From Halorubrum aquaticum (GTDB lineage: Archaea; Halobacteriota; Halobacteria; Halobacteriales; Haloferacaceae), in contig NZ_FOPZ01000004.1 of the NCBI RefSeq assembly GCF_900113615.1, positions 124,001 through 188,000 of the forward strand: a stretch of DNA of 64,000 nucleotides. The letters run 5' to 3'. The notes under the pieces are model-generated. The model did not search any database. It was given only the letters and a program-made list of their open reading frames with translations, and was not told where the DNA came from. Every line of letters begins with the position of its first letter. Position 1 is the first letter of the stretch. A program made the translations under genes and the position numbers. Shown in pieces: positions 1-64,000 of the stretch.

Positions 1-2
1 TC

Positions 3-239
3 CCTCGCATCACCCGTGACGATATGCCGTATCGTCGCTACCTTCTCGATTGCGTCTACGGGCTGAAGACGGACGACCACTGGCCGGGGATGCCGCAGTA
101 CTACGACTGGGACGAGGAATTCGACTACACGTTCGAGCTGGACGAAACAGTCGAACAGCGCATCCGTGATCTCGTCGAAGAGGCCGGCTTCGACGCAAAC
201 CTGCCGAACGACTGGACGTTCCGCGATCTCGGTATCTGA
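3..239 (+). CDS. 3' end of an unknown gene, cut by the window edge
   Basis: The frame is open to the left edge, so this is probably the C-terminal part of a longer protein rather than a 71-residue gene starting at the ATG at 24. The visible part is acidic and rich in aromatic residues, with a tyrosine/tryptophan-rich centre and an acidic helix before the stop. I do not recognise the family. It ends 47 bases before the next gene on the same strand, so the two may be cotranscribed. Confidence 0.5.
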   Translation, partial: PRITRDDMPYRRYLLDCVYGLKTDDHWPGMPQYYDWDEEFDYTFELDETVEQRIRDLVEEAGFDANLPNDWTFRDLGI

Positions 240-286
240 GCGAACCACCCTCACGCTTTACCTGTCTCCCGACGATACACCCGGTA

Positions 287-1288
287 ATGCCGTTCAGCGT
301 CACATGGCACACGCTCCTCGACGAGTGCGAGGGTCTCGCCGCGGATGCGACTCTGCTCACACCACTCTCTCAGGATCGTTTCCAGATCACCGACGTACAG
401 GAACACCGAATCGTCGTCGAATTTCTCGACCGTGACGTGGACGAGACACGGCCGCTCCAGCGCGACCAGTTCGAGACGCTCTACGAGCGCATCAGTGACG
501 CTTCCGATGGATTCGATCTTTCGCGGCTCCCGCCCGATGCCGATCCGTATCCCGCCGTGTTGAGTCTGCATCCCCGATTCGAGGTCGGCGAGAGCGCGGG
601 TGTGATCCGCGAAACCGACGAACCGACCGGAAGCCAGATCATCACGGGAGCAGACGACACCGAATCAGCGGAGGAAGCCACCGAGCGCACGGAGCCCGAC
701 GTGGATGTCTACAGCGATGCGCTCCTTCTCATCGATGCGCTAGAGCGGAACGATCTCTCCTCGCTCAAGGCGCTCGATACGCCCGCCCTCATCAATCTCT
801 ACACCTTGCTCTCGGACATTCAGCGCGATGCCAACGACCTGCGCCAGAACGTGACCAACGTGTTGTTGGATCGGCTGCACCACGACCAGCCCGTTCACGG
901 CCAGTTCGGCTCCGTGCAACGAACGGCGCGTCGCAACCGAGACCTCAGAGACGACGAGGAGGTACTGGCTACGCTGGAGGACGCGGGCATCGACCGCGAG
1001 CGCGTGTTGAGCGTCGACCGCGACAAGGTCGATTCCGCTCTCGACGTGACGGAACTCTCCGAATCGGACGTGTACGACATCGAGGAGACGGAGTACGTCC
1101 GGAAGGCCGAAGTGGATGAGGAACAGCGAGAAACGCGACTACAAGGACTGAAAGATCGGCTCGCCACGAGCGACGACCCCGAGGCCACGGAACTTCGCGA
1201 GGAGATCGAAGAACTGGAGAGCCGGATCGAAGAGTTGACGCAGTTTAAGACCGGACGAGAGTATCACACCCAGTCGAGAGCAGAATGA
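287..1288 (+). CDS. Haloarchaeal conserved protein with C-terminal coiled coil
   Basis: A 333-residue acidic soluble protein with no signal peptide or membrane segment. Residues 1-110 look globular. A charged linker rich in Glu, Thr and Asp follows (about 115-140), then a helical region, and the last 70 residues are a Glu/Arg heptad-like stretch that should form a coiled coil. I recognise no catalytic motif. The stop overlaps the start of the next gene (ATGA at 1285-1288), so the two products are probably made together and may interact. Function unknown. Confidence 0.7.
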   Translation: MPFSVTWHTLLDECEGLAADATLLTPLSQDRFQITDVQEHRIVVEFLDRDVDETRPLQRDQFETLYERISDASDGFDLSRLPPDADPYPAVLSLHPRFEVGESAGVIRETDEPTGSQIITGADDTESAEEATERTEPDVDVYSDALLLIDALERNDLSSLKALDTPALINLYTLLSDIQRDANDLRQNVTNVLLDRLHHDQPVHGQFGSVQRTARRNRDLRDDEEVLATLEDAGIDRERVLSVDRDKVDSALDVTELSESDVYDIEETEYVRKAEVDEEQRETRLQGLKDRLATSDDPEATELREEIEELESRIEELTQFKTGREYHTQSRAE

Positions 1289-1522
1289 TCAGCGGACTCC
1301 CCGACCGGCCGCTCTTGGCTAGCGAGACACTCACATTGTCCCACGAGCGTGACAACCTACTCGTGATACCGACGACTCCGGACAGTCTTGTCGGAGACGA
1401 CGGAACGCTTGGCGGCATTCGGGACATCCTCGTGTTCACGGCGAACGTCGTGGCGTCTCTCGCATACACCGACGCGGACGGCTGGACAGTCGTGGCAAAG
1501 GCTACTGATCCATCAAAATTTG

Positions 1523-2448
1523 GGCTCTGTAGTTTCGCTAGACGTGAAGCCGACGACTCCGTTATCTGGGTAGAAAGCGAAGAGACAGATCGGTGTGAGA
1601 TCCGAAATCCGTCTCTTCACGCGTGTTACGGTGGCTAAGGCTAAATCAGTTGTCGCTAATCCGGACGAACCCGCCGACCCCGAAGGGGGAGGCGGGTTCG
1701 CAGAGTGGGCGATGCTCACCGTGCATGCACTCCGCATCGAGCTGGGCAAATCCTACCGCGTTGCGGTGGATTTGCTCTCAGAAATGCCCGGCGTACTTGA
1801 AGAGATCGGACTCACCAAACTTCCACACTACACGGTGCTTCGCACGTGGTTTGAGCGGATTCCGACCAAGACGTGGCGTGCGTTTCTCGGCGCGTCAGCC
1901 GAGAAACGCACCGGCCACGCTGCTATCGATTCGACTGGCTTTGACCGTGATCAGCCCAGCCGCCACTACGCTAACCGCACGAACTACCGCGTTCGAGCGC
2001 TAAAAGTCACCGCTCTCGTGGATGTCGAAACGCTGTACATCACCGACATCCACTCGACGACCTCCAAGAAACACGATGCGAAGATCGGCCCGCAGGTCGC
2101 TCGGCGCAACGCCGGCGACCTGCGGAGCCTCGCTGCTGATCGCGGCTACGACGCCAAAGCCTTCCGCGATGAACTCCGCGAAAACGGCATCAGACCGCTG
2201 ATTAAACACCGGATCATGAATCCACTCGATCACGCCCACAACGCCCGCATGGACGGTGATCGGTACCACCAGCGCTCCATGTCAGAAACCGTCTTCTCGT
2301 CGATCAAGCGCACGCTCGGCTCCGCCGTGCGTGCGCGCAGCTGGTGGCTAGAGTTCCGCGAAATGCTGCTGAAAGCCACCGTCTACAACCTTCGCCGGAG
2401 CGTCAGATACCCGTGAAATCCGCCGCCGTGTACCGAAACTACAGAGCC
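1523..2448 (+). mobile_element. Intact IS5-family element (ISH1-like), 926 bp
   Basis: The ends are inverted repeats reading GGCTCTGTAGTTTCG at 1523 and its complement ending at 2448. Both sides carry the 8-base target duplication AAAATTTG (1515-1522 and 2449-2456). An 8-base duplication fits the ISH1 subgroup of IS5. One transposase frame fills most of the element. Two damaged relatives lie at 49898-50609 and 55575-56236, so this is the only copy here that could still move. Confidence 0.9.
1595..2416 (+). CDS. IS5-family DDE transposase
   Basis: A 273-residue transposase read from a GTG at 1595. The DDE core is visible: an Asp in AAIDSTGFDRDQPSRHY (about residue 105), an Asp in LAADRGYD (about 188), and the Glu of the QRSMSETVFSSIKR helix (about 233), followed by the usual RARSWW and YNLRR tail. 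It cuts and rejoins the element ends at 1523 and 2448. An in-frame internal deletion of this gene, removing the second Asp, is seen in the copy at 55575-56236. Confidence 0.85.
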   Translation: MRSEIRLFTRVTVAKAKSVVANPDEPADPEGGGGFAEWAMLTVHALRIELGKSYRVAVDLLSEMPGVLEEIGLTKLPHYTVLRTWFERIPTKTWRAFLGASAEKRTGHAAIDSTGFDRDQPSRHYANRTNYRVRALKVTALVDVETLYITDIHSTTSKKHDAKIGPQVARRNAGDLRSLAADRGYDAKAFRDELRENGIRPLIKHRIMNPLDHAHNARMDGDRYHQRSMSETVFSSIKRTLGSAVRARSWWLEFREMLLKATVYNLRRSVRYP

Positions 2449-2669
2449 AAAATTTGAAGTCGTCCTCGATTCGCTCATCGAATTTCGGGGCGACAGCCTC
2501 GCAGACGAAGACAAAGCCGAAATTGTCGAGACAATCGCCGAAGCCTACGAGACGTTCACGGAACGGATGCCCCGGTGAACTATCCACGTCGATCCAAGAC
2601 TCTCACCGCAGCGGAAGGATCCGGTGTCGACCGGCACCATGCGACCCCTCCCGAAGGAGTGAACGGATA

Positions 2670-3182
2670 TTGGTCGTCTATCTCATCTACTCGTTGTATT
2701 CTCGCTGGAGGATCGGGCATCCACCGATCGGCTTAACGGTCTTCACGCTCGGATTTGGGACACAATTTCCCGATCTCATCGATAAGCCACTGACGTGGAC
2801 GATCCCACTGCTTCCGTACGGACGAACTCTCTCACACTCACTGATCACGTTCACGGAGATCGTACTCGTCTTACGAACACTCACACAGTACCCTGATCAG
2901 CGCACACTCGTCGGTGCGTTTGCGATCGGGTACTTCTCGCATCTGGTTGCGGATAGCATCCATCCAATGCTTTCACAGGAGTATTCTGGACTCGGGTATT
3001 GGCTTTGGCCGTTGACTCCAGTACCGGAGGGTGAATCCCGGAGTTTCATCGAATTCTTTCTCACGCTTGAAGCGACACCGATGATTGTGTTTGGAGGTGT
3101 CCTCACCGCCGTGGGCATCGTGGTGTGGGTGTCTGACGGGATGCCGGGGATACAGGACTTGTACGCGGAATATATTCGGTGA
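2670..3182 (+). CDS. Membrane-bound metal-dependent hydrolase-like protein (DUF457/YdjM type)
   Basis: The protein resembles the small multi-pass family related to YdjM. It has an N-terminal hydrophobic helix, FPDLIDKP near residue 35, a THSL-like RTLSHSL segment, then GYFSHLVADSIHP with the conserved His and Asp residues, and a C-terminal hydrophobic helix. The open frame begins at 2454, but its first 70 codons overlap the real 3' end of the split gene in another frame, so I place the start at the TTG at 2670. That start is uncertain and the usual N-terminal leader may be missing. A relative lies at 32647-33153. Confidence 0.55.
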   Translation: MVVYLIYSLYSRWRIGHPPIGLTVFTLGFGTQFPDLIDKPLTWTIPLLPYGRTLSHSLITFTEIVLVLRTLTQYPDQRTLVGAFAIGYFSHLVADSIHPMLSQEYSGLGYWLWPLTPVPEGESRSFIEFFLTLEATPMIVFGGVLTAVGIVVWVSDGMPGIQDLYAEYIR

Positions 3183-3244
3183 GATTCCCCAAATCTTCAG
3201 GCGGTTCAAGGCGAGTGCCTCGGGGCGCCCCGAGGCTTCCTGCT

Positions 3245-6200
3245 TCACCGTTTCTTTATTTGCCGTCCCACAAACACGGCCGCGAGGGTGAGCACAAACG
3301 CTACCATGATGAGCCCAACTCTGGAGAGCGGGAATTCTGTTGATTCATCACCTGGTGTGTCACCTTCTGCTGTTGCTGTCGAGTCATCTGTGGTCGATGA
3401 TTCGCCAGTGCCCGTTTCATCCGTAGTCGATGGCTCCCCGGTGTCCGTTTCATCCGTAGTCGATGACTCTTCGGCGTCCGAAGACTGTTCTTCGACATCT
3501 TCACCGGCGTCATCATCGACTGTGACGATGAAGCGTGAGAAGCTATCCGTTTCAGCAGTCAGTACCACACGACCATTCTCCCTCGTCGTCTCCGTTTCGA
3601 TCGGCTCGTACGTCTCGTCACCCGAACTGGCGTGAAGAACAACGAGGTCGTTGGTCGAAACGTTGGCGCTGACGGTTTTCAGTTGCGTTTCTGTGAGTTC
3701 CAGTTGGAGAGTCGCAGACCGATTGGCCACTCTCTCTGGTGTCCCGATATCCACGCCAGTAATGAATGGCTGGTCAGCAGCGAGTTGTGGACCGCGTGCT
3801 GGTGTAGAGTTGTAGACGCCAACGGTTAGCGATCCATCGATCTCAGTAGCACCGAACCGGACCCATTCGAGTGGACCGACTGAGACGTTGACGGTCGTTC
3901 CAGCAGTCGTGGGTTCCGTATCGCTGATCGTTGCCCTCTTCGTGGTCGATATCGACGGGCCGTCCGGTGTCTCAAGGTCGCCGTCTTGACCATCTGTGGT
4001 GTCACCGACACCGCCAGTAGTGCCACCACCACCGCCACCACCAGTAGTACCACTACCACCGCCACCATCAGCATCACTTTCCGAAGAGTCGTCGTCGGTC
4101 GCAACTGTTACAGAGACCGTCTGATTCGTCTCGATTCCTGCGGCATCCGCAACACGGACTTCGATTGTCCGGTTGTCACCCGGTTCGAGGTCGGTGAGTT
4201 CGTATCTCACGGTACTCTCGTTGACCCGAGCACTCTCTGTGACGGTGGTGCCGTCCTCGAGGACGCTCACTGAATCAGGGTCAACCCCGGCGGCCGTATC
4301 GTTGTAGCTGAACGCAACGGTCGTGTTATCGACAGTTGCGTTGAGATCTGTGTCATTCGTCTCGACCGTCACCGACGGTGGCGTGTTGTCGACGAGCAGA
4401 CCGCGAGTGCTCGTGTTCCTGACGCCGGTCTCGCTGGTCGCGATGACGCCCAGCGTGTACACCCCGTCGGCGACCGGCTCGCCATCAACGGTCGTATCCC
4501 ACGAGATCGTCTCCTCGCTCTCGAAGGCGCCCGTGACGTTCTTTTCGAGGACGGTTTGCGTTCCGTTGGCGATCACGACACGCACGTCGTCAGGAGCAGA
4601 ATGGTCGGCTCCGACCGTAACGTCCAGTGGCTGGGCTTCGCTCGTCACCTGACCCGCTTCGACGGTCAGTTCCGGTGCCGTGAGCGTTGTCTCAGCCGAC
4701 GTCGTATCAGTCGTCACTTCCGTCTCGTCTGCCGCCATCGACGCGGACGCGAGGTACGACGGATCCTCGGTGAGCGCATAGTCGAGAACTGCGTCACGGA
4801 ACTGTGCCGTTCCGGGTTCGAGTCCGGCGTTCGTCGCCGCCTCGATCGCCACTTCACGATCATCTGCCGGGAGATCGTCGACCGTCACCGGATCGGACGG
4901 GTAGTTCGGATCGTAGAACCCGGCCGCGCTCTCACCCGCGTCGTAATCGAACAGGGAGTTCTCGGCCGTGACGCGGTAGTCCTCGCGGTACTGTCCGTAC
5001 AGTGTCTCGAAGGACGGAGAGGTCGACAGCGTCGTCCCGTCCGCGAGCATGAGGTCGTTGTCCGGGTTCCCGTCCGGGCTTCCGAGGAGTCCCGTCATCG
5101 AATCGACGGCAGTTCGGTTCGGCTTGACGACCACGTCGAGACGATCACCCGCGACGGTTGCTTCCAGCCGTGAGTCACCATCGTCAACGTCGCCGTCTGC
5201 TCCCGGATAGACTACGATGTACGTTTCTGGCGTCCGGAAGATCTCCCCGTCGCCGACCGCGAGGGATTCTCCGGTTTCGAGCGAGCGTGCGATCCCGTCG
5301 ACGGTCAGCATCTGTTCGTCGCGAGCATCAATGGTGACGGTCGTCCCGTTGAGTTCCGTCGCGACCGCCGAGATGACGCTCACGTCTCGATCGGCGACCG
5401 GCCGGAGGCGAGCCTGGACGTGCGGGCTGCCGTCGCTGTCGTTCGTGAGGATGAACTCGCCGGCGGCCTGGAAGTCGTAGGCGACGCCGTCATAGGTGGT
5501 GAGGTGTGGATCGCCGGTGGCGGAGCCGGACTCGTCACCATCCGGTTGTGTGGGTAGATCCAACACAGGATTCTCTTGTGGAATCTGCTCATAACCATTA
5601 TTGATCATTTCCCCAATATCACTATACTTTTTATCATTAATACGAATAGCAATATTATCTTTTATCGCATCGGCTGGGCCCCGAATGAAAGGAGCAGCAC
5701 TCAGAATAGAAATTATTTCTGGTTTGGCGTTTATACCTTCCGAATCCTTCCACACCGGCCCACCACTCTGTCCTCCGTAAAGCGATTCATCAAGCGGTCC
5801 ACTGGTGGCTAATTGATGACACATATTATTAGATCTACAATCTCCGTATGTCCAAGGAGAGGTGCCTTGGCCATCACCAATTATGTCCCACTGTTCGGAC
5901 TCTGGATACCCCGCTTTGTCTCTAGCAACGTAAGGGCCTTTTTTTGGATAGCCAGTTGCATGTACGTCATCAACTGAACTATCGGTGAAGAGGCTGTTTT
6001 CAGCGCCATATACTGGGCTATCCTCAGAGTAGCTTTCATAACCAAATGTTCCAGTTTCGGATGCTAATGTACTGTTGACATTTCCATTAAGATTGTCTAT
6101 AACTGTCTCATTAATATCTCCATTAGGATCGTCTATTGTCAACACTGCCAAATCGTGGGTTCTCTTCTTTTTATTTGTCCACTTTTTGTAGGTTTGTATG

Positions 6201-9200
6201 TAAGTTACCCTCGCATTCGGCGCAATATTATTGCTTTTGTTGCTCCCTGGCACAAATCTAATTTCATCAGTATCTTCTATTACTGGTTTAGTTGCCTCTG
6301 TAGCCCATATTCTTTGACCACTCGAGATTAGTGAATCTCTTGAATAGTCACTACCATACACGCAGTGTGCGGCAGTAATAATATGGTTTTCATCAATAAT
6401 AGTCGCTGTACAGTGTCCCTGTTCCCTGTAACCAGGGCTATTCCCACGGTTATTCCAAAGCACTAATTCCCCGACCGGGCTCCACGGATATTTGCGAGTT
6501 GAATTTATAACTCTTTTTCCACCTGTATAATCCATTCCTGGTAAGGATACATTCGATATTCGAACATCATTCGGTAGAGAAGCAGATGCCGAGGGGTTTG
6601 TTCGAGTATTTATGCTAGTTGTAATATTATTATACGTCTGATTCTGGGGATCGTACCCGACAATATTGTGTTCAACTTTAAGACTCTCAGACAATTTACT
6701 ATCATCAGTCTTTGTCCACTCGTTATTGAGGTATGCTTCGGTAACCACCCGCACCTGCTTCGTTCCATTCGTGGACGGATCATACTCATAGCCGTAGAAC
6801 CCAGTTTCATCGGACGAGATGTTCGTCCCCAAGCCTCCCCGAAAGACGTTCTTCTCCGCAGAGTTGTCGTTATTCGTATCCACATGGATCTGCACCCGTA
6901 CGGGACGTTCGGGACCGTCGTTACGAACCTCCGGGCTGATCGTAACCGGCTGACCACCGTAGAAGCCACCGTCGCCGTTCTCATCACCCTCAAGCGTGAC
7001 CTGCGACAGCCGCGGAGCCGTCCGCTGAACCGTCGTGCTCGCGCCGTTATCCACTGTGACGCTTGTGCTGCCCCAGAAGGAACCCTCAGGCCCGTACAGT
7101 TCGACGTTGTACTCGCCGGCAGTCAGCGTGGACCACGACCCAATACCACTCTGATTGGCCTGTCGGCTGTTCAGAATGACGAAGCTGTCATTGTAGAGTT
7201 TGATTTCGGCCCCGGGAACGATGTCACCGCTCGCGTTCGTCGCCGTCACCGACAGCGTGTTCGACCCGTTCAGTTCGGGTGGCCGGTCAGGCGTGACTGT
7301 CTCGTTGATATCGGTACTCGCGTTCTGCTGTTGCGCTGAGGAGAAGTAGCTCTCGTCACCCGTCAACGCGTAATCGATGAGCGCGTTCCGGTATGCCGAC
7401 GTGCCCGGTGTGAGGCCGGCTTCTGCTGCGAGCTGTTCTGCTTCGGTACGCGTGTCCGGATCGATATCGTTTACCGTGAAACTACCACGGGGAATCGTTG
7501 GGTCGTAGTACGTCTCCGGACCGTTGTCACCTTCGTACTCGAACAGCGTCGTGTTCTCGGTGACTCGCCAGTCATCGCGGAACGACCCGTACAGCTCGTT
7601 GGAGTTGGACGGGTTCGACACCACGGTCCCGTTCGCGAGCGCGATATCGTTCGAACTGTTGTCGTCGATATTGCCGAGGATGCCCTCGACCGGGCGGTTT
7701 CGATCCGCATCGAGTCGGACTTCGATGTCGATCCGGTTGTCGAAGACGTCGACTACGACTCGTTCATCGGTTGGGCCGGGGTCGTCATCTTCGCCCGGAT
7801 AGACGATCGCGTAGCTACTTCCAGTACGCTCAATCGTTCCATTGCCGACGGCGACTGCTTCACCATCGCTGATCTCGGTGGGTGTACCGTTGATCTGGAC
7901 GGGCGTCGAATCGGTCACGTCGATCACGACTGACTCTCCGCCGACTGTCGTCGCGAGCGCCGTGTTGATCGTGACTGAGTTACTACGGTCGATCGGCTCC
8001 TGACGAGCCTGAATTTCGAGCGATCCCGCCGGCTCCCGGACGAGCGTGTACTCGCCGGCCGCCATGTAGTCGTAAGCAACCCCGTCGAACGTCACGAGGT
8101 GTGGGTCACCAGTCGACACGGCCGTTTCGAATTCCTCACCGACCACCGTCACCTGCCGTTGCGTCTCGTCTGCCGCAATAATGCCGTACGAGTATTCACC
8201 AGGGTCGAAGGAAGTCGGGGCAGTGAATCCGACCGTGGTGTTCGCTCCTGGCGCAAGCGTCAGTTCTCGCGTGCTGATCGTCTCGAGAGTGCCGTCTTGA
8301 TCGACGTCAAACCCGAACGCAACCGATTCTGTCGTGTTGTTTGACGTGGGATTCGTGACCGTCGCAGAGACGGAGGGCCGCTGTGTTTGTGTAATCGTAC
8401 TCGGGCCCTGAATGCTATCAACGACAAGCTGGTCCGTCGGATCCGACCCTGCTGGCTCATTTACAGACACGGTTACGCTATCGTTCGCGGATTCACTCGT
8501 GACCGCAGCAGTGATCTCCGGGACGTCCGACTCGTTCGTTTGGTACACGAACCTCTCCGTCGGCTGCTCTCTCGAGACGGGATCGGAATCATCGAACTGA
8601 CGGAGAACGGTTAGATGTCCGTCCGTATCGGGACCGTACAATGCTCTCCCATCGGAAGCGAGGCTTCGATAACCCGTCACACGCTTGCCGGTACGCTGGA
8701 TCAGTCTCCCATCAGTCGTAAACTGTCCGAGTTCGTTTGTATCGCTGGTGCCGACCCACAGCGTTTCGTTTTGATACGAAAGCCCCCTCGGACTGGTCGT
8801 ATCGAGTGAAGCTCCCACATCGAACTGTGAGAGTTGTTCGCCCGTGTCTGGATCCAACTCTCGAACGCTATTGGACGTGACCTCGAGGACCCACAGCGAC
8901 CCGTCTTCGTATGCGAGGTCGCTAGGATCGTATCGGTCGTTGGTGATCTGTGATCGAACGGCACCAGTCTCGGGATCGAGTTCAACGATCCCGCCTTCGA
9001 AGTTGGCATCCGTCGTGTCGGTAAACCAGAGTGAGCCGTCTGCATACGTGAGCCCACGAGGAGTGCCGTCAGGCGCGGCAAATTGCGAGACGATATCACC
9101 AGTCTCGCGGTCGATCTCTACTATGTCTCCGTTTTCGGTTACGTAGATGGAGTCTTCGGCGAGAGCGATTCCTCGTTGTCCCGAGACGTCGTAGTCTGAT

Positions 9201-12200
9201 TTGGTTGTACTCGGTTCAATAGTCCGCGTTTCCACAATCTCACCGTCGACGACGAACTCGAGCTGTTCTCCATGGGTGGTGTCGTCGATGTCCGTGACGT
9301 TCGCTGTGACGCTCACCGTATCGCCGGCAACGACTGAATCGTTGAACTCCGTGATCGCCAACTCAAGTTCGGGTTCGTCGCGGATCGTCACGCCGAGATT
9401 GTCCTCGACATCTTCGGAATAGGTCGTGATCGTGTACGCTCCCGGAGCAAGCCCATCGGTTTCTACCGTGGTTTCGATCGTGGTGTTCTCTCCGGGGTCG
9501 AGTTCGACGGATTCACGCGGTCCGGAGACGGGGGTTCTGGTTCCGTCTTCAGTTTGGTTCAGTAGATCCACGGCGATCGTCTGAGAATCGGAGACGCCGC
9601 CGACGTTCTCGACTTCAACGACGACGGATAGATTCGTCTCCTCAGTGAGTGTGGTCTCAGTGGCGTTTGAATCGAGCGAGACCGTGAATTCCGACTCATT
9701 CAACACTTCAATACTCCCGGACCCGTCATCGTCGGTAGTTTCGACCGTAAATGGAAGCGTCTTCCCGGCGTCGACCTCGTTGGTTGGCGCCGTGAATGTA
9801 AGCTGTTGAGTCTCACCGGCTCCAAGTGTAATAGTGTCTCTCGTTTCGACGAGAGTATCGTTTACGGTGAACGTGACGTCTTGTGTTGTCTCTATTTCTC
9901 CGGTGTTTCTGACGGTAGTGTTTATCTCGATTATCTCTCCCGCAGAGACGGTTCCATCCGCGTTGATATTGGTGATTTCGAGCTGTTCATTCGCGATTGG
10001 TTCTCGAATACGGACTCCGTTTCCTGTCTGTGGACTCCCGCTGAGCGAGATGATCCGCTCACGGTCCAACTCCGCCCGCTGTTCGTCGACGATCACGAGA
10101 TCCCATCGATATTCACCCGGATCCACATCGAGTTCGTTCAACGGGATCTCGAACTCGCCATCGCTATCTGCGTGATCGATCTCGACCTGATCGATGATCT
10201 GTTCACTAGGTGGGATCGTACGGTTATCACCCACGACCCGGAATTCGACGGTCCAGTTTTCACCGACGGCTGGATCACGCGTGATGGTGGCGATGTCCCC
10301 GTTCTGTTCGAACGTTGCCTCATAGCCCATTCCCACGAGCCGTTCGTCGGTGCTATCGATGACGTCTCCCTCCTCATCAACCAACTCGACGACGTACTCG
10401 TTGAACGTCCCGTCAGTGTAGATACCCGTATCTCCTTCGACGGTTACGTCGATATTGTCGGAATTCAACGCAGAATCACTGTCGGGGAACGGAAGAATCT
10501 GCGCTTGCGGCTCGCCGGTTCCGTCGTTCTGGAAGCCGAGCCGATAGATCTCATCGAGTGGAACCGTCCGCGCGTCGTTCGTCGGCGTGTACGTGACGGC
10601 GTCCCCGGTATCGGGATCGACGACCCGGAGCCGCAGATCGCCTTCACCGCCGAAGGTGACCGGGTCGTCGGTGTCGACGAAGATGTCGAGTTGATCTGCG
10701 TACACACTGCCGTCCCCGGTTGGTGTGCTAATCGTTGAAGAACCAGGGTTGTGTTCGATCGAGACTGGAGGATCGACCACGTTCTCGGATTCGACCACGA
10801 CTTCATCGACGCCGAAGACATTGATCACCCGGTCGTCCAACTCTCCACCGCCCGGTAATCCGTCGTGGTCGTATAACTCGAGCCGGTACGTGTACTCGCC
10901 CGGCGGCACATCACTGACATCAACGGTGAAATTGAACGTCTCATCGCCCGCTTCGTTCTCGACTTCGACTGGCGCAAACTCGATATCGTTGCCCAGACTG
11001 AATGCGGCAACCCACTCGGAGTCAATCCCTTCGTTCAGGTTTTCGCGGGGAATACTGAATTCGATCTCACCAGCCGTGGCGTTTTGCTTGATCCCGTCGC
11101 CGATGTTGTATCCGATACCGATCAACCGTGGCTCAGTCGAGTCGACGACGTCGCCGTCCCGTAGCAATCGGACTTCGTACTCGGCGAACGGATCGGACGT
11201 TTCGGTCCTGTCGTTGGCGACACCATCGGCAAACATTCCAGTGTCACCGGAGACGGAGACGTTGATTCGCGTCGAGTCAGCAAGGATGGTGGCGGAATCT
11301 CCAATCGTTCCGTCGCCACTGTAAATCCCGAATCCGATCGATTCAGCAGAAACCGTCGGTTCACCGGCTTCTGGTTCGACGGTCACCGTTTGACCAGTCG
11401 ATGGTTTCGCGATCTCGAACGCGACGGAACTGTCACCACCCACGGCGATCGAAGATTCACTGCCTCCGGGCACGATGTTGAGCTTCTCAGCGACGAGTTT
11501 CGGATCGCCTCCGATGCCGCTGGTACTTCCGGAGGACGGATCGTGCTCGATGGTCACTTCTCTTGCGGGTGGTTCCTCGGAGAGCGTCGTTAGCTCGGCG
11601 TCCGTGTAAAACGGGCTGATGACGACGTTCTCGAAGGCCGCAGCGCCGGAGCCGTTGAAATTACCACTTGGTCCATCAGACGCGCCCCAGTAGTTGTGTG
11701 TGGCGTTGCCTTCCGTCGCTTCGTCTGCGACGACACCCGCTCCCGAAACGTTTCGCAGTCGTGACTGTTTGATCGTCCACTGCCCTTCGGCTCTTGTGGC
11801 ATCAACCGCGGCGCCGCCCGTCTCGCTGATGGTGACGCTGTCGAGTGTCCAGTCACCGTCGGTTTCTTCGGCGCTGACACCGTTGTTCGTCGCGCCGTCG
11901 ATGGTCGAGTCCCGAACCGTCCAGTCGTCCGTCGCTCCGACGGCCCGGATACCGTCTTCGTTGTCGACGAACGTCGCGTTCGCCACCGTCCACTGACCGG
12001 TGGAATCCTCGGCGTTGATGGCTTCCTCGTCGGTGCCGTTTCGGACGGTGGTCCGCGAGATCGTCCAGTCGCCGGTAGAGTCGTCCGCGGAGATTCCGCC
12101 GGTCCGCCGGAACGTCGACTCACGAACGCTCCAGTCACCGGTACTCTCGAATGCGACCAGGCCGGTCGGTGTATCAGTCACAGTTACGTTGGCGACCGTC

Positions 12201-12772
12201 CACGAGGCTGGCGTCCCGGCAGCACCGACTCCGAATTCACTATCCGTGATCATGGTATCCCGGAGCGTCCACGCACCCTCGGATCCTCCCGCGCTGAATC
12301 CCGACCTCCATCCTGTGATGGTGAATCCGGAGATAGTCGGCGTGGCTGGCCCCAACACTTGGATCCCTGCTGGATAGTCGATCGACTCGTTCTCGACCGT
12401 TGCTCCATCCGGCGCAATAAGCGAGATGTTCTTTCTGATGACGACTGCCTCCGTGTACGTTCCCGGACGAACTTCGATCGTGTCACCGTCGGTCGCATCA
12501 TCGATCGCCGATTGGATCGAATCGAAATCACCTACTGCTGGATCGGCCGCCACGACGATGTCCGACTGAACAGTGCCTGTACTCTCGGACTCACTGGTCG
12601 TGTTCTGTTCGGACCCCGGATCCTCGTTCGTGAGCGTTCCATCGTTTCCTTCGACGGTCGAATCGTGGGCCGCCGTTGCGAGACCACCAAAGGCGACGGA
12701 CCCACCGACCATCGAGATGATCATGAGACACGAAAAAAAGACCGCATTAAACTGCTTGCGTGTCGTCGTCAT
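3245..12772 (-). CDS. Giant surface protein: beta-helix, propeller, VWD-protease-VWD, membrane anchor
   Basis: About 3,175 residues. Order: signal peptide (1-35); right-handed beta-helix, pectin-lyase-like (about 75-395); two diverged 240-residue repeats beginning IEHDP/IEHNP (about 404-660 and 667-910); CARDB-like domains (930-1190); a beta-propeller of GLTYADGSLW-type repeats (1194-1394); VWD domain with tail (from 1550); a PEGA-like domain; a trypsin-like protease (about 2070-2370) with TAAHC, HDLAVL and GGQSGGPVW supplying the His/Asp/Ser triad; a second VWD with a similar tail (from 2417); Ig-like domains; a Gly-rich linker; a PGF-pre-PGF-like domain (about 2944-3090); an acidic Ser/Thr linker; and a final membrane helix ending RQIKKR. 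No PGF motif precedes that helix. The ATG at 12772 puts the signal peptide at the N-terminus; a GTG at 12802 would add ten residues. It probably acts in adhesion or processing at the cell surface. Confidence 0.85.
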   Translation of the reverse strand: MTTTRKQFNAVFFSCLMIISMVGGSVAFGGLATAAHDSTVEGNDGTLTNEDPGSEQNTTSESESTGTVQSDIVVAADPAVGDFDSIQSAIDDATDGDTIEVRPGTYTEAVVIRKNISLIAPDGATVENESIDYPAGIQVLGPATPTISGFTITGWRSGFSAGGSEGAWTLRDTMITDSEFGVGAAGTPASWTVANVTVTDTPTGLVAFESTGDWSVRESTFRRTGGISADDSTGDWTISRTTVRNGTDEEAINAEDSTGQWTVANATFVDNEDGIRAVGATDDWTVRDSTIDGATNNGVSAEETDGDWTLDSVTISETGGAAVDATRAEGQWTIKQSRLRNVSGAGVVADEATEGNATHNYWGASDGPSGNFNGSGAAAFENVVISPFYTDAELTTLSEEPPAREVTIEHDPSSGSTSGIGGDPKLVAEKLNIVPGGSESSIAVGGDSSVAFEIAKPSTGQTVTVEPEAGEPTVSAESIGFGIYSGDGTIGDSATILADSTRINVSVSGDTGMFADGVANDRTETSDPFAEYEVRLLRDGDVVDSTEPRLIGIGYNIGDGIKQNATAGEIEFSIPRENLNEGIDSEWVAAFSLGNDIEFAPVEVENEAGDETFNFTVDVSDVPPGEYTYRLELYDHDGLPGGGELDDRVINVFGVDEVVVESENVVDPPVSIEHNPGSSTISTPTGDGSVYADQLDIFVDTDDPVTFGGEGDLRLRVVDPDTGDAVTYTPTNDARTVPLDEIYRLGFQNDGTGEPQAQILPFPDSDSALNSDNIDVTVEGDTGIYTDGTFNEYVVELVDEEGDVIDSTDERLVGMGYEATFEQNGDIATITRDPAVGENWTVEFRVVGDNRTIPPSEQIIDQVEIDHADSDGEFEIPLNELDVDPGEYRWDLVIVDEQRAELDRERIISLSGSPQTGNGVRIREPIANEQLEITNINADGTVSAGEIIEINTTVRNTGEIETTQDVTFTVNDTLVETRDTITLGAGETQQLTFTAPTNEVDAGKTLPFTVETTDDDGSGSIEVLNESEFTVSLDSNATETTLTEETNLSVVVEVENVGGVSDSQTIAVDLLNQTEDGTRTPVSGPRESVELDPGENTTIETTVETDGLAPGAYTITTYSEDVEDNLGVTIRDEPELELAITEFNDSVVAGDTVSVTANVTDIDDTTHGEQLEFVVDGEIVETRTIEPSTTKSDYDVSGQRGIALAEDSIYVTENGDIVEIDRETGDIVSQFAAPDGTPRGLTYADGSLWFTDTTDANFEGGIVELDPETGAVRSQITNDRYDPSDLAYEDGSLWVLEVTSNSVRELDPDTGEQLSQFDVGASLDTTSPRGLSYQNETLWVGTSDTNELGQFTTDGRLIQRTGKRVTGYRSLASDGRALYGPDTDGHLTVLRQFDDSDPVSREQPTERFVYQTNESDVPEITAAVTSESANDSVTVSVNEPAGSDPTDQLVVDSIQGPSTITQTQRPSVSATVTNPTSNNTTESVAFGFDVDQDGTLETISTRELTLAPGANTTVGFTAPTSFDPGEYSYGIIAADETQRQVTVVGEEFETAVSTGDPHLVTFDGVAYDYMAAGEYTLVREPAGSLEIQARQEPIDRSNSVTINTALATTVGGESVVIDVTDSTPVQINGTPTEISDGEAVAVGNGTIERTGSSYAIVYPGEDDDPGPTDERVVVDVFDNRIDIEVRLDADRNRPVEGILGNIDDNSSNDIALANGTVVSNPSNSNELYGSFRDDWRVTENTTLFEYEGDNGPETYYDPTIPRGSFTVNDIDPDTRTEAEQLAAEAGLTPGTSAYRNALIDYALTGDESYFSSAQQQNASTDINETVTPDRPPELNGSNTLSVTATNASGDIVPGAEIKLYNDSFVILNSRQANQSGIGSWSTLTAGEYNVELYGPEGSFWGSTSVTVDNGASTTVQRTAPRLSQVTLEGDENGDGGFYGGQPVTISPEVRNDGPERPVRVQIHVDTNNDNSAEKNVFRGGLGTNISSDETGFYGYEYDPSTNGTKQVRVVTEAYLNNEWTKTDDSKLSESLKVEHNIVGYDPQNQTYNNITTSINTRTNPSASASLPNDVRISNVSLPGMDYTGGKRVINSTRKYPWSPVGELVLWNNRGNSPGYREQGHCTATIIDENHIITAAHCVYGSDYSRDSLISSGQRIWATEATKPVIEDTDEIRFVPGSNKSNNIAPNARVTYIQTYKKWTNKKKRTHDLAVLTIDDPNGDINETVIDNLNGNVNSTLASETGTFGYESYSEDSPVYGAENSLFTDSSVDDVHATGYPKKGPYVARDKAGYPESEQWDIIGDGQGTSPWTYGDCRSNNMCHQLATSGPLDESLYGGQSGGPVWKDSEGINAKPEIISILSAAPFIRGPADAIKDNIAIRINDKKYSDIGEMINNGYEQIPQENPVLDLPTQPDGDESGSATGDPHLTTYDGVAYDFQAAGEFILTNDSDGSPHVQARLRPVADRDVSVISAVATELNGTTVTIDARDEQMLTVDGIARSLETGESLAVGDGEIFRTPETYIVVYPGADGDVDDGDSRLEATVAGDRLDVVVKPNRTAVDSMTGLLGSPDGNPDNDLMLADGTTLSTSPSFETLYGQYREDYRVTAENSLFDYDAGESAAGFYDPNYPSDPVTVDDLPADDREVAIEAATNAGLEPGTAQFRDAVLDYALTEDPSYLASASMAADETEVTTDTTSAETTLTAPELTVEAGQVTSEAQPLDVTVGADHSAPDDVRVVIANGTQTVLEKNVTGAFESEETISWDTTVDGEPVADGVYTLGVIATSETGVRNTSTRGLLVDNTPPSVTVETNDTDLNATVDNTTVAFSYNDTAAGVDPDSVSVLEDGTTVTESARVNESTVRYELTDLEPGDNRTIEVRVADAAGIETNQTVSVTVATDDDSSESDADGGGGSGTTGGGGGGGTTGGVGDTTDGQDGDLETPDGPSISTTKRATISDTEPTTAGTTVNVSVGPLEWVRFGATEIDGSLTVGVYNSTPARGPQLAADQPFITGVDIGTPERVANRSATLQLELTETQLKTVSANVSTNDLVVLHASSGDETYEPIETETTRENGRVVLTAETDSFSRFIVTVDDDAGEDVEEQSSDAEESSTTDETDTGEPSTTDETGTGESSTTDDSTATAEGDTPGDESTEFPLSRVGLIMVAFVLTLAAVFVGRQIKKR

Positions 12773-12802
12773 GAGCCGACCCCACTCTCGGCAAGGAGAC
12801 AC

Positions 12803-13448
12803 AGAGAGTCCTGACCAGCAGTAACCACTCTCTTTTGTATCGACTGGTATTGACGACCAATATCGTGTAGAGCTGTATTGCTCGGTTCACAGTCGCTTAT
12901 ACAGACAAGGCGTTTGTCGACAGGAGGTGTTTTCAGGAACTTCGCAGATCTTCCGTCCTCAGTACAGCGATGAGAGTTGAAGCTCGTCGTTCTATGAGTC
13001 TCTACTCGCAATATTTTCCCCCGTTTATCAGCCACCATTAACCCCATCAGTGGGTAGATCTGTATATAGTAATACAGATCAAGACGTTTTTCTCGTCTGT
13101 CTCAATGTGTCGTTGAAGATCATCAAGCCCTGACTAAATCTGCTGTCTGTAAAATATCTGGCCTCTAATTTTCATGAATAAGGTTATTTTTCCAAGTAAA
13201 TTTGTGTTTTTAAATCCCAATGTCGATGCGGCTCATCAGAACAGTCCATCCCCTACTTGCCAAGCGATGCCAGCCGCGAGCGAGTAAGAGAGTAGGTAAC
13301 CACAATCGTTAAGACTCACATCGTGTATCTCCGTTGTGGATGTCGTTGCCCTCCAAAACAGCAGTTTTAATTCTTCGACACCGGGAGAGACAGATCAGGA
13401 TCTACGATTCATGAGCACCCGCTACCGACTGCGTCTGGCCCACCGTCT
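12803..13448. promoter_or_regulatory. Long upstream region of the giant surface gene
   Basis: No convincing gene. The short minus-strand frame at 12769-13047 has poor codon use and just extends the surface gene's leader. An AT-rich box (TACAAAAG on the minus strand near 12830) could be the TATA element of the surface gene. AT-rich runs at 13060-13230 look like further promoter or decayed DNA. Confidence 0.3.
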
Positions 13449-13601
13449 ATGGGTTTCATTCTCGATGGTCTCGAGAGTGAGGGCGTGGGGTCGTTGGCAC
13501 GGGCGGGCTACGAGGCTTTGAACGTGCGGTTCGGCGGGCGCGTGAACGTGAACACGCCCGCGAACGTGGAGCAGGCGAGCGAGTTGACGCGTGGAGAATA
13601 G
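13449..13601 (+). other. Orphan 50-codon fragment with gene-like codon use
   Basis: An ATG at 13449 opens a 50-codon frame with strong haloarchaeal third-position G/C bias, reading MGFILDGLESEGVGS and later GYEALNVRFGG before a TAG. The sequence looks like part of a larger protein rather than random DNA, but I cannot name it. It lies against the PIN-gene fragment at 13595-13696, so both may be debris from one rearrangement. Confidence 0.35.
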
Positions 13602-13696
13602 AAACTTCGGGCCGACGACGATCCGATGTCTCGTGATCCGACCGGGAGCCTTCGGCCGTCACGGTACCAATGGGCGTCGACTGGCTCCGTCAGCAA
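13595..13696 (-). pseudogene. N-terminal fragment of a PIN-domain toxin gene
   Basis: Read on the minus strand, about 100 bases match the first 32 codons of the intact PIN gene at 19268-19759 (start, EPV, the GTVTAE stretch and the IGPKFLYA-equivalent DNA). At least two small indels break the frame and the rest of the gene is missing. A C-terminal fragment of the same family is at 17932-18066. Confidence 0.6.
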
Positions 13697-13704
13697 TATT
13701 CGGC

Positions 13705-15120
13705 TCAGTGAGAGGGTCCATTCTCGAGAACGGCAACGGTATCGGACAGATCGAAGAGGCGGAGGTCATCACGTTCGTCTGCGGCTTCTTCGACGGAGGG
13801 GTTGAACCCGGAGCGGCTGAACAAGGCGAATTCATACGTCGGCTCACCACCCCCCGTGGGCGTCCAGTCGACGTGCTCCACGTCGTCTTCGAGATCCGAA
13901 AGTACAGCATAACTGAGGGGGGTACTCGTGAATTTCACTTCACCAGCGATCAGCGTTGACTCGTCAGTTGGCGCGACGATATCCACCTCCCGGCTCTTGT
14001 ACCACCACTGGGTTGGCACTTGTGTGAGCTGGTAGTCTGAATAGAGTGCCGGCACCGCCTGGTGACAGAGCGATTCAAACGTTTCGCTGACGAAATCGGG
14101 CAATTCTGGTTCGATGAGATCCGTATAGACGTTCTCGCCGTAGAGTTCGTACTGCCCCTCGCGGCCGTAGAGATACCGAAAGTAAAACCGGAAGACAGGG
14201 TCTCGAATCCGGTATCGTGTCCGCTTGCTGCGTGCCGGGTCGGAGAGTGCCGGATAGTGTTTCTCGATGATTTGGAGCGTTTCCAGCCGGTCGAAGTAGT
14301 ACGACGTGTTGGTGCTCTCGATCCCAGCCCCCTGAGCGATCTCGTTTCGACGACGGTTCCCGCTAGCCATCGACTCGAGCACGGAAAAATACGTGTTCAC
14401 CTCGTTGAGCTCCATTTGGAGGACGGTTTCGGGCTCGTCGTGGAGTGGGCCATCCGGATCGCACAGCAGCCGCGTGATGTTCTCTCCGAGGCTCTGTGAC
14501 GGATCGAGCGGGCTGAGATATCGGGGTGTGCCGCCGAAGACGCCATAGACGAACACCCGCTCTTCGGGATCGTACGTCGGCACGAACTCGTGGACGGTGC
14601 GAAACGGCAGCTGGGCGAGTTCGAGGCGGCCGTTCGGTGTCTGGGACACCCGGCCGTAGAGCGGTGCACCGCCATCGAGGACGTGGGTATGAATCATGCC
14701 GATCGCAGATCCCGTGAGTACGAGCGTTGCCTGGCTTTCGTGGACGGCCGTATCCCACAAATGTTGTATGATCGACGGGAGCCCGTCGTTCGATTCGATA
14801 AGGTACGGAAATTCGTCGATGACGATAATGGCGTCTCTCTCGGTGAGGTACGCCAAGAGCGGCTCCCACTCCTCTTTGACGGCCGTGATATCTGGATACG
14901 TCGTCGCTGCTGCCTCGACGAACCGCCTGAGTTGTGTCCTCGACGTTCCTTGGACCGCCTGATAGTACACCGCATCGTCGCGGTCAGCGATCGATCGGCG
15001 GACGAGTTCGCTCTTGCCGATCTGGCGACGTCCATAGACGATCGCGAGTTCCGCAGCATCACTCTTATAGAGCGTCTGTAACCGATCGAGTTCATCGACG
15101 CGATTGACGAACTGATCCAT
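13705..15120 (-). CDS. Archaeal AAA+ ATPase with DUF234 nuclease-like C-terminus
   Basis: 471 residues. The N-terminal AAA+ module opens with FVNRVDEL and has a Walker A variant, GRRQIGKSELV (about 30-40). The Walker B is IIVIDEFPYL (about 98-107) and the sensor segment is LVLTGSAIGM. A winged-helix region follows (about 250-310, GAGIESTNTSYYFDRL). The C-terminal part carries the DUF234/PD-(D/E)XK-like signature REVDIVAP...LIAGEVKFT (about 390-415) that would supply Asp, Glu and Lys. This matches the archaeal ATPase family that joins PF01637 with DUF234. The cellular role of these proteins is not established. It sits alone, with an AT-rich promoter region above it. Confidence 0.85.
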   Translation of the reverse strand: MDQFVNRVDELDRLQTLYKSDAAELAIVYGRRQIGKSELVRRSIADRDDAVYYQAVQGTSRTQLRRFVEAAATTYPDITAVKEEWEPLLAYLTERDAIIVIDEFPYLIESNDGLPSIIQHLWDTAVHESQATLVLTGSAIGMIHTHVLDGGAPLYGRVSQTPNGRLELAQLPFRTVHEFVPTYDPEERVFVYGVFGGTPRYLSPLDPSQSLGENITRLLCDPDGPLHDEPETVLQMELNEVNTYFSVLESMASGNRRRNEIAQGAGIESTNTSYYFDRLETLQIIEKHYPALSDPARSKRTRYRIRDPVFRFYFRYLYGREGQYELYGENVYTDLIEPELPDFVSETFESLCHQAVPALYSDYQLTQVPTQWWYKSREVDIVAPTDESTLIAGEVKFTSTPLSYAVLSDLEDDVEHVDWTPTGGGEPTYEFALFSRSGFNPSVEEAADERDDLRLFDLSDTVAVLENGPSH

Positions 15121-15326
15121 ACCTCCAGTCAGGGTGGGAGGTATATATGTGCCTCGTAATTAGAGTCTAAATAATAATAGTTTGAACTATAATAGTTTGA
15201 ACTACCATACTGAAGGTGGAGTTGCCGGATGCTTGCGTACCACGACGACCACACCGACGACTTCCGGATCTCGCCTTTGGAGTCTGTCTCCACATGACCG
15301 ATAGCAAGCGGAAGCCTCACGCTTCA
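15121..15326. promoter_or_regulatory. AT-rich intergenic region upstream of the ATPase gene
   Basis: The DNA contains repeated AATAATAGTTTGAACT motifs at about 15171-15200 (two tandem copies of ATAATAGTTTGAACTA-like sequence), suggesting a regulator site or simple promoter repeats. No gene is seen here. Confidence 0.3.
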
Positions 15327-15509
15327 CAGTAGTTGCCGAACCTCGAGTTGAGTGTCGCTGACTACCAACAGATCGTGTGGTCTCCGGTAGTTTTCCCGGA
15401 GACTGGTGGAATCATTTATATGCGCATTCATATAGGGGTAGCCATTAACATTCCTTTCAATTCGAGTAACAAGAATTAATCACAGAAGGTATTGATTCGA
15501 CAACTACTG
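15327..15509. mobile_element. 183-bp MITE, copy 1
   Basis: A non-coding element with 14-base terminal inverted repeats (CAGTAGTTGCCGAA and its near-perfect complement) flanked by the 4-base duplication TTCA (15323-15326 and 15510-15513). A second copy of identical length, about 95% identical by eye, is at 20820-21002 with a different duplication, TAAA. Two copies with their own target duplications show that the sequence has moved. No gene fits inside. A 4-base duplication is compatible with ISH3-like or some IS5-group transposases, but none with these ends is in the window. Confidence 0.85.
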
Positions 15510-15581
15510 TTCAGGGCGGGGAGGAAGTCAAGCGGCTGTTGTACTGCGACGAGAGCATCCAGATCTCCGTCCTCGATGGGA

Positions 15582-16019
15582 TCAGTCGGTGGCCGACTCC
15601 CACAGCGTGCCGACTCGGTCGTCGACCCACGGGAGCACGGTCTCCTCGAAAACACGCGTGAGATCCGTCGCGTAGTTCCGGTCGACCGCGGCGGCCGTGC
15701 CTGCGTCCGGAAGTGGATGGTAGTGATCCCGAGCGTTGTGTGGCTGGTCGTGTCGATCCCATCGACACCGTCGTCGGTCGCCGGCGCGTGTCTCGTGGTA
15801 CGAGACGTGAAAGTCGCCGTTCGTGTACGCACGGAGCTCGAGCGAGACGCTCTCGACATATTCGGGATAGTACTCGGCGTCGAGCGTCACGACGAGGCTC
15901 TCCAGGTTGTTCGTGGGAAACAGCGACGTGTGTTCCACCTCGGGTCGGCGACCGAACGCGCGGGCGAGATAGCGCAGCGTCGCCTCGTCGACGGACCGTG
16001 ACCGGTCGAAACCGGTCAC
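15582..16019 (-). CDS. TumE-like (DUF6516-like) putative toxin, copy A
   Basis: 145 residues from a GTG at 16019 that overlaps the stop of the HTH gene upstream (GTGA), the arrangement of an antitoxin-toxin operon. The protein has a central beta-rich segment and the string WDRHDQPHNARDHYHP (about residues 85-100), which resembles the His-rich end of TumE/DUF6516 toxins. The gene at 18684-19130 is a clear relative with the same motif and the same overlap. Assignment as a TumE toxin is by motif and context. The longer frame starting at 16124 overlaps the HTH gene and is less likely. Confidence 0.6.
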   Translation of the reverse strand: MTGFDRSRSVDEATLRYLARAFGRRPEVEHTSLFPTNNLESLVVTLDAEYYPEYVESVSLELRAYTNGDFHVSYHETRAGDRRRCRWDRHDQPHNARDHYHPLPDAGTAAAVDRNYATDLTRVFEETVLPWVDDRVGTLWESATD

Positions 16020-16549
16020 GCGGCGTTCTCCTCGAGAGACGAGTCCGAGCCGCGATCCCGCCGGACGGCCTCCAGTCGGTCGATCCGTTCTCGGAGGGTG
16101 TGCCACTCGCTCAACGCGAGCCACACGTCCTCCAGATCGTCGTAGTCGGCGTGGTCGAACGCGTCCACCGCCGTCGGCGACGCCGCGTCGAAGCGCTCGC
16201 GAAACGTCGCCTCGCGGTCGGTGAGCTCGGCAAGGGCGTCGTGAAGCTCGTCATGTGACAGGTCCGCGAGCCGGTTCCGAAGCCGCCACTCGAAGTACGA
16301 CTCGTTTCGGACGTACGTGAGCGGGGACTCCGAGACGGGTTCGATGACCCCGATGTGGGCCAGCCGCTCGAGATGCCGCCGGGCGGTGTCCGGCGCACAC
16401 GAGGCGCGCTCCGCGATCGCCGACACGCCCGCCGGGTCGTACAGCTGGAGCGCGACCCGATACACCCGCTCGTCGGCGGGTTCGGACTCGAGGTCCGCGC
16501 CGAATCCCTCGGCGAGTCCGAACGCTCCGGCCGGATCGTCGGAGGTCAT
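16016..16549 (-). CDS. Winged-HTH regulator, putative antitoxin of copy A
   Basis: 177 residues with an HTH at about 40-85 (GVSAIAERASCAPDTARRHLERLAHIGVIEPV), a short TYVRNESYFEWR wing, then a helical C-terminal half. The neighbouring TumE-like gene starts inside its stop codon. The homologous regulator at 18118-18687 has the same layout. Likely role: antitoxin and autorepressor of the pair. Confidence 0.7.
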   Translation of the reverse strand: MTSDDPAGAFGLAEGFGADLESEPADERVYRVALQLYDPAGVSAIAERASCAPDTARRHLERLAHIGVIEPVSESPLTYVRNESYFEWRLRNRLADLSHDELHDALAELTDREATFRERFDAASPTAVDAFDHADYDDLEDVWLALSEWHTLRERIDRLEAVRRDRGSDSSLEENAA

Positions 16550-16723
16550 GGCAGTCGATAGTAGAAGTGGCTATATTATTCTTGTGTCGCCGATTCATGT
16601 AGTCTATCGCGATGGGTGATTTGTTCGATGTGGACAGCTGGATATTTCTGCCTGCTACCTCACCGTATCGAGTGTTTCTCTCAGTTGGTGTCGGTGGGGA
16701 CTGACCGAGAGACACACAACCAG

Positions 16724-17176
16724 TCACTCTGGGCGGGGCATCGACTCGAGTTCGGCGATCTCGCCGGTCTTCTCGACGCGGGCGTACTGTCGCCGCCACG
16801 CGTCCGCCGGAAACAGGTCGTTCCGGTCGAACAGCTCCCGAGCCTCCTCGGTGAGTCGGTAGAACTTGTATGGGTAGCCACGCACGCGCTCTCCGGGCTC
16901 GACCACCAGTTCCGTGACCACACCGGCGTCCCGCAATACACCGAGGTGCCGCCGGATCGCATCCTCTCCGAGCTCCGGGTTCATGTAGTCGAGCTCCCGC
17001 ACGCTCGGCGCACCCTGCGGGTGACCGACCACGTCCGCGATCAGGTTCGCACGGGGCCGGTCGGTGGCCTTTTGCAGCGCCCGCCACGTGTCGAACCCGT
17101 CGGGCGCCGACCCCGCGTTCGGCGCGTCCGTTCCGCCGGGATCCGTCGCGTCCGTCTCCGCGGTTCGAGGGTTCAT
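16724..17176 (-). CDS. ArsR-type winged-helix transcription regulator
   Basis: 150 residues from the ATG at 17176, chosen because the 24 codons upstream are AT-rich, intergenic-like DNA. The winged helix spans about 35-110: RANLIADVVGHPQGAPSVRELDYMNPELGEDAIRRHLGVLRDAG, then the wing ending in YKFYRLTEEARELFDR. No metal-binding Cys cluster is seen. It stands apart from the TumE-like pair by about 170 bases and diverges from the gene at 17292, which it may control. Confidence 0.75.
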   Translation of the reverse strand: MNPRTAETDATDPGGTDAPNAGSAPDGFDTWRALQKATDRPRANLIADVVGHPQGAPSVRELDYMNPELGEDAIRRHLGVLRDAGVVTELVVEPGERVRGYPYKFYRLTEEARELFDRNDLFPADAWRRQYARVEKTGEIAELESMPRPE

Positions 17177-17291
17177 ACGCGCTCCTACGGACGGGGGAGA
17201 GATAAACACTTGGTCGCTGAATACAATCGATTGATCAAATAGTAACATAACCGATACTACTATTGGATCCCGAATTGGATGTCTCTGTAGG

Positions 17292-17924
17292 ATGGACGAG
17301 GGAGACGACCACGCTCACAACGACACCCACGGTACCGCTCGAAACGACTCGAAGGGCGACCTCGTCGGGAGCGTCGAGGGGGCGGGTCTATACGACGGGG
17401 AGTCGCTGTCTCTGACGCCCGAGCAACACCAGCGACTCAAGAACGGACTACATGGACCCCGGTTCGACGATGTCCGCCGGGCCGATCGTCGGTATCTCGT
17501 GATCGGCAGCGGGTCAGGCGAGCATGGGGAGCGTCGCCGGCGGGTATGCGCTCGGTTGGACGACCGCCGGGACGCCATCGCGTTCAGGCTGGAGGAGTTC
17601 GGGTTCGACGCCGACGACCTCGATCTGTGGGCGCCAGCCTTCGAGGTGTTGTCGGCGCAGGCGACGTGGGTCATCGGCGTGATCGAGGACTTCGATGGCG
17701 GGCACGTCTGGGAGCTTGGCTATCTGTACCGCCAGCAGACGAGCGTGCGAGATGTGCTGTGGCTGCTAAAGCGCGTGTACGACGATCCGGACACACAGCG
17801 GGCGCAATACGAGAACGGGATGGCTGCCTCGCATCTGGCCGCCCTCGAGGTGGCGGTAGGTGAGCGGGTCCTGGAGTGGTCAACCACCGAGGAGCTCGAC
17901 CGCACTGTGGAGGAGATCCCGTGA
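17292..17924 (+). CDS. Nucleoside-deoxyribosyltransferase-like protein
   Basis: 210 residues. After a polar N-terminal 35 residues comes RYLVIGSGSGEHGERRRRV (a beta strand and glycine turn), then LDLWAPAFEVLSAQATWVIGVIEDFDGGHVWELGYLY (about 112-150). The last segment matches the shape of the nucleoside 2-deoxyribosyltransferase active site (D-x-GT-x-E-x-GYA), with Glu in VWELGY as the candidate nucleophile. The family is common in haloarchaea as a hypothetical protein; the enzyme link is my inference. It lies among toxin-antitoxin genes, and a copy of its last codons appears at 21326-21368. Confidence 0.55.
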   Translation: MDEGDDHAHNDTHGTARNDSKGDLVGSVEGAGLYDGESLSLTPEQHQRLKNGLHGPRFDDVRRADRRYLVIGSGSGEHGERRRRVCARLDDRRDAIAFRLEEFGFDADDLDLWAPAFEVLSAQATWVIGVIEDFDGGHVWELGYLYRQQTSVRDVLWLLKRVYDDPDTQRAQYENGMAASHLAALEVAVGERVLEWSTTEELDRTVEEIP

Positions 17925-17931
17925 CGGACCG

Positions 17932-18066
17932 TCAACACGCTCGTTTCATCTGGCTGCGATACGAGAGCGTGGTGACGTCGAAGGCATCGTCGTGACGATC
18001 GAGCGTGAGCACGTGATCGACATCCAGCTCGTCCATGTGTGTGGCGACGACGAGATCGTTAAAGCG
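17932..18066 (-). pseudogene. C-terminal fragment of a PIN-domain toxin gene
   Basis: The translated fragment reads VVATHMDELDVDHVLTLDRH and closely matches the last 40 residues of the intact PIN protein at 19268-19759 (VVAAHMDELDVDHVLTFDRH). The start is missing and the original stop is lost, so six extra residues are read. It sits between the deoxyribosyltransferase-like gene and the second HTH/TumE pair. Confidence 0.75.
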
Positions 18067-18117
18067 GGATAATCCGTCCAAGAAAGTTTTATCACGTTTT
18101 GAGCCGTCTGGTGGGAT

Positions 18118-18687
18118 ATGGAGGATCCGGGTTCGGATATCCAAGCCGACACCGACGAACGGGCGCCGAACTTTGACGCGCTGACCCCGCCGGAGGAGGT
18201 TGTCCGTGGTGATCGAACACGGGACGACTTTTTCGATGCCGTGCTCGGACTCGACGACCCGGCGACAGCCAGCGAGGTTGCCGAGCGTGCGGGACACGGG
18301 GTCGACGCCGCACGTGAATACTTGGACTGGTTCGAACGGATGGGTATCGTCACCCGGGTCACGGACTCGCCGGTCACCTACGAACGGAATCAGGAGTACC
18401 TGAACTGGCGACGCGTCCAGACGCTCCGACGCGAATACGCTACCGAAGAGTTGCTTGCCCTGCTACAGTCGGAATCAGAGCGGGCGGATACACTCGCAGC
18501 TGAATTTGACGCCGAGTCCCCGACGGGCGTCTCGATCACACAGTATGCCGCAGCAAGCGACCAGTCTATCGAGGCGGTCTGGGAGCAACTCTCGTCGTGG
18601 AAAACTGCTCGTCGTCGTGTGTCTCTCCTCGAACGAGCACTCACTCCCACGTCCGGCGACGCCACGGATCTCGAATCCGCGGCATGA
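18118..18687 (+). CDS. Winged-HTH regulator, putative antitoxin of copy B
   Basis: 189 residues, homologous to 16016-16549. HTH at about 50-85 (ATASEVAERAGHGVDAAREYLDWFERMGIV) with the following TYERNQEYLNWR wing, then a helical C-terminal half with DAESPTGVSITQYA, matching DAASPTAVDAFDHA in copy A. The ATG at 18118 lies just after a GTGGGAT leader. Its stop overlaps the ATG of the TumE-like gene. Confidence 0.75.
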   Translation: MEDPGSDIQADTDERAPNFDALTPPEEVVRGDRTRDDFFDAVLGLDDPATASEVAERAGHGVDAAREYLDWFERMGIVTRVTDSPVTYERNQEYLNWRRVQTLRREYATEELLALLQSESERADTLAAEFDAESPTGVSITQYAAASDQSIEAVWEQLSSWKTARRRVSLLERALTPTSGDATDLESAA

Positions 18688-19130
18688 CTGCCGGCTGCGA
18701 GGACGAGACAAGGAGTTCGATCTCCGGTGGGCCTATCGATTTCGACCGGATAGAGGTCATTCGGGAGCGTCTCGCGACGGATGATCGGTTCACCGAAGTT
18801 GATGACCAGCCTGGCTTCGCGCCCGAACGACTGGTCTGTCAGTACAATAGGCAACTCTACCCTAACCGGGTTCGGAGTGCCCGGTTAGAGATTGTCTGGT
18901 TCGAAAACGGGGACTTCTCGCTCCACTATCACGAAACCCACGAGACGGGGGCGTTCGATCACCGGTGGGATAGACATCCGTCTGGTCACAACGCTCGCGA
19001 CCACGTCCATCCGGGACCAGAGGCCCCAACTCCCGGCAACGATACGACACACCCGACCGACTGGCGTGACGTTCTCTCGACGGTGCTTTCGGAGATCGAA
19101 GACCGCCAGCGTGGCTTCTGGACCCGGTAG
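18684..19130 (+). CDS. TumE-like (DUF6516-like) putative toxin, copy B
   Basis: 148 residues. The start overlaps the upstream stop (ATGA at 18684-18687). The core reads ARLEIVWFENGDFSLHYHET, then HRWDRHPSGHNARDHVHP (about 97-113), the same motif as copy A at 15582-16019. The two operons diverge considerably in sequence but keep gene order and overlap, so they are old paralogs or independent acquisitions. Expected role: toxin held in check by the HTH partner. Confidence 0.65.
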   Translation: MTAGCEDETRSSISGGPIDFDRIEVIRERLATDDRFTEVDDQPGFAPERLVCQYNRQLYPNRVRSARLEIVWFENGDFSLHYHETHETGAFDHRWDRHPSGHNARDHVHPGPEAPTPGNDTTHPTDWRDVLSTVLSEIEDRQRGFWTR

Positions 19131-19267
19131 TCCCGTCGATGGGGTTCGGTGATCGGTGTGCGGCGTCTCCCGCATGGACGCGGCCAGATAGGACGAGGCC
19201 GCCTCGATCGTCCCCTGACCGCGCCAAGCACCGCAGGAACGAGGCCATCGACACGCTCTTCTCATAC

Positions 19268-19759
19268 CTAGCTGCGATACGGAAGCGTGGTGACGTCGAA
19301 GGCATCGTAGTGACGATCGAACGTGAGCACGTGATCGACGTCCAGTTCGTCCATGTGTGCGGCGACGACGAAATCAGTGAACGACGCGTCCAGATCCGTC
19401 CACTCGGTGAACGTCGCTTTGGCGTCGGTGAAGACGCTCTCGGAGACGGTTTCGAACCGATAGAGGGAACTCTCGTCGAGCGTTGTCAGGAACGAGACGG
19501 CGTTCGTCATCGACGCCTGTTTCTTCAGCCGGGTGGCCGCCTCATCGACGATGTGGTCGTTGACGATGAGTCGTCGATAAGGGAGATCACCGTCACGAAG
19601 GAAGGTCATGAACGCTCGCGAGACGGCGTGCATCTGGTCGCGAGGATTGAACAGCGCGTAGAGAAACTTCGGGCCGATGACGATCCGATGTCGGACGTGC
19701 CCCGGCCGGAAGTGTTCGGCTGTCACGGTACCGATAGGCGTCTCGACTGGCTCTGCCAT
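19268..19759 (-). CDS. PIN-domain toxin (VapC-like)
   Basis: 163 residues from the ATG at 19759, which overlaps the antitoxin stop by one base (TAATG). PIN acidic residues are visible: Asp of LIVNDHIVDEAA (with Glu next to it, about 75-80), Asp of DASFTDFVVAAHM (about 130) and Asp of HVLTFDRHYDAF (about 148). These would hold the metal ion of an RNase. Fragments of the same gene family lie at 13595-13696 and 17932-18066. Confidence 0.8.
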   Translation of the reverse strand: MAEPVETPIGTVTAEHFRPGHVRHRIVIGPKFLYALFNPRDQMHAVSRAFMTFLRDGDLPYRRLIVNDHIVDEAATRLKKQASMTNAVSFLTTLDESSLYRFETVSESVFTDAKATFTEWTDLDASFTDFVVAAHMDELDVDHVLTFDRHYDAFDVTTLPYRS

Positions 19760-20070
19760 TATCGAGACTGCCCAGGAGCGTCGGCGAGCGTGAACGATTC
19801 GTCGCTTCCGTCCCACTCGTCGATGAGATCCGTTTCAGTGCGGGCGTCGGTCTCAGCCGACTCCGGCAAGGAGTCCTCCTCGAGGGTCTCGAGAACGGTG
19901 AACGCCTGATCGTTTGGGTCCGCTCGCTGCTGTCGATCGATCCATTCGACCAGCGCCTCGCGTCCGGCCTCCTTGAGTGACAGTCCGTGTTCGTCCGCGA
20001 ACGCTCGGAATCGTTCGTATTCGTCCGCGTCGAGCTCGGTTTGAACGTGCTTGGTGTCGTTACGGCTCAT
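19759..20070 (-). CDS. VapB-like antitoxin
   Basis: 103 residues. The N-terminal half resembles a ribbon-helix-helix-type DNA-binding segment (HVQTELDADEYERFRAFADEHGLSLKEAGREALVEWID) and the acidic C-terminal half is likely disordered until it binds the toxin. Its stop overlaps the start of the PIN gene. An AT-rich TATATAATG-like sequence lies about 40 bases upstream of the ATG (near 20108). Confidence 0.8.
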   Translation of the reverse strand: MSRNDTKHVQTELDADEYERFRAFADEHGLSLKEAGREALVEWIDRQQRADPNDQAFTVLETLEEDSLPESAETDARTETDLIDEWDGSDESFTLADAPGQSR

Positions 20071-20359
20071 GAGAGTCGATCGCCGCTCTCAGATAGCGTC
20101 TCATGAGATATATAATGATCGCATGAATAGGTACATGACATCAGTCGGCGGAGTTTGAGTCGATCGAGTCGAGGCCGGGCTCGACGACGAACGATACCGA
20201 CGAATCGCCGGTAGCTAGCAATGTTTTAGACCGAGGAGTTGGCTCTGATCGGTGAGATCGACGAATGGCGAGACGAACTCGTCCAGTACAGACTGGACCA
20301 GTTGACCGGTGACCCCTCGAACCCGAACGATCAACGGCGTTCGAAATATCCGTTTCGGT
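20071..20359. other. Intergenic region without clear gene
   Basis: Contains the promoter of the VapB-like gene at its left end. The rest has GC-rich, coding-like composition in short stretches but no frame I can defend; it may be decayed coding DNA. Confidence 0.25.
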
Positions 20360-20500
20360 ATGGCCACGGAGGACAGGACGGAAACAGCATCTCCGCTCGA
20401 TGAGGTGATAGAGGACATCCGGCGGGAACTGGTCCGGCGGGTGGCGGCGGACGACCGAGATTCGAACCGGAACATGTACGACGCGCTCAAAAACGAGTGA
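20360..20500 (+). CDS. Small acidic protein, 46 residues
   Basis: The frame from the ATG at 20360 has good haloarchaeal codon bias and gives a helical peptide (SPLDEVIEDIRRELVRRVAA) ending DALKNE. The upstream in-frame ATG at 20309 would add 17 less convincing residues. Could be a small regulator or the tail of a lost gene. Confidence 0.4.
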   Translation: MATEDRTETASPLDEVIEDIRRELVRRVAADDRDSNRNMYDALKNE

Positions 20501-20563
20501 TAAATATCTACGACCCCTTGGATATATATTTTCCCAGAGCATAGAGGAAAATAAAAACTGCCG

Positions 20564-20686
20564 TTAGAATTCAGACTCGAATTCTTCCTTATCAGGCAGC
20601 ATATCGAGTGCTTCCTCGGCAGAAACGGCTTCTGAGGACTCGTCACTGTCCTCGTCTCCGTTTTCGCCAACTTTGGGGGCAGACAT
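20564..20686 (-). CDS. Small acidic protein, 40 residues
   Basis: A complete 40-codon frame with ATG at 20684-20686 (minus strand) and TAA at 20564. It starts MSAPKVGENGDEDSDESSEA and ends EEFESEF, with about one third acidic residues and no cysteines. Too short for most gene finders. Function unknown. Confidence 0.45.
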   Translation of the reverse strand: MSAPKVGENGDEDSDESSEAVSAEEALDMLPDKEEFESEF

Positions 20687-20819
20687 ACTATCTGTTTATC
20701 GGTGTGGCGGTGAAACCGCCTCGGTGTACGTCATGCTACAACGTGACGCTACATAAATATCCGCATCAGCGTCAGAACGTGGTCTGTAGAGGACTTGTCG
20801 GATTCACTCCCGCCGTAAA

Positions 20820-21002
20820 CAGTAGTTGCCGAACCTTGAGTTGAGTGTCGCTGACTACCAACAGATCGTGTGGTCTCCGGTAGTTTTCCCGGAGACTAGT
20901 GGAATCATTTATATGCGCATTCATACCGGGGTAGCCATTAACATTCCTTTCAACCCGAGTAACAAGAATTAATCACAGAAGGAATTGATTCGGCAACTAC
21001 TG
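20820..21002. mobile_element. 183-bp MITE, copy 2
   Basis: Same length and ends as the element at 15327-15509 (CAGTAGTTGCCGAA inverted repeats), with target duplication TAAA at 20816-20819 and 21003-21006. Both copies contain the internal palindrome TCTCCGGTAGTTTTCCCGGAGA and a TTTATATGCGCATTCATA segment. Only about nine substitutions separate the two, so the transpositions are fairly recent. Confidence 0.85.
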
Positions 21003-21325
21003 TAAACGCCGGGATTCTCTCCTCGAAGAAAGATAGCAACGAACCCGAACGCGCCGAAGCCGATACGATTCGGGCTTTAGAACCCGATCGACCGGACAAC
21101 AGTGGTACTTAACCGCCATTGTGACGAGACGGAGGTCCCGAGTTCGGTGACGCCAGCCCCCAGACTGTCGACGAAGCGCTCCCTCTGGAGTGATCGCTAG
21201 CCAGACCCATAGTGTCCTGATCGCGATAGACGCCACGATCGGCCGGATCACGGGTTTCAAGCCGCTTCTCGTCCATTTCCTGGTATGAGAATCGTGTAGG
21301 ATCGCGAGCACAGTAACGGTGGGCC

Positions 21326-21368
21326 GACCATCGAGGAACTCGACAGCGCTGTGGAGGAAATCCCGTGA
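21326..21368 (+). repeat. Copy of the last codons of the deoxyribosyltransferase-like gene
   Basis: Forty-three bases ending in a TGA match the end of the gene at 17292-17924 (17884-17926) at 38 of 43 positions. In frame, both read T-x-EELD-x-x-VEEIP and stop. The rest of the gene is missing. Between the two tails are the HTH/TumE and PIN toxin-antitoxin modules. Confidence 0.55.
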
Positions 21369-21561
21369 CAGGCTCTTCGACTACAGTAGTCTGGACTACG
21401 AGGCAGTACGACTCCGAATTGATCGCGTAAGCGACACCACCGATCGCTCTTGTGGTTTCTTGCCGTACCTCACGGCGTCGCCACATTAACTCACAGACCA
21501 GCCAGCAGATCACACAAGAACTCACGATTTGATGCGTTTTGCGGGCTTTTATACACTACAT

Positions 21562-21585
21562 TCAATTAGGGGGTCAATTAGTGGG
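21562..21585. repeat. Tandem 12-base repeat
   Basis: TCAATTAGGGGG is followed directly by TCAATTAGTGGG. It lies in an AT-rich, gene-free stretch. Iteron-like, but two units alone are weak evidence for any role. Confidence 0.4.
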
Positions 21586-21662
21586 ACAAAACTTACGACG
21601 AACTTAGATGAGTGGTATATCGATAAAAATCGCATGACGTGAGGGAGTTAGCGGATTCAGAT

Positions 21663-22420
21663 ACGACTGATAATAGTAATAATAAGAACCAACTCACTAC
21701 GGCTGTGAGCCCAGTATCGACACCTCCCGGCCCGGAGGCAAGAAAATTCACATCGGGATAGCAGTGTCGAGGACTCCTGGCGACACAGTACGCAAACCCA
21801 AGACAGAGGCACCCAAGTTCAGCCTAACAAGGTGGAGCCTCCAACCCTACAGAGCGAGTGTAGGAGCGAGGAAGATAAGGGAGTTCACTTCTCGTTTCGG
21901 CGTTGACCCACTAGCAAGCCAGAAGAATTCACCTCGGAGTCACTCCACGAACCCTCTCTGCTGCGCTGTCGAAGCGGTGGACGGACAGGACTGGCGATCC
22001 CCATGTCTGGGAAAACTGCTCGTCTACTGGAGAGATACTCTCATATTTCATATATTTTCTCGAGTCGCGTCAGCCCCCCAATTTTGACTCGGTTTCTCAC
22101 CTCAGCATCGGCTGGAGGATCTCCAGATTTTGAGGCCAGAAGATATCTGTTCGGTTTCATCGAATATCCGCTCGCCGATCCAACTATCGGTGTTACTACG
22201 GCAGTGAGGAAGAAGTGAATCACAACAGAACAGAGGCTACGCGACACACAAGAACCTATTAGATAGCATATACTACAACTCCAGTTAGATATCCGATAGA
22301 GATGGATCGATTCTATCTCTGAGCGAAGAACTCGGGGTTGTTCTGGCTCCGTCCTGAGAGTGGTTCCGCTGGTCTCTGATCACCCGTTGGTTGGGGGTTA
22401 TTATTACTATTATCAGTCGT
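21663..22420. repeat. Gene-poor block bounded by a 23-bp perfect inverted repeat
   Basis: ACGACTGATAATAGTAATAA plus three more bases (21663-21685) recurs in inverted orientation at 22398-22420. The 712 bases between hold no convincing gene. The + frame at 21764-22087 has poor composition. There is a possible stem-loop, CCTACA/TGTAGG, near 21846-21866. No flanking target duplication is obvious. This could be the ends of an unknown non-autonomous element, a paired regulator site, or an origin-like region. Just outside, 22460-22520 holds several CCCCTCATT-like units. Confidence 0.5.
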
Positions 22421-22665
22421 CTCGGTGACCCCATCATGTCGTTCACGTCTTGCGATTAGACCCTCTCATTACCCCCTCATTCCCCTCATTTTTATTCAAC
22501 CCCGCTCATCGATCCCACTCATCCACGATCTGGGCTTATTGACGACTTGATCCGACACAGAGTCAGCGGATGAGTAGCTGAAGAGATGCGATCTGTAGAG
22601 AGTCAACAATTAGACAATAATGAGCGTGCCACGAGCAAGGACCACACACGTAGGGCTATCCGAGC
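22421..22665. other. Intergenic region with pyrimidine-rich CCCTCATT repeats
   Basis: At about 22463-22525 the plus strand shows CCTCATT, CCCCTCATT, CCCCTCATT, CGCTCATC and CACTCATC units in close succession. No gene. It is immediately downstream of the convergent end of the gene at 22666. Confidence 0.3.
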
Positions 22666-24657
22666 CTATCCCCCTGACGTCTCGAACGGGTATCGCCACG
22701 TTCGACCCGGGAGCTCATCGACATGAAGATCTGACAGGCTTCCGGGAAATTGGCTCTTCAAATTGTGCGCGAACGACCCCGATATCGGCTCTTCAGATTG
22801 GTGGCGAAGCCACGCAACAAACTCGGCTTCGACGGCCGAAACAGCGAGTGACTTCTCAGAATCTGAGACAGTATAGATAGCGAAGAAGTCGGCCGCGGCA
22901 GCCTGATCCCGGGTGGGTAACTGCGGGCAATCCCACGAGGCTTGCTGCTGATATTCTCGCAGGGCACTCGCTTCCTGAGTGAGGACCGTGACGAACTCGA
23001 GGCCGGCGGCAAGCCAGGTAGGGACGGCTGGGCGGCGAACAAACGCACACGCCTCGAAAAACGCGTCGCGGGTGGCATACGAAAGCTGGTTGTCGCCAGC
23101 AGCGGTCCGGACAAGAATCTCATCGTCCTGTTGGTATGCTCGCGGGAAGTCCGAGACAAGTGTACTGAACGATCCATCGCGAGATCGGCTCAGTACCGCG
23201 TTCCCCTTGTGGTGGTACACTACCACTCCGTCTGGAGTGAGCGTCCACTCGGTGTTGGCTGTCCGTTCTCGAACGGCCGTGGCGATGTCTTCACGAAGGG
23301 GTGTCGATCGTTCGTACAATCGCGTGCCAGCGGCGGTGATCTCGAACGGTTGTTGGAGACAGTGCCGTGCGCGAGCAGCGACTTCGGTTGCGTCTGTGAA
23401 GACCGTGAGCCGATCAGTTGTCGACGACTGATGGACGTCAGCGGCGACCGCAATCAGGTCGCCACGCACGAACTGTGGATCGGTCACAATGACACAGCGA
23501 TGTGTCCGGTCTGGGTACACCGCGGTGAACTCCTCGAACGGACTGGAGTGGTCGTCGGTGATGTTCCCACCCTGTTCACGGGCCCACTCGAGAGCGGTTC
23601 GACCAAACGAGGATTCAATCTCGAGTTCCGCAGCGGTCGGAATGGGAGCCGATGGCGGCGGCGACGCTGCCGGCGGCGTTGGCTTCCGCAGGGTGTACTG
23701 AGGGGTAATCCGTGGTGGTGCGCGACCGAAAGTGTCCCACGGCGAGACGTGGTACGTTTGTTCTCGCAGCCCACAAAATGCTGGTAAGAGTTCTGTATCG
23801 AGCCGAATCCACGGAAGTACGCCATGTTGGGCGTACGTCGACGTGAGTGGGGCCGCAGGTGGGTGGTCAGAGAACAACGCCGCATACTCTGTTGGGGTCC
23901 GTGAGAGCGTGCGAGCAGACGCAATCGTCGAGATTTTTGTAGTCGCCCCGTGCTCGTGTGTCACCATCGGGGCGGGTGGCCCAGACACGCGGGGTTCTGT
24001 GTGGAGTTCCCAGCCGTGATCGAAGATGAGCTCACGGTTCGTCGTGAGATTGAATGCGTCGAAGGGGGCTGTCATATCAGGCGCGTCCTGATGATAGTGG
24101 GCGTCACCCGCAGCCGTGTGGGTGGCCACCTCAGGTGAGAAATCTGCGATGCGGAGGCTCACTTCAACACACTCACTCTCGAATCGACCGACGACGAGTT
24201 GGATCGCATGTGGGCGAATACCGGCGGCGATCTCGAGGAGTTGTTCGACTGGTGTTGGCGTCGATGTCCGGGCGCGCTCGACTGGGTGATCGCGTGTTGT
24301 GAGCAGTCGGTGGACGGGCACGGGGGTGTTGCCGAGTGGTGCTGGGTCGACCTCGACAATTGAGATGCCAACGTCGAGTGGGAGTTCATCGTTGGCAATG
24401 CTGGCGAGCCTCTCAGTGCTCTCAGTGGAGTGTGTGGTCGGTCGCGAGCGGAGCAGATACCGCTCACGATGGTGTCCAGAGACCGCGAGCAACGTGACAG
24501 TGTTGAGGTGTTCGTCGAAAAGCGCCCGATAGATCACCCGCGCGAGGAGTCGTGAGATGGGCGTCCCGTGGTATCCAGCTGGTGACTTGCTCGTGGTGAC
24601 GAACTCGACAGCAGCCCACGGCGCAGCGGGATGACTCCCCGTTGTGATGTGTTTCAT
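22666..24657 (-). CDS. Large unknown protein, degenerate partner of the nuclease-like protein upstream
   Basis: 663 residues, start overlapping the upstream stop (ATGA at 24654-24657). It looks like a full-length paralog of the 794-residue protein. Both share PLGNTPV (about residue 110 here), an LPxxxGL...PWxxxGRxxPR segment (about 300-325), a middle nuclease-like region and a C-terminal winged-helix-like part. Here the middle region reads VYPDRTHRC...LIAVAADVHQ, so the Glu and Lys expected in a PD-(D/E)XK site are absent. The last 75 residues (EAEFVAWLRHQSEEPISGSF...RTWRYPF) resemble the winged helix at the C-terminus of phage/plasmid primases, which suggests DNA binding. No Walker motifs. 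Not a family I can name. Confidence 0.6.
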   Translation of the reverse strand: MKHITTGSHPAAPWAAVEFVTTSKSPAGYHGTPISRLLARVIYRALFDEHLNTVTLLAVSGHHRERYLLRSRPTTHSTESTERLASIANDELPLDVGISIVEVDPAPLGNTPVPVHRLLTTRDHPVERARTSTPTPVEQLLEIAAGIRPHAIQLVVGRFESECVEVSLRIADFSPEVATHTAAGDAHYHQDAPDMTAPFDAFNLTTNRELIFDHGWELHTEPRVSGPPAPMVTHEHGATTKISTIASARTLSRTPTEYAALFSDHPPAAPLTSTYAQHGVLPWIRLDTELLPAFCGLREQTYHVSPWDTFGRAPPRITPQYTLRKPTPPAASPPPSAPIPTAAELEIESSFGRTALEWAREQGGNITDDHSSPFEEFTAVYPDRTHRCVIVTDPQFVRGDLIAVAADVHQSSTTDRLTVFTDATEVAARARHCLQQPFEITAAGTRLYERSTPLREDIATAVRERTANTEWTLTPDGVVVYHHKGNAVLSRSRDGSFSTLVSDFPRAYQQDDEILVRTAAGDNQLSYATRDAFFEACAFVRRPAVPTWLAAGLEFVTVLTQEASALREYQQQASWDCPQLPTRDQAAAADFFAIYTVSDSEKSLAVSAVEAEFVAWLRHQSEEPISGSFAHNLKSQFPGSLSDLHVDELPGRTWRYPFETSGG

Positions 24658-27038
24658 TCCGCCTCGTCTGTGTCGATCTCGACGTCGGCCACCGACGTCT
24701 CTGTGAGTGTTTCGGTGAGGTCGGTGAGTCCCTCTTCAACGCCCGGGCGATGGGGCGTGTCGATCTCTGGGGGGATGACCCAGTCGTATTCCGGGTAGTG
24801 CGGATTGCGGTTGTTGGTGCCGCCTTTCTTTGCGTCTTTGATCTCGTCGGGGAGCGCTTGGACGATGATCGATCCCGGTGGGGTGTCGTGTGTTGAGGAA
24901 GCTGTGTAGTAGTGTTGGGCCCACGTTTGGAGTGCTCCCGACGAGATGCGCGCGTCTTCGCGCTCACAGATGAGCTGATCAGTGAACGCTTCGAGACAGC
25001 CACGGTGTCGATTCATCTTGCCGACGCTGTCAGGCGTATCCCAGCTTGGAGGGTCGAAGTAGACGTCAATACCACCCTCTTCGGTACGGTACGCAACTGT
25101 CGCGAAATGAAGGTAGTTACCACAAATGGGAATGTGTGGGAGGCTGATCTTCGTCCACTCTGAAGTGAACGTCTCTGGGGTATTGTACTCCGCAATGACA
25201 GTGCCATCTTCTTCTTCGACGCGGTGGACGCCGTCGACCTCCTGGTAGAAGTGGGTGTCCCACGAGAACTCACCGACATCGCCGCCGGGTGCGCCGCCCG
25301 CGATACGCTCGCCGTTGACGCGAGCGACAAGCCGATCGCGACCAAACAGCTCCCAGGTGGTTGTGACACTGCCTTTCAACACCGGAATGCGGTCATCGGG
25401 ACACCGCACTGGCCTTGTACGGTTGTACAGCCGAACACCGCAATCATCTCGGTCTGAGAGGTCGTCGTTGTACGGCTGACTGAGGTGGGTAAAGCCCCGT
25501 TTTGCGTTTTTTCGTGAGGTATAGACGAAGATGACGTGGCGACCCATGGCGTAGGCGCGGTCAGCGTTGACGAGTGTGGTCGACGCCTTTGTGTTGTTCT
25601 TATATTCAGCCTCAACAGAGACGTATGAATCGTCAACAGTCAGTGGGATGGTACTGATCGCACCGGTCTCTGTGTGGAGTTCGATATCCGGCAGCGACTT
25701 TGAGTTCTGGGTGATTTCGTAGATCTCATCGCCGCCTTCGGTGAAAATGTCAATAATCGACTGGACGTGTCCCTGGTGTCCAGGGCTGCCGATGTTTTGT
25801 ACTGACTCATCGGGGACAGGGATGAACTCATCATCTTCGCCGTAGTTTGGCGCCGTTGAGCCGTATGTACTGAGTATCTCTTCTGTGAAGAATCTGGGCG
25901 CATCACGACCTGGAACGACCGCCCACGGGTTGGTCTTCCAGCGTGACCGAACAAGGCCCGTGAGTTGTGGCAAGAACGGTCCCGAGATTGAGAATCGGGC
26001 ATAGCGGTTGAGCTCATCTTCGAGCAGTGAGTCCCACGTTGCGTTCGCAGACAACATATGCCAGTAATCGGATTTGCCAAGCACGATGTCTTTCACTTTG
26101 TTCGCTTCACGCCGTGCCCGCGCTTTTGATTTGCGCGCTGTTACCATCTCGTCAGTGTAGCTTGCGCTAGCTACGGGCTTACCATTGATTTTCTCGGTGT
26201 ACTCAGTCTCCCAGTACCGGTCAGTGAGTCCCCGAAAGTTAGACGTGAAGTTGTACTTGCTGAACGTCGTCGCCAGATCAAATGGGTGGCCGCGTTCAGC
26301 GATCTCGGCGAAGCCCTCTTTGCCAGTAAAGACGAACTGGGGTGGATACGTCGCAAGTCGAACGGTGGCAGTGTACTGGCCGTGCTCTGCTGGTGTAAAG
26401 ATTGTTTGATACAAGAATGCTACTGAGTGCTCACGCAGTGTCTCAAACGTCGTCGCTAGCACGTCGACACCGCTCGTGCCAACGGGATTGACCACGTGGG
26501 TGTTCTTGAGATGAAGCCGAGACGCGTTGACTGGGGTGTTACCGAGTGGAGAGAGGTCAAGGGTCCCACGTTCGACGGTACATTCTTCAGGAACGTATTT
26601 TTGGATCGCTTTGGTGATTTTGTTGACGCCCGGCAGATGGGTCCTGTCTATGAAATCGTCGATCGTACTCTGGTTGATACTTCGGCCGTCGTTTCGTTTT
26701 GGCTCGATGCTTAAGATGAGTTCCAAGCCAACCGGGCCGGGGAACTGGAGCACTTCGAACTGTTTGATTCCACCGGCGGTTTCCTTGCGGACTTCTTCGA
26801 TGACTTGGGTGATACACCCGCGGATGTAGTCGGGGAGCGTTTCGAACTCGTCTTTGATGATGGGGAGTCGAATTCGAAAGGCCGAGCGTCGTTGGGGTTT
26901 GTCTTTGGATGGCTCGAATCGGGCGCGTGTGCTGGGCTCGAACTTCTCGTCTGGAAGCGTGTCTGGGGTTGCGGAGTCTTCCTGGTCATCTTCAGCGCGG
27001 TTGTCTTCGGTTTGGGGGGATTCTGGGGTTGCGGCCAT
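24654..27038 (-). CDS. Large unknown protein with PD-(D/E)XK nuclease-like site
   Basis: 794 residues, first gene of a two-gene operon. The N-terminal 50 residues are acidic and probably disordered. A shared N-terminal region follows, with LSPLGNTPVNASRLHL (about 165-180) and VAFLYQTIFTP, which distantly recalls the non-ATPase part of HerA/VirB4-like proteins. At about 450-480, KSLPDIELHT followed by VSVEAEYKN fits a PD-(D/E)XK metal-nuclease site (Asp ~451, Glu ~475/477, Lys ~479). The C-terminal part has a primase-tail-like winged helix. No ATPase motif is present. Family unknown to me; a DNA-processing or defence role is inference. Confidence 0.6.
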   Translation of the reverse strand: MAATPESPQTEDNRAEDDQEDSATPDTLPDEKFEPSTRARFEPSKDKPQRRSAFRIRLPIIKDEFETLPDYIRGCITQVIEEVRKETAGGIKQFEVLQFPGPVGLELILSIEPKRNDGRSINQSTIDDFIDRTHLPGVNKITKAIQKYVPEECTVERGTLDLSPLGNTPVNASRLHLKNTHVVNPVGTSGVDVLATTFETLREHSVAFLYQTIFTPAEHGQYTATVRLATYPPQFVFTGKEGFAEIAERGHPFDLATTFSKYNFTSNFRGLTDRYWETEYTEKINGKPVASASYTDEMVTARKSKARARREANKVKDIVLGKSDYWHMLSANATWDSLLEDELNRYARFSISGPFLPQLTGLVRSRWKTNPWAVVPGRDAPRFFTEEILSTYGSTAPNYGEDDEFIPVPDESVQNIGSPGHQGHVQSIIDIFTEGGDEIYEITQNSKSLPDIELHTETGAISTIPLTVDDSYVSVEAEYKNNTKASTTLVNADRAYAMGRHVIFVYTSRKNAKRGFTHLSQPYNDDLSDRDDCGVRLYNRTRPVRCPDDRIPVLKGSVTTTWELFGRDRLVARVNGERIAGGAPGGDVGEFSWDTHFYQEVDGVHRVEEEDGTVIAEYNTPETFTSEWTKISLPHIPICGNYLHFATVAYRTEEGGIDVYFDPPSWDTPDSVGKMNRHRGCLEAFTDQLICEREDARISSGALQTWAQHYYTASSTHDTPPGSIIVQALPDEIKDAKKGGTNNRNPHYPEYDWVIPPEIDTPHRPGVEEGLTDLTETLTETSVADVEIDTDEAE

Positions 27039-27380
27039 TTAGCGGGAGAGCGGGAGGGCGTGGTCACTTGGGGTGGCGGTTCGGGATGTGGGGTGTGGGG
27101 TTCGTCGTGGTTGGCTCACGGTGAGTATGTGTTGGGTGGTCAGCGGGGTCGGTGCGGTTGGTGTGTTCGTGTCGAATGAAGTATGAGAATTAATTGTTGT
27201 TCTCAAAATATCGGGAGTGAGAAACAGAGTGGGATGTGGGTGATAACAATACGGATTCTGAGGGATCTATCGCTGACACCTCGAAGTTGAGCCCACAGAG
27301 AAAGCGGTCTGGTTCAGTCAGAACCACCATCGCTGATTTTGGTAGAAACATTAACTAGGTTGTAGTCGCAACCAGATTGT
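27039..27380. promoter_or_regulatory. Divergent promoter region
   Basis: Separates the nuclease-like operon (minus) from vapBC (plus). The left half is G-rich. The AT-rich run GAATTAATTGTTGTTCTC near 27189 could be the operon promoter. GGTTCAGTCAGAACC at 27311-27325 is a 5-bp inverted repeat that may be an operator for the VapB-like regulator. No gene is seen. Confidence 0.35.
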
Positions 27381-27656
27381 ATGTCAACAGCGGTCAAGAT
27401 GGATGAAGACGCGAAATCAAAGCTCGAAGAACTCCAGGCAGAGATCCGGCTCAAAACGGGAAAGAAAGTCACCCAACAGGAACTTCTCTCTACCCTGATC
27501 CAATCGGCGGTCAACTCCCGCGCGGAGTTCATCGATTCGTTCCGAGATGGACCAACAGCCCTGAACGAAACGGAACTCGAGGAATTCAACCAAGGGACAA
27601 TCGCCTCCGGTGTCGAAACGACGGAAGACGACATCGACGATATCTTGTACGGATGA
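27381..27656 (+). CDS. VapB-like antitoxin
   Basis: 91 residues. The N-terminal part (MSTAVKMDEDAKSKLEELQAEIRLKTGKKVTQQELLSTLIQSA) has the pattern of a ribbon-helix-helix DNA-binding domain, followed by an acidic tail (TTEDDIDDILYG) that would bind the toxin. The PIN gene starts within its stop codon (ATGA at 27653-27656). Confidence 0.85.
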   Translation: MSTAVKMDEDAKSKLEELQAEIRLKTGKKVTQQELLSTLIQSAVNSRAEFIDSFRDGPTALNETELEEFNQGTIASGVETTEDDIDDILYG

Positions 27657-28093
27657 GCGTCTTCGTCGATACCGGCGTGTTCTACGCCCATCACGACACC
27701 GACGCCAGCCGACACACGGTCGGTACTGACGCGTTGAATACCGTCCTTTCGTCCGCAGAATACGGGCACGTGATGACGAGCGACTACGTCTACGACGAAA
27801 CAGTCACGCTGACGCAGCGGCGGACAGGAAATGTCGACGCCGGGCTCGAAGTGGGACGGCGCATTCGCGGTGCGGGGTATCCCTCGGCCATCGAATCACT
27901 CCACTCGTCTCCCACGCTCTTCGATCGTGCCGTGTCCGTCCACCAGACGTACGCCGACCACGAGTTCAGCTTCACGGACGCGATGACCGTCGCGATGGTC
28001 GAATACCACGAGATAGACGGGGTGTTGAGTTTCGACGACGACTTCGACGGGATCGTCCCGCGACTCGTTCCGGAGACACTGGCGTTTCAGTGA
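27653..28093 (+). CDS. vapC: VapC-type PIN-domain ribonuclease toxin
   Basis: 146 residues with a textbook PIN layout: Asp in MSVFVDTGVFYA (residue 6), Glu in SDYVYDETVTL (about 49), Asp in FSFTDAMTVAMV (about 106) and Asp in GVLSFDDDFDG (about 124-126). These four acidic positions would bind the metal used to cut RNA. It is translationally coupled to its antitoxin. The 3' end overlaps the convergent PIN gene at 28087 by seven bases. Confidence 0.88.
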   Translation: MSVFVDTGVFYAHHDTDASRHTVGTDALNTVLSSAEYGHVMTSDYVYDETVTLTQRRTGNVDAGLEVGRRIRGAGYPSAIESLHSSPTLFDRAVSVHQTYADHEFSFTDAMTVAMVEYHEIDGVLSFDDDFDGIVPRLVPETLAFQ

Positions 28094-28581
28094 ACGGCGA
28101 CAACGTCTTCGCGGGGAGCGTCGAGCCCGCGGTCGCGACGACGACCGGCGTGATCGAGACGGACGAGGCGGGGCGCGTGACGGGAATCGTCTTCGAGCCA
28201 TTCAACTGCGGCCGCAGCAAGCACGGTGTCAGCCTTTTCGATCCGATCCTCGCTTCTGTTCGAGGACCGAGCGATGTACGACCGAACGTCGTCCATCACT
28301 CTTGACACGGTGCCGTTCGTGTAATCAGGCTCGTCGGCGACTGTGACCCAACCGGCGTCAATGGCGCTATTGATCGGAGTCTGTCCCGGCGTACTTCGCC
28401 TCGGCGCACCACCGAGCTCGTCATAGACCCGCTGCGGAATGACAAATGTGAGATCGTTCCGTTGAGCAAAGCGTTCGAGAGCCGTGTACTTGTTGTTCTG
28501 TTGGCGACCACACGCGATGAACAATCCTGTATCCGCGATCCACGTCACCGAATTCTGCAACGGGTTGAACGGCTCACTCAT
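28087..28581 (-). CDS. PIN-domain protein with altered C-terminus, putative toxin
   Basis: 164 residues. The first 125 read as a coherent PIN-like protein: VTWIADTGLFIACGRQQNNKY, FVIPQRVYDELGG (Asp/Glu), INSAIDAGWVTVADEPDY, and DRIEKADTVLAAAAVEWL with the third acidic site. The last 35 residues are Arg/His-rich (RHAPRLVRLDHAGRRRDRG) and look out of frame or replaced. The end collides with the vapC gene on the other strand. A 3' rearrangement is likely. It follows the HTH gene by 11 bases. Confidence 0.65.
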   Translation of the reverse strand: MSEPFNPLQNSVTWIADTGLFIACGRQQNNKYTALERFAQRNDLTFVIPQRVYDELGGAPRRSTPGQTPINSAIDAGWVTVADEPDYTNGTVSRVMDDVRSYIARSSNRSEDRIEKADTVLAAAAVEWLEDDSRHAPRLVRLDHAGRRRDRGLDAPREDVVAVH

Positions 28582-28592
28582 CGCTCTCGTAG

Positions 28593-29174
28593 TCAGCCTT
28601 CAATCGTCGGATTCTCATTAGCGTCCCGAATCTCGTCAAAATAGGGATCGACCGATTCCATATCGAGGACGACGTCTCGTAGTGCCTGTAACACGGCAAT
28701 TGCGAACGCGTGCTGAAGGTCGAGTTCTCGTGCTGCAACTCGCTCCGACATGTTCCCGTTGGCGTACGGGATCGCATACGTCAGGGCGGCGGCGAGCTTT
28801 CCGAGACCGTCTCTCTCGATGAGTAGGTTGAGGTCTTGATCGCGAGACGATCGGCCGAATGCTTCGATGAGCGTCGGCGTGATCGTATACTCGTCTCCAC
28901 CGAGATTTGTCGAGAGTGTGATCGGGACTGCTGAATACGTGTGTGTTTTCTGGTCCTCATCTCGAGTGAGGACCTCGAGTTCAACGAGCGAGCCGGCATC
29001 CGAATATGCTGTCGTCCGGGGAATCTCCAGTTCATCGACAATGTCGTCGATAGTGACCTCCTCTTGCCGGAGCACGAAGGTGTAGAGCCGCGCCAGTCGT
29101 GGCTCTTCCAGCAGCTGTGCAACTGACAGCAGGCCGTTGACGGCGCGTTCGGGGTCTCCAACTGCCTTCGACAT
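28593..29174 (-). CDS. Winged-HTH regulator, putative antitoxin of the PIN protein
   Basis: 193 residues. The winged helix covers about 25-90 (LYTFVLRQEEVTIDDIVDELEIPRTTAYSDAGSLVELEVLTRDED). The C-terminal half is helical (LAAALTYAIPYANGNMSERVAARELDL). It heads a two-gene operon with the PIN gene at 28087-28581. HTH + PIN pairs of this kind are common in haloarchaeal genomes. Its role as antitoxin follows from context. A TATAATT-like box is at about 29172-29180, close to the start, suggesting a leaderless or nearly leaderless transcript. Confidence 0.75.
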   Translation of the reverse strand: MSKAVGDPERAVNGLLSVAQLLEEPRLARLYTFVLRQEEVTIDDIVDELEIPRTTAYSDAGSLVELEVLTRDEDQKTHTYSAVPITLSTNLGGDEYTITPTLIEAFGRSSRDQDLNLLIERDGLGKLAAALTYAIPYANGNMSERVAARELDLQHAFAIAVLQALRDVVLDMESVDPYFDEIRDANENPTIEG

Positions 29175-29403
29175 ACAATTTATAATTCATGTACTAGATA
29201 ATAGTGTTTGGCATTACCGAATCGGACGTGATACTTCGGACACCCTGTGCCGAGCGATTCGTGAGTCCTCTGTACTGACCGAAACGTGTCTCTCTCTGGG
29301 CATCTCAACAGATCTGTCGCCTCATCCTGACACGACCCCAAGGTTGGTCCGTGGAAAGTACCTTCTTCTCGCAGATTCTCAACGACTAATCTTCCTCACC
29401 GAC

Positions 29404-29763
29404 TTATCCTTCGTCTCGTAGTCCCTTCCCGTGGTTTTTGAGGTAGGTTTGGCCGTACGTTCGAGCGTGTTCATTGAGGTGATCCTCAGCCTCCCAAAGA
29501 TTTGAGATGGGTACTTCGAAATCCTTGATATCTGCACCAATCTCCCGGTAGAACCGATCTAGGTGGATTTCTCCCTCATCGTGTTCAGCGTTATCCACCT
29601 TTGCCACCTCGATTCGGGACCCATCAGCCAATTCGAAAAATAGGATGGCCGCAAAAGACTCTGGATTGTTTGTGCTCGGATCGGCGCGCGCGCCGATCTG
29701 GAACACAACTCCTCCAACACGATCCGCCTCGTAGACATACTCAAAGTCTGATTGTCGAGTCAT
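29404..29763 (-). CDS. Small haloarchaeal protein, possible toxin partner of the divergent HTH
   Basis: 119 residues, acidic, with an alternating beta pattern (VGGVVFQIGARADPS, FAAILFFELADGSRIEVAKVDN) then a helical end (NLWEAEDHLNEHARTYGQTYLKNHG). The layout recalls small DUF-type toxins, but I cannot assign a family with confidence. It diverges from the HTH gene at 29948 across a 184-base region holding repeated motifs. Confidence 0.55.
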   Translation of the reverse strand: MTRQSDFEYVYEADRVGGVVFQIGARADPSTNNPESFAAILFFELADGSRIEVAKVDNAEHDEGEIHLDRFYREIGADIKDFEVPISNLWEAEDHLNEHARTYGQTYLKNHGKGLRDEG

Positions 29764-29850
29764 GTATGTAGTGAATCAGTCTCAGAGACGCAGACCGCCC
29801 CTACATTTATTGTATACGTATCGGATAAAGTTAAATCTATTGATTTTGAC

Positions 29851-29931
29851 CGTTGTGGTATCAAAACTGCCCCTATTCGTCGCAATTTAGCCTTTCAGAA
29901 ACATTTAACTCGTTGTGGTTCTAAAACAACG
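29851..29931. promoter_or_regulatory. Repeated operator-like motifs in a divergent promoter
   Basis: CGTTGTGGT is followed a few bases later by AAAAC at 29851 and again at 29911, exactly 60 bases apart. The second site is also a palindrome (CGTTGT and ACAACG separated by nine bases). A 60-base period is close to six helical turns, so two dimers could bind the same face. The likely regulator is the HTH protein encoded at 29948. Confidence 0.5.
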
Positions 29932-29947
29932 ATAAGGAGACTAATAC

Positions 29948-30310
29948 ATGTCCGATACTGAATCAGAAACTACTGCCATTGATATGGAAGGGCGGGAAGA
30001 TCGCAGTCACCTTCGCGGTGAGATGGCCCGCTCGCTCGCCCGAGGTGGGATGGAAGGTGTCCAAGTGATCAGCTGGGAAAGCGCAGAGATCGCTCTCACA
30101 CCGAAGCGTCGTGAGATTATCGAGACACTCCGCGAGAAGGAAATCGGGTCTGTTCGAGGACTCGCCCGGGAGCTGGATCGAGACAAATCGCAGGTCAGTC
30201 AAGATCTGGCGAAGCTCGCAGAGCTAGGTATCGTTCGGTACGAAAAGAACGGCAACGCGAAGAGTCCCCGACTGACACAGGAGCACATCGTCGTCGAGCC
30301 GATCGTCTAG
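29948..30310 (+). CDS. HTH regulator (HVO_A0114-like)
   Basis: 120 residues. The core reads VQVISWESAEIALTPKRREIIETLREKEIGSVRGLARELDRDKSQVSQDLAKLAELGIVRYEKNG, a winged-helix MarR/ArsR-like domain (about 38-105). Proteins of this type are annotated in haloarchaea as HVO_A0114-like DNA-binding proteins and often accompany small toxin-like genes. The repeated motifs at 29851-29931 lie just upstream. An AAGGAG sequence eight bases before the ATG could be a ribosome-binding site. Confidence 0.75.
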   Translation: MSDTESETTAIDMEGREDRSHLRGEMARSLARGGMEGVQVISWESAEIALTPKRREIIETLREKEIGSVRGLARELDRDKSQVSQDLAKLAELGIVRYEKNGNAKSPRLTQEHIVVEPIV

Positions 30311-30490
30311 ACAGACCTGGGAACAAGTGCTGGGGTCACACCGGAGGGCGTCCTACCCTGCCCCGGAGAGAACACTTGACATGGTGGGGTGGGGGTGGCG
30401 ATGAATGCGACGGGGGCGCGATCGATCTTCAGTATAGTGGAGTCACTTCCGATCATGCTCTTCGGTTCTCCTTCTTACACGAAGACTGTT

Positions 30491-30540
30491 AATGACCGTT
30501 AACGTTGGTGAGAACGCTTATACACACAGATAGAGTCTCC
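30491..30540. promoter_or_regulatory. Palindrome and TATA-like box before a small HTH gene
   Basis: GTTAATGACCGTTAAC at 30488-30503 is an inverted repeat (GTTAA/TTAAC). CTTATACAC at about 30517-30525 lies 20-28 bases before the start of the next gene, which suits a haloarchaeal TATA element. The palindrome is a plausible operator. Confidence 0.4.
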
Positions 30541-30544
30541 CTGT

Positions 30545-30883
30545 ATGAGCAGTATGGAGCACGCGGATGACCGCGGGGCGACAAAGCAACTCCGGAAGGA
30601 ACACCCGAGCGGGTGGCTCTACCTCACGCAGCACGATGCGATCCCGATTCTCGTCGACGCGTTGCTTGATCTCCCGCCGAATCGTGAGTTCAACAAAACC
30701 GAACTCGCGGAACACGCCGGCGTCACGTGCCAAACTGTTGGCAACTACACCGACCTCTTGTGTGAGGTCGAACTCATCGAGGAAGTTCCGAACACGTCAC
30801 CACGCCGGTATCGGGTCGCAGACAGCGATGTCGTCCGCGAGCTCTTCGAGTTGAATAGCGCGCTCAACAGCGTCGGTGAGTAG
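30545..30883 (+). CDS. Small winged-HTH transcription regulator
   Basis: 112 residues. Residues 30-95 form an HTH: AIPILVDALLDLPPNREFNKTELAEHAGVTCQTVGNYTDLLCEVELIEEV, then a wing ending RRYRVADSDVV. Starts at 30545 or 30554 are both possible. No partner gene follows; the next gene is a sugar epimerase 175 bases away. Confidence 0.7.
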   Translation: MSSMEHADDRGATKQLRKEHPSGWLYLTQHDAIPILVDALLDLPPNREFNKTELAEHAGVTCQTVGNYTDLLCEVELIEEVPNTSPRRYRVADSDVVRELFELNSALNSVGE

Positions 30884-31057
30884 TCGCTGCCCACGAGGAG
30901 CACTCCGATACTCACGTTGGTGTTCGAAACCGTGGTTCGCAGTCTCGCCAACGGCTGCTTCCGGAGCGCGCCAGTCGATTCCCGGGGCGGAGACTCGGGA
31001 CCGGCAACCCGTTCGACGAACCGCGCGAGTTTTGTGTCGGCCTTTGGAAGGGCCCGT

Positions 31058-32044
31058 ATGCAAATTCTCGTGACGGGAGGGGCCGGGTTCATCGGCGGCC
31101 ACCTCGCCGAGTCGTTCCTCGCCGACGGCCACGACGTGACGGTCCTCGACAACTTTGAACCCTTCTACGCCGAGGGCATCAAACGCCACACCCTCGATGT
31201 CCACCGCGAGGTGGCGGACGAAGGCGATTCGGAGTATCGGTTCGTCGAGGGCGACGTGCGTGATCCCGAGACAGTCCACAAAATCGTCGACGACACGGAT
31301 ATCGTCGTTCATCAAGCCGCGCAGGCGGGCGTCCGCGAGAGCGTGGACAACCCCCGGACGGTGACCGACATCAACGTCGACGGGACGGTGAACCTGCTCG
31401 AGGCGTCCAAGGAGGCAGACGTGAAGCGAGTGATCCTCGCGAGCTCCTCGTCGGTGTACGGCAAGCCGCACTCATTGCCCTACGAGGAGGACCACCCGAC
31501 CGAGCCCGTGAGTCCCTACGGGGTGACGAAGTTGACCCAGGAGCACATGGCGCGGGTGTACACGGAGCTTCACGGCCTGCCGACGGTGTGTCTGCGGTAC
31601 TTCACGGTGTACGGGCCGCGGATGCGTCCCAACATGGCGATCTCGAACTTCGTCTCGCGGTGTCTGAACGGCGAGCCGCCGGTGATCTATGGAGATGGAC
31701 AGCAGACGCGTGATTTCACCTACGTGGCTGACGTGGTGGACGCGAACCGGACGCTACTGGATTCCGATGCGGCTGACGGCGACGTGGTGAACATCGGGAG
31801 CTCGGACAACATCTCGATTCAGGAGTTGGCCGAGACGGTGCGGGATCAGTTGGCGCCCGAACTGGAGATCGTGTATGAATCCGCGCGCGAGGCCGACGCC
31901 GAGCACACGCACGCGTCCGTGGAGAAGGCCGGCGAACTGATCGGGTATGAGCCCTCACGAACGATCACGGAGGGCGTCGGCGAGTTCATCGAGTGGTATC
32001 AGGCGAACCGGGAGTGGTACGAACCGTTGGTGCGGTCGTCGTAG
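31058..32044 (+). CDS. NAD-dependent epimerase/dehydratase (UDP-glucose 4-epimerase type)
   Basis: 328 residues, extended SDR family. It has an N-terminal Rossmann motif TGGAGFIGGH (residues 6-15), DVRDPETV, the conserved HQAAQAGV, LASSSSVYG, the catalytic SPYGVTKL (Tyr-x-x-x-Lys), RYFTVYGPR, and IYGDGQQTRDFTYVADVV. It most likely interconverts UDP-hexoses or UDP-uronic acids for N-glycans. The longer open frame from 30917 adds Arg/Ser-rich residues with no family match, so I chose 31058. Its last 127 bases are repeated at 33195-33321. Confidence 0.85.
   Translation: MQILVTGGAGFIGGHLAESFLADGHDVTVLDNFEPFYAEGIKRHTLDVHREVADEGDSEYRFVEGDVRDPETVHKIVDDTDIVVHQAAQAGVRESVDNPRTVTDINVDGTVNLLEASKEADVKRVILASSSSVYGKPHSLPYEEDHPTEPVSPYGVTKLTQEHMARVYTELHGLPTVCLRYFTVYGPRMRPNMAISNFVSRCLNGEPPVIYGDGQQTRDFTYVADVVDANRTLLDSDAADGDVVNIGSSDNISIQELAETVRDQLAPELEIVYESAREADAEHTHASVEKAGELIGYEPSRTITEGVGEFIEWYQANREWYEPLVRSS
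31918..32044 (+). repeat. Epimerase 3' end, unit 1 of a direct repeat
   Basis: The last 42 codons of the epimerase. They recur at 33195-33321 with roughly 14 differences by eye, mostly at third codon positions. The 1.15 kb between the two copies carries the two genes at 32139-33153. Confidence 0.85.
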
Positions 32045-32138
32045 GTGGATCCGGTTTCAGAAAGCCGAAAGGAGTGGACAGGTCACTGAACCACTCCATC
32101 GATGGATCTTTATTCGCTACCGACGGACGACTCCCTAG

Positions 32139-32654
32139 ATGTCTCGTGCTGTCGGGTACCGCCTCGTCGCACTCGGAGTCTGTGTCGTCCTTCTCAGCGG
32201 GGCCTTTGTGCTTGCTGGCGCGGGATATCCAGCACCCACGAGTCCGGGACCTGACCTCGCGGAGCCTGACGTGACACCAGCCGATCTGGCCGGCGACCAC
32301 GTCGAGACCGGTGGCGTCGTGATCGCAACTGACCCGGTGATCATCGAGGTCACCGACGGCACCACCACACAACGACTCCCTGTCGAGAATGCACCGGACG
32401 TCGCCGTTGGCCAAGACGTCATCGTCGATGGCACGCTCACGACGGACGGGACACTTGCTGCGGATCGGGACCGGACGGTCGTCCGGGAGCCGTGGGAGAC
32501 GACGTACATGTACGCGGTTTCGGTGCTTGGCGCACTGTTCGTTGCACTCCGGATCGCCGATGGGTGGCGATTCGATCCGGAGACGGTCGCCTTCTCACCC
32601 CGGGACACACCACTTCACACCCGCTATCTGTCGGAGGAGGAAGCCAGTGGCTGA
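32139..32654 (+). CDS. Membrane-anchored protein with OB-like central region
   Basis: 171 residues. An N-terminal hydrophobic helix (GYRLVALGVCVVLLSGAFVLAGAG), a beta-rich middle (GGVVIATDPVIIEVTDGTTTQRLPVENAPDVAVGQDVIVDGTL) that looks like a nucleic-acid-binding-type OB barrel exposed outside, and a second membrane helix (YMYAVSVLGALFVALRIADGW). Coupled by an eight-base overlap to the hydrolase-like gene downstream. Function unknown; the pair recurs in haloarchaea. Confidence 0.65.
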   Translation: MSRAVGYRLVALGVCVVLLSGAFVLAGAGYPAPTSPGPDLAEPDVTPADLAGDHVETGGVVIATDPVIIEVTDGTTTQRLPVENAPDVAVGQDVIVDGTLTTDGTLAADRDRTVVREPWETTYMYAVSVLGALFVALRIADGWRFDPETVAFSPRDTPLHTRYLSEEEASG

Positions 32655-33153
32655 TCTCTTCACGCATATTTTGGTCGGGTACGTCCTCGCGATCGTGCTC
32701 TCGTGGCGGTACGAGTGGATCTCCTATCCGTTCGTCACGGCGGTGATGATCGGGTCGACGCTCCCAGACCTCAATCGGATCGATCTGGTGGTCCCCGAGG
32801 AAACGATTTCAGTGCTCTTGGGACTCCCGTTCACGTGGAGTCCGCTCCACCGCGTCGGTGGCACGCTCCTGATCGTGTGTATTGGCGCACTCCTCGTCCC
32901 GAACGCGTATCGGCGTGTCGTGTTCGTTCTGTTATCCGTTGGTGCCAGCTCCCACTACGTGCTCGATTTGCTGTTGTATAAGCCGTCCGGGATCACGAGT
33001 CCGTTGTTGTGGCCGTTCGTCACACATGGGCTTGCCGTCGATGGGTTATATCTCAGTAGTGATCGGTGGCCGGTCGTCGCCGCGGCGGTGCTTGCTGGTC
33101 TCGTTTGGGTCGTCGATCAGCGTATGATGCGCACGGATCATTCAGACACGTGA
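32647..33153 (+). CDS. Membrane-bound metal-dependent hydrolase-like protein (DUF457/YdjM type)
   Basis: 168 residues from a GTG at 32647. Conserved positions visible are ADLFTHILVGYVL at the N-terminus, STLPDLNRID (Asp), FTWSPLHRVGG (His) and GASSHYVLDLLLYKPSG (His, Asp). At least four membrane helices. The family is related to YdjM, a DNA-damage-inducible inner-membrane protein in E. coli; the haloarchaeal role is unknown. A more distant relative is at 2670-3182. Confidence 0.75.
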   Translation: MADLFTHILVGYVLAIVLSWRYEWISYPFVTAVMIGSTLPDLNRIDLVVPEETISVLLGLPFTWSPLHRVGGTLLIVCIGALLVPNAYRRVVFVLLSVGASSHYVLDLLLYKPSGITSPLLWPFVTHGLAVDGLYLSSDRWPVVAAAVLAGLVWVVDQRMMRTDHSDT

Positions 33154-33194
33154 TATGTACGCCGATCTCTCGTTTCACTTTCGCTAATTCGGTG

Positions 33195-33321
33195 TATGGA
33201 GAAGGCCGGTGAGCTGATCGTGTATGAGCCCTCACGGACGATCACGGAGGGGGTAGGAGAGTTCATCGAGTGGTATCAGGCAAACCGGGAGTGGTACGAG
33301 CCGTTGGTGCGGGAGTCGTAA
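33195..33321 (+). pseudogene. Epimerase 3' end, unit 2 (gene remnant)
   Basis: Reads in frame as MEKAGELIVYEPSRTITEGV and on to EWYEPLVRES before TAA, matching the last 42 residues of the epimerase at 31058-32044 almost perfectly. Most base differences are silent, so this copy diverged inside a working gene and was brought here, not duplicated from its neighbour and left to decay. Confidence 0.85.
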
Positions 33322-33420
33322 GGAGATCGGGTTCGAGACAGAATCGGGCTCGCTGACGGGGATCAATGGCGTGGTCGGTCTGTGACGGGATCCGAGAAGT
33401 CCGCCACGCGAGAGGGCAAT

Positions 33421-33660
33421 TCACTCGGGTCGAGGCATCTCTTCGGGGTGACTGTGGGAGTACTCGAGTGCGCCGTACACGTCAGCGACGTCCAGATCGA
33501 GCCGGGCGGCCACCCTTCGGCCGACTTTCTCGCGCCTTCGACGAGTCCGCGGATCCGCCGTACCGTCACGCGTCGCCCCTCGATGTGCGGTTCGTCGTAG
33601 AATTCGCTCACGATCCGGACGGACGACCGTGCCAGACCCGGATCTAGCGGGTCGATCCAG
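33421..33660 (-). pseudogene. Frameshifted DUF433-type gene
   Basis: Two minus-strand frames together match the intact DUF433 protein at 63505-63786. The first gives VRIVSEFYDEPHIEGRRVTV, the second ARLDLDVADVYGALEYSHSH then PEEMPRPE and a stop. One frameshift around 33520 separates them. DUF433 proteins are HTH antitoxin-like partners of PIN-related toxins. No toxin partner is seen here. Confidence 0.65.
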
Positions 33661-34023
33661 ATGAACGGTCGCCTCGCCGGCGCTCAGGGCGCGGAGACGA
33701 GGAAGTGACGGCCGGGCGACCGCCACGCGTCACGACGTACCGGTGACCGGCGTCGTGGGGATCCTCCGCCGTGCGTCGGGGAGCAGTCGACCTCGAAACG
33801 ACACTCGACGGGCGCCGCGAGGCGGGCGTTCGGATCTCGGACGCGCCGTCCGAACGCGCGCTCGAGACGGACGCGGAGCGCAGTGTTTCCCGAGGTCGCG
33901 ACGGGACGGGCGCGGTCCGGGCGAACTCGGTCGACGAACGTCCGTACACGGATCGTGAGTGGAGCGTGAGACGAGACCGACGACATTATTCGGGTCGCCA
34001 TCCGAAATCGGACAACTCCCTGT
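33661..34023. other. GC-rich intergenic stretch
   Basis: No gene I can support. Several long frames on both strands are composition artefacts of GC-rich DNA. The last 40 bases (CGACATTATTCGGGT) may hold the ABC transporter promoter. Confidence 0.3.
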
Positions 34024-35829
34024 ATGTCATCGTCAGATCCCGAACCGGTCTCCAGACGCGAGAAACTCGACGCCCTCCGCGACGTCGCGAAGTACAACCC
34101 GACGTACACGACGGCGGTGGTTGTGCTCGGGGTCGTCGCCGCGGTGCTCGAGGGCGTCGGCCTAAGCTTCATCCTCCCGATCGTCGAACTCGTCCAGCTC
34201 GAAGACCCCGCGAGGGAGGCGGAGGGGCTGCTCGCGGTGTTCGTCACAGCCTATCAGGCGGTCGGGATCCCCTTCACGCTGGGCTACGTCGTGGTCGGCG
34301 TGTCGGCCGTGATGGTTGCACGGTACACGACCAGCTTCGCGGTCGCGTGGTTCCGGGAGGCGCTGCGGACCTACTACATCCGGGACCTCCAGACGCGGGC
34401 GTTCCGGAACGCGCTGAACGCGCGCGTGGAGTACTTCGATAAGGAGGGATCTGATGATATTTTGAACGCGATCGTGACGCAGACGAACTATGCGGGACGA
34501 GTGATCGATCAGGGGGTCAAGTTCACTCAGCAACTCTTTCTGGCCGGCGTGTACTTCGCTGTCGCACTAGTGATCGCGCCGGTGCTGACGATTATAACGG
34601 GAGTCGTTCTCGGCGGATTCTCGGTCTTCTTCCGCCGGGTTATCGATTCGGGGTACGATGTCGGAGAGAAGGTCGCCGAGGCGAACGAACTGCGACAGGA
34701 GGCCGCACAGGCTGGGACGCAAGGGATCCGCGACGTGCGGATCTTCGGGCTCGCCGAGGAACTCTTCGAGGACTTCACAGAGGCGATTAAACAGTTCACC
34801 GAGTCGCAAATCGCTCTCCGGCGCAACGAGGCCGCAATTCAGAACTTCTACAACCTCGTCGTCGCGGTTTCGGTGTTCGTGCTCATCTATCTCGCGTTGA
34901 CGTTCGCGAGCCTCTCGGTCGGCGAACTCGGTGTCTTCCTCTTTGCAATGTTCCGACTTGGGCCGAAGGCGAGCCAAGTGAACACGCTGTACTATAGAGT
35001 CGAAAACAACCTCCCGCACCTCGTCCGCACTATCCAGTTCACCGATGAGCTGGCGACGTACCACGAACCGACCGGATCGAGCCGGGAGGTCCCCGAGGAG
35101 ATCCGGGAGGTCGAGTTCGACGACGTTCATTTCTCGTACGATGACGAAGACGAGGTCCTCCGCGGGATCGACTTCACCGTCGAGAAGGGCGACTTCGTCG
35201 GGTTCGTCGGGCAATCGGGCGCGGGGAAATCGACGATCGTCTCGTTGCTTGCTCGGCTGTATCCGGTCGACGAAGGCGAGATCAGAGCGAACGGGATCCC
35301 GATCGACGAGATGGACATCGGGGAATGGCGCGACCGACTCTCGATGGTCAGGCAGGATCCGTTCATCTTCAACGACACGCTCCGGTACAACCTGACGCTC
35401 GGGAATCGAGCTGTATCGGATGACGACCTCGACCGAGTGTGTTCGATCGCCAAGGTCGACGAGTTCATCGACGAACTCCCGGACGGGTACGACTCGCTTC
35501 TCGGCGATGACGGGGTTCGGCTGTCGGGCGGACAACAGCAGCGTGTCGCGCTCGCGCGGGCGTTACTCGAGGACGCCGACGTGTTGATCCTCGACGAGGC
35601 GACGAGCGACCTCGACTCCAACCTGGAAAAGCAGGTCCAGCAAGCGATCGAGGAGATGGATCGGGACTACACGGTCGTCACGATCGCCCACCGGCTATCG
35701 ACGGTGAAGAACGCCGACCGGATCTACACTATCGAAGAGGGACGAGTTACGGAGACGGGACAGCACGACGAACTCGTGGCAGAAGGCGGGAAGTACGCGG
35801 AGCTGTACGGGATCCAGGCGAATCGGTAG
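34024..35829 (+). CDS. ABC exporter/flippase, fused membrane and ATPase domains
   Basis: 601 residues. The N-terminal ABC-exporter membrane domain has about six helices (35-330). The C-terminal ATPase (about 355-595) has Walker A GQSGAGKST, Q-loop MVRQDPF, signature LSGGQQQRVALARALL, Walker B VLILDEATSDLD and the H-loop in TIAHRLSTVKNAD. Half-transporters of this kind work as dimers; MsbA and PglK flip lipid-linked glycans across the membrane. It precedes the legionaminic-acid genes by 138 bases and no Wzx-type flippase is in the window, so it is a good candidate glycan flippase. That substrate is inferred. Confidence 0.8.
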   Translation: MSSSDPEPVSRREKLDALRDVAKYNPTYTTAVVVLGVVAAVLEGVGLSFILPIVELVQLEDPAREAEGLLAVFVTAYQAVGIPFTLGYVVVGVSAVMVARYTTSFAVAWFREALRTYYIRDLQTRAFRNALNARVEYFDKEGSDDILNAIVTQTNYAGRVIDQGVKFTQQLFLAGVYFAVALVIAPVLTIITGVVLGGFSVFFRRVIDSGYDVGEKVAEANELRQEAAQAGTQGIRDVRIFGLAEELFEDFTEAIKQFTESQIALRRNEAAIQNFYNLVVAVSVFVLIYLALTFASLSVGELGVFLFAMFRLGPKASQVNTLYYRVENNLPHLVRTIQFTDELATYHEPTGSSREVPEEIREVEFDDVHFSYDDEDEVLRGIDFTVEKGDFVGFVGQSGAGKSTIVSLLARLYPVDEGEIRANGIPIDEMDIGEWRDRLSMVRQDPFIFNDTLRYNLTLGNRAVSDDDLDRVCSIAKVDEFIDELPDGYDSLLGDDGVRLSGGQQQRVALARALLEDADVLILDEATSDLDSNLEKQVQQAIEEMDRDYTVVTIAHRLSTVKNADRIYTIEEGRVTETGQHDELVAEGGKYAELYGIQANR

Positions 35830-35967
35830 CCCTCCAACGATCGAGATTCAACAATAGAGATTGATCTCAGTATGACATGTGTCGATGACTATCCCTTCCA
35901 AAGAGTGCTTGATTAGTAGAGATGAATCGATGATCAAGTCTATATTCTTCTAAATAACAATTGGACT
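35830..35967. promoter_or_regulatory. Promoter region of the legionaminic-acid synthase gene
   Basis: TCTATATTC at 35939-35947 lies about 25 bases before the ATG at 35968, the spacing expected for a haloarchaeal TATA box with a leaderless transcript. From here base composition falls clearly below that of the ABC gene. Confidence 0.45.
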
Positions 35968-37026
35968 ATGGAGATCGATGGCATCCAAATCGGTCCAGAC
36001 TCTTCGCCGTTTTTCATTGCGGAGGCAGGTGTCAACCACAATGGAGAGTTGAAAAAAGCAAAAGAACTCATAGATGTTGCTGTAGAGGCGGGAGCTGATG
36101 CAGTGAAATTCCAGACGTTCACCGCAGAGCGATTGGTTACTCCCAACGCTAATAAAGCAGATTACCAGACGGAAACAACTGGTGAAGGAAGCCAGTATGA
36201 GATGCTAAAGCGGTACGAACTTGATCGGGAAGCACACAAATTATTACTGGATTACTGCTCTGAAAAAGAGATTACGTTTCTCTCAACACCATTCGACCGT
36301 GAGAGCGCAGATATGCTAAAACAGCTTGGAGTAAGCGCGATCAAACTCGGGTCAGGTGAACTCACCAATATCCCATTAATCAAGCATGTGGCTGGGTTCG
36401 ATTTACCACTGATTGTGAGCACTGGAATGGGTACACTAGAGGAGGTGAAGGAAGCGTATGACACGATCCAATCAGTAGATCCGCGAGCAGATGTCGTCTT
36501 TCTCCATTGTACGTCGACATATCCCTGTTCCCCGGATGACGTGAACCTCAGAGCGATGGAGACGATCAGAAAAGAACTAGACGTATCTGTAGGATACTCA
36601 GATCATACCGTTTTGTCGGAAACACCGGCTTTCGCTGTCGCAGCTGGCGCATCCATTCTTGAAAAGCATTTCACGCTAGATTCTACACTACCCGGACCGG
36701 ATCACGAAGCATCACTTGAACCAGAAGAGCTGGACCGCGCTGTCGCTTTAGTTCATACTGCGGCGCGAATTAGAGGAAATCCAAGAAAGCAACCAACTGA
36801 AAGCGAACAGGAGAATATCAGAACAATACGAAAAAGCCTTCATGCTGCCTCAGACCTCAATTCAGGAGATCTACTGGAAGAAAGCAATATTGCGCTCCTC
36901 CGACCCGAAGAAGGTATCTCACCACGAAAGTATGATTCCGTTGTTGGAAAAAAAATAATTCGAAGTATTTCTCAGGGAGAGCCAATAACGATCGCAGATA
37001 TAGATGTTGAAGTGAGTAAATTATAA
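35968..37026 (+). CDS. legI: Sialic-acid/legionaminic-acid synthase (NeuB/LegI)
   Basis: 352 residues. The NeuB TIM-barrel spans about 15-270: FIAEAGVNHNGE, DAVKFQTF, STPFDRESADML, IKLGSGELTNIPLI, STGMGTLEEV, LHCTSTYP, VGYSDHT and EKHFTLD. A C-terminal SAF/antifreeze-like domain follows (about 290-345, RKSLHAASDLNSGDLL). The enzyme joins phosphoenolpyruvate to an N-acylated mannosamine derivative to make a nonulosonic acid. The LegB/LegC genes nearby point to legionaminic rather than N-acetylneuraminic acid. The stop overlaps the next start (TAATG). Confidence 0.9.
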   Translation: MEIDGIQIGPDSSPFFIAEAGVNHNGELKKAKELIDVAVEAGADAVKFQTFTAERLVTPNANKADYQTETTGEGSQYEMLKRYELDREAHKLLLDYCSEKEITFLSTPFDRESADMLKQLGVSAIKLGSGELTNIPLIKHVAGFDLPLIVSTGMGTLEEVKEAYDTIQSVDPRADVVFLHCTSTYPCSPDDVNLRAMETIRKELDVSVGYSDHTVLSETPAFAVAAGASILEKHFTLDSTLPGPDHEASLEPEELDRAVALVHTAARIRGNPRKQPTESEQENIRTIRKSLHAASDLNSGDLLEESNIALLRPEEGISPRKYDSVVGKKIIRSISQGEPITIADIDVEVSKL

Positions 37027-37811
37027 TGGAAAAACCTGAGATAATATTTGCGGGTGACAGAAAAATAGCAGTAAACGTATTGAGATATTTATTGGATAGT
37101 GATGTTAGAGTTTCTGGATTATGCCTGCCAAATATAGGTTCTGCATCACACGATGAGCAATTAATCAAATTATGTAATCATTTGGACGATGATCGGATTT
37201 TCAGAGGAACAGAATTCAAAAGTGAAAGTAACAAAAAGAGGCTCGAGAGGATCATTCCAGATTATATGATCTCAGTACATTTCCAGCATTTCATTCCAAA
37301 AGAAATTCTTGAGATACCAATTCATGGTGTAGTCAATTTACATCCAGCATATTTGCCATATAATCGTGGATGGCACACACCGAGCTGGGCTATACTTGAT
37401 CAAACACCTTACGGTGCGACACTTCATTTTATGGAAGAAGAGATAGACGCAGGAGATATAATCGCACGAAAGAGGATCGAGATCAAACCAGAAGATACGG
37501 CCAATACTCTGTATCAGAAAGCTTTGACTGCTGAGTTCGAATTATTCAAACAATCGTGGCCAGATCTTGCTGAGTTCAATTATACTACTAGTCCTCAGTC
37601 GGAGACGGAAGCAACTACCCACACAAGAGATGAATTGAAAAAAATACAAAAATTGAACTTAGAACAGTCTGTTAAAACAGAGGAATTAATTAAAAAAATA
37701 CGGGCATTAACTACTAACAAAATAGAAGAAGCAGCATATTATGAAAAAGAAAACAAAAAATATTACATACAAGTAGACATCGTTCCTGAATTAGAACTAG
37801 ATAGTAGCTAA
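37026..37811 (+). CDS. Sugar N-formyltransferase (Fmt-like)
   Basis: 261 residues. The formyltransferase fold shows the active-site string VNLHPAYLPYNRGWHTPSW (about 99-117, with Asn, His and the following Gly), then ATLHFMEEEIDAGDIIARK with the conserved Asp (about 139). The second substrate should be a formyl-tetrahydrofolate. The last 70 residues are Lys/Glu-rich and form a small domain. Translational coupling to the NeuB/LegI gene implies it acts on a precursor or product of that pathway, giving an N-formylated legionaminic acid. Such a sugar is reported on the spike protein of the Halorubrum virus HRPV-1. AT-rich. Confidence 0.8.
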   Translation: MEKPEIIFAGDRKIAVNVLRYLLDSDVRVSGLCLPNIGSASHDEQLIKLCNHLDDDRIFRGTEFKSESNKKRLERIIPDYMISVHFQHFIPKEILEIPIHGVVNLHPAYLPYNRGWHTPSWAILDQTPYGATLHFMEEEIDAGDIIARKRIEIKPEDTANTLYQKALTAEFELFKQSWPDLAEFNYTTSPQSETEATTHTRDELKKIQKLNLEQSVKTEELIKKIRALTTNKIEEAAYYEKENKKYYIQVDIVPELELDSS

Positions 37812-37858
37812 CAGGCTATCGGTACTTGAGATATGTTCTCTAGATTCTAGAGATACCT

Positions 37859-39022
37859 TCAGTATGCTAGATGCTTTCGTGTGAGTTTTTCATCAACCTC
37901 AACTTCAAACAGACGATCAGCAATCTGACGACCTGCCCCGGTATAATCATATGGGTTTTCACATAGATCAACCTGCTGTTGGAATTCGGGATCTTCAAGA
38001 CACATCGCGATTGCGTCTCGAATATCCGAAGAATCATGGGCAACAGAAAGTGTATTTTCAGCTCGTTCCCGTCCCTCTTGTCGAGGTCCAACGTCCACGA
38101 CCGGTAAAGAGAAAGACGGTGCTTCAATGATCCCGCTTGAAGAATTTCCGACCATCACATCCACCGTATCCATAATTCCAAGATAGTCTCGACGCGGTAG
38201 ACTTCGAAACGTCCGAATCGATTGAGCATCGCTACGCGATTCGATCTCGGATATGATCGCGTCGCCGCCGGCGTCGGAGTTTGGATAAATGAGGACTACT
38301 TGTACATCGAACGATTCCACCGCATCGAGCGTCGCTGCCATCTGGTCCCTCGCTTGATCAGACTGTGTCGTTACCGGATGCTGTACGACGAGTAGCGACG
38401 GCTTGTTGGGATCTAAATCGTATTTATCAAAGATGATCTCTGGATCAGCATACTCTCCAGCAAGGATGTCATCAAGACCGGGAGCACCAGATATCGTGAT
38501 GCGCCATTCCTCTTCACCCATCTTTCGGATACGTTCCGCACTCAGTTCGGAGGCCGGAAAATGAATATGGGCAAACTTCGTGATCGCGTGTCGGATACTA
38601 TCGTCAATGACCGCACCGTACATCGAATCACCTCCATGAACATGGGCGACGGGAATGTTCATGTGGGCCGCTGCGAGTGCCCCAGCGAGAGCTTCATCAC
38701 GATCGCCGAGTAGTAACACGATATCCGGATCCAAATCTTTGAAAGCGTCTGTAAGGCCCATCACTCCGACACCGACTGATTTGGCCATTGCCGTTCCAGA
38801 GTCTCCGTCGACTTGCATGAGTACCTCTCGATCGACCGTGAAACCGTCTTCGCGAATATCGTCGACAGTCATACCGTGCTTCGGAGAGAGATGCATTCCG
38901 GTTGCGACGACTGATAATGAAAGACCCTCGTGGTCTCGGATCTCCTCCATTGACGATTTCAACAGACCGTACTCCGCTCTCGTTCCAGTAAGAACAAGAA
39001 TAGACCGCTTCTGATTATTCAT
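37859..39022 (-). CDS. legG: UDP-sugar 2-epimerase, hydrolysing (NeuC/LegG)
   Basis: 387 residues, GT-B-like fold: LVLTGTRAEYGLLKSSM at the N-terminus, LLLGDRDEALAGALAAAHMNIPVAHVHGGD (catalytic Asp, Glu and His residues of the NeuC family), RHAITKFAHIHF, VVQHPVTT, and the UDP-binding GNSSSGIIEAPSFSLPVVDVGPRQEGRERAEN. It frees UDP and inverts C2 to give the 2,4-diacylamino-trideoxy-mannose used by LegI. Last gene of the minus-strand operon; convergent with the formyltransferase gene. Confidence 0.88.
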   Translation of the reverse strand: MNNQKRSILVLTGTRAEYGLLKSSMEEIRDHEGLSLSVVATGMHLSPKHGMTVDDIREDGFTVDREVLMQVDGDSGTAMAKSVGVGVMGLTDAFKDLDPDIVLLLGDRDEALAGALAAAHMNIPVAHVHGGDSMYGAVIDDSIRHAITKFAHIHFPASELSAERIRKMGEEEWRITISGAPGLDDILAGEYADPEIIFDKYDLDPNKPSLLVVQHPVTTQSDQARDQMAATLDAVESFDVQVVLIYPNSDAGGDAIISEIESRSDAQSIRTFRSLPRRDYLGIMDTVDVMVGNSSSGIIEAPSFSLPVVDVGPRQEGRERAENTLSVAHDSSDIRDAIAMCLEDPEFQQQVDLCENPYDYTGAGRQIADRLFEVEVDEKLTRKHLAY

Positions 39023-39093
39023 ATTCTTTGTTTAGATACCGATGGTAACAATCTTGTCTTACTAGAGCGATACAGAGGATCAAACCAAGCGAT

Positions 39094-39870
39094 TTACTTG
39101 ATCGTCCATCCTCCGTCTACAACGAGGTTGTGCCCTGTAACGTACGAGGCGGCGTTGCTGAGGAGGTACACAACTGCCCCAGAAATTTCAGTTGGTTTCG
39201 CCATCCGTCCAAGTGGCACTTCGCGTTCGTAGTTTTCGACAAACCGTTGGTCTTGGTCGTTGAAAACACCGCCAGGACTCACACTGTTGATCCGAATCCC
39301 ATCCTGACCGAGATATGAAGCAAGATATCGAGTGAAATTCAGAATCCCTGCCTTAATGATAGAGTACTCAATCGGACTCGTCATCTCCGTCTGATCGTAC
39401 ATTGAGAAGTCTGGTGCCTGTATTCCATAGATCGAACTGAAATTCACGATCGATCCTTCAAGATTTTGTTCAACCATTCGGAGCGCAACTGCTTTCGTCA
39501 TGGCGTAATATCCCCCAAGATGTAACGATATATTCGCCATTAGATCGTCTTTCTCGACGTATTCAAATCGCTTCCCGTAGTCATTTGTTCGAGGATACGC
39601 CATATTGACTAATCCGTCGATCTGACCGTGATTATCGAAGATTTTATTACAGATCCTGTCAATTGAATCAACATCAGTAATGTCTAAATGGTGAAATATA
39701 CCACGATCTAGCTGATCAGCGACCTTGGATCCTCGGCTTTCGTCGAGATCTGCCACGACGATGTCGGCACCGTGACGATCCAATATTCGACAGACGTTCG
39801 CTCCGATTAGACCGCCACCACCAGTAACGATGATCACTTCGCCCGTGAGATCAAATAGATCGTTAGTCAT
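39094..39870 (-). CDS. Short-chain dehydrogenase/reductase (PtmA-like)
   Basis: 258 residues: NAD(P) motif TGGGGLIGANV (16-26), active-site Ser in NFSSIYG (about 142) and Tyr/Lys in EYSIIKAG (about 168-172), SPGGVFN, and a C-terminal VTGHNLVVDGGWTIK typical of the family. SDRs of this kind travel with legionaminic-acid genes and are called PtmA in Campylobacter, but the exact substrate is unknown. The start overlaps the 3' end of the cytidylyltransferase gene by eight bases. Confidence 0.8.
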   Translation of the reverse strand: MTNDLFDLTGEVIIVTGGGGLIGANVCRILDRHGADIVVADLDESRGSKVADQLDRGIFHHLDITDVDSIDRICNKIFDNHGQIDGLVNMAYPRTNDYGKRFEYVEKDDLMANISLHLGGYYAMTKAVALRMVEQNLEGSIVNFSSIYGIQAPDFSMYDQTEMTSPIEYSIIKAGILNFTRYLASYLGQDGIRINSVSPGGVFNDQDQRFVENYEREVPLGRMAKPTEISGAVVYLLSNAASYVTGHNLVVDGGWTIK

Positions 39871-40576
39871 CTACATCTTCACCCTGTTCAAACATGAACT
39901 CGACGAATTGTAAATCAAGTTTAGTGTCAATATCGACAGAACGCTTGGGCGGCATCACCGATATCTTAGTATAATTACTGTGAGTAGAATCGGTTTTCAT
40001 CAAAAAGTCACGCTCGTAGACGTACACTGCTGCATTCATCTCGTACACCACTGGCGCGTCCTGTCGACGGACCACTTCGTCGTCGAGAGATTTCGAAAGA
40101 GAAGCATACCCATCTTCATCGAGTTCAACCATATTAAAATACGGATTCTTATCCGCTTCACAGACGGTGTAAGCATTGGTTGCTTCCTCATCAGTAACGA
40201 CGGCCTCAAAACAATCCTCAATATCCGATGGCTGCCGTAGTGGAGTAGTCGCATCGATATCGACCACATAATCATACGTTTTGCCGCGCTCAGTCTCTAT
40301 ATACTCCACAGCGTGTTGTATCGCTGGAAGTTTCGCTGCTTCGTCACTCGCAAGTTCGGACGGGCGCATAAACGGTACCGCTGCGCCGAATTCTTCTGCA
40401 ACTGAGGCGATCGTTTCGTCGTCAGTCGAAACGACTACATCAGTCTCACGTTCCCAGGAAAGCGCATCGGAAACAGCATGGCCGATTAAGGGCTTCCCAC
40501 CGACTTCCCTGAGGTTCTTGTTTGGGACACCTTTCGATCCACCACGAGCACAAATGGTACAGAGAATCTCAGCCAT
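39863..40576 (-). CDS. legF: CMP-nonulosonate cytidylyltransferase (NeuA/LegF)
   Basis: 237 residues: ICARGGSKGVPNKNLREVGGKPLIGHA (nucleotide-binding loop, 8-34), VVVSTDDETIA, YVVDIDATTPLRQPSDIE (second signature), ending with VDIDTKLDLQFVEFM. Couples CTP to the C2 hydroxyl of a nonulosonic acid, giving the CMP-sugar donor. It overlaps both neighbours by eight bases, so the operon is tightly coupled. Confidence 0.9.
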   Translation of the reverse strand: MAEILCTICARGGSKGVPNKNLREVGGKPLIGHAVSDALSWERETDVVVSTDDETIASVAEEFGAAVPFMRPSELASDEAAKLPAIQHAVEYIETERGKTYDYVVDIDATTPLRQPSDIEDCFEAVVTDEEATNAYTVCEADKNPYFNMVELDEDGYASLSKSLDDEVVRRQDAPVVYEMNAAVYVYERDFLMKTDSTHSNYTKISVMPPKRSVDIDTKLDLQFVEFMFEQGEDVDD

Positions 40577-41522
40577 TGTATTCCCCCTTTACGTCGAGTG
40601 CTATTTGTAACACTTCCTTTGCCTCGCTAAGATCGTTGTCACACTTCCCACCTGAGTGAACATTCTCGATGAAGTGGTGTAGTTGTGCCACAAATCGTCG
40701 ATCACGTCCATAATCGAACGATTCTGTATCAGTTGTTGACGGCCATTCTATCGTCAACATCTGTTCCTGTAAGTCAGCGATGACTGTCCCGCCCTCACAG
40801 ACGACTTCTAGTACCCGTTTTGGCTGACGACGACAGTAATCGAGATGAATACTTCCGATGACATCGCCTGGAACCCTCATTACAGCCTCTGCGATGGCCT
40901 CTGAATTGATTTCCAATGTGTCCGTGTGAGCGATCGCTGAGGCGACACACGAAATGTTATCGAACAACCAGTACGTGTAGTCTATCTCGTGAATTAGATC
41001 GAGTACAACCCCACCACCACGTTCAGGGTCTGCACTATAGGAATCACGATAATCCTGCTCTGGACGCCACTCCGGAAGATACGACCCCGAGGTTGCCCGG
41101 AACGAGATTACATCTCCTAGATCATTACTATTGATGATTTCGCGTGCCGCGTTCAGAGTTGGATCGAATCGTAGTTGACAGCCAACATGTGTCACCAAAT
41201 CATTTTCTTTGGCAATTCCAATTAACCTCTCAACATTTTCTAGCGTATGAGAAAGCGGTTTCTCAATAAATAGATGACAGCCTGCCCTGGCACAAGCGGT
41301 GGCAGTTTCGATGTGTTTGTGTGTCGGATTCGTGATGAACGCGATATCAGGGTCTTGTGCGAGTACATCTTGTAAGTCGGTATACTCGGGTGCGCCGAAG
41401 GGATTACCGGATTGGGAAGTCCCACTACGGTAGATCAATAGTTCGACCTCCTCTAGTTCCTCATAGAGGAGGCGGGCATGTCGTCTACCTATCGATCCGA
41501 GACCAGTAAGTAGAATTCGCAT
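40569..41522 (-). CDS. Gfo/Idh/MocA-family oxidoreductase
   Basis: 317 residues: LTGLGSIGRRHARLL (NAD-binding, 5-19), IAFITNPTHKH, the conserved CHLFIEKPLSHT (Glu-Lys-Pro), then a mixed alpha/beta C-terminal domain with GGGVVLDLIHEIDY (His). These enzymes oxidise or reduce sugar nucleotides. Its place inside the operon, immediately after LegB (the stop is directly followed by this ATG), suggests a step in making or modifying the nonulosonic acid; substrate unknown. Confidence 0.8.
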   Translation of the reverse strand: MRILLTGLGSIGRRHARLLYEELEEVELLIYRSGTSQSGNPFGAPEYTDLQDVLAQDPDIAFITNPTHKHIETATACARAGCHLFIEKPLSHTLENVERLIGIAKENDLVTHVGCQLRFDPTLNAAREIINSNDLGDVISFRATSGSYLPEWRPEQDYRDSYSADPERGGGVVLDLIHEIDYTYWLFDNISCVASAIAHTDTLEINSEAIAEAVMRVPGDVIGSIHLDYCRRQPKRVLEVVCEGGTVIADLQEQMLTIEWPSTTDTESFDYGRDRRFVAQLHHFIENVHSGGKCDNDLSEAKEVLQIALDVKGEYNG

Positions 41523-42548
41523 CTATACTACGTGTTGAGACACATGTTGATCAATTTTCTTCACGATCTCTGCTTTAGAGAGAGTATTTTCGTCTGATGA
41601 CGTGTATTCTCCATCAACCAGATCCGCCTGAGAGTAGTTCAATTCTTCGTATCCTGATACATCTATCTGCGGAAGGATCACGTACATATTCTCAAGTTCT
41701 CGGGCTTGAGCGCTTTCATCCACTGAGATGAGTTTCTCGTGAACACGTTCTCCGGGTCGCGCACCGATGACCTCGATCTCGATCTCGTCAGAAGTATACC
41801 CGAATTCAGAAGCGTACTCCTCTACCATGGCCTCAGCAAGCGTGCCGACGCGGAAAGTCGGCATCTTGAGAACGAACACCTCACCGCTGGTCATCCGATC
41901 GTGAGCCTGAAGGACGAGTTCAGCCGCCTCATTTATCGGCATAATGAACCGCGTCATCTCCGGGTCCGTAACCGTCACCGGCCCTCCCTCACGGATCTGG
42001 TTTAGGAATAGGGGGACGACGGAACCACTGGAACCCAATACGTTTCCGAACCGCACAGAACCGAATCGTGTATCACGACTTCCTTTGTACGTATTCGCAG
42101 CGATAATGAGCCGTTCAGAGAGAAGTTTCGTTGCCCCCATCACCGATGTCGGATTCGACGCCTTGTCGGTACTTACTCCGACAAACGATTCGACTTCTTC
42201 CTCAAGCGCAGCTCGAATAAGATTCTGTGTCCCATTAACGTTCGTCTGAACGGTCTCGAACGGATTGTACTCGTTCAGTGTGACATGTTTCAATGCGGCG
42301 GCATGAAACACGACATCGATATCTTCGACGGCGAGTTCAAGGCGGTCTTGGTCGCGAATGTCACCAAGGAGATAACGGACCGGCGTGTCGTCATCCAACT
42401 CTTTTTGTAGTCCAAATAGTGCCTCCTCGTTGTTGTCGAATACACGGACGACTGATGGGCCATCAGCTAGGATCTTCTTAACGAGTCGAGAGCCGATGGA
42501 CCCGCATCCACCAGTGACGAGAATGTCTTTCCCTTCAAGGGATGGCAT
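41523..42548 (-). CDS. legB: UDP-GlcNAc 4,6-dehydratase (LegB/CapD-like)
   Basis: 341 residues, single-domain polysaccharide-synthesis SDR: LVTGGCGSIGSRLVKKIL (9-26), LLGDIRDQDRL, VFHAAALKHVTLNEYNP, GVSTDKASNPTSVMGATKLLSE with the Met-x-x-x-Lys that replaces Tyr-x-x-x-Lys in this family (about 138-142), RFGNVLGSSGSVVP, VTDPEMTRF and GARPGERVHEKL. It removes water from UDP-GlcNAc to give the 4-keto-6-deoxy sugar. First committed step of the pathway; precursor for LegC. Confidence 0.85.
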   Translation of the reverse strand: MPSLEGKDILVTGGCGSIGSRLVKKILADGPSVVRVFDNNEEALFGLQKELDDDTPVRYLLGDIRDQDRLELAVEDIDVVFHAAALKHVTLNEYNPFETVQTNVNGTQNLIRAALEEEVESFVGVSTDKASNPTSVMGATKLLSERLIIAANTYKGSRDTRFGSVRFGNVLGSSGSVVPLFLNQIREGGPVTVTDPEMTRFIMPINEAAELVLQAHDRMTSGEVFVLKMPTFRVGTLAEAMVEEYASEFGYTSDEIEIEVIGARPGERVHEKLISVDESAQARELENMYVILPQIDVSGYEELNYSQADLVDGEYTSSDENTLSKAEIVKKIDQHVSQHVV

Positions 42549-42599
42549 ATGTTGAATGCCTAAACCCGTTAATAAACCGTTTTCGAAGTAGTCGTGTAG

Positions 42600-43739
42600 T
42601 TACTGGTTCACCGCTTTGATCACAGCATCAGCGATCCGGTCCGTCTCTGCCTTGGAAAGGTTCGGATACATCGGTAACGAGAGCACACGGCTCGCGATGT
42701 CCTCAGTAATGGGAAGATCGGGTGTATCGTTCTTCGTTCGCGTATAATATTCAGTCTGGTGGACGGCCGGATCCCAGTAGACTTTGGACGAGATGTTGTG
42801 ATTCTCCAAGGTCTCGATCATGTGATCGCGGTTGATGTCTTCCGCAAGTTCTATGGTATATAACTGGTAGACGTGGGTTCCCGTATCCAGAGACGTATGT
42901 GGTCGTACTCCATCGGCATCTGCGAGACGATCGCTGAGTTCGTTGGCTGCCTGACGACGGCCTTGGATGAGTTCATCCATTCGATCGAACTGAGAACATC
43001 CTAGCGCAGCTGTGAGATCCGACATTCGAATGTTGGTTCCGACTTCGGCGTAGTCTCCGGATCCCGAACTCTCGAAGTAGTCGTTCGACGCGCGGCCATG
43101 TGAACGATACAGTTTCACCTGCTCCGCAAGTTCGTCGTCATCAGTAACGACTGCGCCACCCTCTCCCGTGGGGACGATCTTGTTCTGACAGAAACTCAAT
43201 GCTGCGGCATCACCGAAAGAACCGAGTTTTTGACTGTCGAACTCGGCACCGAGGACTTCTGCCGCATCTTCGATAAGAGGAATATCGTGTTCAGCCGCAA
43301 GGTCAACTAGTTCATCGATCCGACAACTAGTTCCATACGGGTGAACAGGGACGATCGCAGCAGTCGATTCCGTGAGTTTCTCTTTCACAGAAGCCGGATC
43401 GAGTCCATACGTATCTGGTTCAATATCAGCGAACACAGGCTCAGCACCGACCAGTCGTACTGCGTTAGCAGTCGCGATGAACGTGAATGCGGGGACGATA
43501 ACTTCGTCACCCTCATTGATCTCGAGCCCATGAAGTGCGGAGACGAGTGCGGTTGTACCCGAATTCACGACGAGAGCGTTATCTACATTTAGGAATTCTT
43601 CGAGCTTTGATTCAAACTGGTCGACGTACGGTCCTTTTGCCCAGTACCCACCTCGCTTGATCGAGTTCGTTACTGTATTGACGTCTTTATTAGTCCAAGA
43701 TATTTCGAAGAGTGGTATCGGATCCAACTGTTCGTTCAT
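42600..43739 (-). CDS. legC: DegT/DnrJ/EryC1 aminotransferase (LegC-like)
   Basis: 379 residues, PLP-dependent fold type I: VNSGTTALVSALHGL, PAFTFIATANAVRLVGAEPVFADI, VPVHPYGTSCRI, LIEDAAEVLGAEF, and FCQNKIVPTGEGGAVVT with the PLP lysine (about 188). It would transfer an amino group to C4 of the keto sugar made by LegB. First gene of the minus-strand operon running down to LegG. An AT-rich CATAATAATTC box lies about 30 bases upstream of the ATG (near 43770). Confidence 0.87.
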   Translation of the reverse strand: MNEQLDPIPLFEISWTNKDVNTVTNSIKRGGYWAKGPYVDQFESKLEEFLNVDNALVVNSGTTALVSALHGLEINEGDEVIVPAFTFIATANAVRLVGAEPVFADIEPDTYGLDPASVKEKLTESTAAIVPVHPYGTSCRIDELVDLAAEHDIPLIEDAAEVLGAEFDSQKLGSFGDAAALSFCQNKIVPTGEGGAVVTDDDELAEQVKLYRSHGRASNDYFESSGSGDYAEVGTNIRMSDLTAALGCSQFDRMDELIQGRRQAANELSDRLADADGVRPHTSLDTGTHVYQLYTIELAEDINRDHMIETLENHNISSKVYWDPAVHQTEYYTRTKNDTPDLPITEDIASRVLSLPMYPNLSKAETDRIADAVIKAVNQ

Positions 43740-43788
43740 ATTTGTGCTTGAATTCGGATCATAATAATTCGAGGGGTATCAAGATGAT

Positions 43789-44476
43789 CGTGTTTAGTTA
43801 AGGATGAAGAGTGAGGCGGTGTGATTTTGTGCTGGTCTATGGCAAAAATCAACCGCCTCAGCGAATGTATAAACTGGATTGATTTGGATTTTGTGGAACG
43901 ACAGTGGACACCCGAACACGCGATGAAACTCGGTATTCAACTCCAGTTAGCGGGGCTGTCGCTGTCGAATACCGTCTCTATCCTCGAAGAATTGGGTGTC
44001 GAACGATCTCGTAAGGCAATCCACGATGGGTGCAAAAGGCCGATTTACAGCCTGCAGAGGGTCAAATCCCGAATCACGTTACACTTGACGAAACGGTATT
44101 CGAATCAACGATCAGCAATTCTGGCTGTACGCTGCCGCCGATCCCGACACAAACGATCTCCTACATCTCCGACTATTTTCGACGACAACAACCGCATTAA
44201 CCGAGATTTTTCTACGAGAACTCCGCCAGAAACACGATGTCGAATCTGCTATGTTTCTGGTCGATGACGCTCAATACCTCCAAACTGGGCTGGCCAGAGT
44301 TGGCCTCCGATTTCAAACCGAATGAAATGGAAATCGGAACGCCATCGAACGCATTTTTCGAGAACTCAAGCGAAGGACATCCTCTTTCTCAAATTATTTC
44401 AGCCACGTTGAGCCACAATCCGCCGAAATTGGCTCCAAGCATTTGCCGCTTGGCTCAATGACCCAAACTAAACACG
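43789..44476 (+). mobile_element. Decayed IS6-family element
   Basis: Ends are inverted repeats CGTGTTTAGTT (43789-43799 and 44466-44476). Between them is an IS6-type transposase reading MAKINRLSECINWIDLDFVE from 43839. It is broken by a missing base after HD (about 44028), a second frameshift near 44100, an Arg-to-stop change (FQTE*NGNRNAIERIFRELK) near 44324 and a further shift near the end. The family keeps the FSNYFSHV and IFRELKRR strings. Inactive. A second, different IS6-like relic is at 56245-56870. Confidence 0.75.
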
Positions 44477-44665
44477 GCCCAAAAATTTGCCTCAAATCAA
44501 TATCTTTTTACTATATGATAATAAAGAGAATTATGATTAGAATTCATTAATCGTGGTGATGAATTGTCAATCCATGGTAGATTACACTATAGATATTTTG
44601 AAATTAATACTCCCTAAAGCTAGTAACATTCAAATATTGATGAATATTCCTAATCAGGATAACAC
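44477..44665. other. AT-rich spacer
   Basis: No gene. Base composition drops sharply here and stays low through the next gene. TATATGATAATAAAGAG at 44512-44528 may be promoter-like. Confidence 0.3.
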
Positions 44666-45892
44666 ATGATGAATGATCGTACATTTTTGACCATAAAAAT
44701 ATATTTATTATGTATATTCATACTAATCACTATTGTCCACCGGGCACTGCCCAATGTGAGAATATTTTCACTAAGTCTATTTTCAATTCATGTATATTTT
44801 ATAGCATTGGTTCTAGTATTGGTTTACTCTTTGATTGTAGTTAAAAAAATAGCTATTAACAGATATTTGGTGATTTTACTATTATTTGTGATCTTCTCTA
44901 TTTTTCAATCAGTCATCTCAATCTATCCGATCAATGATACATATCTATTCACTTTCACATCAGTGTCTGTATTACTTGCTGTCTTCTTATATTCTATAAC
45001 TTCCATGGATATAGTAGATAAATTAATACAAATTATTTTTGTTGTCACGTGTTTTATATTATTAATATCTGTGTTGGAATTCATAACCGGTTTTCATTTA
45101 CCAGTAAGTCGATTGTCAAATGATTCCTATTATGGACAGTTTTCATCAGCGATATATTATAATAGGAATAATTTTTCATTTGTACTCTCTATGGTTACTC
45201 CTCTCGTAGTCTATTCAATAGTATCTAAAAACAATACAGAATTCTATGATCTGATAAATATGGTTATGTTACTGTATATCTTTTTTGTAATTTATCATAA
45301 TGAATCACGTGCTGCGGTTGTTTCATACCTATTGAGTATTCTTATTATATTTATCATGTATTATGGTGAGAATTATGTTAAGATCTTATGGATGAGGTTC
45401 GGATTATTAATCTATTTGATCTCTACCATAACATACATTCTACTTCCTTTAGTAATAGAAAATCCATTTGATCAAGATATCAATAACAGTTTACATGTAC
45501 GTTGGGAATTGATGTATAGAGGAGCAGAGTACATCTATGGTAATCCATTAATTGGTTCTGGTCTTGGGGAATTTGATAGAGCAACATCAACCGCTACGAT
45601 AGGATACTTACCGACTACCCCACATAATTGGATAATCCAACTAGGTGTTGAGACCGGAATTCTAGGTTTGATTTTATTTGTACTCTTAGTAGGAACGCTA
45701 ATCGATCAACTAGTTATATTATATCAAGAAGATAAGGCAGATTGGGCTCTACCCATCTCTGTCTCATTGTTACTTTTTCCTATTAGTGGGCTAGGACCAA
45801 GTGATGTGCTAGTCAACACACAAATTTTCTGGATTATTCTCAATTTAGCAATTATAATCACCATTGTTTCAAAAAATCCTAGGTGGGAATAA
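44666..45892 (+). CDS. O-antigen ligase/polymerase-like membrane protein
   Basis: 408 residues with about eleven predicted membrane helices and one large outer loop (about 270-325). The loop holds the family's Arg and His positions: SLHVRWELMYRGAEYIYGNPLIGSGLGEFDRATS and TTPHNWIIQLGVETGILGL. This is the layout of the O-antigen ligase/Wzy family (PF04932). In this context it could polymerise a glycan repeat or transfer it to a lipid or protein. Very AT-rich compared with the flanking haloarchaeal genes, which points to transfer. Confidence 0.75.
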   Translation: MMNDRTFLTIKIYLLCIFILITIVHRALPNVRIFSLSLFSIHVYFIALVLVLVYSLIVVKKIAINRYLVILLLFVIFSIFQSVISIYPINDTYLFTFTSVSVLLAVFLYSITSMDIVDKLIQIIFVVTCFILLISVLEFITGFHLPVSRLSNDSYYGQFSSAIYYNRNNFSFVLSMVTPLVVYSIVSKNNTEFYDLINMVMLLYIFFVIYHNESRAAVVSYLLSILIIFIMYYGENYVKILWMRFGLLIYLISTITYILLPLVIENPFDQDINNSLHVRWELMYRGAEYIYGNPLIGSGLGEFDRATSTATIGYLPTTPHNWIIQLGVETGILGLILFVLLVGTLIDQLVILYQEDKADWALPISVSLLLFPISGLGPSDVLVNTQIFWIILNLAIIITIVSKNPRWE

Positions 45893-46054
45893 CTTGACAA
45901 AAATTAATAAATATTCTCATTCTATTGTGACGCTTATCAGACAATATACTCTGACATTCTTCTTTAGGAGAATTCTGATACTGCTGACCTGTCGCTGTGG
46001 AGTCGAAGAGGACAAGCGTACCGCGTCAGTAGTGCCTGACACGGAATGACTCTT
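45893..46054. other. Spacer between ligase-like gene and IS relic
   Basis: No gene. Near 45985-46055 composition returns to GC-rich. Confidence 0.25.
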
Positions 46055-47201
46055 CTTGCCGTGTTGAACGCAAGACTGCAGCAACATCGGATTTTTGATA
46101 TTCGATCTTCTACCGGTAGCGGCGCTTTAGCTGTAGATTCTCAGATCGGCCGATCCGATTCGAGCGGAATTGTGCGGCGACCAAAGCATCAGTTTCACAA
46201 GATACCAGGTAAAGCATGAGGTGGACGATGGCGATGCCTCTCCCGGATATATTCGGAGAAGAGAGCAGGCGGCGAGTTAAGCTCGCCGCCTGCTCGAGGT
46301 AATGGACGATACACTTCCGTGTGAGTTCCCGGAACTGGCCGTGCCAGCTCCGGGAGCAGATCTCGTCGCCGTCGTCTTTTAGCATCGCAAACACGGTCTC
46401 ACTCATTGACCGCTGATTGTAGACATCATCGTCAATTCTGGCGTTGTGAGCTTTCTTGAGTGCGTTTTGCTCGCAGTGTTTGATCACTGGTCGCGTAGAC
46501 GCGTCACGACAGGCTTGCGGAGATCACTCCACGAGTACATTTTGTCGGCCAGCAACGCCTGCAGGTCTTCGGCGTTCCGCCGAAAGACCTGCAGCCCGAT
46601 ATGGCCGTCATAGGCTTTCTTCGTCGTGAAATGAGCGTCCATGATAGCAAGAGAATCCGTGTCAACAAGCAGCGTTGTTTTCATCGCGTTGAACGAGTAA
46701 CCGACCCGATTCCGGTAGTGTGAGCTGGCTTGATCACGCTGAAATCCGCTGGCGTCGATCAACGCGGTGCCTGAGAGCCCCGCCTGCTCCGCCGAGGCGC
46801 GGAGCAGGCGGCGCAGTTCTTTCATCGGGAATTCATCGTCCCAGACGCTGAAAGATGTGTAATCCGGAGATGCCTCAAGATCAAACACACCGAGAATTCC
46901 CGGCATTTCGTTGAGATAGTCTTCGAGCCTCCGAAGCGGCTTGTTGATCTCCTCTTTGAGCAGAAGGAGCGCGATTTTGGTGGACTTGGCGTACCCGTTG
47001 TCGCCGTCGGCGACAGCGGGTACGTCTGGTTGTTCAACATGGTTCGTGGCGAATTCGTGAAACGTCTGTGCGAGGGTCTTGAGACGTCCCATATCGCCAG
47101 ACGGCGTCCAAATCCCGTGAAATCAGCGATACGATCCGCAGACGGCGTCGGCGTTCAACGGAGCATCCTCGATGAAGCGGGAGATTTGTGTCATAGGCAA
47201 C
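46055..47201 (-). mobile_element. Decayed IS5-family element (second type)
   Basis: Degenerate ends resemble those of 52301-53412 (CTTGCCGTGTTGAACGCAAG at 46055; GGCAAC at 47196-47201). The transposase is split. MGRLKTLAQTFHEF...SDLRKPVVT runs from 47092 to about 46500, and VIKHCEQNALKKAHNARIDD continues in another frame to 46110. Comparison with the intact relative at 52453-53319 shows a single indel at the DLR...STRPV junction. Catalytic context ALIDASGFQRDQ and NQRSMSETVF is still readable. Confidence 0.7.
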
Positions 47202-47556
47202 CGAATCTTCCCGCTTCAACTCCTTTGATTTAGTGGCCTACCTCGCTGCTGTATGGCGATTCAACACAGCCTTTGAGACCGAATATATATTATATGAGTT
47301 CCGATCTGAAGGTGACTTTTGTAGATACCAAGTTAGCGTCTCCTTCAACAATTTTTCTGGCATATGATCATAGGGTTTCGCCCTGACTGTCAAGTGGTGA
47401 CTACAATCGTACAGAGATACTGGAACAGGTTTATGACTCGATATCCAAAATGAGAGCGCTGGTCTGGTAACATCATCACCAGCGAATATGGCCGTATAAT
47501 TCATACTAGCTGTGGCCTATATTTTTCGAGTACTAATCAATAGTCAGACAATAAGG
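47202..47556. other. Gene-free stretch between IS relic and glycosyltransferase gene
   Basis: AT-rich. The minus-strand frame at 47238-47504 has no recognisable feature and runs through poor codons. I see nothing that can be supported as a gene. Confidence 0.3.
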
Positions 47557-48762
47557 TCAATTGTTGTTTGAGATATTTTTGAATACATTGACTAATAAGT
47601 CTACAGAATCAGATATATCAAACTGTTCTTCAACAGTTTCTTGCCCTTTTTTTGAAATTTGGTCTACTTTATCAGGGTTTGTTAGTAAATCTTCAATAGC
47701 TTCTGTGAGAGCATTTGTGTTTCTAGGTGGAACAAGAATTCCATTATCCTCATTAGTTATTAATTCAGGTATTCCTGAGATGGTTGTTGAAATACACGCT
47801 GTTCGTGATGCCATAGCTTCCTTCAAAACAACCGGCATCGCATCTCGATCTCCATCTTTTGCTACAACACATGGTAGAACAAAAATATTTGCCTCGTTGA
47901 ATTCACTTCGTAATCTTTCATCTGAAACATTACCTAAAATGGATACGTTATCTTGAATTCCATATTCATTAATCTGATTCCTTAGCTTTTGTTTATCTTC
48001 TCCGTCACCAATGATATGATATTCTAGATCATATCCATTTGACACTAACCTCTCAATAGAATTTATTGCGTATTTATATCCTTTTTTCTCTACTAAGCGA
48101 CCAACTGTCAAAATACGATTGTTTATTTTACATCCATTATATTTGAATTTATCTACCTCTGTCGTAGCCGGTATTACTGATATACTATTTTGTATTCCTA
48201 CCTGATTCCTCAAATACTGTTTGTTGTATCTAGTTGGCACTATAACCTGATTCATAGCATCACATATTTCTTTAATTTGCCTATTGTCTAGCTCTTTAAA
48301 TATTTCAACAGCATGTGCAGTAACCACACAGGGTTTGTCATGATACTTAGCAGCATGAATTTCACCAAGTCTTGTTTCCTTAGCAAAGTGACCATGGATA
48401 ACATCGATTTCAAAATCAAGCTTTTCTATAAAATCAGAACATTTTTTCCCAAGTAGTAACGTATGAAGAACACGTTTTATAGAGAATGAAGATTTGAATA
48501 CATGCCTTGGACTATTGAATGTCATATTTAGTATTTTTCTACTAGCTAATTGATGAAAGTCAGAATAGGATATTTCTCCATAATATGTTGGAATATCAAT
48601 TTTTCTGTGTTTTTCATGAGTAATACTTTCGTTAGATTTGGCCAGAGCAAACACAGCTACATTATGTCCTCGTTTTTTCAATTCATGTATCTCATTTATT
48701 ATGAAACTCTCAGATAACATTGGGTATGTTCCCACATAATATAGTATTCCTAGGTCTGTCAT
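47557..48762 (-). CDS. Glycosyltransferase family 4 (GT-B)
   Basis: 401 residues from the ATG at 48762 (an ATG five codons upstream is possible). N-terminal acceptor domain: YPMLSESFIINEIHELKKRGHNV, DVIHGHFAKETRLG, VVTAHAVEIFK. C-terminal donor domain: ILTVGRLVEKKGYKYAI, YHIIGDGEDKQKL, VSILGNVSDERLRSEF, and the FVLPCVVAKDGDRDAMPVVLKEAMASR motif with the Glu typical of GT4. It retains the anomeric configuration of the donor sugar. AT-rich and flanked by IS relics. Probably adds one sugar of the surface glycan. Confidence 0.85.
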   Translation of the reverse strand: MTDLGILYYVGTYPMLSESFIINEIHELKKRGHNVAVFALAKSNESITHEKHRKIDIPTYYGEISYSDFHQLASRKILNMTFNSPRHVFKSSFSIKRVLHTLLLGKKCSDFIEKLDFEIDVIHGHFAKETRLGEIHAAKYHDKPCVVTAHAVEIFKELDNRQIKEICDAMNQVIVPTRYNKQYLRNQVGIQNSISVIPATTEVDKFKYNGCKINNRILTVGRLVEKKGYKYAINSIERLVSNGYDLEYHIIGDGEDKQKLRNQINEYGIQDNVSILGNVSDERLRSEFNEANIFVLPCVVAKDGDRDAMPVVLKEAMASRTACISTTISGIPELITNEDNGILVPPRNTNALTEAIEDLLTNPDKVDQISKKGQETVEEQFDISDSVDLLVNVFKNISNNN

Positions 48763-48809
48763 GATAAAACGGATCATCTGTATTCACAAAACTGTTGTTA
48801 AATGAATTC

Positions 48810-49873
48810 GAGGGTGTCATAGAACGGTTACCACACGAAAGAGCAGGGTGAACGCTGAGGTGGTATGTGTCCAGCGACCCTACAAGATGATCCTTCGGTA
48901 GAGTCGTTCTTCAATGTCGCGGAAACTGAGACGTTAGCGTTGTTTGAGCATCTCTCCTTCAAATTTCTCGAAGAGTTCGACGTGTTCACCCCGGCGAAGA
49001 CGGGGCGAACACGAGAGCACGAGCCGCCAGAAATGATGCGTGGCTTCTTCCATTGCTACTACCACGATATCTACGGAATTCGTCCGTTGATCGAGAGCTT
49101 CGGAACACGGTTGTCTGGCTGAGCTGTGGGTTCGATCGACCGCCTTCCAGAGACGCGGTCGATCGCTTCCCCACTGACCTTGAACACGTCGTTGACGAAG
49201 TCTTCGACCGGCTTGTCGAGCAGGCCGCCCGGCGCGGCCTGCTCCTTGACTTTCTTCATTGATTCAACTGACGTGAGAGCTATGCCTGCCGATCAAGACG
49301 CGTCGAAGTGCTACGATCCAACCGACGACGAGTACTACTACGGCTACGGTTGTACGATCGTCTCGACCGGGCAAAAGGTCCCGATAGCGGCGGAGTTCAC
49401 AGAAAGTAAGCAAGCGCCAGAAAAGACGGCGATGCGCGTCACCCGTGACGCGCTCGCCGTCAAGCAACCGATGTGGATGGTCGGTGACAGCGCCTATGAC
49501 ACGCTCGACTGGCACGACCACCTGCTGGCCGCAGGAGTCGTGCCAGTCGCTCCGTACAACGCACGAACACCGACAACCCGAAAGACATCGATTACAGGGT
49601 CGAAGACCGTATCGAGGAACATAGCGAGGACGTACAGCTGAAGCAATCGACGCTAGATGAGACGTACAACCGACGGACAGGAGTCAAACGAACCAACGAA
49701 TCAGTGAAAGACTGTGGCCTCGGGCGTGCGTTCGCCCGAGGCCGCGCTCACGCACGAGCGCAGGTATTCCTCCGCTGTGCCTTCGCCTCGTCGTCGCTAT
49801 TACCAACTACGAACGCGGAGACACTCCGGGAAGCACGATCATCACGGTGTGAGAAGAATTCTAGGACACCTTC
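48810..49873 (+). mobile_element. Decayed IS4-like DDE element
   Basis: Imperfect inverted ends: GAGGGTGTCATAGAA (48810-48824) and the complement of GAAGGTGTCCTAGAA (49859-49873). The transposase starts at 48865 (MCPATLQDDPSVESFFNV). It is broken by frameshifts near 49060, 49240, 49570 and 49720; the pieces read RELRNTVVWLSCGFDRPPSRD, IDSTDVRAMPADQD, WMVGDSAYDTLDWHDHL and YNRRTGVKRTNESVKDCGL. These include the two Asp and the Glu-region segments. Inactive. Confidence 0.7.
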
Positions 49874-49897
49874 TCACTTTCAACTACTAATCACCAT

Positions 49898-50609
49898 ACA
49901 TGCGAGTGGGCGTGATCGAGTGGATTCATGATCGGTGTTTAATCAGCGATCTAATGCTGTTTTCGTGGAATTTGTCGTGGAAGGCCTTCGCGTCGTAGCA
50001 GCGATCAGCAGCGAGAATTCACAGATCGCCACGTCGTGCGGGCGACCTGCGGGCCGATCTTGGAATCGTGTTTCATGGAAGTTGTCGAGTGTATGCTGGT
50101 GAATTTCGACATCCACGAAAGCCGTGACATTCAGCGCTCGAACGCAGTAGTTAGTGCGGCTAGCGCAGTGGCGGCTAGGCTGATCACGATTAAAGCCAGT
50201 TGAATCGATAGCTGCGTGGCCGGTGCGTTTTTCGCCTGATGCGCCGAGAAACACAATCATGTTTTGGTCAAAATCCGGTCAAACCACGTGCGAAGTACCG
50301 TGTGGTGTGGAAGTCTGGTGGGCCCGATCTCTTCAAGGACGCTGGTCATTTCGCTGAGTAAATCCACCGCGACGCGGTAGTATTTGCTCAGTTCGATACG
50401 GGCGCATGTACGGTGAGCATTGCCCATTCAGCGAACCTGCCACCCCCTCAGGAGTCGGCGGGTTCGTCCGGACTAGCGACAACTGATTTAACCTTAACCA
50501 TCGTAACACACGTGAAGAAACGGATTTCGGATCCCACACTAATCCGTCTCTTCGCTTTCTACCCAGATCACGGAGTCGTCGGCTTCACGTCTAGCGAAAT
50601 TACAGAGCC
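49898..50609 (-). mobile_element. Truncated IS5-family (ISH1-like) relic
   Basis: Homologous in reverse orientation to the intact element at 1523-2448. The transposase-5' end is present up to the inverted repeat ending GGCTCTGTAATTTCG (minus strand, 50609), while the other end is missing. The frame is interrupted many times; short pieces such as TGHAAIDSTGFNRDQPSRH remain. It abuts the IS4-like relic, so one probably inserted into or recombined with the other. Confidence 0.75.
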
Positions 50610-50653
50610 TATGATTATAAGCAATCATAGCGGTTATATCCATCCTGATATTC

Positions 50654-52069
50654 ATGTCGTGTATGAACACAAAACAGGCTTTCAAGAAATTTATAGATTT
50701 TGAGGCAGAATTCTCTGTATTCTCTAAATCGTATAATGATGTCTATTATTGGGACCGAATCCGTTGTCAGGTGTTTTCAGAGATAGTAGAAAAGGTAGGC
50801 ATATGGTCTACGGATAAATCTTCTTTTGAGAGGCAGAGTGTAGATAGAAACCTGCTACTTGCTGGGTTTTCAAAGGCGATTCACTCGCTCCGATCGGTAC
50901 GAGATAGTCCTCTGTTTACAGGTAGGCGAGATATTTTATTCGCAGCTGCAGACACGTCTCGCCGACAGTATTTCAATGAAACTTATTGGGATGTTTTAGT
51001 TGATCCACTTGCTGATCAAATTGAGTACTCATATACAAGTCTCGAAGACAAATCTAAAATCAAAAAAATGTGTGATGATAATATTTGGACACATGATACG
51101 ACGGCTACTGATCAGATCCATTTCATTTCAAATATTTCGACTATATTAGGAGATACTGTAACTGTTAACGCTGACGCAGCCGACGATATTTACTTCCTTG
51201 AGAGGAAAATCCAAGATATTTTTGATGTGAATATAGATCTTATTGCGCGTATTCAGGATGAACTCACCCAACGAAAATACACGAAACCTCTATACGAGTT
51301 ACTTCTGAGGCGAATCGATCCAAAAGTGGTGATCATCCGTTACAATCCATCTAAGTCAACACTCATCGAAGTTTGCCAAGAGTTTGGAATTCCTGTTATT
51401 GAATTACAACATGGAGTTGATTCGGAATATTCTCCTGAAATTTCATATGGTGATTCGATTAATGGTGAGTTCTGTTTTCCAGATGTTTACTTCTCTTGGG
51501 GAGATTACTGGTGTAACAAACCAAACTTTCCGATTGATGACATTCGTGTTGTTGGCTGGCCATTCATAGAAACGATCTCAGAAGAATATATATTCTCAAA
51601 CCAGCAAAGAAAAATTCTATTTATTTCACAACCAACTTGTGGAGAGACACTTAGTCAAATTGCGGTTGAAGTAGCTGATACTATTGAACAAGAGGTCATC
51701 TATCGGCTACATCCAAACGAACGAAATGTTTGGAGATCATTATATCCTTGGTTGGAATCATCAAATGTATACATTGATTCAGGTGAAAGGTCGTTGTATG
51801 ATATCATGGGAGAATGTTGTACACAAGTTGGTACCGAATCAACTGCGCTGTATGAAGGACTCATGTTTAACCAAAATACATATATTTTAGACGAATTTGA
51901 TTCAGAAACTCATCCATGGTGTGAAATGGATGAGATAACTATATTTTCCGAGGCAGAAACTTTGTGTAAATATCTCAAAAAAACAAAAAACACAAATGTT
52001 GATTGTAGTAGATTCTTCAGACCGAATTCGATAAAAAACATACAACAAGAAATTTCGGACATCATTTGA
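50654..52069 (+). CDS. Capsule/sialyltransferase-like GT-B glycosyltransferase candidate
   Basis: 471 residues, AT-rich. The C-terminal half carries IPVIELQHGVDSEYSPE (about 250), FISQPTCGETLS, VIYRLHPNERNVW (about 355, an HP motif) and CTQVGTESTALYEGLMF (about 395, an S-type motif). HP and Ser-containing motifs like these define bacterial sialyl/polysialyltransferases and capsule transferases that use CMP-activated sugars, so this could transfer legionaminic acid. The N-terminal 200 residues match nothing I know. Assignment to an exact family is uncertain. Confidence 0.55.
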   Translation: MSCMNTKQAFKKFIDFEAEFSVFSKSYNDVYYWDRIRCQVFSEIVEKVGIWSTDKSSFERQSVDRNLLLAGFSKAIHSLRSVRDSPLFTGRRDILFAAADTSRRQYFNETYWDVLVDPLADQIEYSYTSLEDKSKIKKMCDDNIWTHDTTATDQIHFISNISTILGDTVTVNADAADDIYFLERKIQDIFDVNIDLIARIQDELTQRKYTKPLYELLLRRIDPKVVIIRYNPSKSTLIEVCQEFGIPVIELQHGVDSEYSPEISYGDSINGEFCFPDVYFSWGDYWCNKPNFPIDDIRVVGWPFIETISEEYIFSNQQRKILFISQPTCGETLSQIAVEVADTIEQEVIYRLHPNERNVWRSLYPWLESSNVYIDSGERSLYDIMGECCTQVGTESTALYEGLMFNQNTYILDEFDSETHPWCEMDEITIFSEAETLCKYLKKTKNTNVDCSRFFRPNSIKNIQQEISDII

Positions 52070-52243
52070 ATTCGCGCTTATGCCGTAAATTGTTGGTGAG
52101 TTAGAGTGCTGTTGCGAGAATGGTTTTCAGCGCTTCCACCCTGGTTTTCGGAAGACTTCACGTCGGAGTTGGAACGATCTGAGATACGGCGTAAGTCTAT
52201 CTTTAGAGATGCCTCGATGCGGCGAGAGCCAGTATCGCGATTT
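52070..52243. other. Spacer downstream of the transferase gene
   Basis: No gene supported. GC-rich fragments suggest decayed DNA. Confidence 0.25.
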
Positions 52244-52275
52244 GACATCCTCCTCCGCGTGAACGCGGAGGAATC
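52244..52275 (+). mobile_element. Hairpin end of a lost IS200/IS605 (TnpB) element
   Basis: GACATCCTCCTCCGCGTGAA followed by CGCGGAGGAATCC forms an eight-base stem (CCTCCGCG/CGCGGAGG at 52252-52259 and 52264-52271). This is the sequence and fold common at the end of haloarchaeal TnpB elements. The gene itself is gone. A related end is at 61298-61334. Confidence 0.45.
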
Positions 52276-52300
52276 CTGAGCATTGGAGATTTCATGCCTT

Positions 52301-53412
52301 GTTGCCTTGTTGAACGCAAGACAGCATCGGGGTAGGGTCGGTAACTCACGGTTTCACGGCGTTAAAGCACGGTTCTTACACTCAGAAGATGTAGTAGCTG
52401 CCGCTGGCGGTGGTCGTCAAAGGGTCAAAACTATGGTAGCTTACTCCCATGATCAGATGACGACGGCGATGCCTCTCCCAAATATGTCCGGAGAAGGGGG
52501 AGCAGGCGGCGAGTTAGGGCTCGCCGCCTGCGTTAGGTTATGGATGATGCACTTCCGCGTGAGCTCCCGGAACTGGCCGTGCCAGCTCCGGGAGCGCAGC
52601 TTCTTGCCGTCGTCTTCCTTCAACTGCGAGAAGCCCGTTTCACTCATCCAGCGCTGGTTGTAATCCTCGTTCATCCGGGCGTTGTGAGCCTTCTGTAACG
52701 GTGTTTGCTCCCTGTGCTTGATCAACGGTCGCGTTGAGTTGGAGCGACACTCCTCACGGAGGTCGCTCCAAGAGTAGTTCGCATCAGCAGACAACACGCG
52801 CAGGTCTTCCGCCGGAACGCGGAAGACCTGCATCCCAATATGACCGTCCCATGCTTTCTGCGTCGTGAAATGAACGTCCTTGATCGCTAGCGAATTCACG
52901 TCGATCAAGATCGTCGTCTTCATCGAGTGGAACGAGTAATTTGCGCGATCGCGGTAGTGGTGGCTGGTTTGATCGCGTTGAAAGCCGCTTGCGTCAATTA
53001 CAGCTTCACCACTCCAGCCCGCCTGCTCCGCGCTTCGGCGGAGTTCACGCATTCGGTACTCATTTTCCCACCGACAAAACGAACTGTAGTGCGGTGCGTC
53101 GTCGAGATCAAACACGGCGAGGACGCCGGGCATCTCGTTGAGGTAGTCTTCGGTCTCACGGAGACTCTTTTCGAGTTCGACGCGATACAGGATCAACGCG
53201 ATCTGTACCCACTCGGCGTACCCGTCCGCGCCGGACGGCGCGGCGGGTACGTCCGGATCATCAACATGCTGTTTGGCAAGCTCTCGACACATCCAAGCAA
53301 GCCGTCTGAGCGATGCCATATCGCCAGACGGCGTCCATTTCCGGGTTAATCTGGCGGAATTTACAGTAAGAGCGTCCGAGACCGTCGTCACTAGGCGGCA
53401 AAACAAGGCAAC
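52301..53412 (-). mobile_element. IS5-family element (second type), nearly intact
   Basis: Inverted ends GTTGCCTTGTT at 52301-52311 and 53402-53412. One long transposase frame fills it. I see no clear target duplication, so an end may have been altered. The decayed relative is at 46055-47201. Confidence 0.7.
52453..53319 (-). CDS. IS5-family transposase
   Basis: 288 residues from the ATG at 53319 (the frame is open from 53406, but the decayed relative begins at this position). Catalytic context: AVIDASGFQRDQTSHHYRDR (first Asp), VLSADANYSW (second Asp) and NQRWMSETGFSQLKEDDGKK (Glu). Four residues (LLRA in the relative at 46484-47092) are missing just after MRELRR, and YNQ is shortened, so activity is doubtful although the frame is open. 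Confidence 0.75.
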   Translation of the reverse strand: MASLRRLAWMCRELAKQHVDDPDVPAAPSGADGYAEWVQIALILYRVELEKSLRETEDYLNEMPGVLAVFDLDDAPHYSSFCRWENEYRMRELRRSAEQAGWSGEAVIDASGFQRDQTSHHYRDRANYSFHSMKTTILIDVNSLAIKDVHFTTQKAWDGHIGMQVFRVPAEDLRVLSADANYSWSDLREECRSNSTRPLIKHREQTPLQKAHNARMNEDYNQRWMSETGFSQLKEDDGKKLRSRSWHGQFRELTRKCIIHNLTQAASPNSPPAPPSPDIFGRGIAVVI

Positions 53413-53812
53413 TCATTTTCATTCTCCACGATGGTTACTGTCTGAGACTTGTGTTAAACCGGATATAGGTGTAGACGGCAAGAAATCACTTTCTGAGTGC
53501 TACCGCCGTGTGTTCAAAGACAGTACCGGTCTGATCGTTGAAAGTGCGGTCGTAATTCTCACAGAGAAACCGCTGAAACACCTAATAGCTGCCGTACCGA
53601 ATCATACATTTGTACGGCAGTGTGGGCAATAGACGCCGTTACGCCAGTGAACCTGTGCCAGCAGGTTCGCAGCTCAACGCTCCGAGACGAACGTATTGAT
53701 CGGGAACATTGTTCGTCGGGTGACGCGACCGCGTCACCCTTACCCGCTGTGACTTCCAGCTACTGCTGAGAACTGACCAACAATCCTTTACCCAAGAGCG
53801 TAGATCTTAATG
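53413..53812. other. Gene-free stretch with a strong hairpin
   Basis: No gene supported. The plus frame ending at 53632 has weak codon use. It contains the GGGTGACGCG/CGCGTCACCC palindrome described separately and a CAGCAGGTTCGCAG run. Confidence 0.3.
53718..53739. terminator. Perfect 10-bp hairpin
   Basis: GGGTGACGCG, two bases, then CGCGTCACCC. It lies about 75 bases past the convergent ends of the IS5 element and the GT42-like gene and could act as a transcription end or processing site. No U-tract follows, so a factor-independent terminator is uncertain. Confidence 0.35.
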
Positions 53813-54817
53813 TTAATTCGTATGTGTGTTATAGTGTGGAATTCTGGGATATAACGATGATACCTTTGTTTCAGTATACAGGTCTATGTTTTTATCCTTA
53901 AGTACAATTTCATTTAGCTCATAAATGATTTCTTCAAGTGTTATATTGTGGACACTAGGATCATTTGTACTATGTATCTCCTGTTTATTGGAACGAGATG
54001 ATTCAGGAATTGGAATATCCTTTTGTTTTAATTCATCGCGCTTGTGATCCCAGAAGTATTTATTATTCACCATATCAACACCACATAATATAATTTTTTC
54101 ATACCCTAACTTACATCCTAAAATTATAAGATAACTTATCGAACCGACTTTCTTAAATAAATATTCCATACTACTATTATTACTAAAATAGCCAGTTTGA
54201 TTTATGTACTGGAGCACAGATCGGAATTCTTTACGTGAATTACTGAGGACTGGTGGTAAGACAATGTCGGGAGAAAGAAGAATCGATTTTGATAACCAAT
54301 CTGGGTGTTTATTCAAATTGGTATTATGAAACCTACGTATATCTTTGAGGATGATGGGTATTGAGCTATATTCGTCTCTTTTATGATTTAACAAATTCCA
54401 GAAATCAATTCTCATTTGTACTCCCAAATCTTTACTGGGGACTTCAAATACATAATATGTAGGTGTGAAATCATGTAACGGCCATCTGTTAAGTCCAATT
54501 GAATCTTGTGATCCAATATATTCCCATTGGTCCTGACTGATATCATTTATTGAAGATCCAGAACCCAAAATGAAAAGTTCATCTGAGGATTTATGTGTTT
54601 GAATATTTTTATTATATAGTGGTATTCCAAACCCCGAATTTGTTAGTCTATCAACATATCTCTTTTGTTCAATAATATTTTTATCTATATATAAATTATA
54701 TAATTTAAATTTGCTGAGGGCTAAATCAAGGCTTTTACTTCCTATTTCAATCAACCCGTTCCTTTGGTAGGCATTAGTAACCTTTGACCAGAGACGTTCC
54801 ATAGGTAAGTTCGTCAC
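53813..54817 (-). CDS. GT42-like sialyl/legionaminyltransferase candidate
   Basis: 334 residues, AT-rich. The Rossmann-like core opens with ELFILGSGSSINDISQDQWEYI and QDSIGLNRW (about 80-112), the place of GNGPSL and the FRCNQF strand in CstII-type sialyltransferases. Later GCKLGYEKIILCGVDMV (about 235-250) matches their ALGYKEIYLSGIDF, and SVHNITLEEIIYELNEIVLKDKNIDLYTETKVSSL matches their catalytic-His segment and C-terminal helix. This supports a CMP-sugar transferase fold. With CMP-legionaminate made by the cluster at 36-44 kb, a legionaminyltransferase is a reasonable inference. Start at 54817 or 54802. Confidence 0.6.
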   Translation of the reverse strand: MTNLPMERLWSKVTNAYQRNGLIEIGSKSLDLALSKFKLYNLYIDKNIIEQKRYVDRLTNSGFGIPLYNKNIQTHKSSDELFILGSGSSINDISQDQWEYIGSQDSIGLNRWPLHDFTPTYYVFEVPSKDLGVQMRIDFWNLLNHKRDEYSSIPIILKDIRRFHNTNLNKHPDWLSKSILLSPDIVLPPVLSNSRKEFRSVLQYINQTGYFSNNSSMEYLFKKVGSISYLIILGCKLGYEKIILCGVDMVNNKYFWDHKRDELKQKDIPIPESSRSNKQEIHSTNDPSVHNITLEEIIYELNEIVLKDKNIDLYTETKVSSLYPRIPHYNTHTN

Positions 54818-54833
54818 TACAAGTGCTTATGAA

Positions 54834-55249
54834 CTATGGAATTCGGAATGGATTATACGCGTGGCTACTGTAGCTCACCGAGATTTTCGGTGCCGTCTTG
54901 CTTTTCGTCCCAGACTGTACGAGCAGATTACGGGGCTGCTCGTGTACGAGGATCCGGAGTCGGTAGAGTGAAACGACCACCTCACTGACGGCGTCCGCGT
55001 GATCGGCGCGGTATACGTTCTGCTCGCGCTTTTGGACCGCCGGCGTCGGAACGGATCGTGACCGACGACTGCTCCGACCGCACAATCCCTCGCACGGTCG
55101 GAAAGAACGGGTTCAGGGTGACAGCAGTCGATCTCGCGGACTGAGGTACGACCGTCGCGGTCGTCGGTCGTGACAAATCGAAGGAAGCCCCCCTCGTGGA
55201 GCAGTCCAGAGATCTCGTCGGAACGATCGCGTTCCATCAGGCTGACCAC
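54834..55249 (-). pseudogene. Possible decayed haloarchaeal gene
   Basis: GC-rich island in AT-rich surroundings. Minus-strand frames together read MERDRSDEISGLLHEGGFLR, REIDCCHPEPVLSD and, after a shift near 55010, ADHADAVSEVVVSLYRLRIL then VHEQPRNLLVQSGTK. The pieces have plausible codon use and helical character, but I cannot identify a family. Confidence 0.35.
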
Positions 55250-55574
55250 GCGTCACAATCCACCGTCAGATTCTCCGCAGCAACCGTGAAACACGAGTAC
55301 GACCATCCGTCTCGACGTACTCGCCCACAACGCCGGTCCCTCTACCGAGTCACGGCCCGGGAGCCTGGATAGAATCGAGATAACGTTTGGAGTGAATGAC
55401 CTGGTACCCTACCTCATGACATACGAGTTATTCGACGGATGTGAAACGAGATCTTGATGTACATATCTCGTACCTGAGTGATCCGTGGGCATCAAGCGAC
55501 GATAGACAACCTAAACGAAACTAGCAAGCAGTGCCGCAGCGATGACCGGCCACTGGTCTGTGCTAACATAAAAC
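55250..55574. other. Gene-free stretch before the deleted IS5 copy
   Basis: Nothing supported as a gene. It ends with CATAAAAC, the left target duplication of the IS5 copy. Confidence 0.3.
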
Positions 55575-56236
55575 GGCTCTGTAGTTTCGCTAGACGTGAA
55601 GCCGACGACTCCGTGATCTGGGTAGAAAGCGAAGAGACAGATCGGTGTGAGATCGGAAATCCGTCTCTTCACGCGTTGGCTAAGGCTAAATCAGTTGTCG
55701 CTAACCCGGACCCGCCTCTCCCTTCGGGGTCGGCGGGTTCGCAGAGTGGGCGATGCTCACCGTACATGTACTCCGCATCGAACAGGAAAATCCTACCGCG
55801 TCACCGTGGATTTGCTCTCAGAAATGCCCGGCGTGCTTGAAGAGATCGGATTCATCAGACTTCCACACTACACCGTGCTTCGCACGTGGTTTGAGCGGAT
55901 TCCGATCAAGACGTGGCGTGCGTTTTTCGGCGCGTCAGCCGAGAAACGCACCGATCCCGCTGCTATCGATTTGACTGGCTTTGACCGTGATCAGCCCAGC
56001 CGCCACTACGCCAACCGCACGAACTACCGCGTTCGAGCGCTGAAAGTCACGTACCACCAGCGCTCCATGTCAGAAACCGTCTTCTCGTCGGTTAAGCGCA
56101 CGCTCGGCTCCGCCGTGCGTGCGCGTAGCTGGTGGTTAGAGTTCCGTGAAATGCTGCTGAGAGCCACCGTCTACAACCTCCGTCGGAGAGTCCGATATCC
56201 GTGAAATCCGACGCGGTGTACCGAAACTACAGAGCA
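55575..56236 (+). mobile_element. Internally deleted IS5 (ISH1-like) element, 662 bp
   Basis: Left end GGCTCTGTAGTTTCG and right end CGAAACTACAGAGC, with 7 of 8 target bases matching (CATAAAAC at 55567-55574, CAGAAAAC at 56237-56244). It lacks about 264 bases relative to the intact copy at 1523-2448. The transposase frame at 55647-56204 joins RALKVT directly to YHQRSMSETVFSS, so the second catalytic Asp is lost. It can move only if another copy supplies transposase. Confidence 0.85.
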
Positions 56237-56244
56237 CAGAAAAC

Positions 56245-56870
56245 CATCGACGACAAGGCCCGTAACGTTCAGATAAGCTGGTTCTATGCGAAGCCGAACG
56301 CTTGTAATCAATTTTTCGGTACTCGGCTCGACGTGACTAAACGTATTTGAGAATTGGTTTGTTCGTCGTTTTACTTCACGAAAGATACGTTCGACGGCAT
56401 TCCGATTCCCATGTATGACATGTTTGAATCGGAGCCCATGACGGTGGCAGGCCGCCTGCAACCACGGAGCACCGTCGACGAGAAAGACCACGCCGTCGAT
56501 CAGATATTTCTCAGGCAGTTCAGAGAGAAACATCGAGGAAACCATGTTGGTTCTCGTCGGACGGAGCTGAACATGGAGCAGGCGTTTATGTCGGGATTGA
56601 CGGCAGCGTACAGCCAATATCGCTCAGAATTGAGCTGAATCACGGTTTCATCAACCGCGATGTGAGTTGGATCGGTACGATCTGTCGGCTGTAGATAGGC
56701 CTTCTGTAACCACCGATGAACGGTGATTGGATGCCGATCAGCACTCAACTTCTCAAGAATCGAGACGGTAACCGAAAGTGAGAATCCTGCTAAATGGATC
56801 GGATACCGACCGACCTTCATCGCCGACTCGCCTCTCGCTCCAGAGAATTTAACTCAATACAACCGCAATC
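56245..56870 (-). mobile_element. Decayed IS6-family element (second)
   Basis: Minus-strand transposase pieces MKVGRYPIHLAGFSLSVTVS, HIAVDETVIQLNSERYWLYA, VVFLVDGAPWLQAACHRHGL, and GNRNAVERIFREVKRRTNQF then SNTFSHVEPS show an IS6-family gene with frameshifts at about 56560 and 56280. It differs clearly from the IS6-type relic at 43789-44476. Terminal repeats are not clear. It directly follows the deleted IS5 copy. Confidence 0.65.
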
Positions 56871-56956
56871 GCTGCTGAGGAGGTCGAAACTGAGCATTGA
56901 CCACTCGATCTTTTGACCGCTTCATCCTTCAATCGAATCTTAATTGCGCCGAAAAA

Positions 56957-58204
56957 TTATTTAAGTTGAAAATACTCATTCATTAAAGAATCAAATTTTT
57001 CGATATCAACGAATATGTCCCTATCCTTTTTTCTTTTAATACTAACGATCTCGTCACCCTGATATGGAATATAATCATATCCAAGGATGTATGATATAAT
57101 ATAAAAGGGACCTTGAATAACATCATTAAATAGTTCTATAACAGTCAAATCATTCCCCCAAATGATATTTGTTAAGCCTGCTCCATGTGGAGAAATAACT
57201 CCATCAATAGAATTGAATAATACTACTTGTTCTTCTACAGACATTTCTTCACAATAGACAATATCTATCCCATATTTTGACAAAACTTCGGAAAATTCAC
57301 TATAATTACGGACTTTCCTCCCTTTCTCTGTTTTTTGTCTAGATACATATATCCAATTCTCCGCAAATTCAGAAGTCTCAATATTGTTAATGACAGATTC
57401 TTTCAGCCAGGATAATTGATTTTTTGTTGGCTCTGGATAGGAAGTTACTACAAAATTTTTCACATTTAATGGCTCTCTATTCCAATAATATCTATTCCGC
57501 TGTGGATATCCTAAAATATTCAATAATTCATCCACGTAATCTGGAATTGATTCAGGCAAGATTAAATCTACTGAATTGTTTGATATGTTTTCATAATATT
57601 TTATTCCTCTTAGTTTCAGTATTTCCTGTACTAGCCAGATGTAATAGTTACTATATTCATAATTCAATATCGCTCCGGTATCTATCCTTTTTGGATCGCT
57701 ACTATTATCGGAAATATGATCCAAGCGATTATGTGTTGTAGTTATGAATTCTTGGGGGAGATCAGATAAATACTCACCCAGTCGCTTATATACTAGACCT
57801 TGAGATCCGTGAGCAAAACAGTGTACATCTTTAATGACATCACCCTCGCTAGTGAATGCGATTGGTTGTGAACCTCTAACCATCACATCATCTTCTACTG
57901 TAACAAAGGGATCTTCGAATTTAAAATTTCTACGTCTGATAGACTCACCACATAGTTTCGTTTCCATGAATTCGTCTATTTCAGCCATGTGGATATCATG
58001 GGAATTTTCTTTCAAATACCAAAATTTGTGAGAATTACGTTCAATACTACTCACACGACTAAAGGAAGTGTTTTCGCATAATATTTTCACGATCATATAC
58101 GATAATTCTTTTTCTAAAAATGACGGAGATTTTTTTAATAAACTTATTATTCCTTGATTTATATATATTCTCTTACTAGATACTAATATCTTTTTCCAAT
58201 TCAT
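56957..58204 (-). CDS. Glycosyltransferase family 61
   Basis: 415 residues, AT-rich. The C-terminal part is typical of GT61: WIYVSRQKTEKGRKVRNYSEFSEVLSKYGIDIVYCEEMSVEEQVVLFNSIDGVISPHGAGLTNIIWGN. The SPHGAGLTN loop is the family hallmark. The N-terminal part has no signal peptide. Bacterial and archaeal members are poorly studied; eukaryotic ones transfer xylose or GlcNAc. It probably adds a sugar to the surface glycan. Confidence 0.8.
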   Translation of the reverse strand: MNWKKILVSSKRIYINQGIISLLKKSPSFLEKELSYMIVKILCENTSFSRVSSIERNSHKFWYLKENSHDIHMAEIDEFMETKLCGESIRRRNFKFEDPFVTVEDDVMVRGSQPIAFTSEGDVIKDVHCFAHGSQGLVYKRLGEYLSDLPQEFITTTHNRLDHISDNSSDPKRIDTGAILNYEYSNYYIWLVQEILKLRGIKYYENISNNSVDLILPESIPDYVDELLNILGYPQRNRYYWNREPLNVKNFVVTSYPEPTKNQLSWLKESVINNIETSEFAENWIYVSRQKTEKGRKVRNYSEFSEVLSKYGIDIVYCEEMSVEEQVVLFNSIDGVISPHGAGLTNIIWGNDLTVIELFNDVIQGPFYIISYILGYDYIPYQGDEIVSIKRKKDRDIFVDIEKFDSLMNEYFQLK

Positions 58205-58362
58205 TATCTAGACAGATAGTTGGGATCAAAATGACTTTGTCGGTATTCTTCTTTGAACAATACATTAAATTTAATAATTAGAAACACAATATTGATTAAA
58301 ATCGACCATCACTATCGACTATATCTATAATATTGTTTGATTTAACAGATCAACAGGGAGTG

Positions 58363-59187
58363 TCAATTCCGAAGTACTTGTTTGTACAGCACTCCACGGA
58401 TACAGGCTGGAAGCAATCTTATAGGAAGACGAATGAGGAGATTAAGCATGAATCTGTGAAAAGTTATCGAGCCCATTTGTAACAACCGCTTCTGGACCGC
58501 ATAATCGAGTTTCGCGTATGAAATACCCCCACGGCGGTAATAGAGATCATCGCCGGCATGGCACTTGACCAGTACGGTGGGAACGTTCTCCAACGTATAC
58601 CCCTGAGACAGCATACGCATCCACAACTCGTAATCTTGCATCGACCGTAGCGACCGATAGTTTCCTGCTTCAATCACAGCACTCCGGCGGAACATCACGC
58701 TTGGATGGTTCATTGGGCATCGAAATCGACCCATAGAAGCGATGTCTTCACAGGTAGTTGGCACTTCTCGAATCTGATTTAGATCGTCCGGATCTCGATC
58801 AAATTCCCCTATGTACCCGCCGAGAACGTCTGTCTCCGGATTATCACCCAAATAATCGAGCTGCTGTTCGAACCGGTCTTCCACCGCGAGGTCGTCGGAA
58901 TCCATCCGGGCGATCCACTCGTGAGAACACGTCTCGACGCCGTGGTTCAGCGCAGCTCCTAATCCCTGGTTCGTTGAAAGAGCCGTTCGACTGAACAGAT
59001 CCGGATGTGCCGACTCGAAGTCGTCGAGAGTCGCTTCGAGTTCGGCAGTCAGTGGTCCGTCAGCGACCACGACGATCTCGTCGGGTCGTACCGTCTGATC
59101 GATCACGCTCTGGAGGGCTCGCGACAGGTCATCAAGATCGTCGCCCTCGTACGTCGCGATCAGAACCGAGAACTGTCGGTCAGACAT
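58363..59187 (-). CDS. Glycosyltransferase family 2 (GT-A)
   Basis: 274 residues: FSVLIATYEGDDLDDLSRALQSVIDQTVRPDEIVVVADGP, NQGLGAALNHGVETCSHEWIARMDSDDLAVEDRFEQQL with the metal-binding DSDD (about 98), CPMNHPSVMFRRSAV, MQDYELWMRML, and a C-terminal amphipathic or membrane-associated stretch. More GC-rich than the GT61 gene, so acquired separately. An inverting transferase that uses a nucleotide sugar. Confidence 0.88.
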   Translation of the reverse strand: MSDRQFSVLIATYEGDDLDDLSRALQSVIDQTVRPDEIVVVADGPLTAELEATLDDFESAHPDLFSRTALSTNQGLGAALNHGVETCSHEWIARMDSDDLAVEDRFEQQLDYLGDNPETDVLGGYIGEFDRDPDDLNQIREVPTTCEDIASMGRFRCPMNHPSVMFRRSAVIEAGNYRSLRSMQDYELWMRMLSQGYTLENVPTVLVKCHAGDDLYYRRGGISYAKLDYAVQKRLLQMGSITFHRFMLNLLIRLPIRLLPACIRGVLYKQVLRN

Positions 59188-59189
59188 GG

Positions 59190-59393
59190 CTAGAAGTACA
59201 GCATGAGGGTTCGTTCGGCTCGACTGGTCTTCCTTCGTCGAAATTGGAAAGCGTCACTTCGTCCACCCGCGTCGTGAGAACGGTCACGTCGTGACCCATC
59301 GCGGCCTGGTCTCTCGACATCGCGTGAACGTGGTAGCCCCCCCCCGCCCTTCGTATCGGGATAGATCCACGACGCGACCCGGAGGATTTGCAT
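59190..59393 (-). pseudogene. N-terminal remnant of a GT4 glycosyltransferase with a G9 frameshift
   Basis: Starts MQILRVASWIYPDTKGGG, the N-terminus of a GT4 enzyme, then shifts frame in a run of nine G (minus strand; C at 59337-59345). Removing one G continues as YHVHAMSRDQAAMGHDVTVL. After about 60 codons the gene is lost at the boundary with the GT2 gene. Because the rest of the gene is gone, changes in the G run could not restore a full enzyme. Confidence 0.65.
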
Positions 59394-59503
59394 TACGCCC
59401 CCCTACCGAACGCCCGCAAACAAACGTACCGATCCGCACTGCTCGAACCCGATCCGTCGTCCGACACCGAAGACGTAATGCGAATTCTGCTCGATGACCG
59501 GAC

Positions 59504-60439
59504 ATGAACGACAAACGCGTCCTCGTGACGGGCGGCGCGGGCTTCATCGGCTCGAACCTCGCGAACTGCCTCGCGGCGGACAACGACGTGATCGCCGTCG
59601 ACGACACGTACCTCGGCGACCCGGACAACCTCGACGAAGCGGTGAAATTCGTCGAGGCCTCGGTCCTCGAGGACGACTACCCCGCCGACGTCGACGTCGT
59701 CTTCCACCTCGCCGCGCTCTCCTCGCGCAACATGTACGAGGCGGACCCCCAGCGCGGCTGCCGCGTCAACGTCGAGGGCTTCATCAACACGGTTGAGCGC
59801 GCCCGCGAGCAGGGCTGTGAGACCGTCGTCTACGCCACCACCTCCTCTATCTACGGCAGTCGCACCGAGCCCTCGCCCGAAAGCATGGCCGTCGAGGCGC
59901 ACACCGCCTACGAGGCCTCCAAGCTCGCCCGCGAGCGCTACGCCGAGTACTACGCCAACCACCACGACATGAACATGGCGGGACTGCGCTTCTTCTCCGT
60001 CTACCAGGGCTTCGCCGGCAACGAGGAACACAAAGGCGAGTACGCCAACACGGTCGCGCAGTTCGCGGACGCGATCGCCCGCGGCGAGGCCCCCGAGCTG
60101 TTTGGCGACGGCAGCCAGACGCGCGACTTCACCCACGTCGCGGACGTCGCCCGCGCCTGCGAGCTCGCCGCCGACGAGGAGCTCACCGGCGTCTACAACG
60201 TCGGCACCGAGGAGGCGTACTCCTTCAACGAGATGGTCGACCTCATCAACGACGCGCTCGGCACCGATATCGACCCCGTCTACATCGAGTGCCCCTTCGA
60301 CGGCTACGTCCACGACACCATGGCCGACGCCTCCAAGTTCCGCGAGGCCACCGGCTGGGAGCCTGAGATCGGCTTCCGGGAGGGCGTCGAACGCGTCTGT
60401 GCGCCCTACCGCGAGGCTGACGCTCTCGAGACGAACTAG
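59504..60439 (+). CDS. NAD-dependent sugar epimerase/dehydratase
   Basis: 311 residues, very GC-rich. Rossmann TGGAGFIGSNLAN (9-21), VFHLAALSSRNM, ATTSSIYGSRT, the catalytic Tyr and Lys in AYEASKLARERYAEYY, LRFFSVYQGF, and LFGDGSQTRDFTHVADVA. The usual GPR after VYG is VYQGFAGN. A UDP-sugar epimerase or dehydratase, most likely for the glycan. Its last codons are copied at 61606-61740 and 63356-63434. Confidence 0.85.
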   Translation: MNDKRVLVTGGAGFIGSNLANCLAADNDVIAVDDTYLGDPDNLDEAVKFVEASVLEDDYPADVDVVFHLAALSSRNMYEADPQRGCRVNVEGFINTVERAREQGCETVVYATTSSIYGSRTEPSPESMAVEAHTAYEASKLARERYAEYYANHHDMNMAGLRFFSVYQGFAGNEEHKGEYANTVAQFADAIARGEAPELFGDGSQTRDFTHVADVARACELAADEELTGVYNVGTEEAYSFNEMVDLINDALGTDIDPVYIECPFDGYVHDTMADASKFREATGWEPEIGFREGVERVCAPYREADALETN

Positions 60440-60517
60440 CGGGGCGCGACCGGCGGGGAAAGCGGGACGCGACTGATGCGGAAAGCGGGCCGTTTCGAGC
60501 TACTCCGTGGTCTCGGT
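60364..60517 (+). repeat. Epimerase 3' end, unit 1 (R1)
   Basis: The gene's own last 25 codons (reading EIGFREGVERVCAPYREADA then LETN and stop) and about 80 bases after the stop. It shares the tail with R2 (61606-61740) and R3 (63356-63434), including GGGACGCGAC after the stop. R1 and R2 also share GAAAGCG and a TTTCGA-x-CT-x-CTCCGTGG segment. Confidence 0.85.
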
Positions 60518-60583
60518 CATGCGTCCATCCCGTGAATCGCGTTCGAAAGCGAGCGTGTGTTCGTCTTGTGACCGCCTGAGGAT

Positions 60584-60979
60584 TCAGTAGGTCTCGACCG
60601 ACACACCTAACGCTTCGAAGTCAGCCACGTTATCCGTCAGGACTGCGTCATCGAGGACGGCCGCCATCGCGGCGATGTACCCGTCGTTCGCTCCGACGCC
60701 GGTGTCCCCGCCGACACGATCGTCCGCCTTCGCGAGGAGTTCTCCGGCCGTCCGCGCGATCTCTTCGTCGACGTCGATGCGCGGATATCCAAGGAGGCGG
60801 TTTCGGACCTCCTGGGTGGTTGTATCGCTACGTACCGTGGCGACACCGTAGTACGCCTCGGCGACCACCGGCGTCGGGAGCCACTGCATCTCGCCGTTCT
60901 CGACGAGTTCAGCGCCCTTGGAGAACGCGTCCGGGTCCGCCGCCATCAGATCGAAGAGGTACGAGGAGTCGATGATCAT
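60584..60979 (-). CDS. vapC: VapC-type PIN-domain toxin
   Basis: 131 residues: MIIDSSYLFDLMA (first Asp), VAEAYYGV (Glu), GANDGYIAAMAAV (third site) and DAVLTDNVADFEALG (fourth). Start overlaps the antitoxin stop (ATGA at 60976-60979). This is the textbook VapC pattern; expected to cleave tRNA or rRNA. Confidence 0.88.
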   Translation of the reverse strand: MIIDSSYLFDLMAADPDAFSKGAELVENGEMQWLPTPVVAEAYYGVATVRSDTTTQEVRNRLLGYPRIDVDEEIARTAGELLAKADDRVGGDTGVGANDGYIAAMAAVLDDAVLTDNVADFEALGVSVETY

Positions 60980-61224
60980 TCGCTCGTCGTCCCGCTGTCG
61001 AAGGTGCTGCGGGCGGCATCGAGGCGGTCACGGTCACCCTCGCGGAGACGGTTGACCGCCTCCTTAGCCGCCTCGGCCTCCCGTTCGGTCAGGAGCCCGG
61101 CGACGTCGTCGGGATGTGGTCCGCGCGTCATCCGGCGCAACGTCTCCTCCATCGTCTCGTCGTCCTTCTTGTGGGCGTTCAGCCACTCGTGATACTCCTC
61201 CGAGACCCGGATGGTTTTGACCAT
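60976..61224 (-). CDS. vapB: VapB-type antitoxin
   Basis: 82 residues from the ATG at 61224, which follows a TATATTGGGATATATGGG segment that suits a promoter. KTIRVSEEYHEWLNAHKKDDETMEETLRRM resembles the ribbon-helix-helix/DUF7557-type archaeal VapB, followed by a helical acidic tail that binds the toxin. The longer frame upstream is Arg-rich and not credible. Confidence 0.85.
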   Translation of the reverse strand: MVKTIRVSEEYHEWLNAHKKDDETMEETLRRMTRGPHPDDVAGLLTEREAEAAKEAVNRLREGDRDRLDAARSTFDSGTTSE

Positions 61225-61297
61225 GTCATATATTGGGATATATGGGTCTAAGAGTGTTTTGCCGCGGATAACGAATACCCAGCCGTTCCATACGATT

Positions 61298-61334
61298 GAC
61301 ATCCTCCCCTCACTCAAGCGCGAGGCTTTCTCCT
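61298..61334 (+). mobile_element. Hairpin end of a lost IS200/IS605 (TnpB) element
   Basis: GACATCCTCCCCTCACTCAA followed by GCGCGAGGCTTTCTCC has the CCTCCCC...GAGGCTT form usual at the end of haloarchaeal TnpB elements. Related end at 52244-52275. No transposase gene nearby. Confidence 0.4.
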
Positions 61335-61385
61335 TGACTTTCCTAACAGTAGTCACCGATGAGCTTTCAGACGAATACTGCTGAG

Positions 61386-61490
61386 TTACTCCGCGTCCTC
61401 GTCGTCGTCGTCGTCCGCGAGAGCGTCGTATAACTCGGCGTGTTCCTCGACGTCTTTCGCCATGTCTCGCTCGCTCTCCCAGTTCATCAT
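61386..61490 (-). CDS. Small acidic protein, 34 residues
   Basis: ATG at 61488-61490 (a second ATG follows at once), reading MMNWESERDMAKDVEEHAEL and ending in a run of six Asp and EDAE before TAA. Intact and with haloarchaeal codon use. It may be a small protein or a remnant of a larger acidic one. Confidence 0.35.
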   Translation of the reverse strand: MMNWESERDMAKDVEEHAELYDALADDDDDEDAE

Positions 61491-61605
61491 ACTCGAGGAT
61501 AGGGTACGTACTCGTGAGAAGTGTTGCTGATGGACGGTCAATGCTCACATTCGACGAGGAGATCCCTAAGGTGGCGCGATCGGAGATGTGTCTCTGCCGT
61601 ACACA

Positions 61606-61740
61606 CGGAGATCGACTTCGCGGAGGGCGTCGAACGCGTCCGTGCGCCGTATCGTGAGGCCGACGCTCCCGGGACGAACGAGGCGGGACGCGACAACGTA
61701 GAAAGCGAAACAGTTTCGAACTGCTCCGTGGCCTTCGGTC
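61606..61740 (+). repeat. Epimerase 3' end, unit 2 (R2)
   Basis: Reads EIDFAEGVERVRAPYREADA then PGTN, but the stop codon has become GAG, so the frame runs on. Closely similar to the epimerase end at 60364-60517 and, in its PGTN ending, even closer to R3. It separates the vapBC module from the MazF/HTH module. Confidence 0.8.
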
Positions 61741-61749
61741 TACTGCCGG

Positions 61750-62091
61750 TTACGGAATGAGAGAGATCAGTGACTTTTTCAGCAGTCTTCGCCCCGATTC
61801 CGTGAGTTCGCCTTTCGTATTTCCATTCATGATCGTCCCGGGGGCGATCGTGTATAGTGCCCACGCCATCAGGTACGACGTGTCGGTGAAGGAGATGCCG
61901 TCGAGATGCTCGTCTGTGAGCTCCGGTGTGGTTTGCTGGTACGCTCCGGCGCTCGTTCCGACACACATCACGGTACAATCGGTGGCACTGAACGGGTGTG
62001 TCTCGTGAGCGAGCACGACGACCGGTCTCTGGGGGTGGGCACCCGTCGGATCCCGTGCCCAGCAAACGTCTCCTGCTGAGAGCTTACTCAT
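61750..62091 (-). CDS. MazF/PemK-like toxin
   Basis: 113 residues: LSAGDVCWARDPTGAHPQRPVVVLAHETHPFSATDCTVMCVGTSAG matches the N-terminal beta barrel of the MazF/PemK family (PF02452). MazF proteins are sequence-specific endoribonucleases. The start overlaps the upstream HTH gene by eight bases, so it is coupled to its likely antitoxin. Confidence 0.75.
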   Translation of the reverse strand: MSKLSAGDVCWARDPTGAHPQRPVVVLAHETHPFSATDCTVMCVGTSAGAYQQTTPELTDEHLDGISFTDTSYLMAWALYTIAPGTIMNGNTKGELTESGRRLLKKSLISLIP

Positions 62092-62497
62092 CCAATCCGT
62101 CCATCTCGTTCTCTAGCGCGTCCAGCTCCGCATCGAGTTCCTCATCAGTCCGACCGTCACCGATCCGTTTCTCGGGGGTCTCGGGAGTGGTCTCCTCGTC
62201 GCGGTGGTGACCGAACAGCCGATGTGTTTGGTCGAGACTGGAGACGTACCGCCGGATATCTTCACGGTCACCGAGGGCGTGGTAGTAGCCGTCATCGGTC
62301 TTCCCCAGATAGTCGTCGTCGTAGAGACGTTTGAGCGTGGTCGTGGCGGTTCCCCGAGGGATGTCGAGGGCCTCCGTGACGTCTTTGGGAGAGTATCCCC
62401 ACTCGGGGTGTTGATAGAGGTATTTCACGATATCCGACTTCGTGGTCCCCGGTCGAAGGGCGAGTTCGGGGTCGTGGTCCTTGAGGAGTATTGGCAT
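62084..62497 (-). CDS. Winged-HTH protein, likely antitoxin of the MazF-like toxin
   Basis: 137 residues from the ATG at 62497 (the frame is open to 62551, but those codons read out of family). Winged helix at about 17-70 (TTKSDIVKYLYQHPEWGYSPKDVTEALDIPRGTATTTLKRLYDDDYL), then a long acidic tail (DEELDAELDALENEMDGLDE) that would cover the toxin. HTH + MazF-type pairing is unlike the usual AbrB-type MazE but is seen in archaea. Confidence 0.7.
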   Translation of the reverse strand: MPILLKDHDPELALRPGTTKSDIVKYLYQHPEWGYSPKDVTEALDIPRGTATTTLKRLYDDDYLGKTDDGYYHALGDREDIRRYVSSLDQTHRLFGHHRDEETTPETPEKRIGDGRTDEELDAELDALENEMDGLDE

Positions 62498-62573
62498 TGT
62501 GTATTCGTATGTAGTTGATTGTATTAGAAAACCGTTTCGGTCAGAGTACACACATCAAGGATCGCTGAGCCGC

Positions 62574-62975
62574 TCACACACCGTCTTCACGAAATCGCTT
62601 CACGGTCACGTCGACGTCGTCGAAATCGTCGTCAGCACCCGTGTAGGCTGTCGCCCCCTCCATCGCTGCTGTGGCTAGCGTGAAGGCGTCTCCGAGTGCG
62701 ACGTTGTAGTCGCGTTTGTGATCGGCGGCCGATTCCCAGACGTCTTCGGCGGTAACGACATCGCACCAGTTTCGAATCCGAGTTACGTATGCCTGCGCCG
62801 TCTGCGGGTCGTCTCGTCCGCATACGTATCGCACTTCGGTACACGTCACCGTATTCACTGACCCCTTCAGCCGGCCGTCTTCTACGCGGTCGATGACTGC
62901 TTCGACGGCATCACTCCCGGGCTCGTCCCAGTAATAGGCGATCAGCGGTTCCGCATCGAACACGACGTGATCCAT
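62574..62975 (-). CDS. vapC: VapC-type PIN-domain toxin
   Basis: 133 residues: VVFDAEPLIAYYWDE (first Asp), CTEVRYV (Glu), ALGDAFTLATAAM (third) and TAYTGADDDFDDVDV (last acidic site). One-base overlap with the antitoxin stop. Typical of the AbrB-partnered VapC group. Confidence 0.85.
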   Translation of the reverse strand: MDHVVFDAEPLIAYYWDEPGSDAVEAVIDRVEDGRLKGSVNTVTCTEVRYVCGRDDPQTAQAYVTRIRNWCDVVTAEDVWESAADHKRDYNVALGDAFTLATAAMEGATAYTGADDDFDDVDVTVKRFREDGV

Positions 62976-63244
62976 CAGTCGTCTCGCTCGAGGCGTTGAC
63001 TTCGCTCCTCGTCGACCTCCCGCTCCTCACGAAGGATGGCCGTCCCGCGCTCTGCCGTGGTTGCTGCTCCACGGAAGTCTTGGAGGCTGGGGAGTGGTTC
63101 GACGACGATCTCTCCCTGCTCGTTTTCGTGGATGCGGACCCTGCTTCCCGGTTCGATTCCGTGCTTCTCCCGGAGTTCTTTGGGGATCGTCGCCTGACCT
63201 TTCTGACTCAGGCTCACGATTCGACCTCCGTTAGTTGTACTCAT
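62975..63244 (-). CDS. vapB: AbrB/SpoVT-type antitoxin (VapB)
   Basis: 89 residues from the ATG at 63244. SLSQKGQATIPKELREKHGIEPGSRVRIHENEQGEIVVEPL is the swapped-hairpin AbrB domain, and the last 35 residues are a charged helix that would bind the VapC partner. TATAGTACTACTTTTCAATATAC just upstream (63245-63267) is AT-rich and promoter-like. Confidence 0.88.
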   Translation of the reverse strand: MSTTNGGRIVSLSQKGQATIPKELREKHGIEPGSRVRIHENEQGEIVVEPLPSLQDFRGAATTAERGTAILREEREVDEERSQRLERDD

Positions 63245-63355
63245 TATAGTACTACTTTTCAATATACTACCTTGAACCTTTCGTCAGTCATGGTTTGAAT
63301 CTCGCCGCTCTGTCGGTTGCGCACGTCAAATCACGCTCTGTGAGCGCGAACGCCA

Positions 63356-63434
63356 GTTCCGGGAGGGCGTCGAGCGCGTCCGTGCGCCCTACCGCGAGGC
63401 CGACGCGCCCGGGACGAACTAATGGGACGCGACC
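63356..63434 (+). repeat. Epimerase 3' end, unit 3 (R3)
   Basis: In frame it reads FREGVERVRAPYREADAPGT then N and a TAA. Many differences from R1 are silent, and it shares PGTN with R2. It separates the AbrB/VapC module from the DUF433 gene. Confidence 0.85.
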
Positions 63435-63504
63435 CGAGGTGTCTCTCGTTCGGAGAACGAGTTCCATGCTCGTATTTTTATTGTCGGCACGCATACGCAG
63501 TCAC

Positions 63505-63786
63505 ATGGCAGTGACGAAGTACCGGATCGTCTCCGGCGACGAGTCGAAGATCCATGACGAGCCCCATCTCGAGGGGAGTCGAGTGACGGTTCGACAGCTC
63601 CATGCGCTCATCGAGGAGGCCGAGCTTCGGCCCCAACAGGTCGCGGATCGTCACGGACTCGACGTCGGTGAGGTGTACGAAGCGCTCGCGTACTACCACC
63701 GAAATCCCGAGGAGATGCGGCGCGTCGAGGCGCGCCACGGTCGCGCTGCCGCGGAGGCGGCACGACGTTCGTCGGTGGCCCCATAG
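63505..63786 (+). CDS. DUF433-family HTH protein (antitoxin-like)
   Basis: 93 residues from the ATG at 63505: RIVSGDESKIHDEPHLEGSRVTVRQLHALIEEAELRPQQVADRHGLDVGEVYEALAYYHRNPEEMRRVE, a complete DUF433 domain (about 6-75) with its HTH. DUF433 proteins are antitoxin-like partners of DUF5615-type PIN proteins. No such partner follows before the window end. The broken relative is at 33421-33660. TATTTTTATTG at 63472-63482 is a likely TATA box. Confidence 0.8.
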   Translation: MAVTKYRIVSGDESKIHDEPHLEGSRVTVRQLHALIEEAELRPQQVADRHGLDVGEVYEALAYYHRNPEEMRRVEARHGRAAAEAARRSSVAP

Positions 63787-64000
63787 TCTACGTTGATGAG
63801 TGGATCTGATCCACAGAAGTTCGCTTTCAAGAGCCGAGTCAAACAGAATGATATTAACCAACAACCACCTCCAAATGGATTCACTGTTGGTTAAGTTCGA
63901 TCTGCCAATTTGGAATATGTCACCTATATCTTGGAAGCTACCATTCAGCGGTCAGAAACAGCGTCTTCAGTCGAATCATCATGGGCGTCCCTACCAGTTT
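63787..64000. other. End of window without clear gene
   Basis: The last 214 bases are AT-rich with ATGATATTAACCAACAACC-like DNA. I see nothing I can support. Confidence 0.3.

Follow-up and report, generated by a model that had tools for sequence, protein, structure and literature searches.

A locus of Halorubrum aquaticum codes for two large related proteins, here called A and B, of which only A displays a nuclease-like site. From which proteins does this pair derive, and what is its function? These questions were addressed in a 64,000-nucleotide stretch of DNA (contig NZ_FOPZ01000004.1, positions 124,001 to 188,000), referred to as the window, and by comparison with related archaeal genomes.

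The A/B operon

Gene A (positions 24654-27038, minus strand, 794 amino acids) lies upstream of gene B (22666-24657, minus strand, 663 amino acids), and both open reading frames were confirmed. The stop codon of A and the start codon of B overlap in an ATGA (24654-24657, minus strand; sequence ...gaggcggaATGAaacac), as described in an earlier note based on the DNA sequence. That note also regarded the two products as full-length paralogs that match no known system, and both statements are borne out. BLASTP aligns A with B across 522 columns (6e-11) and the A profile detects B with an E-value of 2e-51, while profile-profile comparison relates their N-halves (E 5.5e-32) as well as their C-halves (E 4.8e-35). 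The PLGNTPV segment noticed earlier in the two proteins is located at residue 164 of A and 107 of B. Neither A nor B has a credible match in Pfam, PHROGs, NCBIfam or PADLOC, the defence models of the latter giving none up to an E-value of 0.1. The open-access literature yielded no description of the A/B pair or of nuclease-fused archaeal coupling proteins.

A has its nearest relatives, at 86-89% identity, in Halorubrum halodurans, H. alkaliphilum and H. coriense. Full-length A is encoded by about 23 of the 391 sampled genomes of the class (roughly 6%). Co-occurrence of the two genes, which had been put forward as a check, is near-constant: a B-type gene directly adjoins A, in the order A-B or B-A, at 23 of the 28 A loci that were examined gene by gene, and B is broken at locus L039. 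Among the five A loci without B, three (L034, L037 and L091) have a nearby 313-350 amino acid paralog of the C-half in its place and two (L030 and L035) have neither.

A and B each form one clade in a phylogenetic tree (reciprocally monophyletic, support 100/100), so a single split accounts for both. Their trees mirror each other (Mantel r 0.945, with 0 of 5000 permutations as high); linked genes are co-inherited anyway, and the mirroring thus shows long joint residence, not physical contact. Purifying selection acts on both genes, with omega values of 0.22-0.28 (A) and 0.26-0.33 (B). The possibility that B is a decaying copy is ruled out by this selection, by its intact reading frame at most loci and by its single ancient origin.

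The nuclease-like site

Residue numbers are those of full-length A; its alignment and structure model start at codon 2 and have numbers one lower. The core of the nuclease-like domain of A spans residues ~411-520 (25479-25808, minus strand) and is common to VirD4/TraG-type ATPases. Its conserved set in A comprises H421, P450, D451, E476, E478, K484, N491 and R494. D451 (25686-25688, minus strand) does not vary among A proteins or the related ATPases, and the PD motif to which it belongs is invariant across 15 aligned A sequences; certain A sequences have an insertion ahead of the motif, and the shift of PD that automatic alignment gives them is an artefact. The E476-A477-E478 triplet (25605-25613, minus strand) provides an E-x-E that is also invariant in A.

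The earlier note had proposed a PD-(D/E)XK site composed of the Asp, the acidic residues and the Lys of the EYKN segment. D451, E476 and E478 are among the conserved residues, so the proposal holds on the sequence side for its acidic members. Its Lys does not stand: the position of K480 is occupied by Leu, Asp, Trp, Phe and other residues in relatives, and the conserved basic residue is K484 instead (25587-25589, minus strand; alignments of A proteins). The classical position of the PD-(D/E)XK Lys is a Glu throughout the whole family, with another Lys or Arg six residues on. BamHI is a nuclease that carries such an E-x-E.

The corresponding region of B (residues ~350-440; 23338-23610, minus strand) is degenerate. 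VAADVHQ is present at residue 404, where the earlier reading placed it, and the 22 B proteins have neither the Asp nor the E-x-E at the site. The latter is found in 26 of 26 intact A proteins, in none of the 22 B proteins and in none of seven short partners, a distribution in agreement with the idea of an active-like protein paired with an inactive-like one.

Comparison with the profile of Hjc, an archaeal Holliday junction nuclease of the PD-(D/E)XK type, places the PD and E-x-K of Hjc in register with the PD and E-x-E of A, the first Glu included, but the similarity is not significant (probability 2.8, E 0.016; reversed control 0.3) and A differs from such nucleases in having E-x-E rather than E-x-K. 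PF18743 is matched by one of 22 members only (E 0.0057). A sequence-profile search of the PDB gave no credible match to solved nucleases, and searches with Replic_Relax and AHJR-like families gave no useful bridge to known nucleases. Neither A nor B matches a relaxase family in Pfam; in the relaxase comparison NF041423 was matched by one aligned A-family member only (E 0.023). The nuclease-like region is poorly modelled (residues 392-483 of A, pLDDT below 50), and around the site the low-confidence model has a helix, a strand with the E-x-E, a helix and a strand. The conserved D/E-x-E site makes A a candidate nuclease.

Amino-terminal domain and carboxyl-terminal tail

The structure models of A and B were built on 13 and 10 sequences, respectively, with a mean pLDDT of 58. 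The N-half of A (residues ~45-370; 25929-26906, minus strand) superimposes on the N-terminal domain of TrwK, the VirB4 ATPase of R388 type IV secretion (VIA Z 11.4, rmsd 4.1, 220 residues aligned); the five best rows of the VIA ranking are all TrwK, followed by ESX-3 chains. The N-half of B (residues ~14-320; 23698-24618, minus strand) has an ESX-3 chain first (Z 10.5) and aligns also to TrwK (Z 9.2, rmsd 3.9, 219 residues aligned). These are re-ranked Foldseek hits whose own E-values are not significant for either model, so their support is moderate. A sequence-based comparison leads in the same direction: the combined N-halves of A and B (48 sequences) match the N-domain of coupling proteins (26 sequences) by hhalign with an E-value of 1.6e-5 (reversed control 0.74). 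The VirB4-type N-domain anticipated for both proteins is supported by these results. A and B, whose models have the N-terminal fold of VirB4/TrwK, lack its C-terminal ATPase domain, and no sequence similarity was found between their N-halves and the archaeal VirB4-like ATPases that neighbour coupling proteins.

The tail of A (residues ~560-765; 24744-25361, minus strand) consists of a sandwich-like stretch and a winged helix, and is homologous to the Pox_D5-carrying C-terminus of coupling ATPases. The primase-like winged helix recognized earlier is of the Pox_D5/primase-C type, the homologous tail scoring as PF03288 in related proteins.

Relation to conjugation coupling proteins

With the A profile, the nuclease-like domain is detected in large haloarchaeal proteins of ~640-1600 amino acids. 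These score as TraG/VirD4/HerA-type ATPases and the longer among them add a C-terminal Pox_D5 winged helix. The C-half of A matches the C-terminus of these coupling ATPases in hhalign comparisons (probability 99.6, E 1.6e-24; also E 2.7e-21). They have in common the signature H...G...Q...PD...ExE.....KP..vL.NL.RA, of which H, G, D, E-x-E and N are invariant in 22 of 22 sequences drawn from A and the coupling ATPases. The coupling N-domain matched by the N-halves is either part of the ATPase or encoded by a separate gene. A Walker A motif ([GA]xxxxGK[ST]) is present in 27 of 28 coupling-type proteins but absent from all 55 proteins of the A, B and short partner groups, and no ATPase domain was found by Pfam in A or B. 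Homology of both halves together with the missing Walker A gives A and B the appearance of nuclease-fused coupling proteins that lack a motor. This part was probably lost in A/B rather than gained in the others. This link to conjugation coupling proteins is an addition to what the earlier note had proposed.

Haloarchaeal VirD4/TraG-type proteins, annotated 'type IV secretory system conjugative DNA transfer family protein' (~1000-1600 amino acids; e.g. on Haloarcula marismortui plasmid NC_006394), are the closest point of reference by anatomy. A shares with them the N-domain, the nuclease-like domain with its PD...ExE...KP...N signature and the winged-helix tail, B having the region without the site. 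Unlike them, A and B have no ~450-residue motor domain, form an active-like/inactive-like pair and give no plasmid match. HerA-NurA likewise joins, in archaea, a nuclease to an ATPase family of the transfer type, but the nuclease-like domain of A is fused to an ATPase-less N-domain and nothing NurA-like was identified among the operon products.

Nuclease-fused coupling ATPases have a VirB4-like ATPase as their neighbour, not only in Halobacteria but also in another family of the phylum, probably Archaeoglobaceae. Examples with PD...ExE are encoded at L074:6208-10665, L081:3407-7819, L075:6167-9313 and L126:14222-17050. Coupling ATPases of this kind are common on plasmids of haloarchaea; the long form occurs on 166 plasmid records, where it is annotated as a conjugal transfer protein. 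Two giant fusions (L124:2364-12245, 3293 amino acids, and L125:3922-13554, 3210 amino acids) combine N-domain, coupling ATPase and nuclease-like domain with ~1700 further residues, and have no match in the PDB by sequence.

The genome to which the window belongs has no nuclease-fused coupling ATPase. A strong ordinary one is found in only 5 of 26 A-bearing genomes, a few others having giant fusion versions; a role of A and B as accessories of a resident nuclease-fused coupling protein is thus unsupported.

Genomic neighbourhood

The surroundings of A/B loci vary and include toxin-antitoxin genes, TnpB, nucleotidyltransferase cassettes and sugar-nucleotide genes, and genes of Cdc6/Orc1 type lie near several of them. 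Next to the pair, no gene family recurs at most of the 28 A loci, no integrase was identified there and no repair genes are conserved beside A/B. The loci are chromosomal wherever the contig is long enough to judge. Searches of 72,556 plasmid records with A, divergent A or B queries gave no match, nor did searches of viral contigs and phage records with A.

In the window, A adjoins a divergent toxin-antitoxin-like pair (27381-28093, plus strand; a 91 amino acid protein, then a 146 amino acid PIN protein), which recurs beside A in two related species and is not claimed for the mechanism. At about half of the loci the divergent neighbour gene codes for a winged-helix-like protein that has one or two membrane segments at its C-terminus. 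These proteins (L027:7582-8352, L026:7012-7764, L084:5356-6516, L093:10268-11155) belong to several families that BLAST does not join but which have the same layout; they could be regulators or membrane anchors. None was found in the clade of the window.

A three-gene cassette (about 950, 79-85 and 216 amino acids) recurs near several A/B loci (L033:2192-5950, L042:1510-5190, L088:1170-4931). On the contig of the window, ~50 kb past the start of A and outside the window (L042:13052-13750), a second A-type gene is represented by a C-terminal fragment of 232 amino acids, which shares 86% identity with the A of L032, from a different genome of the genus. The host may therefore once have had a second, different pair. 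Within the window, positions 13705-15120 code an archaeal ATPase_2 and DUF234 protein with a match to PDC-S27, a candidate model of PADLOC (E 1.9e-44), and a 3185-residue open frame (3245-12802) with Pfam von Willebrand D, beta-helix and trypsin-like matches is probably a giant surface protein.

Possible roles of A and B

The motor-less module was duplicated to active-like and inactive-like subunits that stayed together through deep divergence. This suggests a heteromeric enzyme; no described counterpart of this kind was found. In the best reading, to which we give about an even chance, A and B form a heteromeric DNA-processing complex of motor-less archaeal coupling-protein parts, most likely for defence against, or exclusion of, mobile DNA. 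The two subunits would be built from VirD4/TraG-type parts with a C-terminal nuclease-like domain. They probably bind each other, held together by their VirB4-like N-domains, and would contact DNA with their winged-helix tails. Cleavage would be the task of A, at its D451/E476/E478/K484 site; B would not cut but serve as a regulatory subunit or hold the DNA. Acting from a chromosomal locus, the complex may be directed against conjugative or other mobile DNA; such a defence role is suggested by the location and the distribution of the genes. Several observations weigh against this explanation: the canonical PD-(D/E)XK Lys is a Glu, the nuclease-like region is poorly modelled, no solved nuclease is matched by sequence and no known defence model is matched, and toxin-antitoxin genes such as those next to A are common in haloarchaea generally.

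Defence or exclusion ranks ahead of mobilisation. A and B could instead be the mobilisation module of an integrated element, A nicking the element DNA and the pair docking in trans on a conjugation machine, like in bacterial integrative mobilisable elements. Such a module would fit the coupling-protein parts of A and B, the Cdc6/Orc1-type genes close to several loci and the patchy distribution of A, but against it stand the neighbourhood, with no adjacent family common to most of the 28 loci and no identified integrase, and the absence of plasmid and viral matches, and we consider it unlikely.

Somewhat less probable still is a reading without catalysis, in which the domain, with its conserved acidic motif, is a fold that binds DNA or nucleotides and the A/B complex has a structural or regulatory role. 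The missing canonical Lys, the poor modelling of the region and the weakness of the register match to Hjc are compatible with this. A catalytic site is nevertheless favoured by residues (H, D, E-x-E and N) that never vary among A and the coupling ATPases, by their entire loss in B and by that same register with the PD...E-x-K of Hjc.

The least probable alternative is a chromosomal module for DNA exchange or repair, which would act on DNA that is incoming or damaged and would be, like Ced/Ted, a piece of conjugation machinery that was domesticated. This has a precedent in archaeal domesticated conjugation machinery (PMC9905601) and agrees with the chromosomal loci, but is at odds with an operon without ATPase, with the small share of genomes that have A and with the lack of conserved repair genes alongside; defence or exclusion is ranked ahead of it too.

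Implications for archaeal conjugation

The A/B operon is unnamed and bears on the open question of DNA processing during archaeal conjugation. According to published surveys and reviews, relaxases are rare among archaea or have not been identified there, and in archaeal conjugative plasmids none was identified although VirB4- and VirD4-like proteins are present (PMC3158045, PMC9905601, PMC12857230). An improbable view is that the PD...ExE domain of haloarchaeal and archaeoglobal coupling proteins is the apparently missing DNA-cutting enzyme of archaeal conjugation, and that A/B is a motor-less chromosomal copy which now serves to restrict or exclude conjugation specifically and which would co-assemble with the coupling protein of the invader or mimic it. 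A strictly conserved nuclease-like domain on a coupling protein offers a testable candidate for the DNA-cutting step that is missing from archaeal conjugation.

Follow-up and report, generated by a model that had tools for sequence, protein, structure and literature searches.

The window (the whole 64,000-nt stretch of Halorubrum aquaticum DNA that was analysed) includes an intact NAD-dependent epimerase gene followed by two displaced copies of its 3' end, with toxin-antitoxin (TA) type genes standing between the copies and after the last one (Table 1).

Table 1. Features of the window discussed in the text
Feature	Position	Strand	Remarks
Displaced 3' tail of PIN-like gene	17953..18057	-	92% identity
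PIN-like gene (named by eye) with displaced 3' tail	19268..19759	-	
Second epimerase (epi2), same scar type	31058..32044	+	
Displaced epi2 3' tail	33197..33318	+	91% to gene
Intact NAD-dependent epimerase, host gene	59504..60439	+	C-terminus CAPYREADALETN
Parental copy of the repeated tail (epimerase 3' end plus post-stop sequence)	60355..60483	+	
VapC-like PIN toxin, unit 1 cargo	60584..60979	-	PIN, E 3.6e-9
VapB-like antitoxin, unit 1	60976..61224	-	VAPB_antitox / DUF7557, sub-threshold
Left flank X1 of copy 2	61353..61607	.	Also present in H. cibi and Halorubrum sp. 48-1-W, ahead of the tails of these genomes
Displaced 3' tail, copy 2	61608..61694	+	Gene nt 862-947, stop lost
MazF/PemK-like toxin, unit 2 cargo	61750..62091	-	PemK_toxin, E 0.005, below cut-off
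Winged-HTH antitoxin-type partner of MazF	62084..62497	-	MarR_2, E 4e-4, sub-threshold
Second VapC-like PIN toxin	62574..62975	-	PIN, E 1.2e-9
AbrB/MazE-type antitoxin	62975..63244	-	MazE_antitoxin, E 6e-13
Displaced 3' tail, copy 3	63357..63434	+	Gene nt 871-948
DUF433 antitoxin-type gene after copy 3	63505..63786	+	DUF433, sub-threshold

A repeat search of the window returned a single family made of three 102-nt copies (60355-60456, 61598-61699, and 63338-63439), the second and the third showing, along the full length of the reference, 72% and 80% identity, respectively, to the gene copy. The core pattern of the tail, allowing up to three mismatches, has exactly three matches in the window and none in 100 shuffles, and both relics are recovered by the whole-genome search with E values of 4e-21 and 1e-22. 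All three approaches agree with the initial annotation in placing the epimerase 3' end three times in the window, an inventory that is nevertheless incomplete as three further epimerase tails lie outside it on the same contig (C4), 20-23 kb downstream (C4:204248-204447, 205618-205760, and 207012-207200), with TA-type modules again standing between them. As had been described, copies 2 and 3 carry PGTN where the gene has LETN; in addition, copy 2 has lost its stop codon, GAG replacing TAG. The sequence reported as shared after the stop, GGGACGCGAC, is indeed present, but in the gene copy it does not directly follow the stop, being located at 60464-60473 after a variant, GGGGCGCGAC, within a 23-nt imperfect tandem. 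The next best full epimerase copies of the genome are 70% and 65% identical to the host gene.

The tails could be regarded as an independent repeat dispersed in unrelated positions, a possibility rejected by the own-genome search, in which long matches are restricted to C4 and consist of six copies of the epimerase gene end, one match of 53 nt in an epimerase paralogue, and an exact one of 22 nt, all other matches having E values of 0.006 or worse. A plasmid or phage carrier was rejected as well, eight plasmid records matching the tail at 71-81% only (seven in annotated epimerase genes, one without a listed feature) and phages giving zero matches.

The TA character attributed to the cargo between the copies is borne out by the two PIN genes and the MazE/AbrB gene, which pass the Pfam cut-offs, with sub-threshold matches for the MazF/PemK, winged-HTH, VapB/DUF7557, and DUF433 genes; a MazF relative in H. 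halodurans passes the cut-off. The search for a recombinase encoded in some cassettes, proposed together with the capture idea, recognised none by Pfam among the cassette genes of the window. Within the long middle block, an IS200/IS605 pair is the sole transposase among the genes scanned, which represent part of the genes of the block.

Among 52 genomes of the genus, H. aquaticum included, 17 orphan 3' ends of the epimerase are found in eight genomes and three orphan 5' ends in three, these counts being based on draft genomes with a few pieces located near contig ends. Related genomes differ strongly in the presence or absence of tails and cassettes, as gain and loss would need, and their layouts also differ, the three-copy arrangement not being the common state of all relatives. 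One lost stop codon is common to seven tails in three genomes, which implies that several of them derive from pre-existing tails and not each from a capture of its own.

Partial gene copies have no general 3' bias in the 867 kb of the own genome used as control, where the genes of at least 450 nt among 854 called genes were tested. Indeed, among the 31 partial-copy rows obtained, 12 concern a 3' part, 10 a 5' part, and nine an internal part. Displaced tails of four genes, all located in C4:141953-207170, account for eight of these 12 3' rows, and the other four correspond to a tandem paralogue pair (two rows), an internally deleted copy, and one copy located 20 kb away.

The epimerase is thus accompanied by other scarred genes. 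In the window, the displaced tail of epi2 is separated from its gene by two small genes (32139-33153) that are, by eye, not of TA type, and two genes, one of them HTH-like by eye, occupy 18118-19130 before the displaced tail of the PIN-like gene. In other genomes, epi2 scars hold cargo named by eye as TA type (G011, G038, and G039), and similar displaced tails of a nucleotidyltransferase are found in G028 and G035. For epi2 tails whose locus also contains a full copy from the same genome, this own gene has rank 1 in G011, 4 in G038, and 13 in G039; in H. aquaticum it comes first by a very narrow margin. For the nucleotidyltransferase tails, the own gene is first in G028 and sixth in G035, G050 having no full own copy for comparison.

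A filled and an empty site can be compared in a single clear case, that of H. yunnanense (G051) and G016. The order in H. yunnanense is epimerase, DUF5615/DUF433, tail, and a saccharopine dehydrogenase-like gene, whereas in G016 the latter stands 94 nt after the epimerase; both genomes are colinear over 2.7 kb from the tail onward. The displaced tail of H. yunnanense ends with CEPYSEDAPEE and, among 38 listed gene ends, only that of G016 (CEPYSERAPEEV) is alike, whereas the intact gene ends with CEPYK like SD626R, sodomense having CESYK. Part of the H. yunnanense cargo, or the same cargo, is carried by SD626R and sodomense, and in the alignment to sodomense, where the cargo is present and the tail absent, the intact gene is contiguous with the cargo. 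Its last codons identify the displaced tail as the old gene end, and the intact gene probably received its end together with the TA cassette. Other species often have short gene ends of the CEPYK type, the tail is not clearly nearer to G016 than to others outside its last codons, and the far junction, already decayed, is placed within about 130 nt.

The origin of the other tails was approached by asking whose gene each of them resembles. By bit score, 10 of 15 tails match a copy of another genome better than the gene of their own genome, the 15 being drawn from 18 fragments by leaving aside two internal ones and that of Halobellus rarus (two more 5'-truncated copies, L105 and L116, stand outside the 18). 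The own gene is the best match for the five remaining tails, four of which belong to H. aquaticum, and this is what duplication leads one to expect. A tandem duplication followed by decay, in which the epimerase and a TA module would be duplicated in place before the spare copies lost their 5' parts and the TA modules were replaced, can also draw on the longer remnants, namely a frame-shifted copy of full length in H. halodurans and one spanning nt 342-949 in H. cibi, and on the two full epi2 copies with similar surroundings in G021. We nevertheless hold it to be unlikely because, besides the 10 tails nearer to another genome, four of the five own-genome tails are closer to tails of other species than to their own gene, the cargo differs between successive tails, the H. 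yunnanense tail carries a different end from its gene, and decay alone does not predict a 3' bias.

The same comparison bears on an insertion with long target duplication, as for restriction-modification systems, a case that reportedly concerns Helicobacter pylori. Here, the TA unit would insert itself and duplicate about 100 bases of its target, and both the geometry and the repeat length fit the description in PMC3874152, where Nobusato 2000 is cited. The likeness extends to an addictive gene pair at a gene, direct repeats of about 100 bases, and no known mobile element, whereas in Halorubrum most tails are not sisters of the gene end and several species share the repeat arrays. Such a duplication would make gene end and tail identical sisters at the start, while 10 of the 15 tails (H. 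yunnanense and nine others, nearer to another genome's copy) speak against sister copies and five for them; remnants of several hundred bases occur as well, and this explanation appears improbable.

Site-specific integration, with the gene 3' end as attachment site, an integrase acting in trans, and each cassette bringing the 3' part of the site, has the geometry in its favor, as intact gene end, cargo, and repeated end follow each other in the same orientation. SCC elements in rlmH each bring the 3' part of their attachment site in this way, and these elements and integron cassette arrays share with the locus a repeat-delimited cargo array beside a gene end. The locus differs from them in that no recombinase was recognised among its cassette genes in the window, its borders vary, and its tails do not fold unusually. 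Indeed, the 5' borders of the tails in the set compared range from gene nt 342 to 871, leaving no constant crossover core, and seven single-strand sequences (gene copy, five tails, and one reverse strand) show no better folding than shuffled sequences, with z-scores of -0.45 to 0.96, by which an attC-like folded recombination site was rejected. Several unrelated host genes being affected too, this mode of integration is very improbable. The initial annotation was essentially right in proposing a repeated capture of cassettes each with its own tail, given the differing contexts and the H. yunnanense tail, but the likeness it drew to integration at the end of a tRNA gene is not supported.

The relics also hold recombinant joints. 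All four combinations are found between the left flanks glycosyltransferase and X1 and the right flanks MazF/winged-HTH and UDP-glucose dehydrogenase, as well as between X1 and HVO_A0114 on the left and MNT/HepT and UDP-glucose dehydrogenase on the right. At copy 2, window positions 61353-61688 match one H. cibi junction and 61609-62569 another, the overlap being in the tail only, and the switch between both junctions lies inside 61609-61688, i.e., within the 80-base tail. The same gene end is followed by the same cargo in different contexts: Fic stands behind the epimerase 3' end before HyuB in H. rubrum and before another tail in sp. 48-1-W, and MazF2 is found behind it in H. halodurans and sp. 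48-1-W. Two shuffled joints (G001 and H. halodurans) contain internal epimerase pieces and not the 3' end. Across loci, genes with a common right flank have 3' ends more alike relative to their 5' parts (19 vs 684 pairs), a value reached by 14 of 2000 permutations; 39 genes were entered and 38 used, L082 being dropped for its two-codon frame from the listed start.

Taken together with the displaced tails, these joints make it probable that TA modules were captured one-sidedly, by a homology anchor behind biosynthetic genes, and that the relics then took part in homologous recombination. Linear DNA from a related haloarchaeon, presumably acquired by gene transfer or transformation and bearing a TA module behind an epimerase 3' end, would pair through this end with the recipient epimerase, used as homologous anchor, whereas its far side would join without homology, inside the recipient gene or just behind it, in a one-sided illegitimate event. 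The product would be an intact chimeric gene, whose end may as a rule arrive with the cargo, followed by the new TA module, the 5'-truncated remnant of the old gene end, and the old downstream DNA. Repeated capture would build an array, and its remnants would offer short homologous joints for exchange, duplication, and deletion of TA modules between arrays and species, the host's recombinase probably sufficing in place of a dedicated one and addiction favoring the retention of the modules. Among 10 loci having a TA-type gene directly behind the gene, a tail is nearby in only one (H. yunnanense), which means that ordinary replacement on both sides must be frequent as well.

A broader proposal, to which we give somewhat less than even odds, is that in Halorubrum surface-sugar loci, the dead 3' ends of the epimerase and of other sugar-nucleotide genes form a recombinase-free cassette system. 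They would act as a shared homology currency circulating between species because addictive TA modules ride along, and TA islands would grow, shrink, and swap integron-like by general homologous recombination only. A conserved gene whose 3' end serves as homologous anchor offers a testable route for the movement of TA modules between chromosomes without mobile elements, and such a route may also account for the clustering of TA modules in archaeal surface-sugar islands. The scars are readable here, gene-end relics giving the order, direction, and partners of capture and the recombinant joints being mappable to within about 80 bases, and the displaced-end signature can be searched in any genome. 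In the open-licence literature, no paper was found combining 'toxin-antitoxin' with 'homology-facilitated illegitimate recombination', nor one combining Halorubrum, VapBC, and epimerase.

In Rhs orphan tips, too, a series of displaced 3' ends lies behind a single intact gene; these ends encode toxin domains, whereas those of Halorubrum are dead remnants of a gene for a metabolic enzyme. Such tips are mentioned in PMC5361080 (Kirchberger et al. 2017), which deals with the orphan immunity-gene arrays of the type VI secretion system (T6SS) of Vibrio cholerae, by analogy the closest known case. In these arrays, upstream homology anchors a new module, a homology-facilitated illegitimate join is proposed on its other side, the 3' end of the old gene and its old partner are pushed back, and successive events lead to arrays recombining between strains (PMC5361080). 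Halorubrum shares with this description an intact gene behind which modules and 5'-truncated remnants of older copies are lined up, as well as filled and empty sites in relatives. In the Vibrio arrays, the displaced gene is an effector and the retained cargo its immunity gene, whereas in the archaeal host a gene of sugar-nucleotide biosynthesis, with no relation to the TA-type cargo, is the anchor, and joints inside relics are documented between species.

A minor observation concerns the region behind copy 3. In H. halodurans, matches are limited to the 97 bases that directly follow the pseudogene and to the DNA past the DUF433 gene, the gene itself being unrecognisable, and in G037 a DUF433 piece (residues 7-93) is located behind an intact epimerase.

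In the 3.18-Mb genome of Halorubrum aquaticum, the intact epimerase gene is followed by a VapBC-like pair, a first displaced, 5'-truncated copy of its own 3' end (tail copy 2), MazF-like and winged-HTH (wHTH) genes, VapC/AbrB genes, tail copy 3 and a DUF433 gene. The array continues past the window, where three longer tails, with an MNT/HepT pair and DUF7342-type HTH pairs in between, precede a UDP-glucose dehydrogenase gene. Alignments of tail with tail span 73-205 bases, with an identity of 82-94%. Part of the MNT/HepT module, 490 bases long, occurs twice (C4:201743-202232 and 204628-205117, locus L010), the copies sharing 94% identity.

Genes with displaced 3' ends in H. aquaticum (the window is C4:124001-188000)
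Feature	Position	Details
Epimerase, intact	window 59504-60439	Pfam Epimerase E 1e-45
Tail copy 2	window 61608-61694	between VapBC-like pair and MazF-like/winged-HTH genes
Tail copy 3	window 63357-63434	between VapC/AbrB genes and DUF433 gene
Longer tail, outside window	C4:204248-204447	
Longer tail, outside window	C4:205618-205760	
Longer tail, outside window	C4:207012-207200	
Second epimerase (epi2)	window 31058-32044	displaced tail at 33197-33318
PIN-like gene and displaced 3' tail (92%)	window 17953-19759	tail behind two-gene pair, one member HTH-like
Gene with displaced 3' tail (91%)	C4:192539-194782 (L009:12539-14782)	

Across 52 genomes of the genus, including that of H. aquaticum, 17 orphan 3' ends of the epimerase (at least 79% identity, outside any full copy) are spread over eight genomes. 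Five belong to H. aquaticum, four to sp. 48-1-W, two each to H. cibi and H. yunnanense, and one each to H. halodurans, H. halophilum, H. kocurii and genome G018, the latter checked separately. Two more pieces, in H. halodurans and G043, stop short of the 3' end; another two copies have both ends with the middle missing (H. halophilum, G044). A mirror search with the epimerase 5' end detected three such orphans of at least 90 bases, one each in G004, G032 and G035. An epimerase lies between the genes for the FAD oxidoreductase and hydantoinase B in H. halodurans, H. cibi, H. rubrum and G001; H. aquaticum has none at this place (C4:213524-213552, L010).

The 700-base flanks of 18 epimerase fragments, 16 of which keep the 3' end at loci picked partly by 3' probes, show that tail neighbours are combined freely. 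X1, the left flank of tail copy 2 (window 61353-61607), is the left neighbour of a tail in H. aquaticum, H. cibi and sp. 48-1-W, with MazF/wHTH, UDP-glucose dehydrogenase and MNT/HepT, respectively, on the right side. A glycosyltransferase and an epimerase copy are followed by VapBC in H. aquaticum, MazF/wHTH in H. cibi and UDP-glucose dehydrogenase in G001. In each of two flank sets, all four combinations of left and right neighbour were found; the joints of G001 and H. halodurans, two of those concerned, carry an internal epimerase piece rather than the 3' end. The clearest shuffled joint is tail copy 2 of H. aquaticum: of the two H. cibi junctions, the second matches window 61353-61688 and the first 61609-62569, the two alignments overlapping in the 80-base tail only. 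At L048:954-1568 of sp. 48-1-W, MazF is deleted from a MazF/wHTH module and the antitoxin-type gene is left alone.

Fic and X1 lie behind the intact epimerase, before HyuB, in H. rubrum and behind a tail in sp. 48-1-W, and the alignment runs unbroken through the final 190 bases of the epimerase and on across this cargo. A MarR/MazF pair likewise follows the intact epimerase, before HyuB, in H. halodurans, and in sp. 48-1-W a tail near a contig end, before UDP-glucose dehydrogenase; gene end and cargo align, with ~100 bases around the stop unmatched. Over 39 loci (one with 222 bases of flank, some cargo identified by eye), the genes following the intact epimerase vary between VapBC, AbrB/PIN, MarR/MazF, DUF5615/DUF433, Fic, others or none. 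A tail is nearby in one of the ten loci with an adjoining TA-type gene (H. yunnanense), so that ordinary two-sided replacement also occurs.

At the empty site of G016, 94 bases separate the epimerase from a saccharopine-dehydrogenase-like gene; at the filled site of H. yunnanense, DUF5615/DUF433 together with a 160-180-base tail stand between the two, and both genomes are colinear for 2.7 kb from the tail onward. This tail ends in CEPYSEDAPEE and, as the G016 gene end (CEPYSERAPEEV) is the sole one of that kind among 38, it is the old gene end; with the last codons excluded, its similarity to G016 does not clearly stand out. The intact H. yunnanense gene ends in CEPYK, as in SD626R and nearly so in sodomense (CESYK). 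Its cargo is the same in sodomense, there without a tail, and SD626R has the DUF433 part. This would fit an intact gene end that arrived together with the cargo, but such short ends also occur widely in other species. By bit score, another genome's copy beats the own gene for 10 of 15 tails. Four of the five H. aquaticum tails show 92-95% identity to other species' tails versus 85-91% to the own gene, the tail at C4:204248 being of mixed affinity. Many tails already circulate as tails, since loss of the stop codon is common to seven of them, from three genomes. Between genes with a shared right flank, 3' ends are more alike after correction for the 5' part (19 vs 684 pairs; a difference reached by 14 of 2000 permutations, with relatedness only partly controlled).

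Most simply, the arrays can be explained by homology that anchors incoming DNA on one side and an illegitimate join on the other, followed by recombination between relics. DNA would presumably be taken up, anchored by homology on one side through the host recombinase and probably joined illegitimately on the far side, after which relics would recombine with one another. Such a course would explain the variable 5' borders, the kept 3' ends, the old downstream DNA past the tail and the recombinant joints. Judging from their families, TA modules may be kept in place by addiction.

For Vibrio T6SS arrays, the explanation given by the authors of PMC5361080 is nearly identical to that proposed here. 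The present case differs in that the anchor is a metabolic gene with no relation to the cargo, in its TA-type cargo, in the domain of life and in its between-species joints. Restriction-modification systems with long target duplication (PMC3874152) share the geometry, but that model predicts sister repeats.

Other host genes also have displaced ends. The tail of epi2, a displaced copy of the final 40 codons, lies 1.15 kb downstream beyond two small genes, and in G011, G038 and G039 displaced epi2 ends lie behind pairs of TA type (identified by eye among the called proteins, not with Pfam). Between the gene at C4:192539 and its tail lie a nucleotidyltransferase-HTH gene and one further gene, HEPN-like by eye and with no Pfam match. 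In the 867 kb of the H. aquaticum genome scanned, displaced tails are confined to C4:141953-207170, and a general 3' bias of partial gene copies was not found (12 vs 10). Another gene is present in two copies 53 kb apart (window 1631-2416 and 55677-56201; identity 91-93%), one of them internally deleted. A nucleotidyltransferase gene of G028 and G035 has MazF/wHTH behind it, reduced in G035 to just a piece of MazF, and then a leftover copy of the gene's 3' end. The G035 stretch holding this gene, with its displaced 3' piece behind the MazF fragment (L198:4756-6837), also contains the rare epimerase 5' orphan, adjoining MNT and HepT pieces.
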